From NCBI GenBank assembly GCA_000381585.1, contig KB906740.1, positions 62,001 through 126,000 of the forward strand: a DNA stretch of 64,000 bases, read 5' to 3'. This document shows positions 1 to 64,000 of this stretch, piece by piece. The position numbers were made by a program, and so were the translations under genes. This DNA comes from Acidobacteriaceae bacterium KBS 83. Lineage in GTDB: Bacteria; Acidobacteriota; Terriglobia; Terriglobales; Acidobacteriaceae. Each line of letters opens with the position of its first letter. Within the stretch, counting starts at the first letter, position 1. The notes under the pieces are model-generated. The model had not been told where the DNA came from and ran no database searches. It saw nothing but the letters and a program-made list of their open reading frames with translations.

Positions 1-291
1 GACGATTATCTGGGTATCAATCCAAATGGCACGCTCGAAACAAAGGCCGATGCGATGGCCCAGCGGCGTTCGGGCACGGTGAAGATTTCGAGCATCGAGC
101 CGGACAATGTGAAGATACGGGTCTACGGCGACACGGCCGTCGTGACCTCGCAGGTGGACGTGGAAGGCCGTGACGGGGACCGCGACATCAGCGGACGCTA
201 CCACTACACGCGCGTCTACAGCCGCCGCGACGGGGAATGGAAGGTAGTGAGCTTCGAGGCGAGCCGCATGCCCCCTGGCAGCAAACACTAA
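1..291 (+). CDS. NTF2-like / DUF4440 protein, 5' truncated by the window edge
   Basis: The open frame runs from base 1 and stops at 289-291; the start lies outside the window. The visible 96 residues fit the second half of the SnoaL/DUF4440 fold: alternating beta strands (VKIRVYGDTAVVTSQ, then YHYTRVYSRRDGEWKVVSF) and a terminal strand with the usual W-K-V. DUF4440 proteins form a small cone-shaped barrel and most have no assigned reaction; no signal peptide can be judged here. The stop overlaps the stop of convergent folP by two bases. Function is unknown; the family call is fairly firm. Confidence 0.75.
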   Translation, partial: DDYLGINPNGTLETKADAMAQRRSGTVKISSIEPDNVKIRVYGDTAVVTSQVDVEGRDGDRDISGRYHYTRVYSRRDGEWKVVSFEASRMPPGSKH

Positions 292-1175
292 GAAGCCGCG
301 AGCGCCGCGTCTGCGATGAGTGCCGCCTCCGCTGCAGCACGTACCTGATGCACGCGCACCAGCGATGCGCCCATAAGGATGGCAATGGTGCTTGCCGCGA
401 GCGTGGCATGTTCGCGGGCCGAGACGGGTGCGCCTGCTGCTCCGTAGAGCGGCGCCAGGGTGTGACCGAGGAAGCTTTTGCGGGAGACACCAGCCAGCAG
501 CGGCTGGCCCAGCGTCGCGAGTTCGGGAAGGCCACGTAACAGCGGATAGTTGGCATCCTGCACTTTGCCGAAGCCGAAGCCGGGGTCGAGGACGATGCGG
601 GCGGATTCGATGCCGGCGGCGAGGGCTGCGGCGAGCCGCTCGGCAAGTTCGCGCTTGACCAGCGGCAGAACTTCTTCGGGCTTGAGGCGCGGCAGGGACT
701 TCCATTCATATGGGCGGCCGCGTGCATGCATCAGGGCGACGCCGCACTTAAGCTCCGCGCAGGTGGCGGCCATCGCCTCGTCCCAAAGCAGGCCGCTGAC
801 ATCGTTGACGATTTCGGCGCCAGCGGCGACAGCAGTCCGCGCGGTAACCGCATGGTAGGTGTCGACGGAGAGAAGCGCATCGGGCTTCGCCTGGCGAATG
901 GCGGCGATGACCGGTACTACCCGGTCGATTTCCTCTTGAGTGGATACTGCCAGGCCGGCGCCGGGGCGGGTGGATTCGCCGCCGACGTCGACGATGGCAG
1001 CCCCCTCTTCAAACATGGCGAGCGCAACATCAACAGCTTCGTTTACAGAATGCAGCAGGCCGCCATCGGAGAAGGAGTCGGGCGTGACATTGAGAATGCC
1101 CATGACGCGCGTGACATCACCGAGTGCGAGCGAGCGCGTGCGCAGCTTCCACTCGAAATGAGCGCGGCGATGCAT
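288..1175 (-). CDS. folP: Dihydropteroate synthase
   Basis: Condenses 6-hydroxymethyl-dihydropterin pyrophosphate with p-aminobenzoate in cytoplasmic folate synthesis. Diagnostic motifs are in order: MGILNVTPDSFSDGG near the N-terminus, DVGGESTRPGA, NDVSG, DPGFGFGK and GVSRKSFLG near the C-terminus. I start at the ATG at 1175 (MHRRAHFEWK), giving 295 residues; the frame stays open upstream to 1286 but those residues look like non-coding DNA. The gene diverges from dacB with about 170 bases between the starts. Its 3' end meets the DUF4440 gene tail to tail, the two stops overlapping. Confidence 0.95.
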   Translation of the reverse strand: MHRRAHFEWKLRTRSLALGDVTRVMGILNVTPDSFSDGGLLHSVNEAVDVALAMFEEGAAIVDVGGESTRPGAGLAVSTQEEIDRVVPVIAAIRQAKPDALLSVDTYHAVTARTAVAAGAEIVNDVSGLLWDEAMAATCAELKCGVALMHARGRPYEWKSLPRLKPEEVLPLVKRELAERLAAALAAGIESARIVLDPGFGFGKVQDANYPLLRGLPELATLGQPLLAGVSRKSFLGHTLAPLYGAAGAPVSAREHATLAASTIAILMGASLVRVHQVRAAAEAALIADAALAAS

Positions 1176-1344
1176 GTGGGTCAGGGTAGAGCATTTTCCC
1201 GGCACGCGTAGGCCGTCCAGCGAAAGTTCATGTGGCTTTTTCCGTAAAGGAAGACCGCGCCGAGCGAATTTGGTGTCCACCAGCAACAGGGAGAATGCTC
1301 GATCGTACGGGGATCAGATACGGCGCTTGATACACTCCGCGTGC

Positions 1345-2940
1345 ATGCACCGCCGCGTTTTCCCCACCATTGCTTTGCTTCTGCTTGCGCCATTTCCGCT
1401 GGCGGCGCAATCCCCGCAGCATCGACCGCACGTGCGCAGAGGGCCGTCGCTGGCTATCCAGGTGAACCGTCTGTTGGCCCAGCCGGATATTGCCGGTGCG
1501 CACTGGGGCATCTCGGTGACTACGCTGGACGGCAAACAGGTCTTCGCGCTGAACGATGGCCAGCTTTTTGAGCCGGCATCGAACGCAAAGATGTTTACCA
1601 CGGCGACGGCTGCCGCGCTGCTGCCGCTGACGCTGACGTACACGACCAATGTGGTGGCGGAAGGCGCGATCGACAACACGGGCACGCTGCATGGCGATAT
1701 CGCAATCCTTGGCGTGGGCGATCCGAACATCTCCGGGCGGGTGCTTCCCTACAGCGAAAAAACGGAGCGCACAACTGCGCCGCTGGCCGCGCTTGAAGCG
1801 ATGGCCGACCAGGTGGTGAAGAGCGGTGTGAAAGAGATCGATGGCGATGTCATCGGTGACGACACGTGGTTCCCCGCAGAGCGCTACGGAACAGGTTGGA
1901 GCTGGGATGATCTGGTGTGGCTCTATGGAGCGCCCATCTCCGCGCTGACAGTGAACGACAACGCGATGTTCCTGAACGCGGACCCGGGCGCGCAGGCGGG
2001 TGATGCAGTGACGCCGCAGTGGGATCCGGAATTGCCTTCTTCCGTCACGCCGTATTACACGCTCGAGAACTCGCTGACGACGGCGGCGCGAGGTGCGGAG
2101 GCCAAGTACGGCATCGATCGTGCACCGGGATCGCATGATGTGCGAGTCTATGGCGCCATTGCAATCGGCGGAGCTGGACTGCACGAGGGGTTGGCGCTCG
2201 AAGATCCTGCAGACTTTGCCGCGCGCGCCTTTCTCGGCATGCTCCGGCAGCGGGGCATTGCCGTAAGCGGGATGGCGAAGCCGCGTCATCGTGAGAGTGT
2301 GGACACGGAGAGCCTGCGCAAGGAGCAGGAGGAAGCGATGCCGCTGACTCCGTCGACGCTCCAGACGGTGACTACAGCACCGGCCGGCAAGCGCGTGCTG
2401 GCCTCGCACATCTCACCGCCGCTGATCGAAGACATGACAGTCACGATGAAGGTGAGCCAGAACCTGCACGCGGAGATCACGCTGCGCACCCTGGGCAAGC
2501 TGCTGGCACGCGACGGCTCGCTGGGTCAGGGCACGCGCGTGGTGCGGCAGTTTCTGATCTCGATCGGTCTGCGGCCGCAAGACTTCTTCTTCTTCGATGG
2601 CTCAGGGCTTTCGAACCAGGACCTGATCACACCACGCGCCGCGACGACGTTGCTGGCTTACGCGTCGCGGCAGCCGTGGGGTGCAAGCTGGCGCTCGACG
2701 ATGCCGGTTGCCGGCGTGGACGGTACGCTTTCGAGCCGGTTCGCGCATTCGCCGGTGAAGGGCCGGCTAGATGCGAAGACGGGCACGCTGGGCGAGGTGA
2801 GGGGACTCTCCGGTTATCTGACGGCGACTTCGGGACGGACGCTGGCGATCTCGATCCTGATCAACGATCATCAACCAGATTCGAAGGCGGAATCGAAGGC
2901 CATGGATCAACTGGTGGAGATGATCTGGAAGGCGGAGTAG
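1345..2940 (+). CDS. dacB: D-alanyl-D-alanine carboxypeptidase/endopeptidase, PBP4 (peptidase S13) family
   Basis: Trims or cleaves peptidoglycan cross-links in the periplasm. The start at 1345 gives a signal peptide (MHRRVFPTIALLLLAPFPLAAQ) and 531 residues; the frame is open further upstream but has no good start. The penicillin-binding triad is present: SxxK as ASNAK shortly after the signal, the second motif as FDGSGLSNQD in the C-terminal half, and the third as DAKTGTL near the end. A long insert between motifs one and two is typical of the S13 class. Divergent from folP. Family call is strong; the exact activity (carboxypeptidase or endopeptidase) cannot be decided. Confidence 0.9.
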   Translation: MHRRVFPTIALLLLAPFPLAAQSPQHRPHVRRGPSLAIQVNRLLAQPDIAGAHWGISVTTLDGKQVFALNDGQLFEPASNAKMFTTATAAALLPLTLTYTTNVVAEGAIDNTGTLHGDIAILGVGDPNISGRVLPYSEKTERTTAPLAALEAMADQVVKSGVKEIDGDVIGDDTWFPAERYGTGWSWDDLVWLYGAPISALTVNDNAMFLNADPGAQAGDAVTPQWDPELPSSVTPYYTLENSLTTAARGAEAKYGIDRAPGSHDVRVYGAIAIGGAGLHEGLALEDPADFAARAFLGMLRQRGIAVSGMAKPRHRESVDTESLRKEQEEAMPLTPSTLQTVTTAPAGKRVLASHISPPLIEDMTVTMKVSQNLHAEITLRTLGKLLARDGSLGQGTRVVRQFLISIGLRPQDFFFFDGSGLSNQDLITPRAATTLLAYASRQPWGASWRSTMPVAGVDGTLSSRFAHSPVKGRLDAKTGTLGEVRGLSGYLTATSGRTLAISILINDHQPDSKAESKAMDQLVEMIWKAE

Positions 2941-2975
2941 CTGGGCTGGCGAAGCGGGACAGATAGAATCGTCTC

Positions 2976-3329
2976 TTGCGTATTCGCTTTTCACTGCTGT
3001 CCGGCTTCTCCAGTCTGCTGTTGCTGGCTGGTTGTAAGTCGTTGCCGCCGGGAAAACCGCTTGCCTCGTTGACGCCGGAGGAGGCGCGTGGGCGCGCGGT
3101 TTTTGTCTCAGCGTGCGCGCGCTGTCACAATGCTTACGAGACGCAGGCGCTGCACGGGCCGAGTCTTTATGGTGTTTATCGCAAGCCCTACCTGCCGAGC
3201 GGGGCGCCAGCGCGGGACGATCGCGTGACGGAAGTGATTCTGCACGGACGCAACCTGATGCCGGCTGCGGGTGGTGATCTTACGGAGCAGCAGTTGCAGG
3301 ATCTGCTGCGGTATCTGCACACGCTATGA
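2976..3329 (+). CDS. Lipoprotein c-type cytochrome
   Basis: A 117-residue electron carrier with one haem site. The N-terminus has a hydrophobic stretch ending in the lipobox LAGC (Cys20), so it is probably lipid-anchored. The haem motif is CARCH (Cys47, Cys50, His51), and the Met of NLMPAAGG is the likely distal ligand, as in class I cytochromes c. The start is taken as TTG at 2976 because no ATG is available in frame close by; no strong ribosome site is seen. Its stop overlaps the ATG of the next gene by four bases (ATGA), so the two are probably translated together. Redox partner unknown. Confidence 0.8.
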   Translation: MRIRFSLLSGFSSLLLLAGCKSLPPGKPLASLTPEEARGRAVFVSACARCHNAYETQALHGPSLYGVYRKPYLPSGAPARDDRVTEVILHGRNLMPAAGGDLTEQQLQDLLRYLHTL

Positions 3330-3694
3330 GCAAGCCTTCCAATACGAAATCAGCCGTGCCGCAGGCCGAGTACCGTGGACTGCTGCCGGCAATGGCCGGC
3401 ATTGCGCTTTACATGTTTGTGCTGGCCTGCGTGGTTGGGTTTGGCGCAGCGACAGGGCGGTTTCCACGCGTCTTTCTCATCCTGTGTGTGCTTTTTGTTG
3501 CGGCGGCGGTCGGGCTGATCCGCTTATATCGATGGGGATGGGCGCTGACAGCCGCGGCCAGCTTTCTGCTGACGAGCTACGGTGTGTGGGCTTATCTCCA
3601 CACGCGCATGGCGGCTGCGCTGGTGATGTCGTTCCTGAATCTGATTTTCTTTCTGTACCTGGTGCGGCCCGAGGTGCGCGGGCGGCTGCGCTAA
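3326..3694 (+). CDS. Small integral membrane protein, function unknown
   Basis: A 122-residue protein with four predicted membrane helices (starting near GIALYMFVLACVVGF, VFLILCVLFVAAAVGLI, WALTAAASFLLTSYG and AALVMSFLNLIFFLYLV) and a basic tail. It begins inside the stop codon of the cytochrome gene (ATGA overlap), which suggests translational coupling and perhaps a shared membrane complex. I do not recognise the family. lipA follows after 44 bases. Confidence 0.65.
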   Translation: MSKPSNTKSAVPQAEYRGLLPAMAGIALYMFVLACVVGFGAATGRFPRVFLILCVLFVAAAVGLIRLYRWGWALTAAASFLLTSYGVWAYLHTRMAAALVMSFLNLIFFLYLVRPEVRGRLR

Positions 3695-3738
3695 CCGGGC
3701 TGTTTCCGCTTCGCTACAATGGAAGAAGGTATTCCGCG

Positions 3739-4695
3739 GTGGCCGATCTTCAGGCATTCCCATCCATCTCGATTCCATCCGCACCCCTTTCCGACCTGGT
3801 GCAGATCGATACGTCGCCTCGCCAGCGCGGGCCAAAGCCTGCGTGGCTGAAGGCGAAGGCGCCGGTGGGTGAGAACTACCACTCGCTGAAGAAGCTGGCG
3901 CGCTCGCTGAATCTGCACACGGTGTGCGAAAGCGCGCAGTGCCCGAACATCGGCGAATGCTGGGAGCACAAGACTGCCACCTTCATGATGCTGGGCAATC
4001 TGTGCACACGGCGCTGCGGCTTCTGCGCTGTGCCGAAGGGGCGGCCGGAGGCGATTGATTTCGATGAGCCGCGGCGGGTGGCGGAGGCGATTGCGACCCT
4101 GGGGTTGAAACATGCCGTGGTGACCAGCGTGAACCGCGACGATGATGTGGTGGGTGGCGCGCGCGCCTTCGCGATGCTGATCGACGAGGTACGCAAACAG
4201 GCGCCGGAATGCCAGATCGAAGTACTGGTGCCGGACTTCCAGGGTCGCGAAGAGGCGATCCGGTTGGTGGTGGATGCGCGTCCCGAGGTGCTGAATCACA
4301 ATACGGAGACGGTGCCGCGGCTGTATCGCGCGGTGCGCTCCGGCTCGCGCTATGAGCGATCCCTGCAACTGCTCGAAACGGCGAAGCGGCTGGACCCGGG
4401 GATTATCACGAAGAGCGGCGTGATGGCCGGATTGGGCGAAGAGATGGATGAGCTGCTCGCGGTCTTCCGCGATCTTGCGCGCATGGGCGTGGACATCCTG
4501 ACTGTCGGACAATATCTGCGGCCATCCAAGGACCACCTGCCGATGGCGCGTTACTACACGCCGGATGAGTTTGCGGAAATGAAGGCCGCGGCGATGCAGA
4601 TGGGATTCCGGCATGTGGAGTCGGGGCCGCTGGTGCGCTCGAGCTATCACGCGCATGAGCAAGCCGCGTCGACCGGGTTGACGGTCTTGGCGTAG
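3739..4695 (+). CDS. lipA: Lipoyl synthase (radical SAM)
   Basis: Inserts two sulfurs into protein-bound octanoyl chains to make lipoate. Both iron-sulfur binding sets are present: the auxiliary cluster CESAQCPNIGEC (Cys63, 68, 74) and the radical SAM motif CTRRCGFC (Cys89, 93, 96). The C-terminal RSSYHA supplies the Ser expected to bind the auxiliary cluster. I start at GTG 3739, ten bases after a strong GGAAGAAGG ribosome site at 3721-3729, giving 318 residues. The same frame stays open back to 3271, but that part overlaps the membrane-protein gene and is not coding. The partner lipB is not in the window. Confidence 0.95.
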   Translation: MADLQAFPSISIPSAPLSDLVQIDTSPRQRGPKPAWLKAKAPVGENYHSLKKLARSLNLHTVCESAQCPNIGECWEHKTATFMMLGNLCTRRCGFCAVPKGRPEAIDFDEPRRVAEAIATLGLKHAVVTSVNRDDDVVGGARAFAMLIDEVRKQAPECQIEVLVPDFQGREEAIRLVVDARPEVLNHNTETVPRLYRAVRSGSRYERSLQLLETAKRLDPGIITKSGVMAGLGEEMDELLAVFRDLARMGVDILTVGQYLRPSKDHLPMARYYTPDEFAEMKAAAMQMGFRHVESGPLVRSSYHAHEQAASTGLTVLA

Positions 4696-4779
4696 ACCGC
4701 CGGCCTTCCTGTCAGTCCTTTTGCATTCGAGCAGGCTACCATCTAACATCGGACGCGTTCTTCGTTCGAGGGCCTGTCC

Positions 4780-7359
4780 ATGCTTAATCCTTTGCCTCTG
4801 CTTGGTTTCGTCAGCCGTGTTGCCGCCGCGAGTGCCCTCCTTGCGATGCCGGCGGTTGCCCAGGCGCCGCAACCGCTGACCTCCACTGATCAGCAGCGCA
4901 TCGACGAGATCGTGCACAAGATGACGCTGGCCGAGAAGCTGGACTACATCGGTGGCATGGAGATGACGATTCGGGCGGTCCCGTCGGTGAACGTGCGCGC
5001 GCTCCAGATGTCGGATGGTCCCATCGGCGTTCGCCTTGACACCGGGTTTCCGTCGACTACGTATGCCGGCGGAATTGCTCTGGCGTCGAGCTGGGACCCA
5101 AAACTTGCGCAACGCGTAGGCGCAGGCATTGGACGCGATGCACGAGCGCGCGGCATCAACTTCATGCTGGGTCCGGCAGTGAACATCTATCGTTCGCCGC
5201 GCAACGGCCGCAATTTCGAATACTTTGGCGAAGATCCGTTTCTGGCTGCGAACATGGCCGTCGGATACATCACTGGCATGCAGGAGCAGGGCGTCAGCTC
5301 AACGATCAAGCATTACCTGGGCAACAACTCGGAGTTCCTGCGGCACGATTCAGATTCGATCATCGATGATCGGACGATGCATGAGATCTATTTGCCTAGC
5401 TTCGAGGCCGCGGTGAAGGCGCATGTCGGCGCGGTGATGGATTCGTACAACCTGATCAACGGTGCGCACGCGACACAGAATGCGCCCCTGAATATCGGCA
5501 TCATGCGCAAGGAGTTTGGTTTCGAAGGCACGATCATGTCCGACTGGGACTCGACCTACGACGGCGTCGCGGCGGCGAATGGCGGGCTTGATCTGGAGAT
5601 GCCGCATGGCGATCACATGAATCGCAAGACTCTGGAGCCTGCGATCAAGACGGGCCAGGTCTCCGAGGCGACGATTGACGATAAGGTGCGGCACATCCTT
5701 TCGACGGCAGTGATGTTCGGCTGGCTCGACCGCGATCAGACGGACGCGTCGATCTCCTATGTGGACCGCAGCAACAGCGAGACCGCCCTGGATTCGGCGC
5801 GTGAGTCTGCCGTGTTGCTGAAAAACGACGGCGATCTGCTACCACTGGACAAGGCAGCGATCAAAAACATTCTGATCGTAGGGCCGGATGCCTATCCGGG
5901 TGTGCCGGTTGGTGGCGGCAGCTCGGGCGTTGTGCCGTTTCATACCGTCAGTCCGCTCGAGGGGATTACGGATGCTCTCGGTAAGACCGCGACGGTGCTG
6001 TACGACCGGGGCATCCAGAAGATCGCCGTGCTGGCGCGGGCGACGGACTTTACTACGGAACCGAAGAACGGCAAATCAGGGCTGACGCTCGAGACATTTC
6101 ACAACGACGCGCTCAGCGGACCACCGGCCGCCACGACGGTTGTAAACCACATTGACGTGGCGGGCATCACCTGGGAGCAGATGGACAACAATCCGGAATT
6201 CGTCGCGGAACTGTTCCCGCCCGGCTCGAAGGCATCGCGCCGCTATACCGGCTACTACACGGCGCCGTCGGCTGGCAGATACATCGTGGCGCTTGAGGTG
6301 TCTGGCGAAGGCTCCAATAACCGTGTCTTCGTCGACGGCAAGCAGGTGATCGATGACTGGGACTTGGTGAGGGCCTTTGCACCGCACGAGACACTGAGCC
6401 TTACAGCAGGGCCGCACAAGGTGGTTGTCGAGGAGAAGCAGAACTTCGCGGTGGGCGGCAAGCTGCGGTTTGCGATCGTGCCGGAAGAAAAGATCGTCAG
6501 CGAGCGCGCGAAGGAGTTGGCGGCGAAGGCGGATGTTGTCGTGGTGGCGGCCGGATTCGACCAGGATAGCGAGAGTGAAGCTGGCGATCGTACCTTCGCT
6601 TTGCCGTATGGACAGGATGAGCTGATACAGGCGATGGCGGCGGCAAACAAGAAAGTGATTGTCGCGGTTACATCTGGCGGCAATGTGGATTCGAATGCGT
6701 GGCTGGACCGCGTTCCTGTGCTGCTTGAGACCTGGTATGGAGGGCAGGATGGGGGCCGTGCGTTGGCCGAGATCCTTCTGGGCGAGGTGAACCCGTCCGG
6801 TCATTTGCCGGCCACCTTCGAGCGTCATGCCGAGGACAACCCCGCGTTTGCGAACTACTATCCGGAACCGGGCACGAACCGCGTTGTCTACAAGGAAGGC
6901 ATCTTCGTCGGGTATCGCGGTTATGAGCACAACCACACCAAACCGCTTTTCCCGTTTGGATACGGATTGTCTTACACCACATTCAAGTTCGCGAACCTGG
7001 AGGTGAGTCCGGAAACGGCCGGTGCGAGCCCGCAGGTCACTGTCACCTTCGATGTGACGAATACCGGATCGCGCGAAGGGGCGGAGGTCGCCCAGGTCTA
7101 TCTTTCCCCTGACCACGCGAAGGTGGAGAGGCCAGAGCGGGAGTTGAAGGGCTTTGAACGCGTCCTGCTCGAGCCGGGGGAGACGAAACACCTCTCGGTG
7201 AGGCTCGATGCGCGGGCCTTTGCCTACTGGAATGCTGACAGCAGGAAGTGGACGATCGACCCCGGCAAATTCACAGTGCACGTCGGCGATTCAGTCACGT
7301 CCACGCCGCTTGCGGGCAACGTGGAGATCACGGCTGCGGCTGCGAACTCGAACCTTTGA
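4780..7359 (+). CDS. Glycoside hydrolase family 3 beta-glucosidase with PA14 insert, secreted
   Basis: An 859-residue exported beta-glycosidase. The signal peptide ends near AMPAVAQA (about residue 28). The GH3 barrel follows, with the nucleophile Asp255 in IMSDWDSTYDG. The alpha/beta sandwich is interrupted by a PA14 module (about residues 440-580, YTGYYTAPSAGRYIV, then FVDGKQVIDDW), and a fibronectin-III-like domain closes the protein after FPFGYGLSYTTF (about residue 723 onward). This order matches PA14-containing GH3 enzymes that attack beta-glucosides or xylosides; the PA14 usually shapes the substrate pocket. Substrate cannot be fixed from sequence. It stands alone between lipA and frr. 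Confidence 0.92.
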   Translation: MLNPLPLLGFVSRVAAASALLAMPAVAQAPQPLTSTDQQRIDEIVHKMTLAEKLDYIGGMEMTIRAVPSVNVRALQMSDGPIGVRLDTGFPSTTYAGGIALASSWDPKLAQRVGAGIGRDARARGINFMLGPAVNIYRSPRNGRNFEYFGEDPFLAANMAVGYITGMQEQGVSSTIKHYLGNNSEFLRHDSDSIIDDRTMHEIYLPSFEAAVKAHVGAVMDSYNLINGAHATQNAPLNIGIMRKEFGFEGTIMSDWDSTYDGVAAANGGLDLEMPHGDHMNRKTLEPAIKTGQVSEATIDDKVRHILSTAVMFGWLDRDQTDASISYVDRSNSETALDSARESAVLLKNDGDLLPLDKAAIKNILIVGPDAYPGVPVGGGSSGVVPFHTVSPLEGITDALGKTATVLYDRGIQKIAVLARATDFTTEPKNGKSGLTLETFHNDALSGPPAATTVVNHIDVAGITWEQMDNNPEFVAELFPPGSKASRRYTGYYTAPSAGRYIVALEVSGEGSNNRVFVDGKQVIDDWDLVRAFAPHETLSLTAGPHKVVVEEKQNFAVGGKLRFAIVPEEKIVSERAKELAAKADVVVVAAGFDQDSESEAGDRTFALPYGQDELIQAMAAANKKVIVAVTSGGNVDSNAWLDRVPVLLETWYGGQDGGRALAEILLGEVNPSGHLPATFERHAEDNPAFANYYPEPGTNRVVYKEGIFVGYRGYEHNHTKPLFPFGYGLSYTTFKFANLEVSPETAGASPQVTVTFDVTNTGSREGAEVAQVYLSPDHAKVERPERELKGFERVLLEPGETKHLSVRLDARAFAYWNADSRKWTIDPGKFTVHVGDSVTSTPLAGNVEITAAAANSNL

Positions 7360-7467
7360 CTGTGCGTCGTGAAAGGGCCACCGGCGCCTTCAAGAGCCGG
7401 GCCAGTTCGTCAGCGACGGAGAATCCGCTTTAGAATCAAGCTTTGCCACGAGGAGGGTAGAGACACC

Positions 7468-8055
7468 ATGGCAGTTTCGACGATGGCCAGCATTCCGGCG
7501 CTGAAGGCGGTACACCAGCAACTGAAGGCGCGCATGGACAAGGCCGTGAACGACTTCCGGCAGAACCTAGCCTCCACGCGTACGGGGCGCGCGAACATCC
7601 AGATGTTGGACCATGTGCGCGTCGCCTATTACGGTTCGGAGATGCCGCTGAACCAGGTGGCGCAGCTCTCGATTCCCGATGCGCAGACGATCCTGATCCA
7701 GCCCTTCGACCCGTCGGCGATCGCGGAGATTGAGAAGGGGCTGCGGACGGCAGATTCGAGCTTCAATCCGCAGAATGACGGCAAGGTGGTGCGGCTGAAG
7801 ATTCCGGCAATGACTGAGGAACGGCGCAAGGATGTGGTGAAGCAGTTGAACCGCGTGCTCGAGGAGCATCGTACGGGCGTCCGGAATGTGCGACGCGACG
7901 GCAACGAAGCGATCAAGAAGGCGGCGAAGGAGAAGCAAATCTCCGAGGACGAGGAGAAGCGTTCGCTTGATGAAATTCAGAAGCTGACGGATGAAGAGAT
8001 CAAGCGAATGGAAGAGCTTTCCAAGGCGAAAGAGAAGGAAGTGATGCAGGTTTGA
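7468..8055 (+). CDS. frr: Ribosome recycling factor
   Basis: Works with EF-G to split post-termination ribosomes. The 195-residue protein has the family pattern: the three-helix bundle arm segment TRTGRANIQMLDHV, the small domain with YYGSEMPLNQVAQLSIPDA, and the conserved Arg-rich TEERRKDVVKQ and VRNVRRDGNE. I start at ATG 7468, preceded by GAGGAGGG at 7450-7457. The upstream in-frame extension to 7369 is rejected because it lacks family similarity. pyrH and tsf, frequent neighbours elsewhere, are absent here. Confidence 0.96.
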   Translation: MAVSTMASIPALKAVHQQLKARMDKAVNDFRQNLASTRTGRANIQMLDHVRVAYYGSEMPLNQVAQLSIPDAQTILIQPFDPSAIAEIEKGLRTADSSFNPQNDGKVVRLKIPAMTEERRKDVVKQLNRVLEEHRTGVRNVRRDGNEAIKKAAKEKQISEDEEKRSLDEIQKLTDEEIKRMEELSKAKEKEVMQV

Positions 8056-8122
8056 AAGGTGGCCGCGGGCCTTGGCGGCCCCGGGTGGACGCTATGTCAG
8101 CTTCAGGGCTTTGATTTTCGAC

Positions 8123-9514
8123 TCACCTTGCACGTAAATCAGTCCGGTTGCGCGGACGAGCCGCGTCGATGCGGCGTCCCTTCCAGCCCCGGATCAGTTC
8201 ACTGGACCGCACTCCCGCCGCATGAGGAATGAACATCCCACTCCCGGTTGGCTTGATATTGGCGCCAAAATACGGGTCCATCTTCGCCACCGCGTTTACA
8301 TCCACGCTCCCGGTCGACAGTGTGAATGCGGTATTGGTCGCGGCGATGAATTGATTCGCCAGCAGCGCGTATCCGGTGTTCGTTGGATGTATACCGTCCA
8401 GTCCGAAGAGGCCGCCGAGAAACGCGGCGGTGGCACTCTGGCCGTCGATGGTGAGACCCGATGCCAGAGTTTCGAAGTAGGCGTGCATGTCCACCAGCGT
8501 TCCTCCCGCCGCGGAGACTTCCTGCTGAATTGCCTGGTTGTAGCTTGTGATCAATGCCTGCACCGTGACACGCTCGGCTGCGGTCAGCACGTCTCCATCG
8601 TTCAGAGGCGTGAGGGATCCGCCCACCTGCAATGAGGAGAGCTCGGACTCCACGTCATCCAGTCCGTGCGGGTTTACCAGATCACCGTCCGCAAGTCCGA
8701 GCGCCATGCCAACGTCGGATGCGGACATCCCAGTCTTGCTCGCAACGTAATTGATCACCGTCGTCGCCGAGGTCAAATAGGGGAGCAACGTGACATCCGG
8801 AATATTTGCCACGACCAGATGCGCACCAATGCCTTTGAGCATGGTCATGAGCTGCGCATAATCGGCGGTGAAGTCAGTGAGCGGCGTCATCTCGTCCGGG
8901 GTTCCAGCATCGTCCGCCACCAGCGCGTCGTTGTTGCCGATCCAGAGAAATACAGTCGAGGGCTTGAGCGCTACCGCCTCCTCCAGTTGCGTGTTCGTGT
9001 TGCCCACCGGATAGCCGAGGACGAGGTTGGTGATGATGTCCTCGTCAGTGGTGGGCAGCAGCGTGGGAGCGCGATGTATCAGGTCATGCAGCTTGTGTCC
9101 CGGCACGGCCAGATCGGTCGCTTGCTGGTCCCCGTTGTCGCGCCCGGTTGTTGTGCCACTGCTCTGTTCGACGACCGGGGGAAATGTTGTGCTTATGAGC
9201 TGCAGCACGGCCGGAGCACCGGGGGGTGCGATGAGAGGCAGTGTGATCGGGAACTTCGCCTGCTGGGCAACGAGGTTCGCAAACCCATTTGGCTGCTGCG
9301 AATCGAGCAGCGAACCATTCTGATAGCCAGCCGTGAGCGAGTCGCCGAGGAACACTACGCTCGCGAACGGATTGCCGCTTCCGGTGCCCGGCTGAGTTGT
9401 GCTGCCTGAGGACGATCCACAGCCGCCGAGAGCTGCAAGGGTAAAAAGTATGAGGCTGACGCAGAGGGCCGTTTTCGAGCGGCGAAGAGATGGGCCCAAC
9501 CGGTACCGTGGCAT
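8123..9514 (-). CDS. SGNH/GDSL-family lipase or esterase, lipoprotein
   Basis: A 463-residue exported hydrolase. The chosen start (9514, MPRYRLGPSL) has an AGGAG ribosome site eight bases upstream. A signal stretch ends in a lipobox (LAALGGCGS), so it is probably lipid-anchored. Catalytic blocks: FLGDSLTAG (block I with the nucleophile Ser), WIGNNDAL (block III Asn) and LDGIHPTNTGY (block V Asp and His). A low-complexity SSSGSTTQPGTGSG linker follows the lipid Cys. Substrate is unknown; SGNH members include lipases, carbohydrate esterases and thioesterases. Confidence 0.85.
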   Translation of the reverse strand: MPRYRLGPSLRRSKTALCVSLILFTLAALGGCGSSSGSTTQPGTGSGNPFASVVFLGDSLTAGYQNGSLLDSQQPNGFANLVAQQAKFPITLPLIAPPGAPAVLQLISTTFPPVVEQSSGTTTGRDNGDQQATDLAVPGHKLHDLIHRAPTLLPTTDEDIITNLVLGYPVGNTNTQLEEAVALKPSTVFLWIGNNDALVADDAGTPDEMTPLTDFTADYAQLMTMLKGIGAHLVVANIPDVTLLPYLTSATTVINYVASKTGMSASDVGMALGLADGDLVNPHGLDDVESELSSLQVGGSLTPLNDGDVLTAAERVTVQALITSYNQAIQQEVSAAGGTLVDMHAYFETLASGLTIDGQSATAAFLGGLFGLDGIHPTNTGYALLANQFIAATNTAFTLSTGSVDVNAVAKMDPYFGANIKPTGSGMFIPHAAGVRSSELIRGWKGRRIDAARPRNRTDLRAR

Positions 9515-9610
9515 ACAACACTCCTGATTCTCAGCACTGTAAGATGCGGGCTGATCACAGGCCCTGGGCACATTCGCAACTATTCAGGTCTCAGTTTCGG
9601 TCGGGGGTGA

Positions 9611-9647
9611 TCCCAAAAAAAGAATGGCCGCCCCGAGGGGCGGCCAT
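9611..9647 (-). terminator. Rho-independent terminator of the secreted protein gene
   Basis: Perfect inverted arms ATGGCCGCCCC (9624-9634) and GGGGCGGCCAT (9637-9647) form a GC-rich hairpin. On the minus strand it is followed by an eight-base run rich in T (complement of 9615-9623). It sits about 20 bases after the stop of the gene at 9668-10786. Confidence 0.9.
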
Positions 9648-9667
9648 CATCACAATGATTTGATTGC

Positions 9668-10786
9668 TTACCAGTGGAAGACAGTTATCTTGTGGGCGAA
9701 TGCTGTGATGGAGCCGCTGCCGGAACTTGCTCCATCCAGCTGGAAGTTGATCAGCAGAGTGCCGGGCGCCCAACCCAGATGCTCGGCGGCGTTAACAGTC
9801 GCATTGCCGAACGTGTGATGCGCGCCATCCAAGTTCACATAGTCATAGGTGACAACTCCGCTGCTGTTGCGATGAGAGGCAATCTGGATATGGTGCCATG
9901 TGTTTGCCTTCCAGGTCTTTGGATTGCACGGGATGCTGGAAGGCCTCCAGTGGGCCCCGCCCTTTACATACACGTATTCCCATCGGTTGGAATAGCTGGA
10001 GCATTGCATGCCATAGATCACCGTCGCTCCATTCGACATGACCTGGTTCATGTCCAGCTCGATATTGGCTACCTGCGACGGATTGGCAAGGTAAACGTAT
10101 GTATCGTAGATGAAGTGAGTGGCGCCCGCGTTCTTGGCAAAGGAGATATGCCAACGTACGCCGCCGTGCTTCGTGTAGGTCATATAGAACTTGCGAGCAC
10201 TGTCACCCGAAGGCGTGCGTGCCGGGTATACCGACGAGAAGTGCGCCGATCCCGGCGTGCCGCCATCCTTCTGCCCAATCCAGTTCTTACCGTCCAGGAT
10301 CCCAGAGTTAGTCGCGTTCGATGGAATCGAAGCAGTTACCGCGGCGCTTGCAAGGGCGCTTGCAGTGACGCTCGAGGCGCTGGAGGTGTTGGCCGAAGAG
10401 CTGCCGACAACGTTGAACGTGGTGTTTACCACCGGGCATGCGCCGTTGGCGGTCGATGACTTGAAATGGATCGTATGTGGACCAGCGGGCAGGCCGACAT
10501 TGATGACATCGACATCGTTAGCCGACGCTCCGCGGGTAACCGCGCCGCTGTTGTCAATCGAAAATCCGAATTCGGTGGGCATCAGGCCGTTGCATCCGAC
10601 GTTGTGGGCGCGCACCCAGATGGGTGATTCGACACTTGTGCCATTGATCGGACTGGCCACAGTGACATCTTCCGCAAGAGCTGGGTGAGCGAGCATCAGT
10701 CCGGAAAAGCAAGCCGCAGCGACGAAAGCGAACAGCTTGTGCGTCCGGCCGAAATAGGAAGAAAATTCATTTTTCAACAACTTCAT
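9668..10786 (-). CDS. Secreted protein with Ig-like and lectin-like regions, function unknown
   Basis: 372 residues. A signal peptide ends near LAHPALAEDV; then an Ig-like region (about residues 40-125, with a Cys pair around NVGCNG and NGACPV), a Ser/Ala/Thr-rich linker (about 127-160), and a C-terminal beta-rich domain rich in aromatic residues (TWHHIQIASHRN, NFQLDG, HKITVFHW) that resembles concanavalin-like sandwich folds. The start is uncertain: the AGGAGA motif touches the ATG at 10786, while a TTG two codons later would have normal spacing. Transcription ends at the hairpin at 9611-9647. No enzyme motif seen; a carbohydrate-binding role is only a guess. Confidence 0.7.
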   Translation of the reverse strand: MKLLKNEFSSYFGRTHKLFAFVAAACFSGLMLAHPALAEDVTVASPINGTSVESPIWVRAHNVGCNGLMPTEFGFSIDNSGAVTRGASANDVDVINVGLPAGPHTIHFKSSTANGACPVVNTTFNVVGSSSANTSSASSVTASALASAAVTASIPSNATNSGILDGKNWIGQKDGGTPGSAHFSSVYPARTPSGDSARKFYMTYTKHGGVRWHISFAKNAGATHFIYDTYVYLANPSQVANIELDMNQVMSNGATVIYGMQCSSYSNRWEYVYVKGGAHWRPSSIPCNPKTWKANTWHHIQIASHRNSSGVVTYDYVNLDGAHHTFGNATVNAAEHLGWAPGTLLINFQLDGASSGSGSITAFAHKITVFHW

Positions 10787-11946
10787 TCTCCTGAGGGGGG
10801 TTAGAGGTGCATCAAATCTTGTTATGGGAGCTTCTCTACTGAGCCAGCTAACTCAAAGTGTCCCTGCCTGCCGCACCGGCGCAGAACCTGGATCGAGATT
10901 TGGTTTTACGGGCGCAGTTCACCATTGGTCGCCAATCACACCTGGCGCCGGGCACTTCAAAAGAGCGTTATTTCCCGAAGCTCTACGGAGGCGAGAGCGC
11001 GTGATGTGTCCTGCTGCGCCTTCTCAGGAAAACAACCTTAGCTTCATCATTCGGACGAATGACGGCAGCTTCCGCCAGTATCGGTGATTTGCTTAAAAGA
11101 ACCATCAAGTAACTATGTGGTCTGTTTAGAACTGCCTGCCTGGGCAGTTCGACCGGATATGTACCGCAGTTGCACTTGGCTCTGTCCGCTGTGCTTTCCA
11201 AGCGGAGAGTCGACTTTAACGAACCGGGATCGCTCCCATCGTCGCTGGCCCACCTGATTTTTCGAGGCGCTGCGCGCCTGGCAAACAGCTCAACAGCATC
11301 GGCAGCACATACTTCAGAGGTTAGAAACCTCAACCAGAATGACCATCATCTGGTGCAAGTCAGAAGATCGATGCGGAGCATTTTTGCGGGTCCCCCACAG
11401 CAAATGCAAATTCCAGCTCTACTTCTACTTATGTCCCCGAGCTCAACATTCGTGGCAGAACACGTGGGTAACTTCTGACTGGATAATACACAGTTCTTCG
11501 TGCGAAAAAAGCGTTTTTTCTGGCGCATTTGCAACAAAATGACGATCCGTCGACACGCCGGAGAAATTTGCGAAGATTGTTCACGCATCACGCAATAACA
11601 CTCCATTCATACAAGAGTAATTACGCGCTGAGCCCGATTTTGGCCGAAAAAAAGGCTTTGGAGCGCCCTGCCACATTGGTGCTATTGCATGACCCATTAG
11701 TTGTAGATAGCGTGGCTTTAGTTATTTGTCACAATAAATGTTTCATATATTTTGTGTTGCCCCGGAGCGCTAGTTCAGCCATCGCGAGCGAAAAATATCC
11801 CGCGAAACAGGTCGGTTTGAGACAAACATCGGGTGCTTGCCCGCCGATCTGGGCCCACGGCGCGATGACCACCCCAGGCAACTTCATCATTTGGCCGCGG
11901 ATCTGAATCATTCATTGGGGTTTATAATTAACTATCCAGTTAATCA
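10787..11946. other. 1.16 kb stretch without a convincing gene
   Basis: Open frames here are short, lack ribosome sites and match no family I know. The second half (about 11340-11946) is clearly more AT-rich than the neighbours. Visible structure: an inverted repeat AACTGCC/GGCAGTT at 11130-11150, and at the right end the tetR promoter and operator. The left end must also hold the promoter of the secreted gene at 9668-10786. It may hide a small RNA or be remains of lost genes; neither can be shown. Confidence 0.5.
11923..11943 (+). promoter_or_regulatory. tetR promoter -10 box with overlapping palindromic operator
   Basis: A perfect -10 hexamer TATAAT lies at 11923-11928. A perfect inverted repeat, TTAACT-N4-AGTTAA, covers 11928-11943, overlapping the last base of the -10 box and the predicted transcription start and ending three bases before the ATG of the TetR gene. 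This is the classic placement for autorepression by a TetR dimer. No good -35 box is visible at the expected distance. Confidence 0.75.
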
Positions 11947-12702
11947 ATGACTTCACAAGCCCCAACTCGAAAGCACGATCGTGCCGACCAAACGAGGAAA
12001 AAGATCCTTCGCGCGGCCGTCCGCGAATTCAGCACCCACGGCCTCTCCGGCGCCCGCACAGACGCTATCGCGAAGTCGGCAAAGGTGAATAAGGCGCTGC
12101 TCTACTACTACTTCAAAGGCAAACAGGGGCTGTACGCTGCGGCAGTCGAAGAGGTCTCCGCAGAGGTGGTCCAGAACGCGCTGGCCGCGCTGGATCCGTC
12201 CTTCAGCGCGGGAGAGCGCCTGCTGCGTTCGGCTTTGAATCATTTCGATCGCATCCTGACGCAGCGGGAGTTTCAAAGCCTGATGCAGCAGGAGATGGTG
12301 CGCCTCCGGCAAGGCAGTGGCGAGGCTTTGCCTGTCTTTTTCCGGACGGTATTCCGGCCCCTGCTCGAGAAGCTGCAGCAGGCCGTGGCAGAGGGTATCG
12401 GAAGCGGCGAACTCTGTGAGGTGGACCCGCTTCAGGTCATGTATTCAATCTTCGGCGCGAATGTCTTCTATTTCCTCAGCGCCCCAATGATGCAGCTTGC
12501 GCTTCCTTTCAATCCTTTCGACAACGAAGCGCTGAGTTTGCGCCGTAAAGCCATGGTGGAGTTCCTTGGCACGGCACTCTTCACGGACCGGGCTAACGGT
12601 GCGGTGCATGCGCATCGCGTGCTCGCTCATATGCCGATGCCGAAGCCGGGAATTGCGCCACCCTCGATAACGGGTCTTCGCGGTCGGAGAAACGCCCTAT
12701 GA
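11947..12702 (+). CDS. TetR/AcrR-family transcriptional repressor of the downstream efflux operon
   Basis: 251 residues. The N-terminal helix-turn-helix is clear: TRKKILRAAVREFSTHG, then GARTDAIAKSAKVNKALLYYYFKGK. The larger C-terminal ligand domain resembles the CecR/YbiH-type arrangement but is not diagnostic. The palindrome just upstream is its likely operator. The predicted leader is only about a dozen bases and has no Shine-Dalgarno match, so it may be translated as a near-leaderless message. It overlaps the membrane-fusion gene by four bases, so repressor and pump are co-expressed. Ligand unknown; by analogy a toxic hydrophobic compound. Confidence 0.88.
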   Translation: MTSQAPTRKHDRADQTRKKILRAAVREFSTHGLSGARTDAIAKSAKVNKALLYYYFKGKQGLYAAAVEEVSAEVVQNALAALDPSFSAGERLLRSALNHFDRILTQREFQSLMQQEMVRLRQGSGEALPVFFRTVFRPLLEKLQQAVAEGIGSGELCEVDPLQVMYSIFGANVFYFLSAPMMQLALPFNPFDNEALSLRRKAMVEFLGTALFTDRANGAVHAHRVLAHMPMPKPGIAPPSITGLRGRRNAL

Positions 12703-13763
12703 ATCCGCGCAATCGGATTTTCGTCATTCTCGGAGTGCTGTTCCTCATCTCCCTAGGCTGGTATTTCTTCTCCACCAAACGCTCCGACGATCTCCAACTC
12801 ATCGGTACGGTAGACGCCAATGAAGTGATCGTCAGCTCCCGCATTCCCGGGCGGATTGAGGCCCTAAAGGTCGACGAAGGCGATACAGTGCGGACGGGCC
12901 AACTGATCGCGACCATCCAGAGCGACGACCTGGCGGAGGCTCGCAACGCAGCGGAAGCAACCGCCACCAGCCAACGCTATCTGCTGCAGCAGGCCAGAGA
13001 CACAGAGCGCCAGCTGGGCGGCAGTACGGCGAGTCAGGTGGTCAACGCGGAGGCGCAAATGCGCGCCGCGCAGGCCAGCCTGGTGCAGGCCCAGGCGCAG
13101 TTGGAACATCAGAATGCGGACACCTCCCGCACAGTCATGCTGGCGGCACAGGGAGTCGCAAGCGACCAGTCTCGAGACGAAGCTGTGACTTCACTGGACG
13201 CGGCCAAGGCCGCCGTCGACACGGCCAAGCAGAACGTGGCAGCCGCGGCAGCCGCGCTGAAAGTGGCAGAGGCCAACACCGCGCAGGCGCAGGCACAAGG
13301 CAAAGCCGTAGCCGCAACCCACAGCGAGATGAAGAACGCGCAGGCGCTGCTGAATCAGGCGCAGGTTCAACTGGGATACGCGCAGATTGTCTCGCCGATC
13401 TCCGGCAAAGTGAACGTACGGGCAGCGCGACAGGGCGAGGTGGTTGCCGCGGGAACGCCTATCGTCACCATTACCGACCTGACCCAGACCTGGATCTATG
13501 CGCCACTTCCGGAGACACAGGCTGACTCTGTGCAACTGGGCGACAGCCTGCGCGTGGTGATGCCGAGCGGCGCAAGCCTGCAGGGCAAAGTCATTGCGAA
13601 GTCGGCCGAAGCGGACTTCGCTACGCAACGCGACGTCAGCCGGCGTAAGCGTGACATCGAAACCGTCCGGCTGAAGCTGCTGATCGACAATCCCGCCATG
13701 CGATACGTACCGGGAATGCTCGCGGAAGTCTATGTCCCCAAGGACAAGCTGGTGACGCGATGA
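12699..13763 (+). CDS. HlyD-type membrane fusion protein of an ABC exporter
   Basis: 354 residues. One N-terminal membrane anchor (about residues 5-24), a first half-lipoyl segment (GTVDANEVIVSSRIPGRIE, then EGDTVRTGQLIA), a long Ala/Gln-rich coiled coil (about 85-220), the second half-lipoyl segment (VSPISGKVNVRAARQGEVV) and a beta-barrel. The order matches YbhG/EmrA-type periplasmic adaptors, which link an inner-membrane pump to an outer-membrane channel. It overlaps the genes on both sides by four bases. No TolC-like gene is present in the window. Confidence 0.88.
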   Translation: MNPRNRIFVILGVLFLISLGWYFFSTKRSDDLQLIGTVDANEVIVSSRIPGRIEALKVDEGDTVRTGQLIATIQSDDLAEARNAAEATATSQRYLLQQARDTERQLGGSTASQVVNAEAQMRAAQASLVQAQAQLEHQNADTSRTVMLAAQGVASDQSRDEAVTSLDAAKAAVDTAKQNVAAAAAALKVAEANTAQAQAQGKAVAATHSEMKNAQALLNQAQVQLGYAQIVSPISGKVNVRAARQGEVVAAGTPIVTITDLTQTWIYAPLPETQADSVQLGDSLRVVMPSGASLQGKVIAKSAEADFATQRDVSRRKRDIETVRLKLLIDNPAMRYVPGMLAEVYVPKDKLVTR

Positions 13764-14773
13764 ACCCCGAAGAGCCACGTGCGGCCATATCTGTTCAGAA
13801 CATCGTGAAGCGCTACGGCGATTTTGTGGCAGTGGCCGGCATCACGTTCGAGGTCGCCGAGGGAGAGATCTTCGGATTGCTTGGACCGAATGGCGCGGGC
13901 AAAAGCACGCTCATTCGTATGATGACGACACTTACGCCAGCTACCGAAGGGCGCGCCATCATCGCCGGCCACGACGTCGCGCGCGAGCCCGACTCAGTCC
14001 GCCGCACCATCGGCGTCATCCCACAGGCGCTCACCAGTGACATCGATCTCACCGTAGAGGAGAACCTTTCCATCTACGCAAAGCTTTACGATGTTCCGAA
14101 GGCAGAACGCGAGCGCAATATCGAAGACCTGCTGCAAGCCGTCGATCTTTTGAAGTGGCGTAACGCGCAAACCAAAACGCTCTCAGGGGGCATGCGTCGG
14201 CGGCTCGAGATTGCGCGCGGACTGGTCCACAACCCGCGCATCTTCTTTCTCGACGAGCCCACCACCGGACTAGATCCCGTCTCTCGCGTTGCCGTATGGG
14301 AGATGCTGAACCAGCTCAAGGCCACGCGGCATCTCACCATGCTGATCACGACGCATTACATGGACGAGGCCGATCGACTGTGCGATCGCATCGCCATCGT
14401 GGACCACGGAAAACTTGTGGCGCTCGACACGCCCATGGCGCTCAAAGCCAGTGTCCCCGGAACCAATGTTGTTGAGGTGCAGTTCACGAAGGAATCGCCG
14501 AACTGGCCTGAACAATTGCATCGCCTGGCGGGCGTCACCTCCGTAGACCCGCAAAGCGCCGGCATGTACCGCCTGCTTACTTCGAACGGCTCGCTCACCA
14601 CCACGCAACTGGTGGAGATGACGGTAAGCACCGGCGACACTATCAAGTCGCTAAACGTTCAAAACACCACGCTCGATGATGTGTTCGTCCACTACACCGG
14701 GCGTCAGCTTCGGGACGAACAGGTGAAGGCGGTCGGCTTCATCATGCCGCCGCGTCCGGGGATGCAGCCATGA
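13760..14773 (+). CDS. ABC transporter ATP-binding protein (DrrA/YbhF type)
   Basis: 337 residues, soluble. All nucleotide-binding motifs are intact: Walker A GPNGAGKST, ABC signature LSGGMRRRLEIARG, Walker B IFFLDEPTTGLDP and the switch His in TTHYMDEADRL. The C-terminal extension of about 100 residues is usual for DrrA-type exporters of drugs or lipids. Only one ATPase domain is present, unlike E. coli YbhF, which has two. Four-base overlaps on both sides indicate tight translational coupling with the adaptor and the permease. Confidence 0.92.
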   Translation: MNPEEPRAAISVQNIVKRYGDFVAVAGITFEVAEGEIFGLLGPNGAGKSTLIRMMTTLTPATEGRAIIAGHDVAREPDSVRRTIGVIPQALTSDIDLTVEENLSIYAKLYDVPKAERERNIEDLLQAVDLLKWRNAQTKTLSGGMRRRLEIARGLVHNPRIFFLDEPTTGLDPVSRVAVWEMLNQLKATRHLTMLITTHYMDEADRLCDRIAIVDHGKLVALDTPMALKASVPGTNVVEVQFTKESPNWPEQLHRLAGVTSVDPQSAGMYRLLTSNGSLTTTQLVEMTVSTGDTIKSLNVQNTTLDDVFVHYTGRQLRDEQVKAVGFIMPPRPGMQP

Positions 14774-15882
14774 CACGCATGATGGCGATTGTGGAACGCG
14801 AGATGCGGAAGTTCTTCCGCTCACCGGCGCTGATGATGGTGTCGATGATGCTTCCGTTGGTTCAGCTGGTCATCCTCGGCAACGCCTTCGGCGGCAAGAT
14901 CCGCGATGCACGGCTGGCGGTCGTTGACCACGACGGCGGCTCGCAAGCGTTAAAGATCCACGAGGCGTTCCAGGCGATCGCGGTCAATATCCGCACCTTT
15001 AGCACCGTCACCTACGACGACGAGCAGAAGGCGCGGGAAGATGTGCGCACAGGAAAGATCGATGGTGCGGTGATCATCCCGAGGCAATACTCGCGCCGCG
15101 CGCTGGCGGGAGATTCCCCGGGAATCGGGCTGGTAGTCGACAACACCGACCAGACCATGAGCAACAGCCTCGCAGCGGAGATGCAGTCTCTGGTCAACGC
15201 GCTGAACGCTCCGGTGATCCAGCCGCTGGTTGTACAACAGGTCGCGTTGAAGGTAGTCGAACTCTATCCCTACGTCGAGTACATGAAGTATCTGCTCTCC
15301 GGCTCCATCGCCCTCGCCATGTATGTCGCAGTCATGATCGGCGGGGGCATGCTTTACATCGACGACAAAGCGCGCGGTGTGCACGAGGGCTATCTCGTCA
15401 CGCCCATCACACGGCTGGAACTGGTGCTTGGTCTCAACCTCTCGGGAGCGATCAAGGCTGTGCTCTCCGGCATCAGCCTCACGGTGATTGGCTCGCTGCT
15501 CGCTGGCATCGGCGTGATCTTTCATCCGATGACGGACCTGCTGCTCTTGCTGCTGATCGTCGCCACTTCCATTGCCTTCAACGGCATGATGTTCCTGATG
15601 ATGGTGCGCGTGGAAGATCCGCTGGTACCGCGCGCTATCTTCGGCGTTCTCAACACGCTGCTCTTCTTCCCCAGCGGTGCCATCTCTCCTGTCTCAGGAT
15701 TTCCAAAGTGGTTGCGCGCCATTGCCGTCGTGGATCCCTTTACCTACGCTGTCCACGGACTGAAGGCCATCTTGATAAAAGATGGCGGCTTTACGGCAAT
15801 CCGGTTCGATCTGCTATTCCTGTTCACCTTTGGAGTTGCCACGCTGTTGATCGCAACCCCGCTTTTCAAGCGGACGCTTTAG
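14770..15882 (+). CDS. ABC-2 type permease
   Basis: 370 residues. One membrane helix near the N-terminus (ALMMVSMMLPLVQLVILGNAF), a large periplasmic domain (about 45-170), then five helices to the C-terminus, the layout of the ABC2_membrane_3/YbhR class. It is the last gene of the tetR-adaptor-ATPase-permease unit and overlaps the ATPase by four bases. Related E. coli operons encode two permeases; here there is one, so it would act as a homodimer. Substrate unknown. Confidence 0.9.
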   Translation: MTRMMAIVEREMRKFFRSPALMMVSMMLPLVQLVILGNAFGGKIRDARLAVVDHDGGSQALKIHEAFQAIAVNIRTFSTVTYDDEQKAREDVRTGKIDGAVIIPRQYSRRALAGDSPGIGLVVDNTDQTMSNSLAAEMQSLVNALNAPVIQPLVVQQVALKVVELYPYVEYMKYLLSGSIALAMYVAVMIGGGMLYIDDKARGVHEGYLVTPITRLELVLGLNLSGAIKAVLSGISLTVIGSLLAGIGVIFHPMTDLLLLLLIVATSIAFNGMMFLMMVRVEDPLVPRAIFGVLNTLLFFPSGAISPVSGFPKWLRAIAVVDPFTYAVHGLKAILIKDGGFTAIRFDLLFLFTFGVATLLIATPLFKRTL

Positions 15883-15951
15883 CTTGCAAAAATCGAATGG
15901 CCAACGGCTTGGAACATGCCATCGGCCACTCGGTGCAACGTTACTCAACAG

Positions 15952-18024
15952 CTAGTTGTTGTCGAAGTTGAACAGGCTGAACAGATCGTCGATGGCAGGG
16001 CTGTTCACCGGCGCGTAGGGATTGCCCTGCGTGGTGATGGGGTTGGGGAAGTTGTCGCGGCTGCGACGCGTGACTGTCTCGAGGCCCCAGTTCCTCTCGA
16101 TGAACTTCAGGATCGAGACGTGATCCGAATAATCATGCGAGATGTGGCCGCCTGTGCTGTACGCCGAAACTACGATCAGAGGAATGCGTGTGCCGTCGCC
16201 GAAGAAGTCGAGCGGCTGCACATACCCGGAGTCATAGTAGCCGCCGCCTTCATCGAAGGTGACGAAGATTGCCGTGTCCTTCCACAGGGTCGGATTGTTC
16301 TTGACGGCATCCACAATTTTCTTGGTGAAGCCTTCGAAGAGGTTCAACTTGGAAGATGCTGGATGGCCATCGACGAGACCGCTCGGCTTCACGAATGAAA
16401 CAGCCGGCAGTGTTCCGTTCTTGATGTCATCGTAGAGATTTGTCGTGTCCTGGATGTGAGCGGTGCGAACAGCGGCATTCGCCATGATCGAGGTGTCGAA
16501 CTGGAATGGGTTGCAGATAGTGCAGTATTCATCGGTGTTTTTGCCGATGGCACCGAAATTCAACTGGTATGGGTCGTTGACATAGTTATTCCACTGATCG
16601 CCGTAATATTTCCACGAGATATTCCTCTTGAGCATTACGTCGCCGATGCTACGCACCGAGGACGGCGGAATGGTGAAGACCGTGTTGTTCTTGTTTTTGT
16701 CGGTGTAGGCGTTGTTGCCATTGCCGAAGTAGCCCGGGTTGTAGTTGTTCAGAAGGTAGTAGTGACCCGCCTGGCAGCGCGAGGGAACCTTCGGTTCGAG
16801 TGAGTGCAGATACTTCACGATCGGTCCGACACCGGGTTGGGTGGTATCCGAGCACTCCGAATAGGAGCCGCCGCCGAAGGATGGTGAGCCAAAGGAGCCG
16901 CCGCCGTAACCATCTTCCATGTACCAGTTGTTTGTTTTGGGAGCGGGATTAGGATTTTCAATCTCGTCCACAACTCCGGCATTCGCGGTGCCTGCCCCAA
17001 CCAGCATCTTATGGGGAGGTGTGGCCGGGTGACCCTTGCCGTCGCTGAACCAAATCATGTCGCCGTGGCCGAGCATGATGTGGTTGGCACCGGTGCCACC
17101 ATTGACGGACTGGTGGAAGTTGTCGCTCATCGAATAGTTATCAGCGAGCTTCTTGAAGTAAGGCACGTCGCCGTTCTGGACGTTATAAAAGCCCATTGCG
17201 GTGGAGCCTTCGCCAGTGGTCACTGCGGTGCGTGAATAATTTGTGCTGAAGTTTGCCGGCTGCTTCAGGCCGTTTGTGCCTGCGCCCACCGTCGTTTCAA
17301 CCCAGGGAAAGAGGTGCGAGCCGCAGCCGGAAGGATTCTCTTCTGTCGCGTTGTCCGCATTGCAATCCAGCTGCTGCCACATCTGATAGAAACGGTGAAC
17401 CGGGCTCGCTGCATAGGAGTTGTAGGTAAACATGGCTCCGTTGGTCAGCTGGAACGGCCCAGGAGGCAGTTTCCGCACACCATTTATGCGGGTGTCAGGA
17501 GTCTGCGAAGCCAGCCCGGTGCCGCCGGTCACGAGAAACCCGTAGTAGTCCGCCGGAAGGCCGTTCTCAGATTGCTTCGCCAAAGCGAGGCTGTCGTTCT
17601 TGACGAAGGAGTCGGTGGGTCCGCCAACCAGCGGTGCAGGAAGAACCTTTCCCTGGAAGTCGTTCTTGTCAGGACTCAGCAGGAATCCATCCGGCGTCTG
17701 ATCCTTCGCTGCATTTTGTTCCGCCTTGGAGAAGTTCGGCCCAGGCGTGCCGTCCGCTTTCACAATGCCTTGCGAGAGAAGGTTCCAGACTTTCTCACCT
17801 TTTTTCGGCACATATGTTGCGAAGACGTGATCGAAGCTGCGGTTCTCGCCGATGATCACGATCACGTGCTTGATCGGTGTAGCGGTATCGTCGTCGCGTG
17901 AGGGCTGACTATTCGATAGTGGAGCCGCGAAAGCGCTCCCGATCGCCAACTGGAAGACAGCTGCGGAGATCAACCCGGTGTGGATGATCCGCGTAGCTGT
18001 AGCTGCCAACTGCTTTGCGTTCAT
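15952..18024 (-). CDS. Secreted phosphoesterase / phospholipase C family protein (PF04185-like)
   Basis: 690 residues with a signal peptide ending near AIGSAFAAPLS. The catalytic N-terminal motif GENRSFDH and the later segments YSMSDNFHQSVNGGTGANH and FDEGGGYYD are those of the bacterial phospholipase C / acid phosphatase family, which cleaves phosphate diesters or monoesters outside the cytoplasm. I start at 18024: AGGAGG lies five bases upstream, whereas the longer frame to 18045 has no such site. A small hairpin (18038-18055) sits just before the ribosome site. The efflux operon is convergent on the other side, 69 bases away. Confidence 0.85.
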   Translation of the reverse strand: MNAKQLAATATRIIHTGLISAAVFQLAIGSAFAAPLSNSQPSRDDDTATPIKHVIVIIGENRSFDHVFATYVPKKGEKVWNLLSQGIVKADGTPGPNFSKAEQNAAKDQTPDGFLLSPDKNDFQGKVLPAPLVGGPTDSFVKNDSLALAKQSENGLPADYYGFLVTGGTGLASQTPDTRINGVRKLPPGPFQLTNGAMFTYNSYAASPVHRFYQMWQQLDCNADNATEENPSGCGSHLFPWVETTVGAGTNGLKQPANFSTNYSRTAVTTGEGSTAMGFYNVQNGDVPYFKKLADNYSMSDNFHQSVNGGTGANHIMLGHGDMIWFSDGKGHPATPPHKMLVGAGTANAGVVDEIENPNPAPKTNNWYMEDGYGGGSFGSPSFGGGSYSECSDTTQPGVGPIVKYLHSLEPKVPSRCQAGHYYLLNNYNPGYFGNGNNAYTDKNKNNTVFTIPPSSVRSIGDVMLKRNISWKYYGDQWNNYVNDPYQLNFGAIGKNTDEYCTICNPFQFDTSIMANAAVRTAHIQDTTNLYDDIKNGTLPAVSFVKPSGLVDGHPASSKLNLFEGFTKKIVDAVKNNPTLWKDTAIFVTFDEGGGYYDSGYVQPLDFFGDGTRIPLIVVSAYSTGGHISHDYSDHVSILKFIERNWGLETVTRRSRDNFPNPITTQGNPYAPVNSPAIDDLFSLFNFDNN

Positions 18025-18037
18025 ACTGCCTCCTGGT

Positions 18038-18055
18038 CGAGGCATCAGAGCCTCG
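18038..18055 (-). promoter_or_regulatory. Hairpin next to the ribosome site of the phosphoesterase gene
   Basis: CGAGGC-N6-GCCTCG, a perfect six-pair stem, ends four bases before the AGGAGG ribosome site of the gene starting at 18024. It could affect ribosome access or message stability. No protein or ligand is implied by the sequence. Confidence 0.4.
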
Positions 18056-18166
18056 CCGTGAGGAGCATAGGTTGGCAGCTATTTCAGGCACGTGTTTGCT
18101 TGTTGAACTATTGATGAATTAGGAATTGTCACCAAACGCAGCACGAATACTCGAAGTAACGAAGAT

Positions 18167-19951
18167 TTATCTTCGTAGAGATTTTTCCTGCGGCGCAGTT
18201 TTTACACGACCACTCTCGGCGGCTTGTGATGTTGGACTCGAGTTAACTTCCGCGGGTTCGACGCGAATCGATCCCATCATTCCTTTATCCTCGTGCTCCA
18301 GTAAATGGCAGTGATATGGGAACGTCCCGATCGTATTCGGATCGCGGAAATCCATCCGCAGGCGCACGCTGGGATACGACAATGTGTGTCCATTGAAGTA
18401 CGGCACATTTACCGTATCGCGAAGAAAGTTTTCACGCACGTCATGTCCCGTGTACTGAAGCAGCAAGAAATGCAGCTGGTGTATGTGGAAGGCATGCAAC
18501 TCACTGGAACGGTTCTCGATGATCCAGTCCTCGACCGTTCCCTGCTGTGCAACGATGTTCGGGATCTCCGAGTTCATATCAAACATCTTCGGAGTCTGCC
18601 CATCTACCGTCAGGTAAAACTCGTCGGCGCTTTGTGGAGCATTTGGATCAGCTAGCTTTTCTGAGAAATACAGGTGTCGCACGCGCACCGGCTCTACTTC
18701 TCCAAGCCAGGTTTCACGCGGCGGGGACAGCGGCTGCGGGATTCGCTGCAATGTGGATCGCGGCTCAGCCGCAGTCGGTGAGGCAACGATCTCGGCGAGC
18801 GTACGATTCGGGTCATTCTCTCCACCAGGACCGGTATCCACGCTGCGCGTTACCAGCAGACCCGTCTCGCCCTGCGGAGGCCCTTGAAGAATAAATTCGA
18901 CGCGCGCGCCCGGTGGAACGCCAAAATGTCTCTGCCAATTGACAGGATCGCCGCCGATGCCATTGCGATCGATTGGCACGCCATCCATCGCTACCAGTCC
19001 GAGCGGCTGGGGCGAGCCCCCAAACAAAACCTCAAGGTTGAGATATGTGATAGCGGAGGCATTCAACACGCGCCACAATTGCTTCTCGCCCGGCCGCATG
19101 TGAATCACCCCGGGCGGATAGTCAGGATAAGGAACCGGAACATAGTTGATAGACAGGTCCTTCGCCGGCTTACCGAAGCCCGTGCCGTTGTTGGCAGAGT
19201 CGCCATCCTTGTCTACCATGAACTTGGGCACGACCGGCTCAGACGCCGCCGGCTGCGCATTCGGATGCATCAGGTCCTGATCGCGAATGATGAATACGCG
19301 CTCCGCCAGTCCGGCAACTTCCTTTCTCGCACGCTCGATTCCTTCCACAATTAACGCCGCCGATGCTCCACCAAGCACCTGCTCTTTGCTGAAGCCATGA
19401 ATGTGCGGGTGATACCAGTACAGCCCCGGCGGCTCATCCTGCGGAATGCGGAAGCGATATTCGAAGGGTGCATCGCCTGGCTGCAGTGATGTCTTCATGA
19501 CATCGTCTTCATGACAGGTCGGTGGAATGGTTAAGCCATGGAAGTGGAGATTCGTGGATACCGGACTCATCACGAGCGTGCTGGTGCAAAGCCGCTTTGT
19601 ATCAGCATCGTTGCTCTGGTGATGCATGTGCGCAGCCGCATGGTCCGCTGGCTCCTGGTCCGTGAGTGCATTCTTCAAATGGATGATCACTTCATCGCCA
19701 GGGCTCACGCGGAGGTTGGGCGATTCCCGGCCCTCGGCATCGGTATAGCAGTAGCGAGTCGTGCCGTCGGACTGCCTGGAGTTCCTGGCGGTTAACGTCA
19801 CCTCCAAAACGCCGTTCGTGCTGCGAAGATCCGCAGGTTCTTCCACTGTGCTGCCGGGCTGCGGGCGCGGGCATGCCTCTTGTGCCGCTGAAGCAGATGG
19901 CAGCGCCGATGTCGAGGCGGCGAGCAACAAGCTCCCAATTGCAATCAGCAT
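18167..19951 (-). CDS. Multicopper oxidase (laccase-like), secreted
   Basis: 594 residues. All four copper-binding strings are present: LHFHGLTIPP and WYHPHIHG in the first cupredoxin domain, and HAFHIHQLHF and HCHLLEHEDKGMMG in the last. The Met in the last string is the expected axial ligand of the type 1 copper. I start at 19951, giving a good signal peptide (MLIAIGSLLLAASTSALPSASAA); the frame is open to 20083 but only with a weak TTG start. Substrates could be phenolics, metals or copper itself; sequence does not decide. No partner copper genes lie nearby. Confidence 0.9.
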   Translation of the reverse strand: MLIAIGSLLLAASTSALPSASAAQEACPRPQPGSTVEEPADLRSTNGVLEVTLTARNSRQSDGTTRYCYTDAEGRESPNLRVSPGDEVIIHLKNALTDQEPADHAAAHMHHQSNDADTKRLCTSTLVMSPVSTNLHFHGLTIPPTCHEDDVMKTSLQPGDAPFEYRFRIPQDEPPGLYWYHPHIHGFSKEQVLGGASAALIVEGIERARKEVAGLAERVFIIRDQDLMHPNAQPAASEPVVPKFMVDKDGDSANNGTGFGKPAKDLSINYVPVPYPDYPPGVIHMRPGEKQLWRVLNASAITYLNLEVLFGGSPQPLGLVAMDGVPIDRNGIGGDPVNWQRHFGVPPGARVEFILQGPPQGETGLLVTRSVDTGPGGENDPNRTLAEIVASPTAAEPRSTLQRIPQPLSPPRETWLGEVEPVRVRHLYFSEKLADPNAPQSADEFYLTVDGQTPKMFDMNSEIPNIVAQQGTVEDWIIENRSSELHAFHIHQLHFLLLQYTGHDVRENFLRDTVNVPYFNGHTLSYPSVRLRMDFRDPNTIGTFPYHCHLLEHEDKGMMGSIRVEPAEVNSSPTSQAAESGRVKTAPQEKSLRR

Positions 19952-20213
19952 GTGATGAGGGGGTGACGGAGCACACAGAGAGGTGCTGCATGGATAATCA
20001 GGCTGAATACGATTGCCACTCAGATATTCTGGCAAGCCTCCGCCGCGAGCGTGTGAATAAGGGATGAACAAAGCGAATTTCAAAGATGCTTCCTGAGACC
20101 GAATGCGCCGGCATCACGCTCTACTTGATCATCGGCTCAGAAAGCTCTGCCACGCGCGACAGAGTTCCATCATCCGGCACATGTCAACCCGGCAGTTACT
20201 ATATTAACCGTCG

Positions 20214-23165
20214 ATGAAAACAAGAGAACAGGTAATTCGGAAGTCTCTCAATAACACTTTCGATCCATGCAGGGTCTCGCTGGCCGGCACGCTGGGGGTG
20301 GCCACGCTCTTTGCTTTCGGGCAGGCGCTTTTCGCGCAGCAGCAGGATCAGCCGAGGAAGCCGATGCAGGCCACGCTTGAAGATGGGGCGGAGTACCGCT
20401 GGCTGAATAAAACCGTGATCGACTCCCGCCTGCTGGACGGCATGGAAAATCTCGCCACCTGGTCCTTCAAAGGCGAAGGAGAGATGACGCTCTCCGCCGA
20501 ACATAAAATGGATGGCGAGCATTCTCTGAAGATCGAGTCCACTTTCAACGTTGCCCGCGTCGACGGCAGCGGAGAATGGGAAGATCTGATCGCGACGCGC
20601 AAGTTCCCCAGCGAGGACTGGCGGAAATACACCCGCATTTCGCTTTGGGTGTATGCGGAGGTTGCCGGTGCCCCGGCGCTCGCTGCATCTCTCACGCTTC
20701 ACAATGAGGGCGCGCATCAACTGCCGGACCAGTACAACGAAGGCCGCGACGAATCGCTGCTCCTGAACAATCATGGGTGGACCCACCTTGTATGGGAGAT
20801 CGCGCCGCTTGATCGGGACAAAGTCACGGCACTCGATTTTGCCTACAGCTTGCCGAAGATGTTCCCTGATCCTGGCGATCGCACCATTCTCTATATTGAT
20901 CAACTCGAGTTGCAGTCCGTGGTTCCCGATCACGTGGAAGGCTGGGATGTCGCCGCGGGCAAAATTGCTTTCAGTCACAGCGGATACACAATTGGCTCCT
21001 CAAAATCGGCCATCGCCAGCAACCTGACGGCGCGTGAATTTTCCGTCATCGAGCAAAGCACCGGCAAAGTGGCTCTTACGAAGCTGGTGGAAGAGAAACA
21101 CACCAGCCTTGGTGCTTACCAGGTGTTGGGCTTCTCCGAGTTGCAGAAACCGGGAACCTACCAGATCCGCGCCGGCAACGAGCTGACTCGACCCTTTGTC
21201 ATTGCCGACAACGCATGGGACAGCAGCGTCTCGAAAACCATCAACTTCATGTACAGCGAACGCTGCGGAACCGTCATTCCCGGCATTCATGGCATCTGTC
21301 ACCAGGACGACTACACGCTCCACGGCGACAAACGCATCGTCGTCAGCGGCGGCTATCACGATGCAGGAGATCTGACCGCAACCGGAAATATCACCGGGAT
21401 GACCTACGCGCTGCTCTCTTACGCGGAACGCCTTGCGCAACAGCAGGAAAACCCCGAACTCCGCGACCGGCTTCTCGAAGAAGGGAAATGGGGACTGGCC
21501 TGGATTCTCAAGACCAGCTTTGGCGACGGATATCGCAGCACCGGTCAGTTGATCAGTTACTGGACGAATGGAATCATCGGCGATGCCGATGATCGCTTCG
21601 GCCAGGCCGTCAACGATCCGGAGTGGAATTTTCGCGTTGCCGCCGATGAAGCACTCGCTGCCCGCGTATTGAAAGATACCGATCCGGAGCTTGCGAATCG
21701 CAGCCTGGCGACGGCGAAACAGGACTGGAAATATGCAGTCGAAGGCTTGAAGAATGCGCCGCTTCTCCCGGAGGTTTACGGAGCGAAGGACGAACTGGAG
21801 CGCATCTCCTTCGGGGCGATCGCATCCGTCGATCTGTTTCGCGCCACCGGCGAGAAGCAATACGCGGATGAGGCCATTGCGCTCGGCGATCTCATTCTGC
21901 AGTCGCAGGAGCGCAGGTTGCAGCCATGGAGCGTTCCGATCACTGGGTACTTCTACTCCGGCCCAAAACGCGAGAATCTATTTCATCGATTCCATATTGG
22001 CGAGGAAGAGCAGCCGATTGTCGCTCTCGCTCATTTATGCGGGGCGTTTCCTGAGAACAATGAATGGATCAAGTGGTATGCGGCGATCGTTCTGCATTCC
22101 CGCTACTATCAACAAGCAGTCGCGGCCTTCGATGCTCCGTACGATGTCCTGCCCGCCGCTATCTATCGCGAAAGCGAAGTTCGCCTGATTCCTGAGGCCG
22201 AGAAATGGCGGCCGCTGCGCGCGGCTGATCGCGACTCCTATCTCGAGCAGGTGCATCACGGGGTGCCGCTAGGCGGCGAATACTATCTCCGCAGATTTCC
22301 CGTCTGGTTCAACTTCCGTGGCAACTCCAGCGTGCTGCTCTCTGGGGCAAAGGCTCTTTCTACTGCAGCGCAGGTCCGCGGCGATCTGGATGCGGGAGAC
22401 CTAGCGCAAGAGCAGGCACAGTGGCTCATGGGACGGAACCCCTTCTCTTCCAGCATCATGTATGGTGAAGGCTACGATTGGACGCCACTCTACAGCGTTC
22501 GCTCAGGCCAGATGGTAGGTGCTCTTCCCGTAGGCATCGAAACAAGAGGCAACAGCGATGCGCCCTACTGGCCGACGCAGATTTGCTGGACATATAAAGA
22601 GGTTTGGAGCCAGCCGGCAGGCGAGTGGATCTGGCTGATGCGAGATCTGAACGGCCCGGCGGTGGTCCGCGGAGTCTCCGGTAGCGACGATCAGACAGTA
22701 GAATTCCGCGACGAACACACTGGTTTCACAAAGTCTATTGCGCCCTCCAACGGCGCATTTCGTGTTCTATTGCCGCAAGGTCAATACTCCGTGCGGCAAG
22801 GCACCACGCGCACAACGCTGACAGCGCTCTCGGCCGGCAGCTACGACATCGACCTGCATCCTGATAAAGCCGTTGATTACGCAGTGACGACGGAAACGGA
22901 AGCTTCAGGGGACATCGTCCTTCACGTGGCCGCACATGGCTCCGGCCCCCACACATTTTCCCTGCGAGCGGACAATCTCGATTTGAAGGAAACACCGCAG
23001 CAGACGGTGATGCTCACTTCCGAGAAATCCGGGAGCGTGACCTGGCACGTACATATCCTCTCAGCCGATACTCCCTGGGTGGCTGTCGTAATTGCCGACA
23101 ATGCCGTGGTCAATCGTCGCGAGATCACAGGCACAGCGCAACCTCAATCAAACCTGCGTCCTTGA
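20214..23165 (+). CDS. Glycoside hydrolase family 9 (endoglucanase-type), secreted
   Basis: 983 residues. A signal peptide (cleavage near GQALFAQQQ), a jelly-roll N-terminal region (about 25-245), a CelD_N Ig-like domain (about 255-335), then the GH9 (alpha/alpha)6 barrel starting near INFMYSERCG. The GGYHDAGDLTATGN string carries the catalytic-base Asp pair typical of GH9. The C-terminal catalytic segment (LMGRNPFSSS, then QICWTYKEVW) departs from the usual NEVAINYNA form, so the acid Glu is uncertain. A beta-sandwich tail follows. It likely attacks beta-glucans such as cellulose. The start has no clear ribosome site. Confidence 0.85.
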   Translation: MKTREQVIRKSLNNTFDPCRVSLAGTLGVATLFAFGQALFAQQQDQPRKPMQATLEDGAEYRWLNKTVIDSRLLDGMENLATWSFKGEGEMTLSAEHKMDGEHSLKIESTFNVARVDGSGEWEDLIATRKFPSEDWRKYTRISLWVYAEVAGAPALAASLTLHNEGAHQLPDQYNEGRDESLLLNNHGWTHLVWEIAPLDRDKVTALDFAYSLPKMFPDPGDRTILYIDQLELQSVVPDHVEGWDVAAGKIAFSHSGYTIGSSKSAIASNLTAREFSVIEQSTGKVALTKLVEEKHTSLGAYQVLGFSELQKPGTYQIRAGNELTRPFVIADNAWDSSVSKTINFMYSERCGTVIPGIHGICHQDDYTLHGDKRIVVSGGYHDAGDLTATGNITGMTYALLSYAERLAQQQENPELRDRLLEEGKWGLAWILKTSFGDGYRSTGQLISYWTNGIIGDADDRFGQAVNDPEWNFRVAADEALAARVLKDTDPELANRSLATAKQDWKYAVEGLKNAPLLPEVYGAKDELERISFGAIASVDLFRATGEKQYADEAIALGDLILQSQERRLQPWSVPITGYFYSGPKRENLFHRFHIGEEEQPIVALAHLCGAFPENNEWIKWYAAIVLHSRYYQQAVAAFDAPYDVLPAAIYRESEVRLIPEAEKWRPLRAADRDSYLEQVHHGVPLGGEYYLRRFPVWFNFRGNSSVLLSGAKALSTAAQVRGDLDAGDLAQEQAQWLMGRNPFSSSIMYGEGYDWTPLYSVRSGQMVGALPVGIETRGNSDAPYWPTQICWTYKEVWSQPAGEWIWLMRDLNGPAVVRGVSGSDDQTVEFRDEHTGFTKSIAPSNGAFRVLLPQGQYSVRQGTTRTTLTALSAGSYDIDLHPDKAVDYAVTTETEASGDIVLHVAAHGSGPHTFSLRADNLDLKETPQQTVMLTSEKSGSVTWHVHILSADTPWVAVVIADNAVVNRREITGTAQPQSNLRP

Positions 23166-23181
23166 AAGTGCAGGCGCGCAG

Positions 23182-23910
23182 CTACTCCGCATCGTGAAAG
23201 ATGATACCCAGCGTGCGCCGATGTCCATGGCGAATCCTGCTCACGCCGTGCCGTAGATTGACGCGGTAGGTGCCGCGCGCACCCTGCACCGGACGATGAT
23301 GCACAGCGAATGCCACCGCATCGCCCTGCCACAACGGCACCACTTCCACGCGCGACTGCATACGTGGACGCTGCTCCGCCAGTACGAAATCGCCGCCGCG
23401 AAAATCCAGTCCGGGTTCGGATAGCAAGACCGCTACCTGGATCGGGAACACATGCTCGCCATACAAATCCTGGTGCAGGCAGTTGTAATCGCCTTCGCCA
23501 TATTGCAACAGCAGCGGTGTCGGGCGGCCCTGGCCCGCACCGTGACAGCGCTCAAGGAACTCAGCATGCTTCGGAGGGTAGCGCACCTCGGTGCGCAGGG
23601 CTTCGTTCCAACGATTCGCAATCGGTGCCAGGCGCGGATACAGATGCGTCCTTAAATCCCCCACAAGCTTGGGCAGCGGGTACCGGAAATATTTGTATTC
23701 GCCGCGTCCAAAACCATGTCGTGCCATCACAACGCGGCTGCGAAATGCTGCATCGTCCGGGTACATCGCCGTGACAGATTCGCACTCGTCGGAAGTAAGC
23801 AGTTGTTCAAGGACTGCGCCGCCATATTCGTTCAGATCGATTTCAATCCGCTCCCAGGCGATGCTGCTCAGTCGTTCCGCAATGGTCTCCGCCGCCACTT
23901 CCCTGCTCAT
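23182..23910 (-). CDS. 2-oxoglutarate/Fe(II)-dependent oxygenase (prolyl-4-hydroxylase-like)
   Basis: 242 residues, no signal peptide. The metal-binding facial triad can be read as HQD (in CLHQDLYGEH) and the distal His in FAVHHRPV; the Arg of TYRVNLRHG is placed to bind 2-oxoglutarate. The family hydroxylates proteins or small molecules. The gene is convergent with the GH9 gene, whose stop lies 17 bases away. Target unknown. Confidence 0.82.
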   Translation of the reverse strand: MSREVAAETIAERLSSIAWERIEIDLNEYGGAVLEQLLTSDECESVTAMYPDDAAFRSRVVMARHGFGRGEYKYFRYPLPKLVGDLRTHLYPRLAPIANRWNEALRTEVRYPPKHAEFLERCHGAGQGRPTPLLLQYGEGDYNCLHQDLYGEHVFPIQVAVLLSEPGLDFRGGDFVLAEQRPRMQSRVEVVPLWQGDAVAFAVHHRPVQGARGTYRVNLRHGVSRIRHGHRRTLGIIFHDAE

Positions 23911-23976
23911 GAATCCAATCTAGCGGGCACGATTATGCCGATGCACTCCATTTCTTGCCGCTGAATTCTCCTGAGC

Positions 23977-24643
23977 TCACTCCTCTTCGACAATCAAAAC
24001 GTCCCATGGTTGGATCGTCACTTTTCGCTGTGGACGCCCCGATGCCTCGTCGGCAGATCGATTCCGCTGCCCGCCGTATACCGGCCCGATGCGCTTCAGC
24101 TCATTGCCGGTGCGCGACACTTCGGCGTACGCGCGGTTTGGTTCAAAATCGTGTGACAGCACGCCTCTCCAGTACGTCTCTTGGCCTGAGTTGACAGACG
24201 CCCAGTGCCAATACTCGATCAGGTTCGCGCCATTCGACAGGTGCGTGTACACATTCAGCCGAAGTTGGCCATCGTACGGCGGATACTGATAGGCCGAGGT
24301 CCAGTCCGTGCTCTGCGCGTTGGTCTCCGTTACCAGGTAGTTGGCATGTTGCAGTGAGCGGCTGTAGTCACCCTGCTCCGTCTGCGTCCAGCTATCCATA
24401 TTGTCCTGCGGCCCGAACTGACAGATGTTGTCCGCAACCAGATCGAGCGAACGGCTCACATCGTACTCATTCCTGTCCTCCTTCATCATGCCGCCGTAAT
24501 CTGTCGTCACGAACTGACGCGGCCCGCAGTGATCGCGGACAAGCTGGGCTTGCCATGCCAGCAAGTCCGTGACCCGCATCTGCCTTTGAAGATGGACCTT
24601 GCGCGGAGCAGAGACCCGCGGCCGCAAGTAATACGGCAGTCAT
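23977..24643 (-). pseudogene. Relic of a secreted GH42 beta-galactosidase
   Basis: The open part (23977-24627) keeps the region around the GH42 nucleophile (YLVTETNAQSTDW) and the end of the barrel (YWHWASVNSGQETYWRGVLSHDFEPN). The N-terminal barrel half with the acid/base Glu is missing, and after NELKRIGP the trimerisation domain is replaced by about 30 residues ending in WDVLIVEEE, like the family's last beta strands. A signal-peptide-like start (MTAVLLAAAGLCSAQ from 24643) lies just upstream in a different frame. At least two deletions and one frameshift therefore explain it. It is almost surely not a working enzyme. Confidence 0.7.
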
Positions 24644-24949
24644 CCAGGCAGCACGTAGCCTCTATAGCGCAACTTCGTCGTCATCTTGCTCAATTCGCCT
24701 CTATGCTGCGCCACATTGTGCCGCGTCGTCCTCTGTAGCATCCCGTCTCCTGCGTTCTCTGCGATGCTGAGCTCTCTCGGCTCGCGTTGGAGAGTCTACT
24801 CGTTCCCAACGAAGAGCGTTTTCTCGGCCGTATCAAGTGATCTCATGAATCCCAGCCGAGGTCCATCCCATTTCGCTGGCGTGTTCTTGCGGTCACCCTC
24901 TAGAATTCCCGCCATTCTCCCCGAATCTGGTCCATGATCGAGAACGCCC
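24644..24949. other. Intergenic stretch without a gene
   Basis: About 300 bases between the GH42 relic and the DUF1761 gene. I see no open frame with family similarity and no clear hairpin. The left part may be the old promoter region of the GH42 gene and the right part the promoter of the gene at 24950. Confidence 0.4.
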
Positions 24950-25378
24950 ATGCCAGTCGTCCGTCACAACCCTCTCGCTATCGCCGTCGCAACGTTGGTC
25001 TATTTCTTCCTTGGCGCCGTATGGTTCACCACGTTTATGAACCCGTGGCTCGCCGGCATCGGCCGCACCATTGAATCGCTCAAGGCCTCCGGCGTGCCCC
25101 CATGGCTGGGCTATGTGGTCGCACTTATTATGACGGCGATCATCGCGACCGCTCTTTCATGGATCATTCAGGCGACGGGTCCGCAAACTGCAGCTCGCGG
25201 CGCCACTATCGCAGCCGCATTATGGCTCGCATTCGTCTTCACCACATGGGCCACTGAGTACGCCTTCGAAGCCCGCAGCCTTTCCATCCTTGCCATCAAC
25301 ACCGGCTACCCGCTGGTCGGCATGCTGCTGATGGGCCTGATCATCGGTGGCTGGAAAGCAAAGGCGCGTGTTGGCTGA
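24950..25378 (+). CDS. DUF1761 membrane protein
   Basis: 142 residues with four membrane helices. The pattern VATLVYFFLGAVWFTTFMNP at the N-terminus, the central ALSWIIQATGPQTAARGA and the C-terminal LLMGLIIGGWK fit DUF1761, a family of unknown role in the inner membrane. It lies 102 bases upstream of trpC on the same strand; shared transcription is possible but nothing links its function to tryptophan. Confidence 0.8.
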   Translation: MPVVRHNPLAIAVATLVYFFLGAVWFTTFMNPWLAGIGRTIESLKASGVPPWLGYVVALIMTAIIATALSWIIQATGPQTAARGATIAAALWLAFVFTTWATEYAFEARSLSILAINTGYPLVGMLLMGLIIGGWKAKARVG

Positions 25379-25480
25379 ATCCCGTGACGCGATCGTTTCA
25401 TCCATATACTCAAGGGAAAGGAACCCTCTGAGGAATGCCGAATCGCCGTGGCCTGATCCTGGAAACGGATCTCCGAACGG

Positions 25481-26317
25481 ATGCCTGATCGGGCTCCAGA
25501 TCGAATCTTGACTGAGATTCTCGCGCGCACACGCCAAGATCTGGGCCAGCGTATGGAGCAAACGCCCCGCGCGCTTTTGGAGCAGCAGGCGCTGCTCCAC
25601 GCGCCGCGCGGCTTTGCTGCCACGCTGCGTAGCCGCTCCCGGAGCGGCCCTGCCGTGATCGCGGAGCTCAAGAAGGCCTCCCCCTCCAAGGGACTCATCC
25701 GCGCCGACTTCTCTGCGGCTGCTCTGGCGCCCTCTATGCAGGTCGGTGGCGCCGCGGCGCTTTCCGTCCTTACCGACGAGCCTTTTTTTCAGGGCAGCCT
25801 TGCGAATCTCGCAGCCGCCTCCCGCGCCACGACCCTCCCGTGCCTGCGCAAGGACTTCATCATTGACGAGTACCAGATCGTCGAAGCCCGGGCCCATGGA
25901 GCGGATGCGGTGCTGCTCATCGTCGCGGCGCTCTCCGATACCGAACTCGAACAGCTCTCCAAAGCCGCCGGCGATTACGCGCTCGATGTGCTTTGCGAGG
26001 TCCACACGCGCGAGGAGGCGCAGCGCATTCGTCACCTCGGGTGTAGCATGTTTGGCGTGAACAATCGCGACCTGCGCACCTTCGATGTGCGCCTTGAAAC
26101 TTCGCTTGAACTCGCCTCGGAGCTTCCTTCCGATGCTGTGCTCGTTGCTGAAAGCGGCATCAACGATCCCGCCGATTATGCCCGCTTGCGCGCCGCCGGT
26201 TTTAGTGCGTTTCTCATCGGCGAAAAGTTCATGCGTCAATCCGATCCCGGCCGCGCGCTCGATGCCTGGATTCAAGAGGCAATGAAGCACGCCGCCTCGA
26301 GCTTCATTCCGTCCTGA
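25481..26317 (+). CDS. trpC: Indole-3-glycerol phosphate synthase
   Basis: Fourth step of tryptophan synthesis: closes the indole ring from CdRP. 278 residues, a TIM barrel with the catalytic segments VIAELKKASPSKG, CLRKDFIIDEYQ, DAVLLIVAAL, GVNNRDLRTF and LVAESGI in order. First gene of trpC-trpF-trpB-trpA; trpF starts three bases after its stop. A possible -10 box TATACT is at 25405-25410, but no Trp-rich leader peptide or attenuator hairpin is visible before the gene. Confidence 0.96.
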   Translation: MPDRAPDRILTEILARTRQDLGQRMEQTPRALLEQQALLHAPRGFAATLRSRSRSGPAVIAELKKASPSKGLIRADFSAAALAPSMQVGGAAALSVLTDEPFFQGSLANLAAASRATTLPCLRKDFIIDEYQIVEARAHGADAVLLIVAALSDTELEQLSKAAGDYALDVLCEVHTREEAQRIRHLGCSMFGVNNRDLRTFDVRLETSLELASELPSDAVLVAESGINDPADYARLRAAGFSAFLIGEKFMRQSDPGRALDAWIQEAMKHAASSFIPS

Positions 26318-26320
26318 CAT

Positions 26321-27037
26321 ATGTGGATCAAGATTTGCGGTAACACCAGCCTTGCCGATGCGCAGCACGCCGCGAACAGCGGCGCCAGCGCACTCGGATT
26401 CATCTTCGCTCCCAGCCCGCGGCGCGTCACCGTGGATCAGGTGCGCGCCATCTCACCGTATCTACCGCGCAACGTGGAACGCTACGGCGTCTTCGTCGAT
26501 GCAAGTTTCGACGAAATCGCCGCCACCGTGCACGACGCTGACCTCACCGGTGTCCAACTTCACGCGAATAACGATCCTGATCTCCCGTGCCGCCTGCGGG
26601 CGCACTTCGCCGCCGAGCCGGCATCCTGCCCGATCAGCATCCTGGCCGTACTGGCCTTCAGCGATGACATGGAGCCGCAGATGGAAGCCGTCGCGCGCGA
26701 TGCCGCCCGCCACGGCGCAATCGACGCTCTGCTGATCGACTCGCGCAGCCCGATAGGCCATGGGGGCACCGGCACGCGCTATGACTGGCAGGCCGCGCAG
26801 CACATGTTCCGCAGAGTGGCGCCGCAACTGCGGCTCATCGCCGCCGGCGGCCTCAACCCGGACAATGTTGCGGAAGCTATCCGCACCCTTACTCCCTGGG
26901 GTGTCGATGTGGCTACAGGTGTCGAGGCCGCGCCCGGCCGCAAGGATCCCGTGCGCGTCCAGGCTTTCACCCGCAATGCACGCGATACCTTCGCGCAATT
27001 GGAAAAATCTCGGCGTCCCCGCGCTTCGCGACGTTAG
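26321..27037 (+). CDS. trpF: Phosphoribosylanthranilate isomerase
   Basis: Third step of tryptophan synthesis, an Amadori rearrangement. 238 residues. The catalytic Cys is in [13 protein letters not shown] (usual form KICGIT) and the catalytic Asp in [15 protein letters not shown]; the phosphate-binding loop is [12 protein letters not shown]. It follows trpC by three bases and precedes trpB by 35. Slightly longer than the usual 200-210 residues because of an insert near [10 protein letters not shown] and a basic tail. Confidence 0.94.
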
Positions 27038-27072
27038 GGCAACGCGATACCCTAGAGCGAGAGGTAGATCGC

Positions 27073-28290
27073 ATGGAGACCCTAACCCCCACCCGCCTCG
27101 GGCGCTTTGGCGATTACGGCGGCCGCTACGTACCCGAAACCCTGATGGCCGCGCTCGAAGAGCTCGAAGCCGCCTATGAACAGGCCAAGGCTGATCCGAT
27201 CTTCCGCGCCGAACTCGACGCATTGTTGCGTGATTATGCCGGCCGCCCCACGCCGCTCTACTTCGCGCAGCGCCTCAGCGAACGTCTCGGCGGCGCGAAG
27301 ATCTATCTCAAGCGGGAAGACCTGCTCCACACTGGCGCGCACAAGATCAACAATTGCCTCGGCCAGGGTCTGCTTGCACAGCGCATGGGCAAGCAACGCA
27401 TCATCGCTGAGACCGGTGCAGGCCAACACGGCGTCGCCACTGCCACTATCTGCGCGCTGCTCGGCATGGAGTGCGTGGTCTACATGGGCGAGGAGGACAT
27501 GCGGCGACAGGAGTTGAATGTCTATCGTATGCGCCTGCTCGGCGCGGAGGTGCGCGGCGTCAGTTCCGGCTCGAAGACACTGAAGGACGCCATCAACGAA
27601 GCCATGCGCGATTGGGTCACGAACGTCCGCACAACCCACTATCTACTCGGCAGCGTGCTCGGCGCGCATCCTTACCCCACCATGGTGCGTGACTTCCATC
27701 GCATCACAGGTGAAGAGATCCGCCGGCAGATCGTCGAAAAGGAAGGCCGTCTGCCCTCTGCCGTTATCGCGTGCGTCGGTGGCGGTTCGAATGCCATGGG
27801 CGCGTTCTTCGACTTCGTGCGTGACCCTCAAGTCAAGCTTATCGGCGTCGAAGCCGGTGGCCGCTCCACTGCGCTTGGCGAGCACGCCGCGCGCTTCAGC
27901 GGTGGCTCACCTGGCGTGCTGCAGGGCACCTTCTCCTATGTTCTGCAGGACGAGCACGGCCAGGTTTCGCTCACCCACTCTGTCTCCGCGGGACTCGACT
28001 ACGCCTCCGTCGGCCCGGAGCATGCGGCCATGCACGACTCCGGCCGCGCCACCTACACCTCCGCCACCGACCAGCAGGCACTCGACGCCACCGTAATGCT
28101 CGCGCGCACCGAAGGCATCGTGCCCGCACTTGAGAGCGCCCACGCCGTCGCCGAAGCCATCCGCCTCGCGCCGACGTCGCTGTCGGAAGACATCTTCGTG
28201 GTCAACGTCTCAGGCCGCGGCGACAAGGACATGGGGATCCTCTCGCGTGAGCTTCATCTCGATGGCGCCGCCCAGGAGCAGGTCCGCTGA
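27073..28290 (+). CDS. trpB: Tryptophan synthase beta chain
   Basis: Joins indole and serine with PLP. 405 residues. The PLP Lys is in HTGAHKINN, the catalytic Glu in [13 protein letters not shown], and the phosphate loop is [10 protein letters not shown]; the C-terminal [11 protein letters not shown] is conserved. A GAGAGG ribosome site lies upstream. The stop TGA shares its last base with the ATG of trpA, consistent with equal synthesis of the two subunits that share an indole tunnel. Confidence 0.97.
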
Positions 28291-29078
28291 TGCCGATCCG
28301 CTTCGCCCATCATCCTGGCCTCGTTGCCTACCTCACCGTCGGCGACCCCGACGTCGCCACCACACGCGCCATCGCAGTCGCCGCCATCGATGCCGGCGCC
28401 GACGTGCTCGAACTTGGCGTTCCCTTCAGCGATCCGCTCGCCGACGGGCCGGTTATCGAGCGCGCGAGCCACCGTGCCGTTGCGAACGGCACCACGCTCA
28501 ACCACGTTCTCGCACTCGCCAGTGACCTGCGCGCTGCACGTCCGCAAACGGGCCTCGTCATCTTTTCGTACCTCAATCCGATTCTCAGGTATGGGCTCGA
28601 ACGCTTTACAAACGATGCCAAGGCCGCCGGGGTGGATGGTGTGCTCGCAACTGATCTCACCATCGAGGAGGCGGAGGGCCATTATCTCAATGCGATGCTC
28701 GCCGCCAATCTTGCGCCCATCTTCCTTGTCGCACCCACCAGCACGGATGACCGCCTCCGCCGCATCGCGGCTGTCAGTCAGGGCTTTGTTTACGCCATCT
28801 CCCGCGTCGGCATCACCGGCACGCGGCAGACGCTCGCCTCCGATGCGCGCTCGCTCGTCGAACGCCTGCGCCGCTTTACACAACTACCCATCGTGCTTGG
28901 CTTCGGCGTCTCCAATGCAGCCCACGTCGCCGCACTCGGTGAATTTGCCGATGCTGCCGCCATCGGCAGCGCCATCGTCGGGCTGATCGAGAAGACCGCG
29001 CCCAAAGAAGCTCCGGCGGCGGTGGCACAATTTATTGAGGGGTTGCGGCCGGTCCCCGCTGCTCCCACAACTCGCTAG
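28290..29078 (+). CDS. trpA: Tryptophan synthase alpha chain
   Basis: Splits indole-3-glycerol phosphate and passes indole to TrpB. 262 residues. The catalytic Glu and Asp lie in LELGVPFSDPLADGP; VDGVLATDLTIEEA and VGFGVSNAAHVA-type segments (here LGFGVSNAAHVA) complete the barrel. One-base overlap with trpB. trpE, trpG and trpD are not in the window, so the pathway genes are split. Confidence 0.96.
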   Translation: MPIRFAHHPGLVAYLTVGDPDVATTRAIAVAAIDAGADVLELGVPFSDPLADGPVIERASHRAVANGTTLNHVLALASDLRAARPQTGLVIFSYLNPILRYGLERFTNDAKAAGVDGVLATDLTIEEAEGHYLNAMLAANLAPIFLVAPTSTDDRLRRIAAVSQGFVYAISRVGITGTRQTLASDARSLVERLRRFTQLPIVLGFGVSNAAHVAALGEFADAAAIGSAIVGLIEKTAPKEAPAAVAQFIEGLRPVPAAPTTR

Positions 29079-29144
29079 TCAACGATTCGCTAATCACGAC
29101 TCGCTGATTCGGAACAGCACACTCACCTCACCCGAGGCTTACGA

Positions 29145-29432
29145 ATGGACATTAGTGACTGGCGTACGAAGATCGACGCACTCGACCTGCAGATTGTCGA
29201 ACTGCTGAACCAGCGGGCCGAAGCTGCCCGCGCCATCGGCACGCTCAAGGAAGCCACTGACATGCCGGTCTACGAACCCAATCGCGAGCAGGTCATCTTC
29301 GACAACGTGAGTTCCCACAATCGCGGCCCCTTGCCGGACAGCGAACTCGTCTATATCTACCAGCGAGTCATTGCCGTCATGCGTTGTCTGCAGCGCAATG
29401 AGCTAGCCTCTCAGCAGCCGGACCACCCCTGA
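29145..29432 (+). CDS. Chorismate mutase, AroQ class, single domain
   Basis: Turns chorismate into prephenate for Phe and Tyr synthesis. 95 residues, all helical: WRTKIDALDLQIVELLNQRAE carries the conserved Arg and Leu-Leu-Asn-x-Arg pattern, PVYEPNREQVIFDNV holds the central Arg and Glu, and SELVYIYQRVIAVMRCLQ the last helix. It lies 66 bases after trpA on the same strand, so the branch-point enzyme may be transcribed with the Trp genes. No regulatory ACT domain. Confidence 0.9.
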   Translation: MDISDWRTKIDALDLQIVELLNQRAEAARAIGTLKEATDMPVYEPNREQVIFDNVSSHNRGPLPDSELVYIYQRVIAVMRCLQRNELASQQPDHP

Positions 29433-29539
29433 AACCCGATGCACCTTTATCACTTTCTGACGAATAGCTCTGCTACAGTGGATTCCCTGCGGATCGGATT
29501 CCAGCGCCCAGTCTGCGGATAGGAGAGCCGGTCGATTGC

Positions 29540-31501
29540 ATGTCATTTTTTGACCTACTCTTCGGCCGCCCGCTCGCGAACTCCGAGCAGCGCGCAGAGC
29601 ACGTCGGGCCGGCCGCGGGCGTCCCCATCTTCGGCCTCGACGCGTTATCCTCCGCTGCATACGGGCCGGAAGCGGCGCTCACCCTTCTCATCCCGCTCGG
29701 CGTTCTCGGCGTGCGCTACATCGTGCCCGTCTCGTTCGCCATCATCATCCTGCTCGTCATCGTCTTCTTCTCGTATCGCCAGACGATCGATGCCTATCCC
29801 GGCGGCGGCGGATCCTACACCGTCGCTTCAGAAAATCTCGGCACGTATCCGGGGCTGCTCGCCGCTGCCGCACTCATGATCGATTACGTGCTCACGGCCG
29901 CGGTCGGCATCTCGGCCGGCGTGGGCGCGCTTATCTCCGTTGACCCTGGCGCACTGCAGAAGCACACCCTCACCATCTGTCTTGGAATCCTGTTCCTGCT
30001 CGCGCTTGTGAACATGCGCGGCCTCCGCGAGACCGGCGGCGCCTTCCTCATCCCCACGTATCTTTTCGTTGGAACGTTACTCGTCGTCATCTGCGTTGGC
30101 CTAACCAAGGCGCTTATCAGCGGCGGCCATCCACATCCGATCGTCGCACCCCCGCAGCTTCCCGCAGCTACCGCAGGCATCTCTCTGTGGCTCATTCTCA
30201 AGGTCTTCTCCAGCGGCTGCACTGCGATGACCGGCGTTGAAGCTGTCTCGAACGGCGTTACCGCTTTCCGCGACGCGCGATGCAAGACGGCGAAAACCAC
30301 CCTCACCATTATCATCGCCATGCTCATCGTTCTGCTCGCGGGCATCGCGTTGCTCTGCCGCGCTTACAGCATCGGCGCCGTCGATCCCGGCTCACCGCAC
30401 TACCAGAGCGTGCTCTCTGAGCTCACTGCCGCGGTCATGGGCCGCGGCATCTTCTACTACGTCACCATCGGCTCCATCCTGCTGGTGCTCTCGCTTTCCG
30501 CAAACACTGCTTTCGCGGATTTCCCGCGCCTTACACGCGCCATTGCGCTCAATAAGTTTCTGCCCGGTGTCTTCATCATTCGCGGCCGTCGGCTGCTCTA
30601 CTCGCACGGCATTTACGCGCTCACCACTTTTACCGCGATTCTGCTTATCGTCTTCCGTGGCGTCACGGATCGCCTCATCCCGCTCTACGCCATCGGTGCC
30701 TTCCTCGCGTTCACGCTCTCGCAGGCGGGGATGGTCGTGCACTGGCGTCGCGCCGGCGGCAAGGGTGCGCTCGGCCACATGTTCGTCAACGGTCTCGGCG
30801 CCTTCGCCACCGGCGTTACCGTACTCGTCGTACTCGTCGCCAAGTTCGTTGAGGGCGCATGGATCACCGCGGTGATGGTGCCGCTGCTCATCTTCCTGAT
30901 GTTGCGTGTCAAGCGGCACTACAACCGCGTGGAGGCAGAAACCAACAATGCCGCACCCATCTGCCTCGAAGACATCGAACGGCCCATCGTTCTCATCCCC
31001 ATGGACCGTTGGAGCCGCATCTCCGAAAAGGGCCTCCGCTTTGCCCTCATGCTTTCGGACGACATCCGCGCCATCCACGTCCACACCGGCGATGATCAGG
31101 ACATCGAGGACAAGGACGATGAGCTCACGCCCATCTGGCAGCATATGGTGGTCGAGCCGCTGCGGGCCGCGAAGCTCCCTATACCCAAGCTCATCATCCT
31201 GCGCTCGCCCTACCGCTACATCGTCCAGCCGCTGGTCGAGCGCATCCTAACAATCGAGGGGGAGAATCCGCACCGGCAGATCGCCGTCATGGTTCCGGAG
31301 CTGGTCGTCCGTAGATGGTGGCAGAACCTGCTGCACAACCAACGGGCGCAGGTGCTGAAGCTGCTGCTCCTGGTCAAAGGCAGCCAGCGGGTCGTGGTCA
31401 TCAATATTCCGTGGTATCTGAACAAGCCCGCGCCCGGGCCCGTCCCAAACACAAGCCATGCTACTGCGACGACTGTCCCTCCGGGAGCAAAGGCAGACTG
31501 A
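29540..31501 (+). CDS. APC-superfamily permease, KimA (YdaO)-like potassium transporter
   Basis: 653 residues. Twelve membrane helices fill residues 40-460; a soluble C-terminal domain (about 470-630) follows. The strings IFGLDALSSAAYGPEAAL and DAYPGGGGSYTVASENLG match the KimA class of high-affinity K+ symporters, whose ion-binding residues lie in these first helices. In Bacillus such proteins are inhibited by c-di-AMP through the C-terminal domain; that is not shown here. An amino-acid substrate remains possible. A TAGGAGAG ribosome site is at 29519-29526. The 3' end overlaps the next, convergent gene by 41 bases. Confidence 0.82.
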   Translation: MSFFDLLFGRPLANSEQRAEHVGPAAGVPIFGLDALSSAAYGPEAALTLLIPLGVLGVRYIVPVSFAIIILLVIVFFSYRQTIDAYPGGGGSYTVASENLGTYPGLLAAAALMIDYVLTAAVGISAGVGALISVDPGALQKHTLTICLGILFLLALVNMRGLRETGGAFLIPTYLFVGTLLVVICVGLTKALISGGHPHPIVAPPQLPAATAGISLWLILKVFSSGCTAMTGVEAVSNGVTAFRDARCKTAKTTLTIIIAMLIVLLAGIALLCRAYSIGAVDPGSPHYQSVLSELTAAVMGRGIFYYVTIGSILLVLSLSANTAFADFPRLTRAIALNKFLPGVFIIRGRRLLYSHGIYALTTFTAILLIVFRGVTDRLIPLYAIGAFLAFTLSQAGMVVHWRRAGGKGALGHMFVNGLGAFATGVTVLVVLVAKFVEGAWITAVMVPLLIFLMLRVKRHYNRVEAETNNAAPICLEDIERPIVLIPMDRWSRISEKGLRFALMLSDDIRAIHVHTGDDQDIEDKDDELTPIWQHMVVEPLRAAKLPIPKLIILRSPYRYIVQPLVERILTIEGENPHRQIAVMVPELVVRRWWQNLLHNQRAQVLKLLLLVKGSQRVVVINIPWYLNKPAPGPVPNTSHATATTVPPGAKAD

Positions 31502-32060
31502 CTCGTCGCGGTGCCGACTGCCCGGTGTCGAAATGCTCCGTCAGCGTTCCGTTCAGGAAGTAGTAGCCCTTCTGCGCGCTGGTCTCAACGCTCCCGCGTT
31601 CGATGGTTCCCGCAAAGCTCCACCAGATTCCATGCACCTGGCGCGTGATAAAGGTAAGCTGCGTCGGCCCCACCGTGGTGCGCGCAAAGAAGAATGACAG
31701 CGGCGCCCCGCGATCGGATTCACCATCGCCCACGCGCGTCAGATACCCCTGCAGCCGGACCGCATCGTCCTCGCCGTTCAAAATGATCTCGATGACCTCC
31801 GCAGGATTCGGGCTCAACGCGTAGGCTCCCGATGCCTCATTCGGCAGGTTGGTGCGTCCGGGCAGAAAGACGCCATCTTCTGCCAGCGCCTGCTGTCGCC
31901 GCTGGAGCCGCGGCGATGGAGCTTGTTGCTGTGCGCTTGCAAATCGAGCCGGAAGAGGCAGAAAGCACAGAAGTAGTACACCCGCAACAACACGGAGCGC
32001 CAACCCGCCCAGCAGGCTACTGGCCAGACATGCTCTTCTTTCGCGCCGCCTCAAACTCAT
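31461..32060 (-). CDS. Secreted protein of unknown function
   Basis: 199 residues from the ATG at 32060. A basic N-terminus, a hydrophobic stretch (VAGVLLLCFLPLPARFASAQQ) and a Gln-rich linker indicate export. The mature part (LNGEDDAVRLQGYLTRVGDG, RQVHGIWWSFAGTIERG, YYFLNGTLTEH) looks like a single beta-rich domain; I do not recognise it. The start lies 44 bases inside the end of the M28 peptidase gene, and the 3' end overlaps the convergent permease gene by 41 bases, so both borders are overlaps. Confidence 0.65.
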   Translation of the reverse strand: MSLRRRERRACLASSLLGGLALRVVAGVLLLCFLPLPARFASAQQQAPSPRLQRRQQALAEDGVFLPGRTNLPNEASGAYALSPNPAEVIEIILNGEDDAVRLQGYLTRVGDGESDRGAPLSFFFARTTVGPTQLTFITRQVHGIWWSFAGTIERGSVETSAQKGYYFLNGTLTEHFDTGQSAPRRVSLPLLPEGQSSQ

Positions 32061-33726
32061 CTCCTGCCTGCCAACCCTGAGTGTTCTTTGCCGCTGATGC
32101 AAGCCAACCCAGATCGAAGCCGAACTGCGCCATCCGAGCATTGCCTCGGAAATCCATCTCCGGCTTGTATTCATCACTCGGCTGGTGGTATCGCTCTGCA
32201 GTGTACTGCTTCATCTGCGTCTCACCCCAGTCTGCATCGTGTCCGGCAAAGAGCGTGCCCTGTCCGATGGAGAATGCCGGGATCCCATAGCGCGCCAGTG
32301 AAAAATGGTCGGAGCGGTAATAATGCCCTGCGCCCGGAAACTGGTCCGGCTGAATCGTCAGGCCGAAGTCCTTCGCTGTGCTCTCCACCGTCGGATAGAA
32401 GGACGTTCGTTCCGCGCCGGAGACATCCGTCGAAGTTGCCACGCCAATCGGCAGCAGCATGTCATAGTTCAGATCGAGCGTCAGGTCCTTTTGTGGCACG
32501 GGAGGATGCATCCCCAGATACTCTGAACCCAGCAGCCCCTGCTCCTCCGCTGTCACCGCGGCGAAATACACGCGATGTGGTGGCGGCGTTCCTGCCTTCG
32601 CTGCGTCTGCGTACGCGCGCGCCAACTCCAGCAGAATGCCGCACCCCGTCCCGTTGTCCGCTGCGCCATTGTAGATCTTGTCTCCAGGGGCTTTCCTATC
32701 CATGCCAAGGTGATCGAAGTGCGCCGTGTACAGCACGGACTGCTCCGGTCCCGCGCCCTTCGCCGCCACCATCCCCATCACGTTCTCCGAATCGAAGGAG
32801 CGCTTCTCGCTGACGATGTGCGCCTTCAGCCGCCATGTCGTCTCGCGCGACACATTGTGCTTGCCGGCCTCTTCAATCACATCGTCGATGTCATACCCCG
32901 CCGCCTGTGCAACCTTGCCGGCAATGTCAAGCTGTACCCAGGCCGCCGCCTCGAGCTTCGCATTCGGATCTCCCACCAGGTAGCTCTTCTCGCCCGACCA
33001 TGAACTCCGCACCACTTGCCAGGGGTAGCTCGCCAGATCCTCGCGATGAATGATCAACGCACCGATCGCGCCCTGCCTCGCCGCTTCTTCATACTTGTAC
33101 GTCCATCGCCCGTAGTAGGTCAGTGCCTTGCCCTTGAAGAAACCCACATCCGCTGATGGTGGCTCGTTCACGATCACGAGCACCACCTTGCCGTGCACAT
33201 CCACACCTTTGTAGTCGTCCCAGTTGTACTCCGGCGCATGAATGCCGTAGCCGACGAAGACAATCGGCGCATCGACCTCCGCCACCGCCGCGCCGGTCTG
33301 GTTGTTGGTCACGAAGTCAGCGCCATACTTCAAAGTCACCGGTTCGCCATCCTTCGGCACCAGTTGAAAGGTCGTCTTGTCCGGCACCGTCTGCACTGCG
33401 TACAACGGCACCTTCTGGTACCACGAACCGTTGTCGCCGGCGGGCGTCAACCCGTAAGCAGCAAACTGTTGTGAGAGATACTTCGCCGCCAGGCGATCGC
33501 CTTCCGTTCCAGGACCGCGCCCCTCCAGCTTGTTATCTGCCAGATACTTCACCGCAGCTCGGATTCGTTCCGGATCGATTCGCTGCGCCTCCTGTTGTGC
33601 CGCCGCCGGGACTCCCACCACCTGGGGCACCGCCGAAGATCCCTGCGCTGTCTGCGCAAACACCGGCATTGAAAGGCCGGCAATTGTGACTGCAAGAACA
33701 ACACTTTGCGTCCTGTTGAAAGACAT
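32017..33726 (-). CDS. M28-family zinc metallopeptidase with PA domain, secreted
   Basis: 569 residues. Signal peptide MSFNRTQSVVLAVTIAGLSMPVFAQ. A PA domain (about 140-270, with GKVVLVIVNEPP) is inserted before the catalytic M28 domain. The di-zinc site is readable: HFDHLGMD, GAADNGTG, TAEEQGLLGSEYL and YRSDHFSLARYG. Such enzymes are aminopeptidases or carboxypeptidases acting in the periplasm or outside. Upstream lies 257 bases of intergenic DNA shared with the divergent ferritin-like gene. Downstream overlap with the small secreted gene suggests one transcript. Confidence 0.92.
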   Translation of the reverse strand: MSFNRTQSVVLAVTIAGLSMPVFAQTAQGSSAVPQVVGVPAAAQQEAQRIDPERIRAAVKYLADNKLEGRGPGTEGDRLAAKYLSQQFAAYGLTPAGDNGSWYQKVPLYAVQTVPDKTTFQLVPKDGEPVTLKYGADFVTNNQTGAAVAEVDAPIVFVGYGIHAPEYNWDDYKGVDVHGKVVLVIVNEPPSADVGFFKGKALTYYGRWTYKYEEAARQGAIGALIIHREDLASYPWQVVRSSWSGEKSYLVGDPNAKLEAAAWVQLDIAGKVAQAAGYDIDDVIEEAGKHNVSRETTWRLKAHIVSEKRSFDSENVMGMVAAKGAGPEQSVLYTAHFDHLGMDRKAPGDKIYNGAADNGTGCGILLELARAYADAAKAGTPPPHRVYFAAVTAEEQGLLGSEYLGMHPPVPQKDLTLDLNYDMLLPIGVATSTDVSGAERTSFYPTVESTAKDFGLTIQPDQFPGAGHYYRSDHFSLARYGIPAFSIGQGTLFAGHDADWGETQMKQYTAERYHQPSDEYKPEMDFRGNARMAQFGFDLGWLASAAKNTQGWQAGDEFEAARKKSMSGQ

Positions 33727-33983
33727 GCTCTGAAATCATCTCCCGTGGAGTAAAGGGAAGGCTATCATCCTGGCCGCGCAAGTCCTCGCAGGCCTCCACA
33801 GGCGCGATTGCAAATCACTGCTGCTACGGCAGTACGCACGAGTTGCGAACGACCTTCACACTCGCTACCGGCACGCACCAGCATTGTCATCAAACACCCA
33901 TAAACAGATGACAAAGCTATTACTTGGCTTTGACACCTACCTCATTTTTGAAAGCGCAAGCTCCGGGGTCAGGAGGCTTTTCT

Positions 33984-35114
33984 ATGCACGAGATGTGGAG
34001 CAGCATGAAAGCCGCAACCAACCGGCGTTCATTCTTGAAGAATGGATTGGCCACAGCAGCAGGCGTCGGGCTTCTGGCAAATAACTCGTTCGCGCAGGCG
34101 GGCGATGACGAAAAGGGCGAAGGTAGCGGTCGCCTCACTTTCGGCGATGCAGCTATGCTTCGCTTCGCGGCAGCCGCAGAAATCATCGAGACTGATTTCT
34201 GGGTCCAGTACAACGAGCTTTGTGGCGTTCAGGATCGCGAAGAGCCGGATGGCACTGGCAATCCAGCGTTTACCGAGGCTCTTGCCTTTCTAGACGAAGA
34301 TATGGCGCAGTATGTTCACGACAACACAGACGATGAATTCACCCACTGGCACTTCCTGAACGCCTATCTGGCTTCGAAGGGCGCAGACCCTGTAAGCCTT
34401 GAACCATTTCGCACGCTGCCTGGCAGCATGGCGAAAGGCTCAAGCGGGAAGAAACGAATTACCAACCTGATGCAGCTCACGGTGGACACAAGCTGGTTCA
34501 CGCGTTACCGCGCCCGCGATCATAACCCTGATCTTGACCCGAATTTCAAGTTCCCACAGGCTATTCCCAGCCTAGCCGTCGGAGAGCACACCGCCATCCC
34601 AAGGACCGACGAGGACACCAAACATCCAAACTTCCTTCAGGCCATCGCGAACACCGCCGGCTTCCACTTCGCCACTATCGAACAAGGGGGCACCACCCTC
34701 TATCCCGCTATGGCGCAGAGAGCACACAGCGTCGAGGTCCTGCGCATTCTCATCAGCATTGGCCCAACAGAAACCATGCACTTCCAGACCTGGCAGGACA
34801 AGGCGGGAAACGCAAAGGTCCTGCATGCGGTTGACCCGGTGACGGGCGTCTCGGTCACTTTTCCAGATCTCAACTCACCACCGTTCGGCGGCGAGACATT
34901 CCAGACCAATCTGATCATGCCGGAGCCTTGCCCATTCCTGAGCCGGAAGCTTCCACCATGCTCAGTCATCCGGCCCACAGAGACCAACGGCATCGCGATG
35001 GGTGTCGTGAAGTTCCTGACAGATATGGGACTCTTCATCGGTCAATCATCGACCTTCTTCAATTTGTTGCACGACCTGGCAGAGGATGCAGACGAAGCCA
35101 GGCGTGGATTTTAG
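33984..35114 (+). CDS. Ferritin-like domain protein, probable Tat substrate
   Basis: 376 residues. I start at ATG 33984, seven bases after AGGAGG at 33971-33976. The N-terminus holds NRRSFLKNG followed by a hydrophobic stretch ending near NNSFAQAG, which fits a Tat signal, so it is exported folded. The mature part has helices with Glu and His in the ferritin_2 pattern: AAEIIETDFW, DNTDDEFTHWHFLNAY, FHFATIEQGGTTLYP and GPTETMHFQTW. The metal and the substrate are unknown. A long-stem hairpin at 35130-35206 follows. Confidence 0.8.
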   Translation: MHEMWSSMKAATNRRSFLKNGLATAAGVGLLANNSFAQAGDDEKGEGSGRLTFGDAAMLRFAAAAEIIETDFWVQYNELCGVQDREEPDGTGNPAFTEALAFLDEDMAQYVHDNTDDEFTHWHFLNAYLASKGADPVSLEPFRTLPGSMAKGSSGKKRITNLMQLTVDTSWFTRYRARDHNPDLDPNFKFPQAIPSLAVGEHTAIPRTDEDTKHPNFLQAIANTAGFHFATIEQGGTTLYPAMAQRAHSVEVLRILISIGPTETMHFQTWQDKAGNAKVLHAVDPVTGVSVTFPDLNSPPFGGETFQTNLIMPEPCPFLSRKLPPCSVIRPTETNGIAMGVVKFLTDMGLFIGQSSTFFNLLHDLAEDADEARRGF

Positions 35115-35129
35115 GCCAGCTTCCTCGAC

Positions 35130-35206
35130 CGGATGAAGCTCAGCAACACGAGACGCACCGTTGTCAATAAAGTGCGCAAGCTTCTCTGAGCTTCATCCGT
35201 TTTATT
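35130..35206 (+). terminator. Probable terminator with an unusually long loop
   Basis: Arms CGGATGAAGCTCAG (35130-35143) and CTGAGCTTCATCCG (35186-35199) pair perfectly over 14 bases, with a 42-base loop, and are followed by TTTTATT. It lies 16 bases after the stop of the ferritin-like gene. The loop is far longer than usual for intrinsic terminators. Confidence 0.6.
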
Positions 35207-35263
35207 ACATTTCGCATCCGACCGATCCGCCGACACTGTACGCTGTGGAGCAACAAACTCCAT

Positions 35264-36976
35264 ATGGGCGGTTCGCGGCGCCATTGCGTAGGGAGGCCCC
35301 TAAGGCATGTTCTCTCTCATGCCTTAGGACTAACTCTGCTCCTACTCGCGCTGACGGCATGCGGCGGTGGCACCAGCAGCAGCGATGAAACCCCGTCTCC
35401 ACCTTCCTCGTCCCCCACCATCACCTCCGTCTCCCCGGCCTGCACTCCTGCCACGATTGCTGTCAACGCGACCTCGCAGTGCACAGCAACAGTGAAAGGA
35501 ACCGGCACCTACAGCTCGGCAGTCACCTGGTCTGCGAGCGGCGGCACCATTAACGCGAGTGGCGCTTTCATCGCGCCGGCGTCAGCAGGTACTGTCACCA
35601 TCACCGCGACGAGCACAGAAGACCCAACCAAATCCGGCGCCGCCGCCATCACCGTGCAGACTCCACCTTCCACCATCATCTCAGTACAGGCAGCGTGCGC
35701 TCCGTCGACTGTGAACGCCAATGCCACCTCGCAGTGCGCAGCAACAGTGAAGGGAACCGGTACCTACAGCTCTGCCGTCACCTGGTCTGCCAGCGGTGGC
35801 ACCATTAACGCGAGTGGCGCTTTCACCGCGCCGGCTGTCGCAGGCACCGTCACCATCACCGCGACGAGTACGCAGGACCCAACCAAATCCGGCGCCGCCG
35901 CCATCACCGTGCAGGCTCCGCCTTCCACCATTACCTCGGTCCAGGCAGCATGCAATCCATCAACTGTGAACACCAATGCAACCTCGCAATGCAGCGCGAC
36001 GGTCGCGGGCACTGGGAACTACAGCTCGGCAGTCACATGGTCTGCGAGCAGCGGGACCATCGGCTCCACTGGTGTGTTTACCGCGCCGGCTGTCGCAGGC
36101 GCTGTGACCATCACCGCGACGAGCGTTCAGGATCCGACGCAATCGGGCACCGCTGCGGTGACGGTGCAGGCATCGCAGAGCAGGCACATCGTGATGGTCA
36201 TGGAGGAAAACCAAAGCTATGCCACCGTTGTCGGCGATAGCGCGTGGCCGAACCTCAATGGCCTGATCAGCAATGGCGCGCTCGCGACAAACTACTACGC
36301 GAACTCGCATCCCTCCATCGGCAATTACTTCATGCTAACCACGGGCCAGTTGCTGACGACAGATGACAGCTCCAGGAAGGTCTGGGACGTCGACAACATC
36401 GCACGCCACATGCTGGCCGCGAATGTGCCATTCAGGATCTACGCCGAGGGTATCTCCCAGGGCTACGTCGGCGGCAATACTGGAGCCTACCTTATCCGGC
36501 ATAATCCCTACGCCATGCTCTCAGACATCGCCGACAATCCGCAGGTCGCCAATCAAACTATCTGGCCGTTCTCCCAGTTCGCCACCGATCTAGCGAACGG
36601 CACACTCCCAGAGTTCTCCTACATCGTTCCTGACGTAAACGACGACGCGCATAATGGCTCGCCGCAGCAGGCGGACCTCTGGTTGCAGACGAACGTCGTC
36701 ATTCCGCTGTCGAACTCACCCGCATTCGCTACCGACGGCGACGGACTTCTCGTCGTCGACTTCGATGAAGCCGACGACAGCGACGATTCGAACGGTGGTG
36801 GTCGCATCGCATGCGTCTTCTGGGGTCCGGTGGCGAAGAACGGCTACACGCAAACGTCCACCACGCTGTACCAGCACCAGAGCATGCTACGCACGCTGAT
36901 GGACGAACTCGGCCTCTCGAACCCTCCGGCGGCGGCCGCGACCGCGCCTTCCATGTCAGAGTTCCTGCAAAAGTAA
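35264..36976 (+). CDS. Lipoprotein phosphoesterase with three Ig-like repeats
   Basis: 570 residues. A basic start and hydrophobic stretch end in the lipobox ALTACGG, so it is lipid-anchored. Three tandem Ig-like (Big_2-type) repeats of 85 residues follow (about residues 53-307), each with a Cys pair (AC.PST and SQC), the string TYSSAVTWSAS or a close variant, and GTVTITATS. The catalytic part starts at RHIVMVMEENQSYATVVGD and contains ANSHPSIGNYFMLT and VDFDEADDSDD, as in acid phosphatase / phosphoesterase (PF04185) proteins. The repeats probably act as a stalk that holds the enzyme away from the outer membrane. Confidence 0.82.
   Translation: MGGSRRHCVGRPLRHVLSHALGLTLLLLALTACGGGTSSSDETPSPPSSSPTITSVSPACTPATIAVNATSQCTATVKGTGTYSSAVTWSASGGTINASGAFIAPASAGTVTITATSTEDPTKSGAAAITVQTPPSTIISVQAACAPSTVNANATSQCAATVKGTGTYSSAVTWSASGGTINASGAFTAPAVAGTVTITATSTQDPTKSGAAAITVQAPPSTITSVQAACNPSTVNTNATSQCSATVAGTGNYSSAVTWSASSGTIGSTGVFTAPAVAGAVTITATSVQDPTQSGTAAVTVQASQSRHIVMVMEENQSYATVVGDSAWPNLNGLISNGALATNYYANSHPSIGNYFMLTTGQLLTTDDSSRKVWDVDNIARHMLAANVPFRIYAEGISQGYVGGNTGAYLIRHNPYAMLSDIADNPQVANQTIWPFSQFATDLANGTLPEFSYIVPDVNDDAHNGSPQQADLWLQTNVVIPLSNSPAFATDGDGLLVVDFDEADDSDDSNGGGRIACVFWGPVAKNGYTQTSTTLYQHQSMLRTLMDELGLSNPPAAAATAPSMSEFLQK
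35420..36184 (+). repeat. Three tandem 255-bp coding repeats
   Basis: Units begin at 35420, 35675 and 35930, spaced exactly 255 bp (85 codons). Units one and two are nearly identical at the nucleotide level; unit three is more diverged. The length keeps the reading frame, so copy number can change without breaking the gene. Confidence 0.9.
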
Positions 36977-36991
36977 GCCGCCACCAAGCCG

Positions 36992-38029
36992 CTATTTGAT
37001 GCAGCCAAGGCGCCGCAGCACCTTGCGCGTCAGGCCGGTGAGCGCGCGCCGCGACAATTCATTCACCGGCACCCATTCTCCAGCCATGCCGCGTGCTGCT
37101 TCCGCCCGTGCCACATACACATCCACTACGTGATTTGTAACCGTGATGGCATGTCGCGCGGTAAACTCCGGCGATTCATCAGGTTTTGGATCATACCCCG
37201 GCAACTCCCACATCCCCGCCATCAGCGAAGCATCGGCTGCCCTCTGCACTAGCAGTACCTGTTGTGTCGCACCACTCCCGCGCAGCCACACTGCACGCAC
37301 GCTATGCTGCCGCTGTTGCGGGCGTCTGACAGCTACGGGATGTTCACCCCGCGTGTGGCACCACTGCTGCCATGGACACCCCAGGCACAACGGCGCGCGC
37401 GGGAGACAGACCGTCGCCCCGAGCTCCATCATTCCCTGGTTGAAGTCTCCCGGTCGCGCTGGATCCACCAGCATGTCCGCGAACGTGCGTACCTTGGTTA
37501 CACATCCGGCCTCGACAGCCGACCACCCCGCCACCCGCGCCAGGACGCGTTCCACATTGCCATCGACCACCGCCACCGGCTCGTCAAACGCGATGCTCGC
37601 CACCGCTGCGGCCGTGTACGCACCCACGCCCGGCAGCGCTAGCAAGGCCTCTGCGGTTCGCGGCATCACGCCCGCCAACTCGCTAACAACCAGCCTGGCC
37701 GCGCGATGCAGCATCCGTGCCCGCCGGTAATAGCCGAGCCCGCTCCACAGCGTCAGCACCTCCGGTTCGTTAGCAGCCGCCAGCGCTTCCACCGTTGGAA
37801 ACGCCGCCAGAAAAAGCCGATAGTGCTCCAGTACCGCGGCAACGCGGGTCTGCTGCAGCATGATCTCCGACACCCAGATGCGATATGGATCACGCGTCGC
37901 CCGCCACGGCAGGTCGCGCTTGTGCGCGGTATACCATGCCAGCAACGTGGCACGCATCTCTTGAACGTCGTTTGCCGTGCACGCCTCTTCAGCCGGGCGT
38001 CCCGGTACGGATTTAGCTGCAGCCGCCAT
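36992..38029 (-). CDS. mutY: A/G-specific adenine DNA glycosylase
   Basis: Removes A mispaired with 8-oxoguanine. 345 residues. Helix-hairpin-helix and catalytic parts: SEIMLQQTRV with the catalytic Glu, LPGVGAYTAAAV, and the Asp in VVDGNVERVL. The iron-sulfur ligands CLPRAPLCLGCPWQQWC follow the C-x6-C-x2-C-x5-C rule. The C-terminal NUDIX-like domain for 8-oxoG recognition is present but shortened. Its start overlaps the upstream lipoprotein gene by 17 bases, making it the last gene of a three-gene minus-strand set. Confidence 0.95.
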   Translation of the reverse strand: MAAAAKSVPGRPAEEACTANDVQEMRATLLAWYTAHKRDLPWRATRDPYRIWVSEIMLQQTRVAAVLEHYRLFLAAFPTVEALAAANEPEVLTLWSGLGYYRRARMLHRAARLVVSELAGVMPRTAEALLALPGVGAYTAAAVASIAFDEPVAVVDGNVERVLARVAGWSAVEAGCVTKVRTFADMLVDPARPGDFNQGMMELGATVCLPRAPLCLGCPWQQWCHTRGEHPVAVRRPQQRQHSVRAVWLRGSGATQQVLLVQRAADASLMAGMWELPGYDPKPDESPEFTARHAITVTNHVVDVYVARAEAARGMAGEWVPVNELSRRALTGLTRKVLRRLGCIK

Positions 38030-38561
38030 GGGGCGCAGTCGTCAGGTCATGCACCGTCAGCAGATAACCTGCATTGGCCTTATTTCGGGCTTGCTTGTCC
38101 TTTGCATCATCACCCGTAGGCTGCGGCTGCTGCCACACCGCCAGCGCGCTCATTGCCTGCGGCTTTCCCGCGCAGCTTGCGCCAACCTGCGCGGACACAA
38201 CTTTCTCTGCCTGAATCTGCACGGTGTATACGAGATTCATGTCGTTGACCGCCGGTGTCAGCGTCATGTCGCTCACCTGAACGCCATGAATCCCCAGTGA
38301 CTTCAGCCAGGTTACAACCTGTCCGCGCGGAATCACCTGGCCATCCACTCGCCACACTGCATTCGGCGCCAGCAGCGCATTCGCCTCCGTCCATTTCGCC
38401 TGTTCCACATCCTGCCAGAAGATGCGGTCCACCTGCTCCGCACTCGTGGTCTGCGCCAGCGACGGTGGCTTCTTCTCCGGGTACACTGTACAGCCGCCAA
38501 GCGTCAGGGCCGCGATGCCACACATCGCCATCCACTCGAATCGTCGATTCGTCCGCATCAT
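38013..38561 (-). CDS. NTF2-like lipoprotein, function unknown
   Basis: 182 residues from the first of two adjacent ATGs (38561, 38558). A lipobox (LTLGGCTVYP) closes the signal stretch. The rest resembles an NTF2-like fold: a helical start (QVDRIFWQDVEQAKWTEAN), then strands such as NAVWRVDGQVIPRG and GYLLTVHDLTTA. The start is two bases after the stop of the membrane-protein gene upstream, and the end overlaps mutY, so the three probably form one operon. No catalytic residues can be pointed out. Confidence 0.68.
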   Translation of the reverse strand: MMRTNRRFEWMAMCGIAALTLGGCTVYPEKKPPSLAQTTSAEQVDRIFWQDVEQAKWTEANALLAPNAVWRVDGQVIPRGQVVTWLKSLGIHGVQVSDMTLTPAVNDMNLVYTVQIQAEKVVSAQVGASCAGKPQAMSALAVWQQPQPTGDDAKDKQARNKANAGYLLTVHDLTTAPHGGCS

Positions 38562-38563
38562 GG

Positions 38564-39043
38564 TTAGCGTAGCAGTCCCTTGCGATCCAGGCGAAAGGCA
38601 TACACTGTGGCAGCGATGTGGACCAAGAGATTGCCGCCGCCCATCAATAGCGGGTGGAGCAGCGCGCCGCTCGGATGACGCAGATAGGCCGGAATTAGGG
38701 CCGGCCACGACATCGCACACAGCCCGGCAACCAGCACAGTGGAGGCGAGCAGCAGCCCCGCGCCGATCCGCCGCATCGCGGCCAGCAGCCACGAAGCTAC
38801 GACTGTCAACGACAGGTTCAGGTTACCGATGCCCAGCGATGCCAGAGCCGGAGTGAAACTCAACTGCCGCCGCATCTCCGGCGTGAACTTGAAAAACAGC
38901 ACATAGACCAGGCTGCCCACCGAAAACAGCCAGACCGCAGTAAAGAACAGCGCGACGACGTACACACCGGCCGGTCTCTTCCCTAATGGGCGCGACATGG
39001 ATGCTCGGTCATTAGCTGTCGTTTCGTTCTGTCTGTCAGCCAC
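38564..39043 (-). CDS. Four-helix membrane protein, function unknown
   Basis: 159 residues if it starts at GTG 39043; an ATG at 38998 (MSRPLGKRPAGVYVV) is an equally possible start, giving 144. Four membrane helices: VYVVALFFTAVWLFSVGSLV, a second near LSLTVVASWLLAAM, GAGLLLASTVLVAGLCAM and LLVHIAATVYAF. I do not recognise the family. It heads the set with the lipoprotein gene and mutY. Confidence 0.6.
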   Translation of the reverse strand: MADRQNETTANDRASMSRPLGKRPAGVYVVALFFTAVWLFSVGSLVYVLFFKFTPEMRRQLSFTPALASLGIGNLNLSLTVVASWLLAAMRRIGAGLLLASTVLVAGLCAMSWPALIPAYLRHPSGALLHPLLMGGGNLLVHIAATVYAFRLDRKGLLR

Positions 39044-39140
39044 GGATTTGCTCGGTATTCATCTTTTGCCCGGTCTCCACAATGCACCACAGCGCCATCT
39101 TTATTGTGAACGGAGTGTCTGGGTTTCAAAAGATCCCGGT

Positions 39141-40571
39141 TCAATTTGATGCTGGTTCAGGGAGCGAATCGCTGGGCAGAGTTTGCAGATCACCAAAGAG
39201 CGAGCTTGGCATGGGGTGCTTGAGGACCATCCACAATATGGCTAAGAGAAAGATCATCTTTATCTGCCCGCCGATGCCGAGTACGTGATACGGCCTCAGT
39301 TCGACCATCAGATACGCGAGGGGTGCACAAAGCACCGCACATGAGATGAAGATTACCCGCGATGCGCTTTCTGGAACCGCCACGCGTCCTGAACCAACAT
39401 CCTCGAGCAGAAACAGGAGAAACGCTCCCCAGATCAAGTACACATGTACCAACTTGTATTCGTAGGAAACCTGCGGGAGCAACAGAAAAAGAACCACGTA
39501 GGAAATGAACTGGTTTAACAAAGGAAGATGGCGAAGGCGGAACCAGTAGAGCAAAATGCCTGCCAATGGTACAACGATGTCGTACGCAAGCAGCATGTTC
39601 TCAATGGCTCGTTTGTCGTTGAACCCGGCATAAGAGAATGCGTGCGCTACCTCCTTGGCAGTTCCGAACAACGAATGATCAAAATAGGGTATATTCCGGC
39701 CGATGATATACCAGTCTCTCAGAAACGGACCGCTGAGGGTGCTATCTCTGATGGCCTGAGAGAGCGTGGGACCGATCCCTGCCAAGGCGAGCAAGGAAAT
39801 AGTTAGCGTCAGGACCAGGGAAAATGCGAAGATCCGATACTTCCGGGTTGATAGGAAGAGAGCAAAATAGATCGCCGGGTTGAGCTTCATGGAGGCGCCG
39901 AGGCTCCAGAAGATGGCCGCGATATATACACGGCTGCGCGCAAACGCGACGGTGCCCAGAAGCACAAGCATCCAGATCACGCCCTCAATATTTGCGCGAT
40001 ACAGAAGGAAAAGCAGAGGAAAGCCGAGCAGGAAGGTCAACCAAATCGCAACCTGGGGCAGCGCCGCAGCGGTAACTCGATGCACGCGGAGGGAAAACAG
40101 GGCGGTTGCGACATAAAATATGGCAAGTGTAGCAACCAATTCCGCAAGCAAGGGACGTTGAAACAGTCGAACGAAGAATAAGTAAACGTAGATCGAAGGA
40201 ACCGGATATGGGTAAGGTTGGTCGAGATAAGGACCTGTCAGAATATCCGGCTCGCCAAAGTGTGCAGCACAGGCGGCGAGGGGCTGAAATCCGTGAACGG
40301 AGTTACGGTATCTACCAAGGACGCACGTGGATCCCTCACCAACGCCCCGCGTGGATCAAATGTTTTGAAATGGGAACTGCGTATGCTGATCGGCCCACGC
40401 GATCGCGGTCAGTGCGAGAAATGTGATCAGATAAAGTTTGAGCCCTTTGCATACTGCGGCTTCGGCGAGGCGGCGAGATATTTCGCGATCTGCTATTCCC
40501 GCGGGCCTCGTCGAAGGGCCCGGCGCGGCTGTGCGATCCTCAACTCTTGATTCGTTAGGTCTCTTGGGCAC
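39141..40571 (-). pseudogene. GT87 (DUF2029) mannosyltransferase-like gene, broken near the 5' end
   Basis: From 40358 down the frame is open to 39141 and encodes a polytopic protein with GT87 features: GPYLDQPYPYPVPSIYVYLFF, LYRANIEGVIWML, SMKLNPAIYFALFL and PQVSYEYKLVHVYL. Upstream, an N-terminal helix (LYLITFLALTAIAW, starting at 40571) is in the same frame but is cut by TGA at 40356-40358. Between about 40358 and 40280 another minus frame reads more like the family (KTFDPRGALVRDP, then TVTPFTDF), so two compensating small indels are likely. Either a pseudogene or an assembly error. If expressed from a later start (TTG 40151), it would lack the catalytic first loop. Confidence 0.65.
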
Positions 40572-40592
40572 GCATCTACTCTTTCCATCTGT

Positions 40593-42389
40593 CTATGGCC
40601 GGGTCTGTATAAGGAACCACTCCTGGCTCAACCAGGTATCGCTCCACTCCATAGTGCCCCCATAACTGCTCTTGTAAATGACTTTCCAACTCCCAGTATC
40701 AATCTTCTGCTCGATGATTCGATCGAGCTGCCGGTAGGGGATCGGCTTACCTCCGTTAAAAAAAAATTCGTGGGCACGTAACGCCTCCGGTTGCCTCTGA
40801 TAAAGAATCCACTTCGGGGGATCTTGCTGCAGTTCTCCGATCAATCCCTCGATTGTGGCCATGCTCGAAGTGTCATACCAGGTCTGCACGTGGTTATGCC
40901 AGAGAGGAACGGTGCAGAAGTAGTTCGCATATGAGTACGGCAGCGACAGAAATCCCTCATCGACGCCGTGGGTGCTCACTTTCTCGCAAACCGGCTCTAT
41001 GAATGCAAGCATCTCGCGCTCAATAATCATCGGCCCATAGACGGGATGCATGTACCATTGCCGGCTCACGAACATCGGCCGATTCACCTCGTTCAGCCAG
41101 CGCAGAGGCTCCATGATTCTATGGAAACATCCGAAGCCAAAAAGAACGGCTGCCGCCGCGAAGAGAAACTCTCGTCCACGCGAGCGTAGATCGATCGGCG
41201 ATGCGATGGGCAACAGGAGCACCAACATCGCGAAAGGAGTATAAAACTGTCCAATGCGGCCACCTGACGACATCGCACGCGACGCAAGCAACCCGAGCGG
41301 AACCACGAACAGAATCTCAAGGCGATTCCATTGTCGATGCGGGTTCGGAGCGAGCTTGTACACGGTAAGCTGGAAAATTGCAATCACGCCGAACAGGTAA
41401 ATCAGAAACAGCGCAACCGCCGAGACCGAAAGAAGCGCCACGCTGGTTTTGAGCCCATGGTCATACAAAAAGTAAATCGCGATAAGGAGCAGGGCCACGG
41501 CAATCGCAGCTAGTGCGATGCTCCGCTTGGTCCTCATCAGCAAGGCCGGCCGCACTAGGTAAGCACATACGAAGGACGCGCTCATGAAAAGCACGACCAT
41601 GGCAGCACACCGATGATAGTCGCGAAACAGCAACAGAGCGGTCCAAGGCATTTTCAATGGAAATAGCAATATGTTTTCCGTACCGCCCTTAGAACCCGCC
41701 GCCCTGATGACGGAATTCGTCAAGTACTGGCGGAACGAATCGCCGGTGAACCACACCACGACGACGACTGTGAGCGCCGCAGTCGCGCCAAGGCATATTA
41801 GCGAGATCAGCCTTCGCTTGCGTAAAAGGCAAGCGATGGCGATGCCCGAGGCCATCAGAAGCGCTGCGCCATCATTGAGCCGCGTCTCAATCGCCAAGCC
41901 CGCCAGAATGCCAAGAAATGCCACCAAACCAAGATGGCTTTCTTCCGGGTTGCTCCGATGGAGCTTCAACAGCAGAACAACGGAATAGATTACGAATGTC
42001 TCCGCAAGAACACGGTAGTCATCGAAGCGGTAGGCTTCAGAGTTCACCGTCAGGAAGAATGCAGCTCCAAACAACACCGCCTTCTGCCGATCGGATAGCG
42101 GTAACTGCCGCGCTATGCAGAGAAGCCCCGTCGCATAGATTGCAACATGCAGCACGGCGGGAACTTTCGATGCCAGCCACCCCTTCCCCAGCAGGTCCAT
42201 AAACCACGCAGTCTCCAGAACGAAGAGCGGCTGCTGAATGAGATGCAGTTGCGAGTACAGTCGCATTCCATGGTTGTAAAGAACCGCATACCAGAACCAT
42301 ACCCCGTCAGCAGTGCAATTGGCGTTCGCGATCATCGCAATGCCGAATGCAACACAAAAGACGAGAACAATCGTCTGATATCGATTCAT
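40593..42389 (-). CDS. Polytopic membrane glycosyltransferase-like protein
   Basis: 598 residues from ATG 42389. About 11-12 membrane helices cover residues 5-425, and a soluble tail of about 150 residues follows. The layout, with an acidic residue in the first outer loop (NANCTADGVWFW) and a C-terminal domain facing outward, resembles the GT-C class (PMT/ArnT/GT39-like), which moves sugars from polyprenyl carriers. Family assignment is by topology, so the donor and acceptor are unknown. A good promoter is at 42441-42469. The longer frame to 42533 runs through the duplicated repeat and is rejected. Confidence 0.68.
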   Translation of the reverse strand: MNRYQTIVLVFCVAFGIAMIANANCTADGVWFWYAVLYNHGMRLYSQLHLIQQPLFVLETAWFMDLLGKGWLASKVPAVLHVAIYATGLLCIARQLPLSDRQKAVLFGAAFFLTVNSEAYRFDDYRVLAETFVIYSVVLLLKLHRSNPEESHLGLVAFLGILAGLAIETRLNDGAALLMASGIAIACLLRKRRLISLICLGATAALTVVVVVWFTGDSFRQYLTNSVIRAAGSKGGTENILLFPLKMPWTALLLFRDYHRCAAMVVLFMSASFVCAYLVRPALLMRTKRSIALAAIAVALLLIAIYFLYDHGLKTSVALLSVSAVALFLIYLFGVIAIFQLTVYKLAPNPHRQWNRLEILFVVPLGLLASRAMSSGGRIGQFYTPFAMLVLLLPIASPIDLRSRGREFLFAAAAVLFGFGCFHRIMEPLRWLNEVNRPMFVSRQWYMHPVYGPMIIEREMLAFIEPVCEKVSTHGVDEGFLSLPYSYANYFCTVPLWHNHVQTWYDTSSMATIEGLIGELQQDPPKWILYQRQPEALRAHEFFFNGGKPIPYRQLDRIIEQKIDTGSWKVIYKSSYGGTMEWSDTWLSQEWFLIQTRP

Positions 42390-42440
42390 TTCGCTGAACA
42401 GTTTTTTTGGAGACAGAGCCGGGCGGAGATGCACATGCTG

Positions 42441-42469
42441 AGTATTGGGGCTCGTCGGAGTGAAGTCAA
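42441..42469 (-). promoter_or_regulatory. Sigma-70-type promoter of the membrane glycosyltransferase gene
   Basis: On the minus strand TTGACT (42464-42469) is separated by exactly 17 bases from AATACT (42441-42446). The predicted start near 42434 leaves a leader of about 45 bases before the ATG at 42389. Confidence 0.6.
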
Positions 42470-42483
42470 ATCGGCGCACACAA

Positions 42484-42572
42484 CAAAGGCCGCCATTGCT
42501 GCGGCCTTTGAAACACTTCTCTTTGCCGGACAACTAGTCGCCCATCACCGGCTCTACGCTCTCCACCCGGAC
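42484..42572 (-). repeat. Second copy of the radical SAM gene tail and its terminator
   Basis: On the minus strand this reads QVRVESVEPVMGD, a stop (42534-42536), then a hairpin CAAAGGCCGC/GCGGCCTTTG (42484-42510). It matches the end of the radical SAM gene at 46117-46200 (KARVESEEPVMGD, stop, same hairpin type): 20 identical bases at 42532-42551 and 46160-46179, then a near-identical run into the coding part. The orientation is the same, so the two are direct repeats about 3.6 kb apart. Confidence 0.85.
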
Positions 42573-42599
42573 CTGACTCCGCTGGTCCGCCCATACACC

Positions 42600-42798
42600 A
42601 GACTCTGCGCCTCCCGGATGACAAACAGCGAGTCCTCATCCCATACTTCATGCTCTTCGCAGCCATCCTCACGCCGCAGACCTCACATCATCTTCCACGG
42701 CGCCCCGCCACGGCGCGCAGTTACGCGTTCTATGTCTTATCGGACTCCTCGTCCTGGCCCTCCGCAAGCCGCTTCCCGCCGAGCCCGCTTGCCCGTGA
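42600..42798 (+). pseudogene. Decayed C-terminal fragment of a GT87 (DUF2029) gene, copy 1
   Basis: Starting near 42603, LRLPDDKQRVLIPYFMLFAA is in one frame, HIIFHGAP in the next, and AQLRVLCLIGLLVLALRK with EPACP and a stop (42796-42798) in the third. Joined, these give the last helices of a GT87 protein. The same DNA occurs at 43625-43740 with its own frameshift. The 5' part of the gene is missing; to the left lies the duplicated radical SAM tail. Not expressed as a protein of that family. Confidence 0.7.
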
Positions 42799-42863
42799 AT
42801 CGCAAGCGCACGATGTCTAGTTGCAGTCGGTTCTCTGAGCGAAGATGATAAAGTGATGCCGAG

Positions 42864-43547
42864 ATGACCCTCAACTTCGCCAAATCGCGAGTACAGATGG
42901 CCTTCCATGTCGCATTGAGCAAGCTCAATTTCGGTATGACGAATTATCGTCATCCCGACCGGGCCGAAGCACTCACTAGCGTTGCGAGAGCAAGATCCCT
43001 GGCCTATACCGCTACCACCCCTCTTGAATGTGTTGAACTCCGCAATGCTGTGCGGGCCGTCAGCAAAGTGCCGGGCGAAATGGCCGAGGTCGGGGTCTAT
43101 CTTGGTGGTACTGCTGCCCTGATCCTCGACGCGATGCCGGAAAAGCACTTGCACCTGTTTGACACGTTTTCAGGCCTCCCAGACGGGGGAGACTATTTAC
43201 AACAGGGGGAATACGCAGGGTCGAAAGAGTCGGTCGAACGGACACTGTCGGCCTACAAGGATCGCGTCAGGTTTCATCCTGGGTTGTTTCCGAGCGAGAC
43301 CGGTCATGAGGTTGAAGACCTGCGATTCTCGTTCGTCCATCTCGACATGGACCTATACGAAGGAACGCTCGGGGCACTCCGCTTCTTCTGGCCCAAAATG
43401 AATCCCGGAGGCATTCTGCTCTGCCATGACTATCCGCAGATTGGTGGGATCGTCCGCGCAATCCATGAGTTTTTCGCTGGCGAGCCGGAATCGTCCCTAC
43501 CGCTATCGGGCCAGCAATGCCTCGCGGTAAAACTGCGGCGAGAATAG
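42864..43547 (+). CDS. TylF/macrocin-type O-methyltransferase
   Basis: 227 residues. SAM-binding strand and loop AEVGVYLGGTAALIL, then HLFDTFSGLPDGGDY and SFVHLDMDLYEGTL, with the metal-binding Asp residues of the TylF family, and PGGILLCHDYPQIGG near the end. The family methylates sugar hydroxyls in antibiotics and surface glycans; here the neighbouring glycosyltransferase genes favour a surface glycan. The ribosome site is weak. It is bounded by two GT87 fragments, which suggests it came in or was moved with them. Confidence 0.88.
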   Translation: MTLNFAKSRVQMAFHVALSKLNFGMTNYRHPDRAEALTSVARARSLAYTATTPLECVELRNAVRAVSKVPGEMAEVGVYLGGTAALILDAMPEKHLHLFDTFSGLPDGGDYLQQGEYAGSKESVERTLSAYKDRVRFHPGLFPSETGHEVEDLRFSFVHLDMDLYEGTLGALRFFWPKMNPGGILLCHDYPQIGGIVRAIHEFFAGEPESSLPLSGQQCLAVKLRRE

Positions 43548-43556
43548 CTCTATTCC

Positions 43557-43775
43557 GTGATCAGCGTCAGTATTCCTCCCGTTTCCTACGACTACACGCT
43601 CGTCTCGCTCTACGCCCCGCTTGCCATCCTCTGCATCCTGGCATTACGCCTCCCGGATGACAAACAGCGAGTCCTAATCCCATATTTCATGCTCTTCGCA
43701 GCTCTCCTCACGCCGCAGAGCTACATTCATCTTCCACGGCGCCCGCTGCTGCTAGTTAGGGCCAAGCGGGCATAG
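43557..43775 (+). pseudogene. Decayed C-terminal fragment of a GT87 (DUF2029) gene, copy 2
   Basis: An open frame from GTG 43557 encodes PPVSYDYTLVSLYAPLAIL and LRLPDDKQRVLIPYFMLFAA, matching the C-terminal third of GT87 proteins (compare PQVSYEYKLVHVYL in the gene at 39141). After TPQSY the frame is shifted by one extra T near 43727, so the normal IIFHGA appears in another frame and the end is wrong. It begins nine bases after the TylF-type gene. Copy 1 at 42600-42798 shares long near-identical DNA. Could be translated as a 72-residue piece, but hardly functional. Confidence 0.65.
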
Positions 43776-43784
43776 AATGCGGAA

Positions 43785-44699
43785 ATGAGTGTCTATGAAT
43801 CCTTGCGGGAATCTCTGCTTGGTCTCGGGCCGCACCATCCGGTACTCAAGCTGGCAATCCGAGCACAAGCGGGTCTCAATGGCTTCAGCCTGTCGTCTAC
43901 TGACAAGGCGTTAGTACTGCGGAAGGACAGTCGGGCAATGCTTCTGCCGCTGAATCATTATCCCCAAGTACCGACCGCCATCCACATGTGGAATCTTTAC
44001 TTCGATACCATCGAGACAGTAGAGGGAGTGATGGACTTCTCCACACCCGGCCTGCGAAAGTACAAGCGTACTGGCGTCTCCCTGTGGGCACCAGGCATGG
44101 CTGAGGACGACACAATGGATGTCTACACGGCGCGGTATACCCCAAAGGCCGGAGATGTGATCTGGGATGTTGGAGCGCACGCAGGAGCCACAGTCTATTT
44201 CTTCTCCCAAATGGTTGGCACTACCGGCAAGGTCTATGCGTTCGAGCCAGATGAGATCGCTTACGAATACCTGCTGCGCAATATCGAATTGCATGACCTG
44301 AAGAATGTCATTCCGGTAAAGAAGGCTATCGCCGGGGAGACGGGCTTTGCATTCTTCAGCATGGACGGCACGCAAGGCGCCGGCATTCAGAACTTTTCCC
44401 AGTGCACCGACGAAAGCCTAATGCGCAAGGTTGAGACGTTATCCTTTGCCGATGCCTGCGAAGCATATGGGATGCCGACTTACGTAAAGATGGATATTGA
44501 AGGAGCCGAGGCTGATGTAATCGAAAAGTCCCTGCCTTTTATCCAGAATCACAGAATCCACTTTGCGATCGAGAGCGATCATCGAGTGCATGGCGAATTC
44601 ACGACGGTCCCTCTAGTTCGCATATTTTCCAGCATCGGATACGACGCCACATCCTCGATCGAATACGGCATGCAGTTCACCTGGGGGGAGCCGCGGTGA
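43785..44699 (+). CDS. FkbM-family methyltransferase
   Basis: 304 residues. The SAM site is DVIWDVGAHAGATVYFF, followed by GKVYAFEPDEIAYEYLLRNIE and YVKMDIEGAEADVIEK, the signature order of FkbM methyltransferases. Members O-methylate sugars of polysaccharides, glycolipids and natural products. The start at 43785 follows the GT87 fragment by nine bases. With the TylF-type gene it forms a plus-strand pair facing the radical SAM and third methyltransferase genes. Confidence 0.88.
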   Translation: MSVYESLRESLLGLGPHHPVLKLAIRAQAGLNGFSLSSTDKALVLRKDSRAMLLPLNHYPQVPTAIHMWNLYFDTIETVEGVMDFSTPGLRKYKRTGVSLWAPGMAEDDTMDVYTARYTPKAGDVIWDVGAHAGATVYFFSQMVGTTGKVYAFEPDEIAYEYLLRNIELHDLKNVIPVKKAIAGETGFAFFSMDGTQGAGIQNFSQCTDESLMRKVETLSFADACEAYGMPTYVKMDIEGAEADVIEKSLPFIQNHRIHFAIESDHRVHGEFTTVPLVRIFSSIGYDATSSIEYGMQFTWGEPR

Positions 44700-44931
44700 C
44701 GATAGCTATCCTGAAGAAGACTGATGAAAAATTCAATTGGTGTGTAGTTCGTGCAGCGCGATATTGGCAAAAGGGCTGCGCAATGAACGCGCTGACCACC
44801 TGCATGCCGGCGTTGTGGTAAGTCATCAATGCCCCAAGCTGTTAATCAATTAATGATGTTGCATCCATTCAGAAGTTCTTCGTGTTTCTTTTGCTCGCCG
44901 GATGCGCCGCTCGGGATTGTTCGCCGATCAA

Positions 44932-45897
44932 TCAGCGGGACAACGCGCTGGACATGACCGATGAATCGACAGAAGGAGATACCTGATCTCGAGCAATCGA
45001 CGCGAGCCCGTACAGAATCTTGCTTACAGGGCCACTGGAACGAACGGGCGCGATTCCGCTTTCAAGCAGCTCAAATCCCTCGCTGTCCAGTAGTGCTTTT
45101 AACGAAGACTCGGTGAAAAAATTGAGGTGCTCGCTGCACTTCTGCAAGGCAAGCGGTGGAATTCGATTGAACTTCACCCGACAGACCGTCGAGTACAGGT
45201 CCACAAGCTTCAGCAATGGCCCAATCTTCAGTAAGGCATTCAGATAGTGCCACTGCAGTCTGCCGCTGCTCGCCCATTGAAGGGAGGGGCGCTCGTGGGG
45301 AACTTCAAAATAAAACAGCGTGTTGGGGGTTCCGAGGGGCTTTAGACGCTGCAGGATCTGTCGCGGCTCGGAACAGTGCTCCAGCACGTGCGCCAGCATG
45401 ACGAAGTCAAACTGCCTGCCCTCTACCGACGTCAGCCCTGCGACACCTTTGATCGGCTTCGCATCGGAAATGTCATAGACAAAACGGTCGGTACCCAGAC
45501 CGTCGGGGATAAACTGGCCGCGGTCCCCGCCATAATCGAGCACGGTCGAGATCGATTGCCTTCTGTCGCCTAGGATCTTTGCGAGGTTCTCTTTCCTCGA
45601 AACCATCTCAGCAGGATCGTGGCCGATGCCTTCGTGGACCTGCCTCGAATACCAGAACTCGTGGCGGTGCCGCGCCTCAAAATACGTCTCGCCACGGTAG
45701 CCGGCGTACAGGTTTTGAGCCTCCGAATCGGTAAGCCGGGTATCGAAAAAGCGGAAAGAACAACCATTGCACTCGCACAGGTTCGCTTGGGTGGGTCCAG
45801 TGCCGCATGCATGGTTCGCAATGAAGGGTGAGACAATCGCGGGCCACCGATGAAGATCCTCAGAACCACAGCAGGGACACGCGGCAATGACGTACAT
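44932..45897 (-). CDS. Class I SAM methyltransferase with N-terminal zinc site
   Basis: 321 residues. The N-terminus has CPCCGS and, after a gap, CECNGCSFRFFD, a four-Cys zinc site as in sugar C-methyltransferases and related enzymes. The SAM loop is VLDYGGDRGQFI, and FDFVMLAHVLEHCSEP is the Methyltransf_11-type motif. A GGAG ribosome site lies seven to ten bases before the ATG at 45897. It shares the strand of the radical SAM gene and lies downstream of its terminator, so it needs its own promoter. Substrate unknown; context suggests a glycan or lipid head group. Confidence 0.82.
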   Translation of the reverse strand: MYVIAACPCCGSEDLHRWPAIVSPFIANHACGTGPTQANLCECNGCSFRFFDTRLTDSEAQNLYAGYRGETYFEARHRHEFWYSRQVHEGIGHDPAEMVSRKENLAKILGDRRQSISTVLDYGGDRGQFIPDGLGTDRFVYDISDAKPIKGVAGLTSVEGRQFDFVMLAHVLEHCSEPRQILQRLKPLGTPNTLFYFEVPHERPSLQWASSGRLQWHYLNALLKIGPLLKLVDLYSTVCRVKFNRIPPLALQKCSEHLNFFTESSLKALLDSEGFELLESGIAPVRSSGPVSKILYGLASIARDQVSPSVDSSVMSSALSR

Positions 45898-46116
45898 ACG
45901 GAACTCCGCGGAGAGGAATGCCGGCCAGGACTATCTTGGCCCATCTGCCTGGATTCTAACTGACCGCAGCAGACATGCGGCCAGGATCCGATCCGTCTCA
46001 GCAGGTGTCGGACCATCGGCGGTAGTCCGAATATACCAAAGCATCACAGCAAGACCGGGAAAGCAGGCGGTGAGGCGTAATTATGATTGTGTCGTGCCAA
46101 CCTTCACAGACACGAC

Positions 46117-46142
46117 AAAGGCCGCCATCGCCGGCGGCCTTT
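46117..46142 (-). terminator. Hairpin terminator of the radical SAM gene
   Basis: AAAGGCCGCC (46117-46126) and GGCGGCCTTT (46133-46142) form a ten-pair stem 20 bases after the stop. The T run after the stem is short. A similar hairpin recurs at 42484-42510. Confidence 0.75.
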
Positions 46143-46161
46143 GCTTTGCTGCGATAGGGAA

Positions 46162-48258
46162 CTAGTCGCCCATCACCGGTTCTTCGCTCTCCACCCGCGC
46201 CTTTGGAGCGGGCTTGATCGCGTCGAGTGAAACCAGCCCTTCGACCGGCTTCTCGCCCAGCACGTGCTCCTTGTAGAGCCGCGCCATCTTCGCAGCTTCG
46301 GCATCGCTCTTGATCTTGGCATCGCGCGCGCGGATCTTTTCCTCGCGGCTGTTCTTTGCGATACCCGACTTTTCGAACGTGTCGTTGGCCGCAGCATTCA
46401 CGTGTTCCTCGTTCAGCACCAGGTCGTACTTGTCCTGCGTGTCGAGGCCCACCTTCTTGCCGCCCGCGAAGATCTCATGCCGGCCATGCTCGTCGTACCA
46501 CTTGGTCAGCGTCGCCGTCATGTGCATCTTCTCGATGATGTTGCGCCAGCCCACACCCGTGTTGTAAGCGCAGAAGCTGATCTCGCCTTCCTGCGTCGCG
46601 TACGGGATGATGCACTGCTCGGTGCGGCGGAAGTCATAGTTGAACAGGTCCTGGAACCACATGCCTGCGATGAACAGGAAGTTCCAGCGGTCGGCACGAC
46701 GCTTCTCGATGTCTGCCATCGTGCGGTCACCCGTCACCTTGCCATAGTTCCGGCCGGTCGCGCCGAAGCACTTATCGAACTTCTGCAGCAGGTCCATGAT
46801 GCGGAAGTGCGTCGGCGACTTGGTCGGATCGTAATTCCGCAACAGTGCCAGCGCCACGCCCACCACGGAGAGGAACTTGCCGCGCGCGGCGTCATTCACC
46901 TTCGCGACGTCCTTCGCCAGCCGGTCCGCATTCAGGAATGCTGTTACCGGAACGGCTTCCTTCGTGTGCTTGTCGATCATCAGCGCCATGCCGATGCCGC
47001 AGTTCGGATGGCATCCGCAGGAGAGCTGACCCCAGTCTGCATTCGGACCGTGTACCAGGTCGGCCCAGTCGGAGAACGTGCTCATGAAACTGATCGGGAA
47101 CCAGTCGCGCTCCGGCACGCCCATGCCCGTCTGGTCGCGCACATCATGCGCCAGGTGGCTCAGCGTGTAGCGCTGCGCCTGCCGGCGCTCGTCGCTCACT
47201 TCCTCGTCGCGGCCGGTAAAGCTCACGGGCTGGAAGCTCAGGAAGTTGATCTTCTTCGGATTATCGAGCGCGAACTCGATGATGCGCCCCACCTGCTCGT
47301 TGTTGATGCCGTTGACGATGGTGGTCACCGGCACGATGTCCACACCCGCTTCGTGCAGGTTATGAATCGCCTGCAGCTTTACATCGAACGCGTTGCCCAC
47401 CTTCCGGTGCGAGTTTGCCGCGTTTCCGATGCCGTCGAACTGCAGGTAGGCATAGCGCAGACCCGCCTCTGCAGCGGCGCGGGAGAATTCCTTCGACTTT
47501 GCAAACTCAATGCCGTTGGTCGCCGCCTGCACTGAGTTGTAGCCCACCTTGCGCGCGTACGCGACCGCATCTAGGAAGTACGGCGAAAGCGTCGGCTCGC
47601 CGCCTGAAAACTGCACCGACATCTGCCGGCGCGGCTTGATCGAGATCGCGTTGTCCAGCATGGTCTTGATCTCGTCCCACGTCAGTTCGTGGACGAAGCC
47701 CACCTGGTTCGCATCCATGAAGCAGGGATCGCACATCATGTTGCAGCGGTTCGTCAGGTCGATCGTCAGCACCGAGCCGCGTCCATGCGTCACCGTCGAG
47801 GTGCCATGGTTGTGCAGCTTCTCGTCGTTGTGCGCGCGGATATCCCGCCCCGGGAAGACTTCTTCCAGGTGCTTGAAGAACTTCGTATCAATCGACATCA
47901 CGTCTTCAAAATGCCCGTGCTTGGGGCAGTCCTTCACCATCAGGATCTGGCCGTCGCGCTCGATGATCTGCGCCTTGATCTCGCCGACCTTTTCGTTCAG
48001 CAAAATCTCGTGCGGCAGCTTGCCGTCAATGATCTGCTGGCGTATCTCCGGCACGCACTTTGGACACAGCGAGTCGGTCGTACGCGGCCAGCCAAGCGGT
48101 GGCTTCTCTTTCTGGTAACTCTTCAAAAGCGGCTTATCGGACCACTTGGGCGTAAAGGAAGCGTTCGGCTTGATGCTGTTCAGCTTCTCGAAGATGGTCC
48201 ACGCACTCTGGGCTGCAATCGTCACTGCCCGCTCTGCGTATTTCACGGCTTTCGACAT
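46162..48258 (-). CDS. Radical SAM protein of the Tes/Mss type, probable membrane-spanning lipid synthase
   Basis: 698 residues. The N-terminal metal domain has SLCPKC (Cys65, Cys68) and DCPKHGHF (Cys111), as in archaeal MJ0619/Tes proteins. The radical SAM core has CNMMCDPC (Cys172, 176, 179) and SGGEPT (218-223). A further Cys group follows, SCGCHPNCG (Cys414, 416, 420), plus Cys549 and Cys563. Tes couples lipid tail ends by C-C bonds; bacterial relatives are tied to diabolic-acid-type membrane-spanning lipids, known from subdivision 1 Acidobacteria. An AGGAGA ribosome site precedes the ATG. The C-terminal 130 residues are charged and look like an added tail. The lipid role is inferred from family and clade. 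Confidence 0.78.
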   Translation of the reverse strand: MSKAVKYAERAVTIAAQSAWTIFEKLNSIKPNASFTPKWSDKPLLKSYQKEKPPLGWPRTTDSLCPKCVPEIRQQIIDGKLPHEILLNEKVGEIKAQIIERDGQILMVKDCPKHGHFEDVMSIDTKFFKHLEEVFPGRDIRAHNDEKLHNHGTSTVTHGRGSVLTIDLTNRCNMMCDPCFMDANQVGFVHELTWDEIKTMLDNAISIKPRRQMSVQFSGGEPTLSPYFLDAVAYARKVGYNSVQAATNGIEFAKSKEFSRAAAEAGLRYAYLQFDGIGNAANSHRKVGNAFDVKLQAIHNLHEAGVDIVPVTTIVNGINNEQVGRIIEFALDNPKKINFLSFQPVSFTGRDEEVSDERRQAQRYTLSHLAHDVRDQTGMGVPERDWFPISFMSTFSDWADLVHGPNADWGQLSCGCHPNCGIGMALMIDKHTKEAVPVTAFLNADRLAKDVAKVNDAARGKFLSVVGVALALLRNYDPTKSPTHFRIMDLLQKFDKCFGATGRNYGKVTGDRTMADIEKRRADRWNFLFIAGMWFQDLFNYDFRRTEQCIIPYATQEGEISFCAYNTGVGWRNIIEKMHMTATLTKWYDEHGRHEIFAGGKKVGLDTQDKYDLVLNEEHVNAAANDTFEKSGIAKNSREEKIRARDAKIKSDAEAAKMARLYKEHVLGEKPVEGLVSLDAIKPAPKARVESEEPVMGD

Positions 48259-48598
48259 TCAAAGTCTCCTGTATATGAGCCCGCAGGCTCCAATCGGACA
48301 TCGCTCCCAGGTGAAACAGGAGTTTCAAGTCTAACCAACGTTGTCGCGGCTGCGGTGATACCAAACAAGAATCCCGCGATGGGTCAGGCGGTACTCTTTC
48401 ATCATCAGGCTACTTCGCCGGTGACGAACCATAAACTCAGGTGGGCTGAATGGCGAAAAACGGTACTTAAACGGGAATAGAGCCCCGTGGACGGGACAGG
48501 CAACTCTCGCAAGTTCCTCTAAACGAACCCGTTACTGGCCAGATTCCCTGGATAGTTTATCTACACAGAACGCACCGCTGCCCTAGGCAAAAAGACCG
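48259..48598. other. Intergenic stretch holding the upstream region of the radical SAM gene
   Basis: 340 bases between two minus-strand genes. The right end follows the stop of the VWFA-family pseudogene. A small palindrome GAGCC-CGCA-GGCTC (48277-48290) lies just before the AGGAGA ribosome site of the radical SAM gene. No clear -35/-10 pair and no open frame with family similarity were found. Confidence 0.4.
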
Positions 48599-50337
48599 TC
48601 ACTCCGCCATCGCCTTGGCGGTTGATCCCGTTGCTTTGACCGTGAATGGCACATCCAGGGTGCCGATACGGCCATTACTCATATCGACTACGCCGAGGCG
48701 CAAGTGGTACTTGCCGGGTGGGAGAGCAAGCTGCGGACGAAAGGCGATGCCGGCGCTCCGGACAGCAGTGTAGTGCTCCGCGTCGAAGTCCATGTTGAGC
48801 ATCCCTTCGCTCTGCTGGACCGCTGCGGGTTGCGGCTCCGTGTCATGGAAGGCGACAAACTTTACCAGCAACTGCGCATGATGATCCCACTCCGGTGTCA
48901 CCGAGAGGCCCACATTGCCCGCATCCAGGTTGGAATCCAGAAGCACGCCCTGCAGCGGGCGAACGGTCTGATATACCTTTGCGCGCAGCAGCAGCATGGT
49001 GGATTGAGGAGTCCGCGGTTGAAGTGCGAAGTCAAGCAGCTCGCACGCGCCTCCCGGCGAAGGTGTGTGGCCGTAGCAAAGTAGCCGCGCCGATAGGTGA
49101 GAGAGTAGCCCTTGCGTGCAAGCTCGACCCGGATCTTACGAAACTTGCTGTCCCACACCTGATTGGATGGCCGGTAAGCAAGACTGTAGTAATTCGATCC
49201 CTCGATAAAGCCACGTCGCAGTGCGCCGGCGAAGTCGTTCGTGCCGTAGAAGGCTTCGCCGCCGGTCTGGCGGGCAAGGTCATTCAAGATGTTACGCATC
49301 TGCTGGCGGACGGTGAACTGGTCCTGCAGCGTGGCGTTCATGCTCGTCATCTCTGCGGCGCCGCTGATTTCCGGGCCAATAACCCCGGTATCGAGGCCGG
49401 TCAGGCTGATGGGATATACAGCGATCTGCGCGCTGGCGATCAGATTGGCGGCATCGCGCTGGCCAGGCAGATCGGCCATCTGGAAGCGTGCCGCAGTGGA
49501 AAGATCATTGATCTGCAGGTCGCTCGTTGCTATCAGAGGAAAATCCTCCGAGAGCCAGAACAGGTTCTTGCGGCCGGGATATCCGCTGACCGCCCGCGCT
49601 AACTCGGCGAACGCCTGCAGTGTCGCGCGCGCACGGATGTCGCTTCCCCGCGCGTCCTCGACAACCTCATCCTTTTGCATGTGCGCGATCAGGTGTCTGG
49701 GTTCGCGGCCGATGGCTGCAGCGAAGTTGGCGACAAAATCGTCATCCGTCATCTTTTGCGATGTGGAGCGTTGGAAGTGAAAGTCCTTTGGGTCGATCGC
49801 GGCGGCAGCGGCGGCAAGCCGGTCGGAACTCGACGTGAAGCTCTGGACCATGCGCAACTGATTGGAGAGGATGAAAAGCGCAACCTGCTGCCCGGATGGC
49901 AGCTCGCGCAAAAATTGCAGCAACTGGCGGCGGGCGTAAAGCTGATCGACTTGCGGAGCATTTAACAGGTCGAACAGGACCATGTTCACTGCAGGTGAGC
50001 TCTGCCCCGGGACATTTGAGAACTCATCGGGCGCTAACTGTGGCTGCGTAACCGTGGCCGCGCCTGTCAGCTCCTCTCCATGGGCAGCAAAGAAGTCGAT
50101 CTTCTGTGGTTAGCCATCCTCGTCGACCTTGAAGTCCTGCTGCGTGAGGTTGCGAACCACTTGCCCGCGATCGTCACGCGCCACCACATCCACATAAACC
50201 AGGCGGGTCGCGACATTGAGGACAGGCGCCGAGGACTCCGGCTGCTTGTTCTCCTGAGTTGCCGAAGAGGTCTGCGTGGCCGCGAACGCCGGAAGTGCAA
50301 AAAATAGAAGCAAGGCGGCAGAAATCACAACGAACAT
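48599..50337 (-). pseudogene. Acidobacterial VWFA-related-domain protein, broken by a stop and a frameshift
   Basis: Starts at ATG 50337 after an AAGAGGA ribosome site, with a signal peptide (LLLFFALPAFAA). The usual opening LVYVDVVARDDRGQVVRNL and DFKVDEDG is cut by TAA at 50110-50112, where CAA (Gln) is expected; the frame then continues without change through PQKIDFF and NMVLFDLLNAP, the von Willebrand A-like domain, to YRRGYFATA. Near 49070 the frame shifts by one base and reading resumes as GACELLDFALQP through to 48599. The joined product would be about 580 residues. One substitution plus one indel in an otherwise clean gene suggests recent loss or sequencing error. Confidence 0.8.
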
Positions 50338-50485
50338 GGATCCTCTTTCGCGGGAGCATGTCTAGACAGCGGATTGCAAACGCATCATGTCAGACGAAAG
50401 CATTCCGGGAAAGACGCAATCTAATCGAGACGGGGTCATCGTCTTATGCAGACCGCGACTACAAGGATGTCCAGCAATGAGCCGG

Positions 50486-51087
50486 TTATCCGGCAGGGAC
50501 ATGGACCTTGCGGCCCACCAACTCCGCCCGCCCGCAATCGCGAATCAGTTCCGCATAGTGCAGTACCTGCAGCCCGCGAAACGAATCAAGCAGCTCGTTC
50601 TCCCCGAACAGATAGTCCGGGTTGGTAGGGCCGCCACCGAACTTCGCCTGTCCGCGGGTGTATCCCTTGTAAATCAGCAGACCTCCCGGCTTTAAAGCCT
50701 TCACTAGCTCGGGAAACATCTCGCGGCGCAGGAAAAAGAAGACGAGGATGAGGTCATAGGATTCGCGGCCTCCATCGAAGCGCGTCAGGTCTTCGACCCG
50801 GAAGTCGATCCGGTTGGCAAAGCTGCCGGCGTTCGCCCGGGCATTCGCGATGCCTGCCTCTGCGATGTCGGTCAGCCGCACGTTCCAGCCCTTTTTCGCA
50901 AGAAAGATGGCGTGACGGCCCGTGCCGCCCGCGATGTCCAGTGTGACGCCAGCATTGGGAAAGAGTGGTTCTATATATCGATCGAAGGCATCGATCAGCA
51001 ACGAGTCCGGCGCAAGCTTCCCGTGGGTTCTTCGAGGTAACGCTGGTTCCACTTGTCCCTTTCGCGTTCCTCGGTTGCATCATCCAT
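50486..51087 (-). pseudogene. Class I SAM methyltransferase gene with a 5' frameshift
   Basis: The main frame (50486-51052) has the SAM motif LDIAGGTGRHAIFLAKKG, YDLILVFFFLRREMFPEL and LKPGGLLIYKGYTRGQ, close to TehB/UbiE-like small methyltransferases. The natural start MDDATEERERDKWNQRYLEE at 51087 is in another frame; the two join as EEPTGKLAPDSLL if one base is added near 51019-51026. The WNxRY opening is typical of the family, so the frameshift looks real or is a base-call error in the CCGTGGG run. Without it, translation would need a poor start at 51052. Substrate unknown. Confidence 0.65.
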
Positions 51088-51113
51088 GCACGCCCCTCTC
51101 CGCTATGACGCGC

Positions 51114-51392
51114 TCACCTCTCCTGCCCGTCCGCCGGGCGTGCCTGGCAAATATCCTCCGGCTTCGGAGCAGGCTGCTCCTGCCGTGCCGTGGGAGCATA
51201 TTCCGGATCGATCCACCACCGGGCAATCACCCCCCACGCCCGCGCCCTGTCATACACGCGCACCGCAGCATGATAGGAAGTCGCCACCTGGCATGCCAGG
51301 CAGGGAAGCGTATGCGCTGCCCCCGCGGCAAACATGAAGGCCAGAAGAATCCCGGCAGATGTTGTTGTGGCGAAGCTCCCATTCGGTTTCAT
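51114..51392 (-). CDS. Small secreted protein, function unknown
   Basis: 92 residues. The start has a GAGAGGAAAG ribosome site seven bases upstream. A signal-like stretch (SAGILLAFMFAAGAAHTLP) is followed by a CLAC pair and a Pro/Glu-rich tail. No known family. It reads from the same strand as the methyltransferase gene whose start lies 26 bases beyond its stop, so the two may be co-transcribed. Confidence 0.5.
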   Translation of the reverse strand: MKPNGSFATTTSAGILLAFMFAAGAAHTLPCLACQVATSYHAAVRVYDRARAWGVIARWWIDPEYAPTARQEQPAPKPEDICQARPADGQER

Positions 51393-51525
51393 GGCTGCTT
51401 TCCTCTCTACATGTATGTCGATGGAGCGAGGCTGGATTCGACATTTTCCCGAACTTTTTTATGAATGGCTGCTCCACCTGACGAGGCATCAGGGGCGGGA
51501 GTTTCTTAGCGGTCAGGACGGAACT

Positions 51526-51963
51526 CTAGAAAAGCGTTTTCTCGAATACTGCCGATGTCTTCACGCGCCGATACCCATCGCGGAGATAAAACGCGTGCGC
51601 CTGTTCCCGGATCGCATTCGACCGGACCCGCATCCGGCCCACACCGCGCCCGCGTGCCCACTCTTCCGCCGCCAGGCAAAGCTGCCGCCCGATCCCTTGA
51701 TTCCGCGCCGCGTCAGAAACCACCAGCCCACCGATCAAAGCCGCCGGCTCCGATTGCAGGTGGTACTCGATGCTCAGATCGATCCACCCCACCACCTCGC
51801 CATGCACACACGCCACCAGCACCGCACGATTGCGATCGCCGACAATCTGCTGCATCCGCGAAAGCACGGCCGCCGCATCGGTCGGATAACCAAGCTGTGT
51901 GCACAGCTCAGCCGCGGCCTCAGCGTCCTGGGCTTCGATCGGTCGAATATCCGGGGTAGTCAT
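51526..51963 (-). CDS. GNAT-family N-acetyltransferase
   Basis: 145 residues from ATG 51963 (MTTPDIRPIEAQD). The acetyl-CoA site is RNQGIGRQLCLAAEEWARGRG, and AFYLRDGYRRV is the usual C-terminal strand-helix. Close to aminoglycoside/peptide acetyltransferase-like GNAT proteins. An upstream in-frame extension to 52026 exists but lacks family similarity. Substrate unknown. Confidence 0.85.
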   Translation of the reverse strand: MTTPDIRPIEAQDAEAAAELCTQLGYPTDAAAVLSRMQQIVGDRNRAVLVACVHGEVVGWIDLSIEYHLQSEPAALIGGLVVSDAARNQGIGRQLCLAAEEWARGRGVGRMRVRSNAIREQAHAFYLRDGYRRVKTSAVFEKTLF

Positions 51964-52196
51964 TGCTTCTCTTTTCAAGGCCCGAAAAGGGTCCCAAGCT
52001 CGAAACACGTCAGAGTACCGCGCCATGAAGACACGTCAGGGAGCAGCCGAAATCCGACTTTGCCAGCCTATTCGCTGTGCCACGTAACTGAACTCATGTC
52101 CAACGAACGCGAAATGGGCGGATTTACCGATGCGCCGATTGGCCCAGGATAGGGCCTTCCATTTCCTTTGTCAGGGAAGAACAGCTTCAGGGAAGC

Positions 52197-52283
52197 TGGT
52201 GCCGAAGAAGGGACTCGAACCCCCACACCCTTGCGAGTACATGGACCTGAACCATGCGCGTCTGCCAATTCCGCCACTTCGGC
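52197..52283 (-). tRNA. tRNA-Leu (anticodon CAG), CCA encoded
   Basis: On the minus strand the acceptor arms GCCGAAG and CTTCGGC pair, with discriminator A and an encoded CCA (52199-52197). The anticodon stem GCATGG/CCATGT encloses TTCAGGT, giving CAG. A long variable arm and the T loop GGTTCGAGTCC are present, as expected for a class II leucine tRNA. 87 bases with CCA. Confidence 0.95.
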
Positions 52284-52323
52284 ACGGTACGATCCAGCGG
52301 GGTGCTGGACGGCAGCAGTCGCT

Positions 52324-52352
52324 AGTCTCGCAAAGGCAGCGGGGGAAGTCAA
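52324..52352 (-). promoter_or_regulatory. Probable tRNA-Leu promoter
   Basis: Minus-strand TTGACT (52347-52352), 17 bases, then GAGACT (52324-52329), about 40 bases before the mature 5' end of the tRNA. The -35 box is good, the -10 box weak. Confidence 0.5.
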
Positions 52353-52442
52353 ACCTCGGAGGCGATCGTAAGGGGCAACCGGAAAACGTTCCTTGCCTGT
52401 AGACTGCACGCACATGGCCCAAGAGGAAGAGGGACCCGCGGA

Positions 52443-52682
52443 ATGACAGAGACAGCTGGCGCAACGCCGATACCGCTGCTGCACGCAGATGCCACGGAGA
52501 TCCGGCGCATTACCCACGACATAAATAACGCACTCGAGATCATCGTCCAGGCGAGCTATCTGGTGAACACGACTGAGTTGAGCGATCAGGCGAAGCAATG
52601 GATGAAGCTGCTCGACCAGGGAGTCCAACAGGCAACCACGCTCAATCGCGAGTTGCGCGACTTTGTCCGCGTACGTAGTTAG
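52443..52682 (+). CDS. Small protein resembling a histidine-kinase dimerisation helix
   Basis: 79 residues. The centre, ITHDINNALEIIVQASYLV, resembles the H-box of HisKA-type kinases (form HDFNNLLTVI), with a second helix (QAKQWMKLLDQGVQQATTLNREL) as in a DHp hairpin. No ATPase domain follows. It may be a phosphotransfer helper or a dimerising inhibitor, or simply a relic of a kinase. It starts 160 bases from the tRNA on the opposite strand. Coding status is supported by frame and similarity, not by a strong ribosome site (AGAGGGACCCGCGGA precedes the ATG). Confidence 0.6.
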   Translation: MTETAGATPIPLLHADATEIRRITHDINNALEIIVQASYLVNTTELSDQAKQWMKLLDQGVQQATTLNRELRDFVRVRS

Positions 52683-52732
52683 GAAAACGCGGCACGAGCA
52701 AATTACCCGCGCCGCGTCGTATTCGTTTTCGT

Positions 52733-53164
52733 TTACGAAACCAGCTTCGCGTCCAGCGTGATCTCGGTGTTGCCGGCGAAGAGCCGCGAGATCGGACAGC
52801 CGCTCTTTGCATCCTGCGCAGCCTTGTCGAAAGCGGCCTGATCGGCTCCCGGCACCTTCGCGGTGGTGGTCAGTTTGATCTTGGTGATGGTCGGCTTGTC
52901 GTCCTTCTTCTCAAACGTCACTGCCGCCGTAGTCTCCAGTGACTCGGGCTTCAGGTTAGCGCCCGTCAACTGTGCGCTCAGCGCCATGGTGAAGCATCCG
53001 GCATGGGCGGCGGCGATCAGTTCTTCGGGATTGGTGCCGATGCCGCTTTCAAATCGCGTGCTGAAGGAGTATTGCGCATCCTTCAATACGCCGCTGTCGG
53101 TCGAGATGCGGCCCTTCCCGTCTTTCAATCCGCCCTGCCATACCGCTGTTGCTTTCCGGTCCAT
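52733..53164 (-). CDS. OsmC-family peroxidase
   Basis: 143 residues. The two redox Cys are in [13 protein letters not shown] and [12 protein letters not shown]; Arg37-type ([22 protein letters not shown]) spacing matches OsmC proper, which reduces organic hydroperoxides in the cytoplasm. Start at 53164 with AGGAGCACGT upstream. Likely a stress gene; no regulator is adjacent. Confidence 0.93.
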
Positions 53165-53275
53165 ACGTGCTCCTCTGTGAAATTGTCGTCCGTGATTCTG
53201 TCTGACGGTTCATTCTATGAGATGCGTGTCGATTGCAGATGAATCGGCCCCCGGCCTTGGAGTAGGCTGTCCCTC

Positions 53276-53446
53276 ATGTCACCCACACCCACTGCGAAAG
53301 AGCAGTCTGCGGACACCCGGAACGATTGCGTTCAGGGACATACCTGCCTGTGGTGTCCTAACTGCGCCGCGCGGCTCGAGAGCAGCCGCTGCAAGCTGGT
53401 CTGTCGCGGCTGCGGCTATTACATGAGTTGTGCCGACTATTACTGA
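53276..53446 (+). CDS. Small zinc-ribbon protein
   Basis: 56 residues. The C-terminal half has two CxxC pairs, CPNC and CRGC, plus extra Cys (CLW, CKLVC, MSCADYY), a compact zinc ribbon. The start ATG 53276 has GGAGTAGG upstream (53259-53266). The conserved ending [12 protein letters not shown] looks under selection. Role unknown; such proteins often bind nucleic acid or serve as metal sites. Confidence 0.65.
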
Positions 53447-53525
53447 GCTTCACAAGGACGGCAGGCGTATCCTTTTCCTGTTCCTGCGCTCACCCTTTCT
53501 CGAGGCGAGCGCGCCTGGGATCTCC

Positions 53526-53909
53526 ATGGCGAAGCGTCGCACAACACGAAGCACATTCTGGACCGGCGCGCTCTGCGGAGCTGCGGCCGCCTGCATTGCG
53601 GGACAACTGTTGAGACTCGGGCGGCCCCACCTTACCCTTATTCGCGGAAAAAGACCCGAAAAAGCAGAGGTCTTTCGGATTCCACTCCGGCGCGATGCCG
53701 GCGGTGGCGATCCTTCTGCCCTGGCATCTGACCGCAGCCGTTCACGTCCTGGTTTCGAGCGCAGCGGCGGCGCTCCGGGCGGAGTAACTGCCTCAGAGGT
53801 GCATGACGTCCCCGGCCATCCCGGGCAGCGGCTTGACTACAGCAATGCTGCGCAGAGGGTGCGTTCCTCACGCACCGTGCGTCCTCCTGCCGGTGATTCC
53901 GAGCGCTGA
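53526..53909 (+). CDS. Possible small membrane protein, doubtful
   Basis: An open frame of 127 residues from ATG 53526: a basic start, one hydrophobic helix (FWTGALCGAAAACIAGQLL), then a low-complexity Arg/Gly/Ser tail that looks like out-of-frame DNA. No family similarity. It may be a short real gene with a frameshift near 53690, or no gene at all. Confidence 0.25.
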   Translation: MAKRRTTRSTFWTGALCGAAAACIAGQLLRLGRPHLTLIRGKRPEKAEVFRIPLRRDAGGGDPSALASDRSRSRPGFERSGGAPGGVTASEVHDVPGHPGQRLDYSNAAQRVRSSRTVRPPAGDSER

Positions 53910-54033
53910 CCTCCGTCCCGCACAGCGCCCCCACCTTATCGATATCTCGCTTACAATTGCCGTGCCTTATGTTCGACGTTCCCACACGCCGTAAATAGTC
54001 ACACTGCACCGCTTTTGCATAAAGGAGATCGTC

Positions 54034-57000
54034 TTGCGCACCGTCCAATGCCTCGCCTCGAGTGCTGCGTTTGCACTTGCAGCATTTGCCGCCGTACCGC
54101 TTCACGCACAGCTCTTCGAGATGAACCATGGGCATCATATGGGGCTCAATCTCAGCCCTCAGGAACAGGCCACCATCGAGCGGCTGGAGAGTCTCGACGT
54201 TCTGCCGGACGGCAAGTGGCGATACCACGAGGGGGATGTGCCGCATGGCGAACAGCCCTCCGTGGATGACAGCAGTTGGCAGCAGGTAGATGCTCACCGC
54301 GATCGTCACCACCGGCTGACGGCGCCGAAGGAAGCAGTGTGGTTTCGCCGCGAGATCGAAGTGCCACAGACATTGAACGGCTACGATCTGACCGGGTCGC
54401 GGGTGTGGTTCCGCTTCCGTGCGAACGCCAATGGTCCAGTGCCGGAGATCATCTACTTCAACGGCCGACGCGTCGCATTGGGAGATGATCTCGAGCCCAT
54501 CGTTCTCTTCGACGATGCGAAGCCGGGTGACAAAGTGCTGGTGGCGGTGAAGCTGCTGCCGACGGTAGATGAAAAGCGCATTGCCGGTGTCGATCTAAGT
54601 CTTGAGTTTGCCTCGAACCGCCCTAACCCGTCCGATCTGCTTACCGAGTTCGAGACCGCCGCGCTGCTGATTCCGTCACTGTCGAAGGATGTCTCCACCG
54701 ACAAAGCGACCCTGGCAAAAGCGATCGGCGATGTGAATGTGCCTGCGCTGGACAAGAACGATCAGGAGAAGTTCGACGCTTCGCTCAAGGCAGCGCAGCA
54801 GTCGCTCGAGGCGCTGAAGCCAGTGCTGCAGCAGGCCAACGAGCATCTGACCGGCAACTCGCACATCGATGCAGCATGGCTGTGGCCCTGGACCGAAACC
54901 GTGGACGTCGTCAAGCGCACCTTCGGCACCGCCGCGCAGTTGATGAACGAATATCCGACCTACACCTACACGCAGTCTGCAGCGCAATACAACCAGTGGA
55001 TTGCCGACAAATATCCCGAGCTGAATGACGAGATCAAGAAGCGCATCCAGGAAGGCCGCTGGGAACTCGTCGGTGGCATGTGGGTGGAGCCGGATCTGAA
55101 TATGCCAATCGGCGAATCGCTGGTACGCCAGATCCTCGTCGGTCAGGAAACCTTTCAGAAGCTCTACGGCACAACGACGCGCATCGGCTGGAATCCGGAC
55201 TCCTTCGGCTACAACTGGCAACTACCGCAGATCTACAAGCGCTCTGGCATCGACTACTTCGTGACCCAGAAGATGACCTGGAACGATACCAACCAGTTGC
55301 CGCTGAAGCTCTTCTGGTGGGAGTCTCCGGACGGCAGCAAAGTACTCACCTACTTCCCGCACGACTATGCCAATACGGATTTGAATCCGGTTCGCCTGGC
55401 GCAGAACACAGTGGAAGCACGCGATCGTGCGCCCGGGATCGATTCAGTAATGGATCTCTTTGGCGTCGGCGATCACGGTGGCGGCCCCACGCGCGCCATG
55501 CTGGATCAGGGGTTGCGCTGGATGCAGTCCGACAAAGTTGTGCCCCGTTCGGAGTTTGGGATGGCGCAGCCGTACTTTAGCGCAGTCGAGAAGCAGATTG
55601 GTTCCGACTCCCCCACCTGGAACTACGAAACGCTGGCCAAGGGAAACACAAAACTCCCGACGCCCGGCGCCGGACAGATCAGCATCCCCACCTGGAAGGA
55701 TGAACTCTATCTCGAGTTTCACCGCGGCGTCTTCACCACGCAGGCCGCGCACAAACGCAACATGCGCGAGAGCGAAGAGTGGCTGCTGAATGCGGAGAAG
55801 TATGCATCGCTGGCCTGGCTGGACGGCCGCAAGTATCCAGACACTGAGCTGACCGACGCGTGGAAGCATGTGCTGTTCAATCAGTTCCACGATCTCGCCG
55901 CCGGCTCGGGCATCGGCGTCATCTACCAGGATGCGCAGAAGGACTACAACCAGGTGCACTGGGCGACGGATGAGATCACCTCGAAGTCGCTCGATACCGT
56001 CCAGGCGCATGTGAACACGCATGTCCCCGCGAGCAGCGTGCCGGTCATGGTCATCAACCCGCTGGGCTGGGAGCGGTCCGGCGTTGCAGAAGCCAAGGTC
56101 CAGATGCCTTCGGCCGTCACCGGCGACATCTCGCTGCTGGACGCGAAAGGTCGCGTGCTGCCCTCGCAGATCGTCGAGAGCGATAAGAAGACGAATACGT
56201 ATCATCTGCTCTTCCTTGCAGAGGATGTGCCCTCGCTCGGCTACGAGGTGCTTCACGCGGTGCCCGGTAAGCGCGCTGCTGTGTCGGATTTAAAGGCCAA
56301 CGGCTCGACAATTGAAAACGCCGCGCTGCGCGTCACCGTCGATCCGCAGTCGGGCTGCATCACGTCTCTCTATGACAAGAAGGCGAGCTTTGAGACGATT
56401 GCCTCCGGTGGCTGCGGCAACGAACTGCAGGCCTTCAAAGACACGCCGAAGGACTACGATGCGTGGAACATCGATCCCGGCACGCTCGACGTTGCGCCGA
56501 CGCTGCTGAACAAGGCTGATTCTGTCACGTTGACCGAGCACGGGCCGCTGCGCGCAACGATCCGTGTGACGCGCACCTGGCAGAGCTCGAAGTTCGTGCA
56601 GGACATCACGCTCTACACCGGCTCGGACCACGCGGTAGTGACCAGCGACTTCGACTGGCATGAGCGGCACATCCTGCTGAAGGCAGCGTTTCCGTTGGCG
56701 GCCTCGGGGCCGTTCGCCACCTATGAGATCCCTTACGGCGCCATCGATCGGCCCACGACACGCAATAACAATATTGAGAAGGCGATGTTCGAAGTCCCCG
56801 CGCTGCGCTGGGCGGACCTCGGCGATGGCCAACATGGCATGAGCCTCATCAACGAGTCGAAGTACGGCTACGACGCGGTAGGCAATGTACTGCGTCTCAG
56901 CCTGCTGCGTGGGGCCACGTGGCCCGACCCGGAAGCGGATCAGGGGCACCAGCGCTTCAGCTACGCGCTCTACCCGCACGCCGGCGACTGGAAGCAGGCG

Positions 57001-57366
57001 CTCACTGTCCGTCACGGTTACAATTTCAACTTCCGGATGAAGGCCATGCAGGTGGAATCGCACACCGGTGATCTGCCGGAGCGGCACTCCTTCGCAGGCA
57101 TCCAGAACACCAATGTTGTCCTCACTGCGATGAAGCGCAGCGAGGACGGCAAAGGTCTGGTGATTCGCTTCTTCGAGTCCGCGGGTAAGGGCAGCGACGT
57201 CACTCTGAGCGTGCCTGCGGGAGCGACGTCAGCGACCGTCGTCAACCTGATGGAGAAGCCGGAAGGCTCGGCGCTCAGCGTCACGGGCGATAAGGTGACA
57301 GTCCCGGTCACGCCATACCAGATCCAGACAGTGCGTGTCGATTACGCTCCAGCGACCGAACACTAG
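54034..57366 (+). CDS. Glycoside hydrolase family 38 alpha-mannosidase, secreted
   Basis: 1110 residues. Start TTG 54034 with AAAGGAGAT six bases upstream; a signal peptide ends near VPLHAQ. A carbohydrate-binding-like domain (about 80-215) precedes the catalytic barrel, which has the zinc ligands in HIDAAWLWPWTE (His277, Asp279) and the nucleophile Asp389 in WNPDSFGYNWQLP. VGDHGGGPTRAM adds the second His. The middle and C-terminal beta domains (INPLGWERSG, then GHQRFSYALYPH) are as in class II mannosidases. It removes alpha-mannosyl units, probably for use as food. It stands alone, tdh following after 145 bases. Confidence 0.93.
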   Translation: MRTVQCLASSAAFALAAFAAVPLHAQLFEMNHGHHMGLNLSPQEQATIERLESLDVLPDGKWRYHEGDVPHGEQPSVDDSSWQQVDAHRDRHHRLTAPKEAVWFRREIEVPQTLNGYDLTGSRVWFRFRANANGPVPEIIYFNGRRVALGDDLEPIVLFDDAKPGDKVLVAVKLLPTVDEKRIAGVDLSLEFASNRPNPSDLLTEFETAALLIPSLSKDVSTDKATLAKAIGDVNVPALDKNDQEKFDASLKAAQQSLEALKPVLQQANEHLTGNSHIDAAWLWPWTETVDVVKRTFGTAAQLMNEYPTYTYTQSAAQYNQWIADKYPELNDEIKKRIQEGRWELVGGMWVEPDLNMPIGESLVRQILVGQETFQKLYGTTTRIGWNPDSFGYNWQLPQIYKRSGIDYFVTQKMTWNDTNQLPLKLFWWESPDGSKVLTYFPHDYANTDLNPVRLAQNTVEARDRAPGIDSVMDLFGVGDHGGGPTRAMLDQGLRWMQSDKVVPRSEFGMAQPYFSAVEKQIGSDSPTWNYETLAKGNTKLPTPGAGQISIPTWKDELYLEFHRGVFTTQAAHKRNMRESEEWLLNAEKYASLAWLDGRKYPDTELTDAWKHVLFNQFHDLAAGSGIGVIYQDAQKDYNQVHWATDEITSKSLDTVQAHVNTHVPASSVPVMVINPLGWERSGVAEAKVQMPSAVTGDISLLDAKGRVLPSQIVESDKKTNTYHLLFLAEDVPSLGYEVLHAVPGKRAAVSDLKANGSTIENAALRVTVDPQSGCITSLYDKKASFETIASGGCGNELQAFKDTPKDYDAWNIDPGTLDVAPTLLNKADSVTLTEHGPLRATIRVTRTWQSSKFVQDITLYTGSDHAVVTSDFDWHERHILLKAAFPLAASGPFATYEIPYGAIDRPTTRNNNIEKAMFEVPALRWADLGDGQHGMSLINESKYGYDAVGNVLRLSLLRGATWPDPEADQGHQRFSYALYPHAGDWKQALTVRHGYNFNFRMKAMQVESHTGDLPERHSFAGIQNTNVVLTAMKRSEDGKGLVIRFFESAGKGSDVTLSVPAGATSATVVNLMEKPEGSALSVTGDKVTVPVTPYQIQTVRVDYAPATEH

Positions 57367-57511
57367 CCGTGAGCGGGGATAGTGAACTGGAGAGGCGCAG
57401 CTCATGCTGCGCCTCTTCCTCTCTGCGTCCTGTGCTCTCTGCGCAGGTTCGCGGCAGCCGCACGTTAGACTGTGAGATTCAGCGCATGTGCGTCCAGATA
57501 GAAGGAGAACG

Positions 57512-58555
57512 ATGAAAGCACTGGCGAAGAGCCGCCGCGAGCGCGGGCTGTGGCTCGAAGATGTTCCCGAACCGGAGTACGGCATCAACGACGTGCTCAT
57601 CCGCGTGCGCTACACCGGCATTTGCGGCACCGATGTCCATATCTACGACTGGGACGAGTGGGCACAGAAGACAATTCCTGTCCCGATGGTGATCGGACAT
57701 GAGTTCGTCGGCGAGATCGTTGAAGTCGGCTCGAACGTGAACGACTTCCATCCCGGTGACATTGTCAGCGGGGAGGGGCACGTCACCTGCGGACGCTGCC
57801 GCAACTGCCTCGCTGGACGCCGGCATCTGTGCGCTTTTACCTCTGGTGTCGGAGTCAACCGCCCCGGCGCTTTTGCGGAGTTCGTTGTGCTGCCCATGAG
57901 CAACATCTGGCGTCACGAACCGAATGTGGATCAGGAAGTGGCCGCGATCTTCGATCCCTTCGGCAACGCCGTGCATACCGCCCTCTCCTTCCCGGTTCTG
58001 GGCGAGGATGTCCTGATCACCGGCGCCGGCCCGATCGGCATCATGTGCATTCCGGTGGTGAAGCGGGCGGGTGCGCGCCACGTGGTCATCACGGATCTGA
58101 ACCCCTACCGGCTGGAGCTCGCGCGCAAGATGGGTGCAACGCTTGCCGTGAACACAGCCGAGACACCCCTGCGCGAGGTGCAGAAGCAGCTGGGCATGCT
58201 GGAAGGCTTCGATGTAGGCCTCGAGATGTCCGGCAACGGCGCGGCCTTCCGCGACATAATCGCCAACATGTCTCACGGCGGCAAGATCGCCGTGCTCGGC
58301 ATCCCGGCCAAAGAAGTGGCTCTCGACTGGTCCAAGGTGATCTTCAACATGATCACCATCAAAGGCATCTACGGCCGGGAGATGTACGAAACCTGGTACA
58401 AGATGTCGGTCATGATCCATTCCGGGCTGGACATCTCCCCCGTCATCACGCATCGTTACAGCTACGCCGACTTCGAGCAGGGCTTTACCGCGATGCGCTC
58501 AGGCCAGACCGGCAAAATAGTGCTGGACTGGACCGGGTTGGTTGCGAGTCGGTGA
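57512..58555 (+). CDS. tdh: L-threonine 3-dehydrogenase
   Basis: Oxidises threonine to 2-amino-3-oxobutyrate with NAD+. 347 residues from ATG 57512, after GAAGGAGAACG. Catalytic zinc Cys38 in [15 protein letters not shown] and His in [12 protein letters not shown]; structural zinc by [15 protein letters not shown]; Rossmann loop GAGPIGIMC. The [11 protein letters not shown] string separates TDH from other zinc alcohol dehydrogenases. kbl, its usual partner, is absent here. Confidence 0.93.
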
Positions 58556-58618
58556 TTCCCGGCGCGTGGAACCGGCTCGGTCGTGGAAGCGTATTGCGGC
58601 ACAGCGGAGAAGCAATCC

Positions 58619-59599
58619 ATGGCAGACGACCTTTCGGTAAATCCTTCTGGCGAAGCCTCCCTTCCTGAGCAGCCGGGGCCGCGGCCAGAGCCGCATACGG
58701 TCCAGCGCGGCCCGCGCTGGGTCTTTTTCGGCGAAGATGGATTGCGCGCAGGCTGGAGCGCCCTGCTGTTTGTTGCGATCTTCGTCGCCCTCGCCGTTCT
58801 GTTTGGCGCGGGAGTCAAACTGCTCCACGTGCATACTCCCGATCGGAAAGCACCGTTGCCGCCACAATGGGCGTTCGTAGGTGAGCTTATCCAGGCGTTC
58901 CTGGTATTGCTGGCGACCTGGATTATGGCTCGCATCGAGGGGCGCCGCCTGATCGTCTACGGCTACGCCGGCCGGGCCAGATTGTCGCGATTTCTCTGGG
59001 GCGCCCTGTGGGGTATCATCGCGCTTTCCGCGTTGGTCGCTGTGCTGTGGAAGATGCATCTTCTCGCCTTCGACATGGGCCACCTGCAAGGCATAGCCGC
59101 TTGGAAGTACGGATTGGCGTGGCTGGCGATGTTCTTCCTCACGGGAATCGCCGAGGAGTCACTACTGCGCGGTTATCTGCAGTACACACTGACGCGCGGC
59201 ATCGGTTTCTGGTGGGGTGCCCTGCTGATGTCAATCCTGTTCGGTGTCTTACACGGTCATAACCAGGGCGAATCGCCGGTTGGTCTCTTCTCCGCGGGCG
59301 CGGTCGGCCTCGTCTTCTGCATCAGCCTCTGGTACACCGGCTCGCTCTGGTGGGCGATTGGCTTCCATATGGCTTGGGATTGGGCGCAAAGCTTCTTCTA
59401 CGGCACATCCGACAGCGGCATGGTCGCTCAGGGACACTTCCTCAACGAGCATCCCGTGGGCCCGCTCCTCTGGAGCGGCGGACCAACCGGGCCGGAGGGC
59501 AGCCTCTACATCGTTCCGCTGCTGCTTATCATGGCGCTTGCCATGTGGTTATGGTGGCGCCGCCGGGGGGTGACCGCGCCCTACAGCCAGGACGCCTAG
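58619..59599 (+). CDS. CPBP-family intramembrane metalloprotease
   Basis: 326 residues from ATG 58619 (GGAGAAG ribosome site). About seven membrane helices. The active-site motifs are present: EESLLRGYLQYTL (EExxxR), FGVLHGHN and FHMAWDWAQ. CPBP proteins (CaaX-protease/bacteriocin-processing class) cut within the membrane; in bacteria, roles range from bacteriocin immunity to unknown. The stop overlaps the convergent deacetylase gene by four bases. Confidence 0.9.
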   Translation: MADDLSVNPSGEASLPEQPGPRPEPHTVQRGPRWVFFGEDGLRAGWSALLFVAIFVALAVLFGAGVKLLHVHTPDRKAPLPPQWAFVGELIQAFLVLLATWIMARIEGRRLIVYGYAGRARLSRFLWGALWGIIALSALVAVLWKMHLLAFDMGHLQGIAAWKYGLAWLAMFFLTGIAEESLLRGYLQYTLTRGIGFWWGALLMSILFGVLHGHNQGESPVGLFSAGAVGLVFCISLWYTGSLWWAIGFHMAWDWAQSFFYGTSDSGMVAQGHFLNEHPVGPLLWSGGPTGPEGSLYIVPLLLIMALAMWLWWRRRGVTAPYSQDA

Positions 59600-60345
59600 C
59601 TTGCGGGGGACCACCGATCGAGCGTGACGAAGCGACTTCCATCACGCGTCGCCGTGCCGAGCAGGTTTGCCGTCGCTGTGACAGTTCGGCGGCGGTCGAT
59701 GCCCATCTCGAGGTGACTGCCATCGTGCATCAGCACGTTGCTGCCGCTATGGCGGCGCTGGTTCAGCGCGATGCCGCGCTCAACATATCGCTCAATCTCC
59801 GCCGGAGAGCCTGCCTTCCAGTCCTTCGAACTCACATTCCACAGTACAGGCGTCAGGCTCAGCTCGGCCGCGATCCGGAGCACCGCAGGGTTGCGAGCTC
59901 CAAACGGCGGACGGAAGAAACGCACGCGGCTGCCAATGGTGTCCTCGATCAGCGCGGTAGCATCGCCAATCTCCGCGCGGATGCGCTTTGCTCCCATATA
60001 CATCAGCCTGGGGTGCGTCATGGTGTGGCAGCCGATCAGGTGTCCTGCTTCGTGCAGGGCACGCGTAAGGCGTGGCTTCTGCCGGACGTAGCGGCCGATC
60101 ACGAAGAACGTCGCGCGGATCTGGTTGCGGGCGAGCACCTCCATCAACTGGCCGGTGTATGGATCGTTGGGGCCATCATCGTAGGTAAGTGCGACCTCCG
60201 CCGCGTCCTTTCCAGCAATGAGAGATCGCCCAAAGATTCGCGACGCGGGCCACAAAGCCGCGTAGTGAAAGCCGCCAACCGCCAGCCCTGCCGCGCACGC
60301 CGAGGCAGCAATCCATGCGGCATTCACGCTCGAGGAGCCAAGCAT
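59596..60345 (-). CDS. Polysaccharide deacetylase (carbohydrate esterase 4)
   Basis: 249 residues from ATG 60345. One N-terminal membrane anchor (AAWIAASACAAGLAVGGFHY). NodB motifs: TYDDGPND (motif 1 with base and metal Asp), HTMTHPRL (metal His pair), RFFRPPFGARN (motif 3), LWNVSSKDW (motif 4) and NVLMHDGSH (motif 5). It removes acetyl groups from chitin-, peptidoglycan- or exopolysaccharide-type chains outside the cytoplasm. Divergent from panB, 104 bases apart. Confidence 0.92.
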   Translation of the reverse strand: MLGSSSVNAAWIAASACAAGLAVGGFHYAALWPASRIFGRSLIAGKDAAEVALTYDDGPNDPYTGQLMEVLARNQIRATFFVIGRYVRQKPRLTRALHEAGHLIGCHTMTHPRLMYMGAKRIRAEIGDATALIEDTIGSRVRFFRPPFGARNPAVLRIAAELSLTPVLWNVSSKDWKAGSPAEIERYVERGIALNQRRHSGSNVLMHDGSHLEMGIDRRRTVTATANLLGTATRDGSRFVTLDRWSPAS

Positions 60346-60449
60346 CGTGTGCAGTGTAGCAATGCGCGCGCCGCTGCAGGTACAGGCGTATACTTTGGAA
60401 CGGAACGCAGGCAGCATCCCCAGGTGGGGAGTTGCACTGGAGGCAAATC

Positions 60450-61346
60450 ATGAGTCTGACCCCCGTCGCGGCCCCATCCGCAAAGATCACTCCCAACACA
60501 CTTCTGGAACGCAAGCAGGCACATCAGCCCATTACGTCGCTGACCGCCTACGACTACGCCACCGCACGGCTGGCCGATGAGGCTGGCATCGACCTTATCC
60601 TCGTGGGCGACTCGCTCGCCATGGTCGTGATGGGGCTCGAAAGTACGCTGCCCGTTACCGTGGACGAGATGCTGCATCACACGCGTGCTGCGCGCCGCGG
60701 GGTACGTCGCGCGATGTTCGTCGCGGACATGCCCTATGGTTCGTACCACCTGTCGGCAGACGACGGAGTCGCGAACGCGACGCGGTTTCTGAAAGAAGGC
60801 GGGGCAGAAGCGGTAAAGATTGAAGGCGCACGACCCGAGCTGGTGGAGCGCCTGGTGGCGGCGGAAATTCCGGTGGTGGCTCACATCGGACTCACGCCTC
60901 AGTCTGTGCACCGCATGGGCGGCTACAAGGTGCAGGGCAAGACGGCCGCTGAGTACGGCCGTCTGCGCAAGGAAGCTCGTGATCTGGAAAAGTCCGGCGC
61001 CTGCGCTTTGGTGCTCGAAGGCATGCCCCGCGAGCTCGCCGCGGAGATAACGGCGGAGCTCACGATCCCGACGATCGGCATCGGAGCCGGCGTGGACTGC
61101 GATGGCCAGATCCTCGTCTTTCACGACCTGGTGAACCTTACCTTTGCGCCTCCCGCACGCTTTGTTCGCCGTTACGCAGATGCGGCCGAGCTCTTCCGCA
61201 ACGCCATTGGCGCGTATCGCGATGACGTGGTGGAGCGGCGCTATCCCGCCGAGGACGAGAGCTATCATCTGCCGAAAAACGCCAGGGGCGCTGTAGCCGA
61301 GCCCGCAGTCGCGTTCGAGACTTCGAAGCTACGCCGCAAGGCATAA
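60450..61346 (+). CDS. panB: 3-methyl-2-oxobutanoate hydroxymethyltransferase
   Basis: First step of pantothenate synthesis, adding a one-carbon unit to ketoisovalerate. 298 residues from ATG 60450 with GGAGG six bases upstream; the earlier ATG at 60432 is rejected. Motifs: SLTAYDYATARL, VGDSLAMVVMG (metal Asp), ADMPYGSYHLS (metal Asp), GLTPQSVHRMGGYKVQG and IGIGAGVDCDGQILV. panC begins six bases after its stop, so they form an operon. Confidence 0.96.
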   Translation: MSLTPVAAPSAKITPNTLLERKQAHQPITSLTAYDYATARLADEAGIDLILVGDSLAMVVMGLESTLPVTVDEMLHHTRAARRGVRRAMFVADMPYGSYHLSADDGVANATRFLKEGGAEAVKIEGARPELVERLVAAEIPVVAHIGLTPQSVHRMGGYKVQGKTAAEYGRLRKEARDLEKSGACALVLEGMPRELAAEITAELTIPTIGIGAGVDCDGQILVFHDLVNLTFAPPARFVRRYADAAELFRNAIGAYRDDVVERRYPAEDESYHLPKNARGAVAEPAVAFETSKLRRKA

Positions 61347-61352
61347 CTCCAG

Positions 61353-62195
61353 ATGCAGGTATTGATCACCGTTCAAGAGATGCGCGCGGCCTGCCGCGCC
61401 ATCCGGCGCAACGGCCAATCGTTGGGTCTCGTCCCGACGATGGGTGCGCTGCATGCCGGCCACATCGCGTTGGTGCGCGCCGCGCGCTCACAGTGCGACG
61501 TGGTCGCCGCTTCCATCTTCGTCAACCCGACGCAATTCGGGCCCAACGAAGACTTCGCAAAATATCCGCGCACCTTTGAACAGGACTGCGCAATGCTGAG
61601 GAGTGAGAGCGTCGCTCTGGTTTTCGCTCCGCAGCCGGAGGAGATGTATCCGACCGGGGCCAGTACCATCGTTGAAGTCGAAGGGGTGGGTGACCGGCTC
61701 GATGGCGCATCCCGGCCGGGGCACTTTCGCGGCGTCGCGACTGTGGTCGCGAAGCTCTTCCACATCGCGGCTCCCGACAAGGCATTCTTCGGACAGAAGG
61801 ATGCCGCGCAGGTCGCTGTGCTGCGCCGCATGGTGCGCGATCTCAACTTCGACCTTGAGCTGATCGTGTGTCCCACGATGCGGGAGCCCGACGGTCTCGC
61901 CTTGTCATCCCGTAATCGATATCTCTCGGCGGAACAGCGCACACGTGCACTTGTGCTTTCCAGTGCGCTGAACGCGATCTCAGCCGCGTATCGCGCAGGG
62001 CAGAAGGATGTAGCGCGGCTGCTCGAAGCGGGCCGCCACGCGATCGCGGCAGAGCCGGAGGTGCGCATCGACTATCTGGCCATTGTCGATTGGGACACGC
62101 TGATGCCGTTCACCGAAGCTCGGGCGGGCGCGCTCGTAGCCGTCGCCGCACACGTGGGCAGCACACGTCTGATCGACAATACGATCCTTGAATAG
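61353..62195 (+). CDS. panC: Pantothenate synthetase
   Basis: Joins pantoate and beta-alanine using ATP. 280 residues. LVPTMGALHAGHIALV holds the HxGH-type nucleotide site; VNPTQFGPNEDF, FFGQKDAAQVAVLRRM and the KMSKS-like SSRNRYLS are in the family order. Second gene of the panBC pair. The third gene, panD, is not here. Confidence 0.96.
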   Translation: MQVLITVQEMRAACRAIRRNGQSLGLVPTMGALHAGHIALVRAARSQCDVVAASIFVNPTQFGPNEDFAKYPRTFEQDCAMLRSESVALVFAPQPEEMYPTGASTIVEVEGVGDRLDGASRPGHFRGVATVVAKLFHIAAPDKAFFGQKDAAQVAVLRRMVRDLNFDLELIVCPTMREPDGLALSSRNRYLSAEQRTRALVLSSALNAISAAYRAGQKDVARLLEAGRHAIAAEPEVRIDYLAIVDWDTLMPFTEARAGALVAVAAHVGSTRLIDNTILE

Positions 62196-62203
62196 ATACG
62201 AAT

Positions 62204-62854
62204 TCAGCCTCTGTTCGCGCGTGCCGGCCCGGAGACACAGGGGTGCCCCGCGACCGCAAAGCGCAGCGGGCGCTCCGCCGCTTTGGTGATCCCAATCCGC
62301 GGTGTTGTAGCAATATCCGGCGCTTCGTAGCCATCGTCCCGAAGCTGCAACTCCGAATTCGCGCTCAGCAGGTCGACGCCGTTGTGTGTGGCGCGCGTAA
62401 TCCCGAATGCCTGGCAGAGCCGGCCCGGTCCCGAGGTCAGCAGGCGTGGTGACGCATGCGGTCCGAGCCCCCGCCATGCCGCCATCTGTGACAGCCCCTG
62501 CAACGGCTCAAGCGCACGTACCAGCACGCTGCCTGCCTGACCCGTGGGCTCGCACGAGATGTTCAGGCAACTGTGCATGCCATAGATGAAGTAGACGTAC
62601 GCGTGGCCGGGCGGCCCAAAGAGCACTGCATTCCGCGCTGTGCGGCCTGCCGCGGCATGCGCTGCCGGATCGCCCTCGCCGAAGTACGCCTCTACTTCCA
62701 CAATTCGTCCCACAAGCAGCGCATCCTTCGTTCGGCGCACCAGCAGCTTGCCCAGGATCAGGCGTGCAGCCATATCCGGTCGCGTCTCTAATAGCACGCG
62801 GTCCAGCAACGTACCGGGGCTCGCGGTAGTTTCACCCGAGACGAAAGCGCTCAT
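62204..62854 (-). CDS. DNA-3-methyladenine glycosylase (AAG/MPG family)
   Basis: Removes alkylated purines from DNA. 216 residues from ATG 62854 (MSAFVSGETTASPG). Family strings: LVRRTKDALLVGRIVEVEAYFGEGDPAAHA (key parts RIVEVEAY and DPAAHA), VYFIYGMHSCLNI, VLVRALEPLQG and LTSGPGRLCQAFGI. The frame stays open upstream to 63421 opposite another gene, which is a shadow. Convergent with panC, nine bases apart. Confidence 0.93.
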   Translation of the reverse strand: MSAFVSGETTASPGTLLDRVLLETRPDMAARLILGKLLVRRTKDALLVGRIVEVEAYFGEGDPAAHAAAGRTARNAVLFGPPGHAYVYFIYGMHSCLNISCEPTGQAGSVLVRALEPLQGLSQMAAWRGLGPHASPRLLTSGPGRLCQAFGITRATHNGVDLLSANSELQLRDDGYEAPDIATTPRIGITKAAERPLRFAVAGHPCVSGPARANRG

Positions 62855-62939
62855 AAAAAAAAGTACCAGCCTCTCTCTATCTACAATCTTAAAGATTAGA
62901 GGGACTGGGAAATCGAAGGATTGAGAGAGGAAGGATTGG

Positions 62940-63497
62940 ATGCTGACGAAACACTGGACGCGAAGATTCGCACAGAGCATGGGAGTGACTCTACTGATGG
63001 TATGTGCGATGGCTTCTGCGCAGCGCATTCCCGCCGGCACTGAAGTGACAGTGCGGCTTGCCGAGGGCCTTGAATCAGGCAAAGCAACTGCAGGACAGAC
63101 CTGGAACGGTACGCTAGTCAACGACCTCACCAGTCGAAACGGCAAGGTCCTTGCGCGGGCTAGTTCGCCGGTGACCGGCGTGGTCAGCGATTCCGAGGAC
63201 TCCGGCCGACTGCATGCGCCGGGCGTTCTTTCCTTGAAACTGACTGAGGTGAATGGCGTTTCCGTGAATACGGACACGATCACGCGCGATGGCGAGGGAC
63301 ACACGAAGAGCAATGTGGCCAAGATTGGCGGCGGCACTGCCGCCGGCGCATTGATTGGCGGCCTGGCCGGCGGTGGCAAGGGAGCGGGGATTGGCGCTCT
63401 GGTCGGTGCGGGCGCAGGCACGGTCGGGGCACTCGCTACAGGAAAGCGTCAGGCGAAGCTTCCTGCCGAAACTACCTTGACGTTCACAACGCGATGA
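62940..63497 (+). CDS. Secreted glycine-zipper protein, function unknown
   Basis: 185 residues. Signal peptide ending near VCAMASAQR, a beta-rich region (IPAGTEVTVRLAEGL, then SSPVTGVVSDSEDSGR), then a glycine zipper (GGGTAAGALIGGLAGGGK, GAGIGALVGAGAGT) and the ending PAETTLTFTTR. Glycine zippers commonly insert in or cross membranes. The ribosome site GAGGAAGG (62926-62933) precedes the ATG. A truncated paralogue lies downstream at 63588-63748. Confidence 0.75.
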   Translation: MLTKHWTRRFAQSMGVTLLMVCAMASAQRIPAGTEVTVRLAEGLESGKATAGQTWNGTLVNDLTSRNGKVLARASSPVTGVVSDSEDSGRLHAPGVLSLKLTEVNGVSVNTDTITRDGEGHTKSNVAKIGGGTAAGALIGGLAGGGKGAGIGALVGAGAGTVGALATGKRQAKLPAETTLTFTTR

Positions 63498-63587
63498 GCG
63501 ATGTTCACTCGCGGCAGTGCTGCATTGCTGACGGAATGAAGAGTGGAGTACGTGTGATCGAGCGATGTTGCTGTTTATAGCTTTCCT

Positions 63588-63748
63588 GGCACCGCAGTCG
63601 GCGCTGCCCTCAGCGGGCTGATCGCCGGTGTCAGTCGAGCCGTTATCGGCGACGTTGTAGGGGCAATCACCGGCATCATCGCAGCGGCCACCACTCATGA
63701 CAGGGCAGCCATCCCAACGAGGCTGTCCTCACCTTTACCGTGCAATAA
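63588..63748 (+). pseudogene. Remnant of a second glycine-zipper gene
   Basis: One frame reads GTAVGAALSGLIAGVSRAV and GDVVGAITGIIAAATT; after a one-base shift near 63710 another frame gives PNEAVLTFTVQ and a stop at 63746-63748. Together they match the zipper and the tail (PAETTLTFTTR) of the gene just upstream. The N-terminal half is absent, so this is a decayed tandem copy. Confidence 0.6.
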
Positions 63749-63754
63749 GCCGAG

Positions 63755-64000
63755 CTATTTCTTTGCGTCCGTTTTGATGGCCGCCAGCACCTCTTCGGCG
63801 TGACCTTCCGGCTTTACTTTCGCGAAGATGCGGGTCAGCTTGCGGTCGGGCCCGATCAGAAAAGTCGTGCGTTCGATCCCCCGCACCTTCTTGCCATACA
63901 TATTTTTGTCCTTCATTACGTCAAACAGATTGCAGACTTTTTCGTCTACATCTGCGAGGAGCGTATACGGCAGGTCGTATTTCTCTTTGAACTTCTTCTG
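63755..64000 (-). CDS. bcp: Thioredoxin-dependent peroxiredoxin, BCP/PrxQ type, 5' truncated by the window edge
   Basis: 81 C-terminal residues are visible: KFKEKYDLPYTLLADVD, then GKKVRGIERTTFLIGPD and KVKPEGHAEEVLAAIK. These are the conserved second half of BCP, with the resolving-dimer Arg in IERTTF. The catalytic Cys lies outside the window. Seven bases separate its stop from that of the glycine-zipper remnant. Confidence 0.9.
   Translation of the reverse strand, partial: QKKFKEKYDLPYTLLADVDEKVCNLFDVMKDKNMYGKKVRGIERTTFLIGPDRKLTRIFAKVKPEGHAEEVLAAIKTDAKK

Follow-up and report, generated by a model that had tools for sequence, protein, structure and literature searches.

In the window, a stretch of 64,000 nucleotides from Acidobacteriaceae bacterium KBS 83, DNA of about 7.0 kb (39.05-46.11 kb) has very probably been gained at the 3' end of a conserved radical SAM gene in the lineage of this strain. 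The island (39050-46107, left edge within 39044-39140) is absent from the congener G001, and contains, about its middle, an orphan copy of the last codons and terminator of the radical SAM gene. The structure is an ordinary recombination scar of a known kind residing within a foreign glycan island, and not a new mobile element. The gain of the island is well supported, and the exact recombination route is inferred.

A contig of G001 (C345, locus L031) matches the window at 29.7-38.98 kb and, 75 bases on, at 46108-46496. The conserved left neighbour of the island, a membrane protein gene on the minus strand (38564-39043), has a 67% identical counterpart at L031 8768-9208, which directly adjoins the radical SAM tail, and the coding order mutY, lipoprotein gene, membrane gene, radical SAM tail is intact. 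This empty site is provided by one congener, the contig ending in the radical SAM gene 390 bases past the junction. The earlier note had marked the 3.6 kb DNA between the two tail copies, with insertion as one of two possible origins, and had suggested to look for the corresponding empty site in a relative. Both the gain and the empty site are borne out; the size is not, the site in G001 spanning the whole 7 kb, twice the repeat-bounded block, with the orphan tail (copy 1) internal. The extension of the gained DNA leftward to about 39.05 kb had been overlooked, as had a 98-bp repeat described below.

The mutY and/or the lipoprotein gene lie downstream of the radical SAM gene also in G020, G017, G013, L044, L047, L093, L095, L100 and L101. 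Genes of the island were found at the radical SAM locus in none of 80 named loci, other genera included. Since G001 features the empty site, and other genera the same neighbourhood without the island, the state found in the window is best seen as derived by gain. That the 7 kb DNA is ancestral to the genus, and has been lost in G001, is very improbable: the display of the empty site by one congener only speaks for a loss, but the neighbourhood in the other genera, either radical SAM-lipoprotein or radical SAM-mutY, lacks the island, and the latter is compositionally foreign, the GC content of its genes being 53-57% vs. about 60-61% in the flanks. The distance between radical SAM and mutY genes varies from 0.16 to 6.6 kb across genera, and the interval is filled by other genes, some resembling type IV pilins by their N-termini. 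The notion of a glycan-gene hotspot common to genera was discarded, because island genes were not found there and the fillers seen are other genes.

The radical SAM gene (46162-48258, minus strand) encodes a protein of 698 aa (Pfam Radical_SAM, 5e-18). The NCBIfam Tes model NF045702 is by far the best model for this protein, which scores 329.9 bits, below the cut-off of 450 set for membership in the Tes equivalog; a match to PDB 7tol has E=5.6e-62. By these similarities the protein is classified as a Tes-like (tetraether lipid synthase) homologue. Acidobacterial Tes homologues have been proposed to make branched tetraethers, membrane-spanning lipids (PMC8941075). Matches to the radical SAM protein, most of them near full-length, were found in 59 of the 61 relatives searched. 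The synonymous divergence of the gene from its G001 counterpart is not raised (0.27-0.35 at fourfold sites, vs. 0.38-0.57 in nearby genes on the left), and no sign of a distant donor is apparent in its sequence.

The 3' end of the gene is present twice in the window, in the same orientation. Comparing the window against itself, as the earlier note had proposed, and using BLAST, a direct repeat is detected (42478-42569 and 46110-46197; 78.5% identity over 93 columns, E=9e-14), which extends beyond the 20-base core. The claim that tail, stop and hairpin recur at about 42.5 kb holds. Copy 2 (46108-46202, minus strand) is the end of the intact gene, from its last codons through the stop to the terminator, the hairpin having a predicted energy of -32.1 kcal/mol (z -5.8). 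Copy 1 (42478-42574, minus strand) is made up by 11 orphan codons, a TAG stop and a terminator, the hairpin of which is retained with a shorter, 10-bp stem. What is repeated is the stop and terminator of the radical SAM gene, together with the 11 codons preceding the stop. The coding tails (42532-42574 and 46160-46202) are identical at 39 of 43 positions, and share, as originally reported, 20 identical bases (AACTAGTCGCCCATCACCGG) and the peptide RVESxEPVMGD (RVESVEPVMGD* in copy 1, RVESEEPVMGD* in copy 2). The next-best match of the 43-base coding tail in the whole window, both strands considered, is 26/43. The similarity between the copies breaks off sharply on both sides, before codon -11 and shortly after the terminator. 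To the right of copy 1 it stops abruptly at codon -11 (42574); no radical SAM sequence is found upstream of this copy, and 33 unassigned bases separate it from a GT87-like gene relic starting at 42608. Copy 1 is most likely without function.

Exact sites for the 20-mer are two in the 6.25 Mb genome, plus one site with three mismatches. A degenerate tail motif has two sites in the genome of the strain, the two copies themselves, and a single one in G001; it is absent from 298 further genomes of the family. The motif thus looks specific to the genus within the genomes sampled. Coding-tail repeats were not found at the 80 named loci, where similarities are confined to terminators; a widespread tail-repeat element was excluded on both grounds.

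Copy 1 differs from copy 2 as much as from the tail of G001, identity being 64/84 (about 76%) in both comparisons, while copy 2 and the G001 tail agree at 73/87 positions. Five informative sites of copy 1 are shared with copy 2, five with G001, and twelve are unique to copy 1. A fresh target duplication would have started as two identical copies, and the equal distance of copy 1 from copy 2 and the G001 tail makes such an origin unlikely. Copy 1 may be either a third allele of the genus, or a tail which decayed fast after constraint was lost, the sequences being too short to separate the two. Equidistance would be expected of a third allele, and unconstrained decay could give the same picture, as twelve sites are unique to copy 1.

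One of the two origins initially envisaged, integration at the gene 3' end with target duplication, fares poorly. Neither integrases nor transposases were identified in the main ORFs by Pfam and NCBIfam searches, nor in six other ORFs located in or overlapping the block, and no integrase, transposase, tRNA or known RNA family was found at the junctions. Site-specific integration of an integrase island is most improbable and largely refuted: the location at a gene 3' end with terminator, the foreign composition and the 20 bases identical in both copies are what such an island would show, but the block yielded no integrase gene, the genome has only two tail-like sites, and the copies are as different as alleles of different species. 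Moreover, the site in G001 lacks the full 7 kb, of which copy 1 is an internal part, and near-identical att repeats are missing at the outer ends. Islands mobilized by tyrosine integrases are similar in that foreign cargo lies beside the 3' end of a gene, part of which is repeated; they differ from the locus analyzed here, which has yielded no integrase and in which the two copies of the tail have diverged, one of them being internal to the gained DNA instead of marking its far end.

As no integrase or transposase was found in the unit, the simplest account of the structure is that one-sided homologous recombination displaced a resident radical SAM allele in the course of a stepwise import of glycan genes, a reading which we infer with about an even chance of being correct. 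The 7 kb of glycan genes would have been acquired in steps downstream of the radical SAM gene, separating it from what were ancestrally its neighbours there, the membrane gene 38564-39043, the lipoprotein gene and mutY. In one step, a close relative would have supplied DNA that included the relative's own radical SAM 3' region. This DNA would have recombined homologously on one side, at the radical SAM gene or close to it; on the other, it would have been joined without homology to the resident allele, within the final codons of the latter. The 11 codons and the terminator of the displaced allele would have been left as copy 1, an orphan scar, with the incoming genes set between it and the intact gene. 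The synonymous divergence of the radical SAM gene, not raised as an import might be expected to make it, would speak against displacement.

A process of this kind, homology-facilitated illegitimate recombination, has been described in naturally competent bacteria and in Escherichia coli (PMC3240628), and is experimentally rare (PMC5361080). If one end of the incoming DNA was homologous and the other was not, exactly one duplicated tail and a single abrupt junction should result. An abrupt non-homologous junction inside the old gene is present; the two tails are homologous to each other, and a homologous crossover in or near the conserved gene would be compatible with this. Unlike the process described, what is available here is a presumed historical scar, read from the sequence. 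A further parallel is provided by T6SS effector and Rhs loci, in which orphaned 3' gene ends have been attributed to displacement by incoming modules (PMC5361080). In the T6SS effector-immunity arrays of Vibrio cholerae and in Rhs loci, as would be the case in the window, a module anchors in a conserved region, and relics of old 3' ends reside downstream in the same orientation (PMC5361080). In contrast to those systems, what would have been displaced here amounts to 11 codons plus terminator, from a single gene that is conserved, and the cargo consists of glycan genes; neither an immunity gene nor a selective role of the leftover is seen, and one event is observed, in place of a population series.

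The second origin envisaged in the earlier note, that copy 1 is the tail of another radical SAM gene, is retained in part: copy 1 fits better as the mark of a displaced resident or imported allele, a full second gene at 42.5 kb being absent in every relative examined. In its strict form, in which a full tandem duplicate once lay to the right of 42.48 kb and was deleted save for its tail, this origin is rather unlikely. A gene of this kind would end in the register and orientation that copy 1 displays; this copy has also kept the terminator, and its divergence fits an old paralogue. Yet tandem pairs of close full-length radical SAM copies are absent in every relative examined, the congener G001 being single-copy, and the foreign genes must still be brought in. 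It is distinctly unlikely that the 3.6 kb methyltransferase block arrived on a circular DNA, either plasmid or excised circle, together with a short piece of radical SAM tail, at which one homologous crossover inserted it. This would explain why direct copies starting and ending at the same two points lie on either side of the block (42575-46107), but homology would be limited to about 90 bases at 76-79%, the block yielded no gene for replication, mobilisation or an integrase, and the 39.05-42.48 kb half is left unexplained. A single tail joined to the DNA on the left of 42480 was not found in any genome, and searches for relatives of island genes did not reveal donor genomes with either half of the structure.

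The content of the block between the copies is as first described: two methyltransferase genes on the plus strand, one on the minus strand and two GT87-like relics. The island as a whole is probably an accessory set of surface-glycan genes, as judged from the gene families. The leftmost gene (39141-40151, minus strand) encodes a GT87 glycosyltransferase (Pfam GT87, 1.3e-6), the 5' end being probably damaged. Its frame (39141-40551, minus strand) seems to extend further upstream than the TTG start, interrupted there by a stop codon, and for this reason the gene may be a pseudogene. The adjacent ORF (40593-42533, minus strand) mechanically begins within the copy 1 region; the likely start is an ATG at about 42389. 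It encodes a multi-pass membrane protein of about 600 residues with a C-terminal soluble part, which has no sequence matches in Pfam, NCBIfam or PDB. Its AlphaFold model is weak (pLDDT 57), and the Foldseek matches, oligosaccharyltransferases and AftA, suggest that the protein is probably a GT-C glycosyltransferase. Relatives, mostly 36-40% identical, occur in six other genomes.

To the right of copy 1, a gene for a TylF-type methyltransferase (42864-43547, plus strand; Pfam TylF, 2.8e-19) is flanked by the two GT87-like relics. Relic 1 (42608-42800, plus strand) is a frameshifted C-terminal end with an 86% peptide match, relic 2 (43558-43776, plus strand) a C-terminal fragment fused to unrelated sequence. 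The relics form a direct repeat of 98 bp (42608-42705 and 43647-43744; 93% identity), which looks like a second, nested scar of the same gene turnover. Full-length relatives of the relics, 42-45% identical, are found in G120 and G086, and the full source gene was not found in the genome of the strain. The nearest relative of TylF (69%) resides in G001 at a different locus, on contig C278, beside NeuB-like and TPP-enzyme genes. An FkbM-type methyltransferase (43785-44699, plus strand; TIGR01444 83 bits, Pfam 7.7e-14) and a class I methyltransferase (Methyltransf_23; 44932-45897, minus strand; Pfam 1.8e-14) complete the block. Matches to island genes are rare, being found in 7, 6, 15 and 4 of 200 genomes of the family, the strain's own counted, and the relatives detected in the donor search are 31-69% identical and located at other loci. 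It is quite improbable that incoming DNA lands repeatedly at the radical SAM 3' end within the genus, exchange of tail alleles between species bringing different glycan cassettes downstream and each arrival leaving an orphan tail.

The locus shows surface-glycan genes accumulating beside a conserved gene, in the absence of visible mobile-element genes, and the steps have left a scar that can be read. From scars of this sort, the order of imports in Acidobacteriaceae could be worked out. As a general process this is already known, and the weight of the case is modest.

Repeats of other kinds were noticed. At L094 (4194-4598), four copies of a terminator-like hairpin, spaced by about 113 bases, lie downstream of the radical SAM gene of another genome. 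In the window, a tandem repeat of about 255 bp (83%; 35464-36171) is found within the ORF 35264-36976, and the G001 version of this ORF contains the repeat as well.
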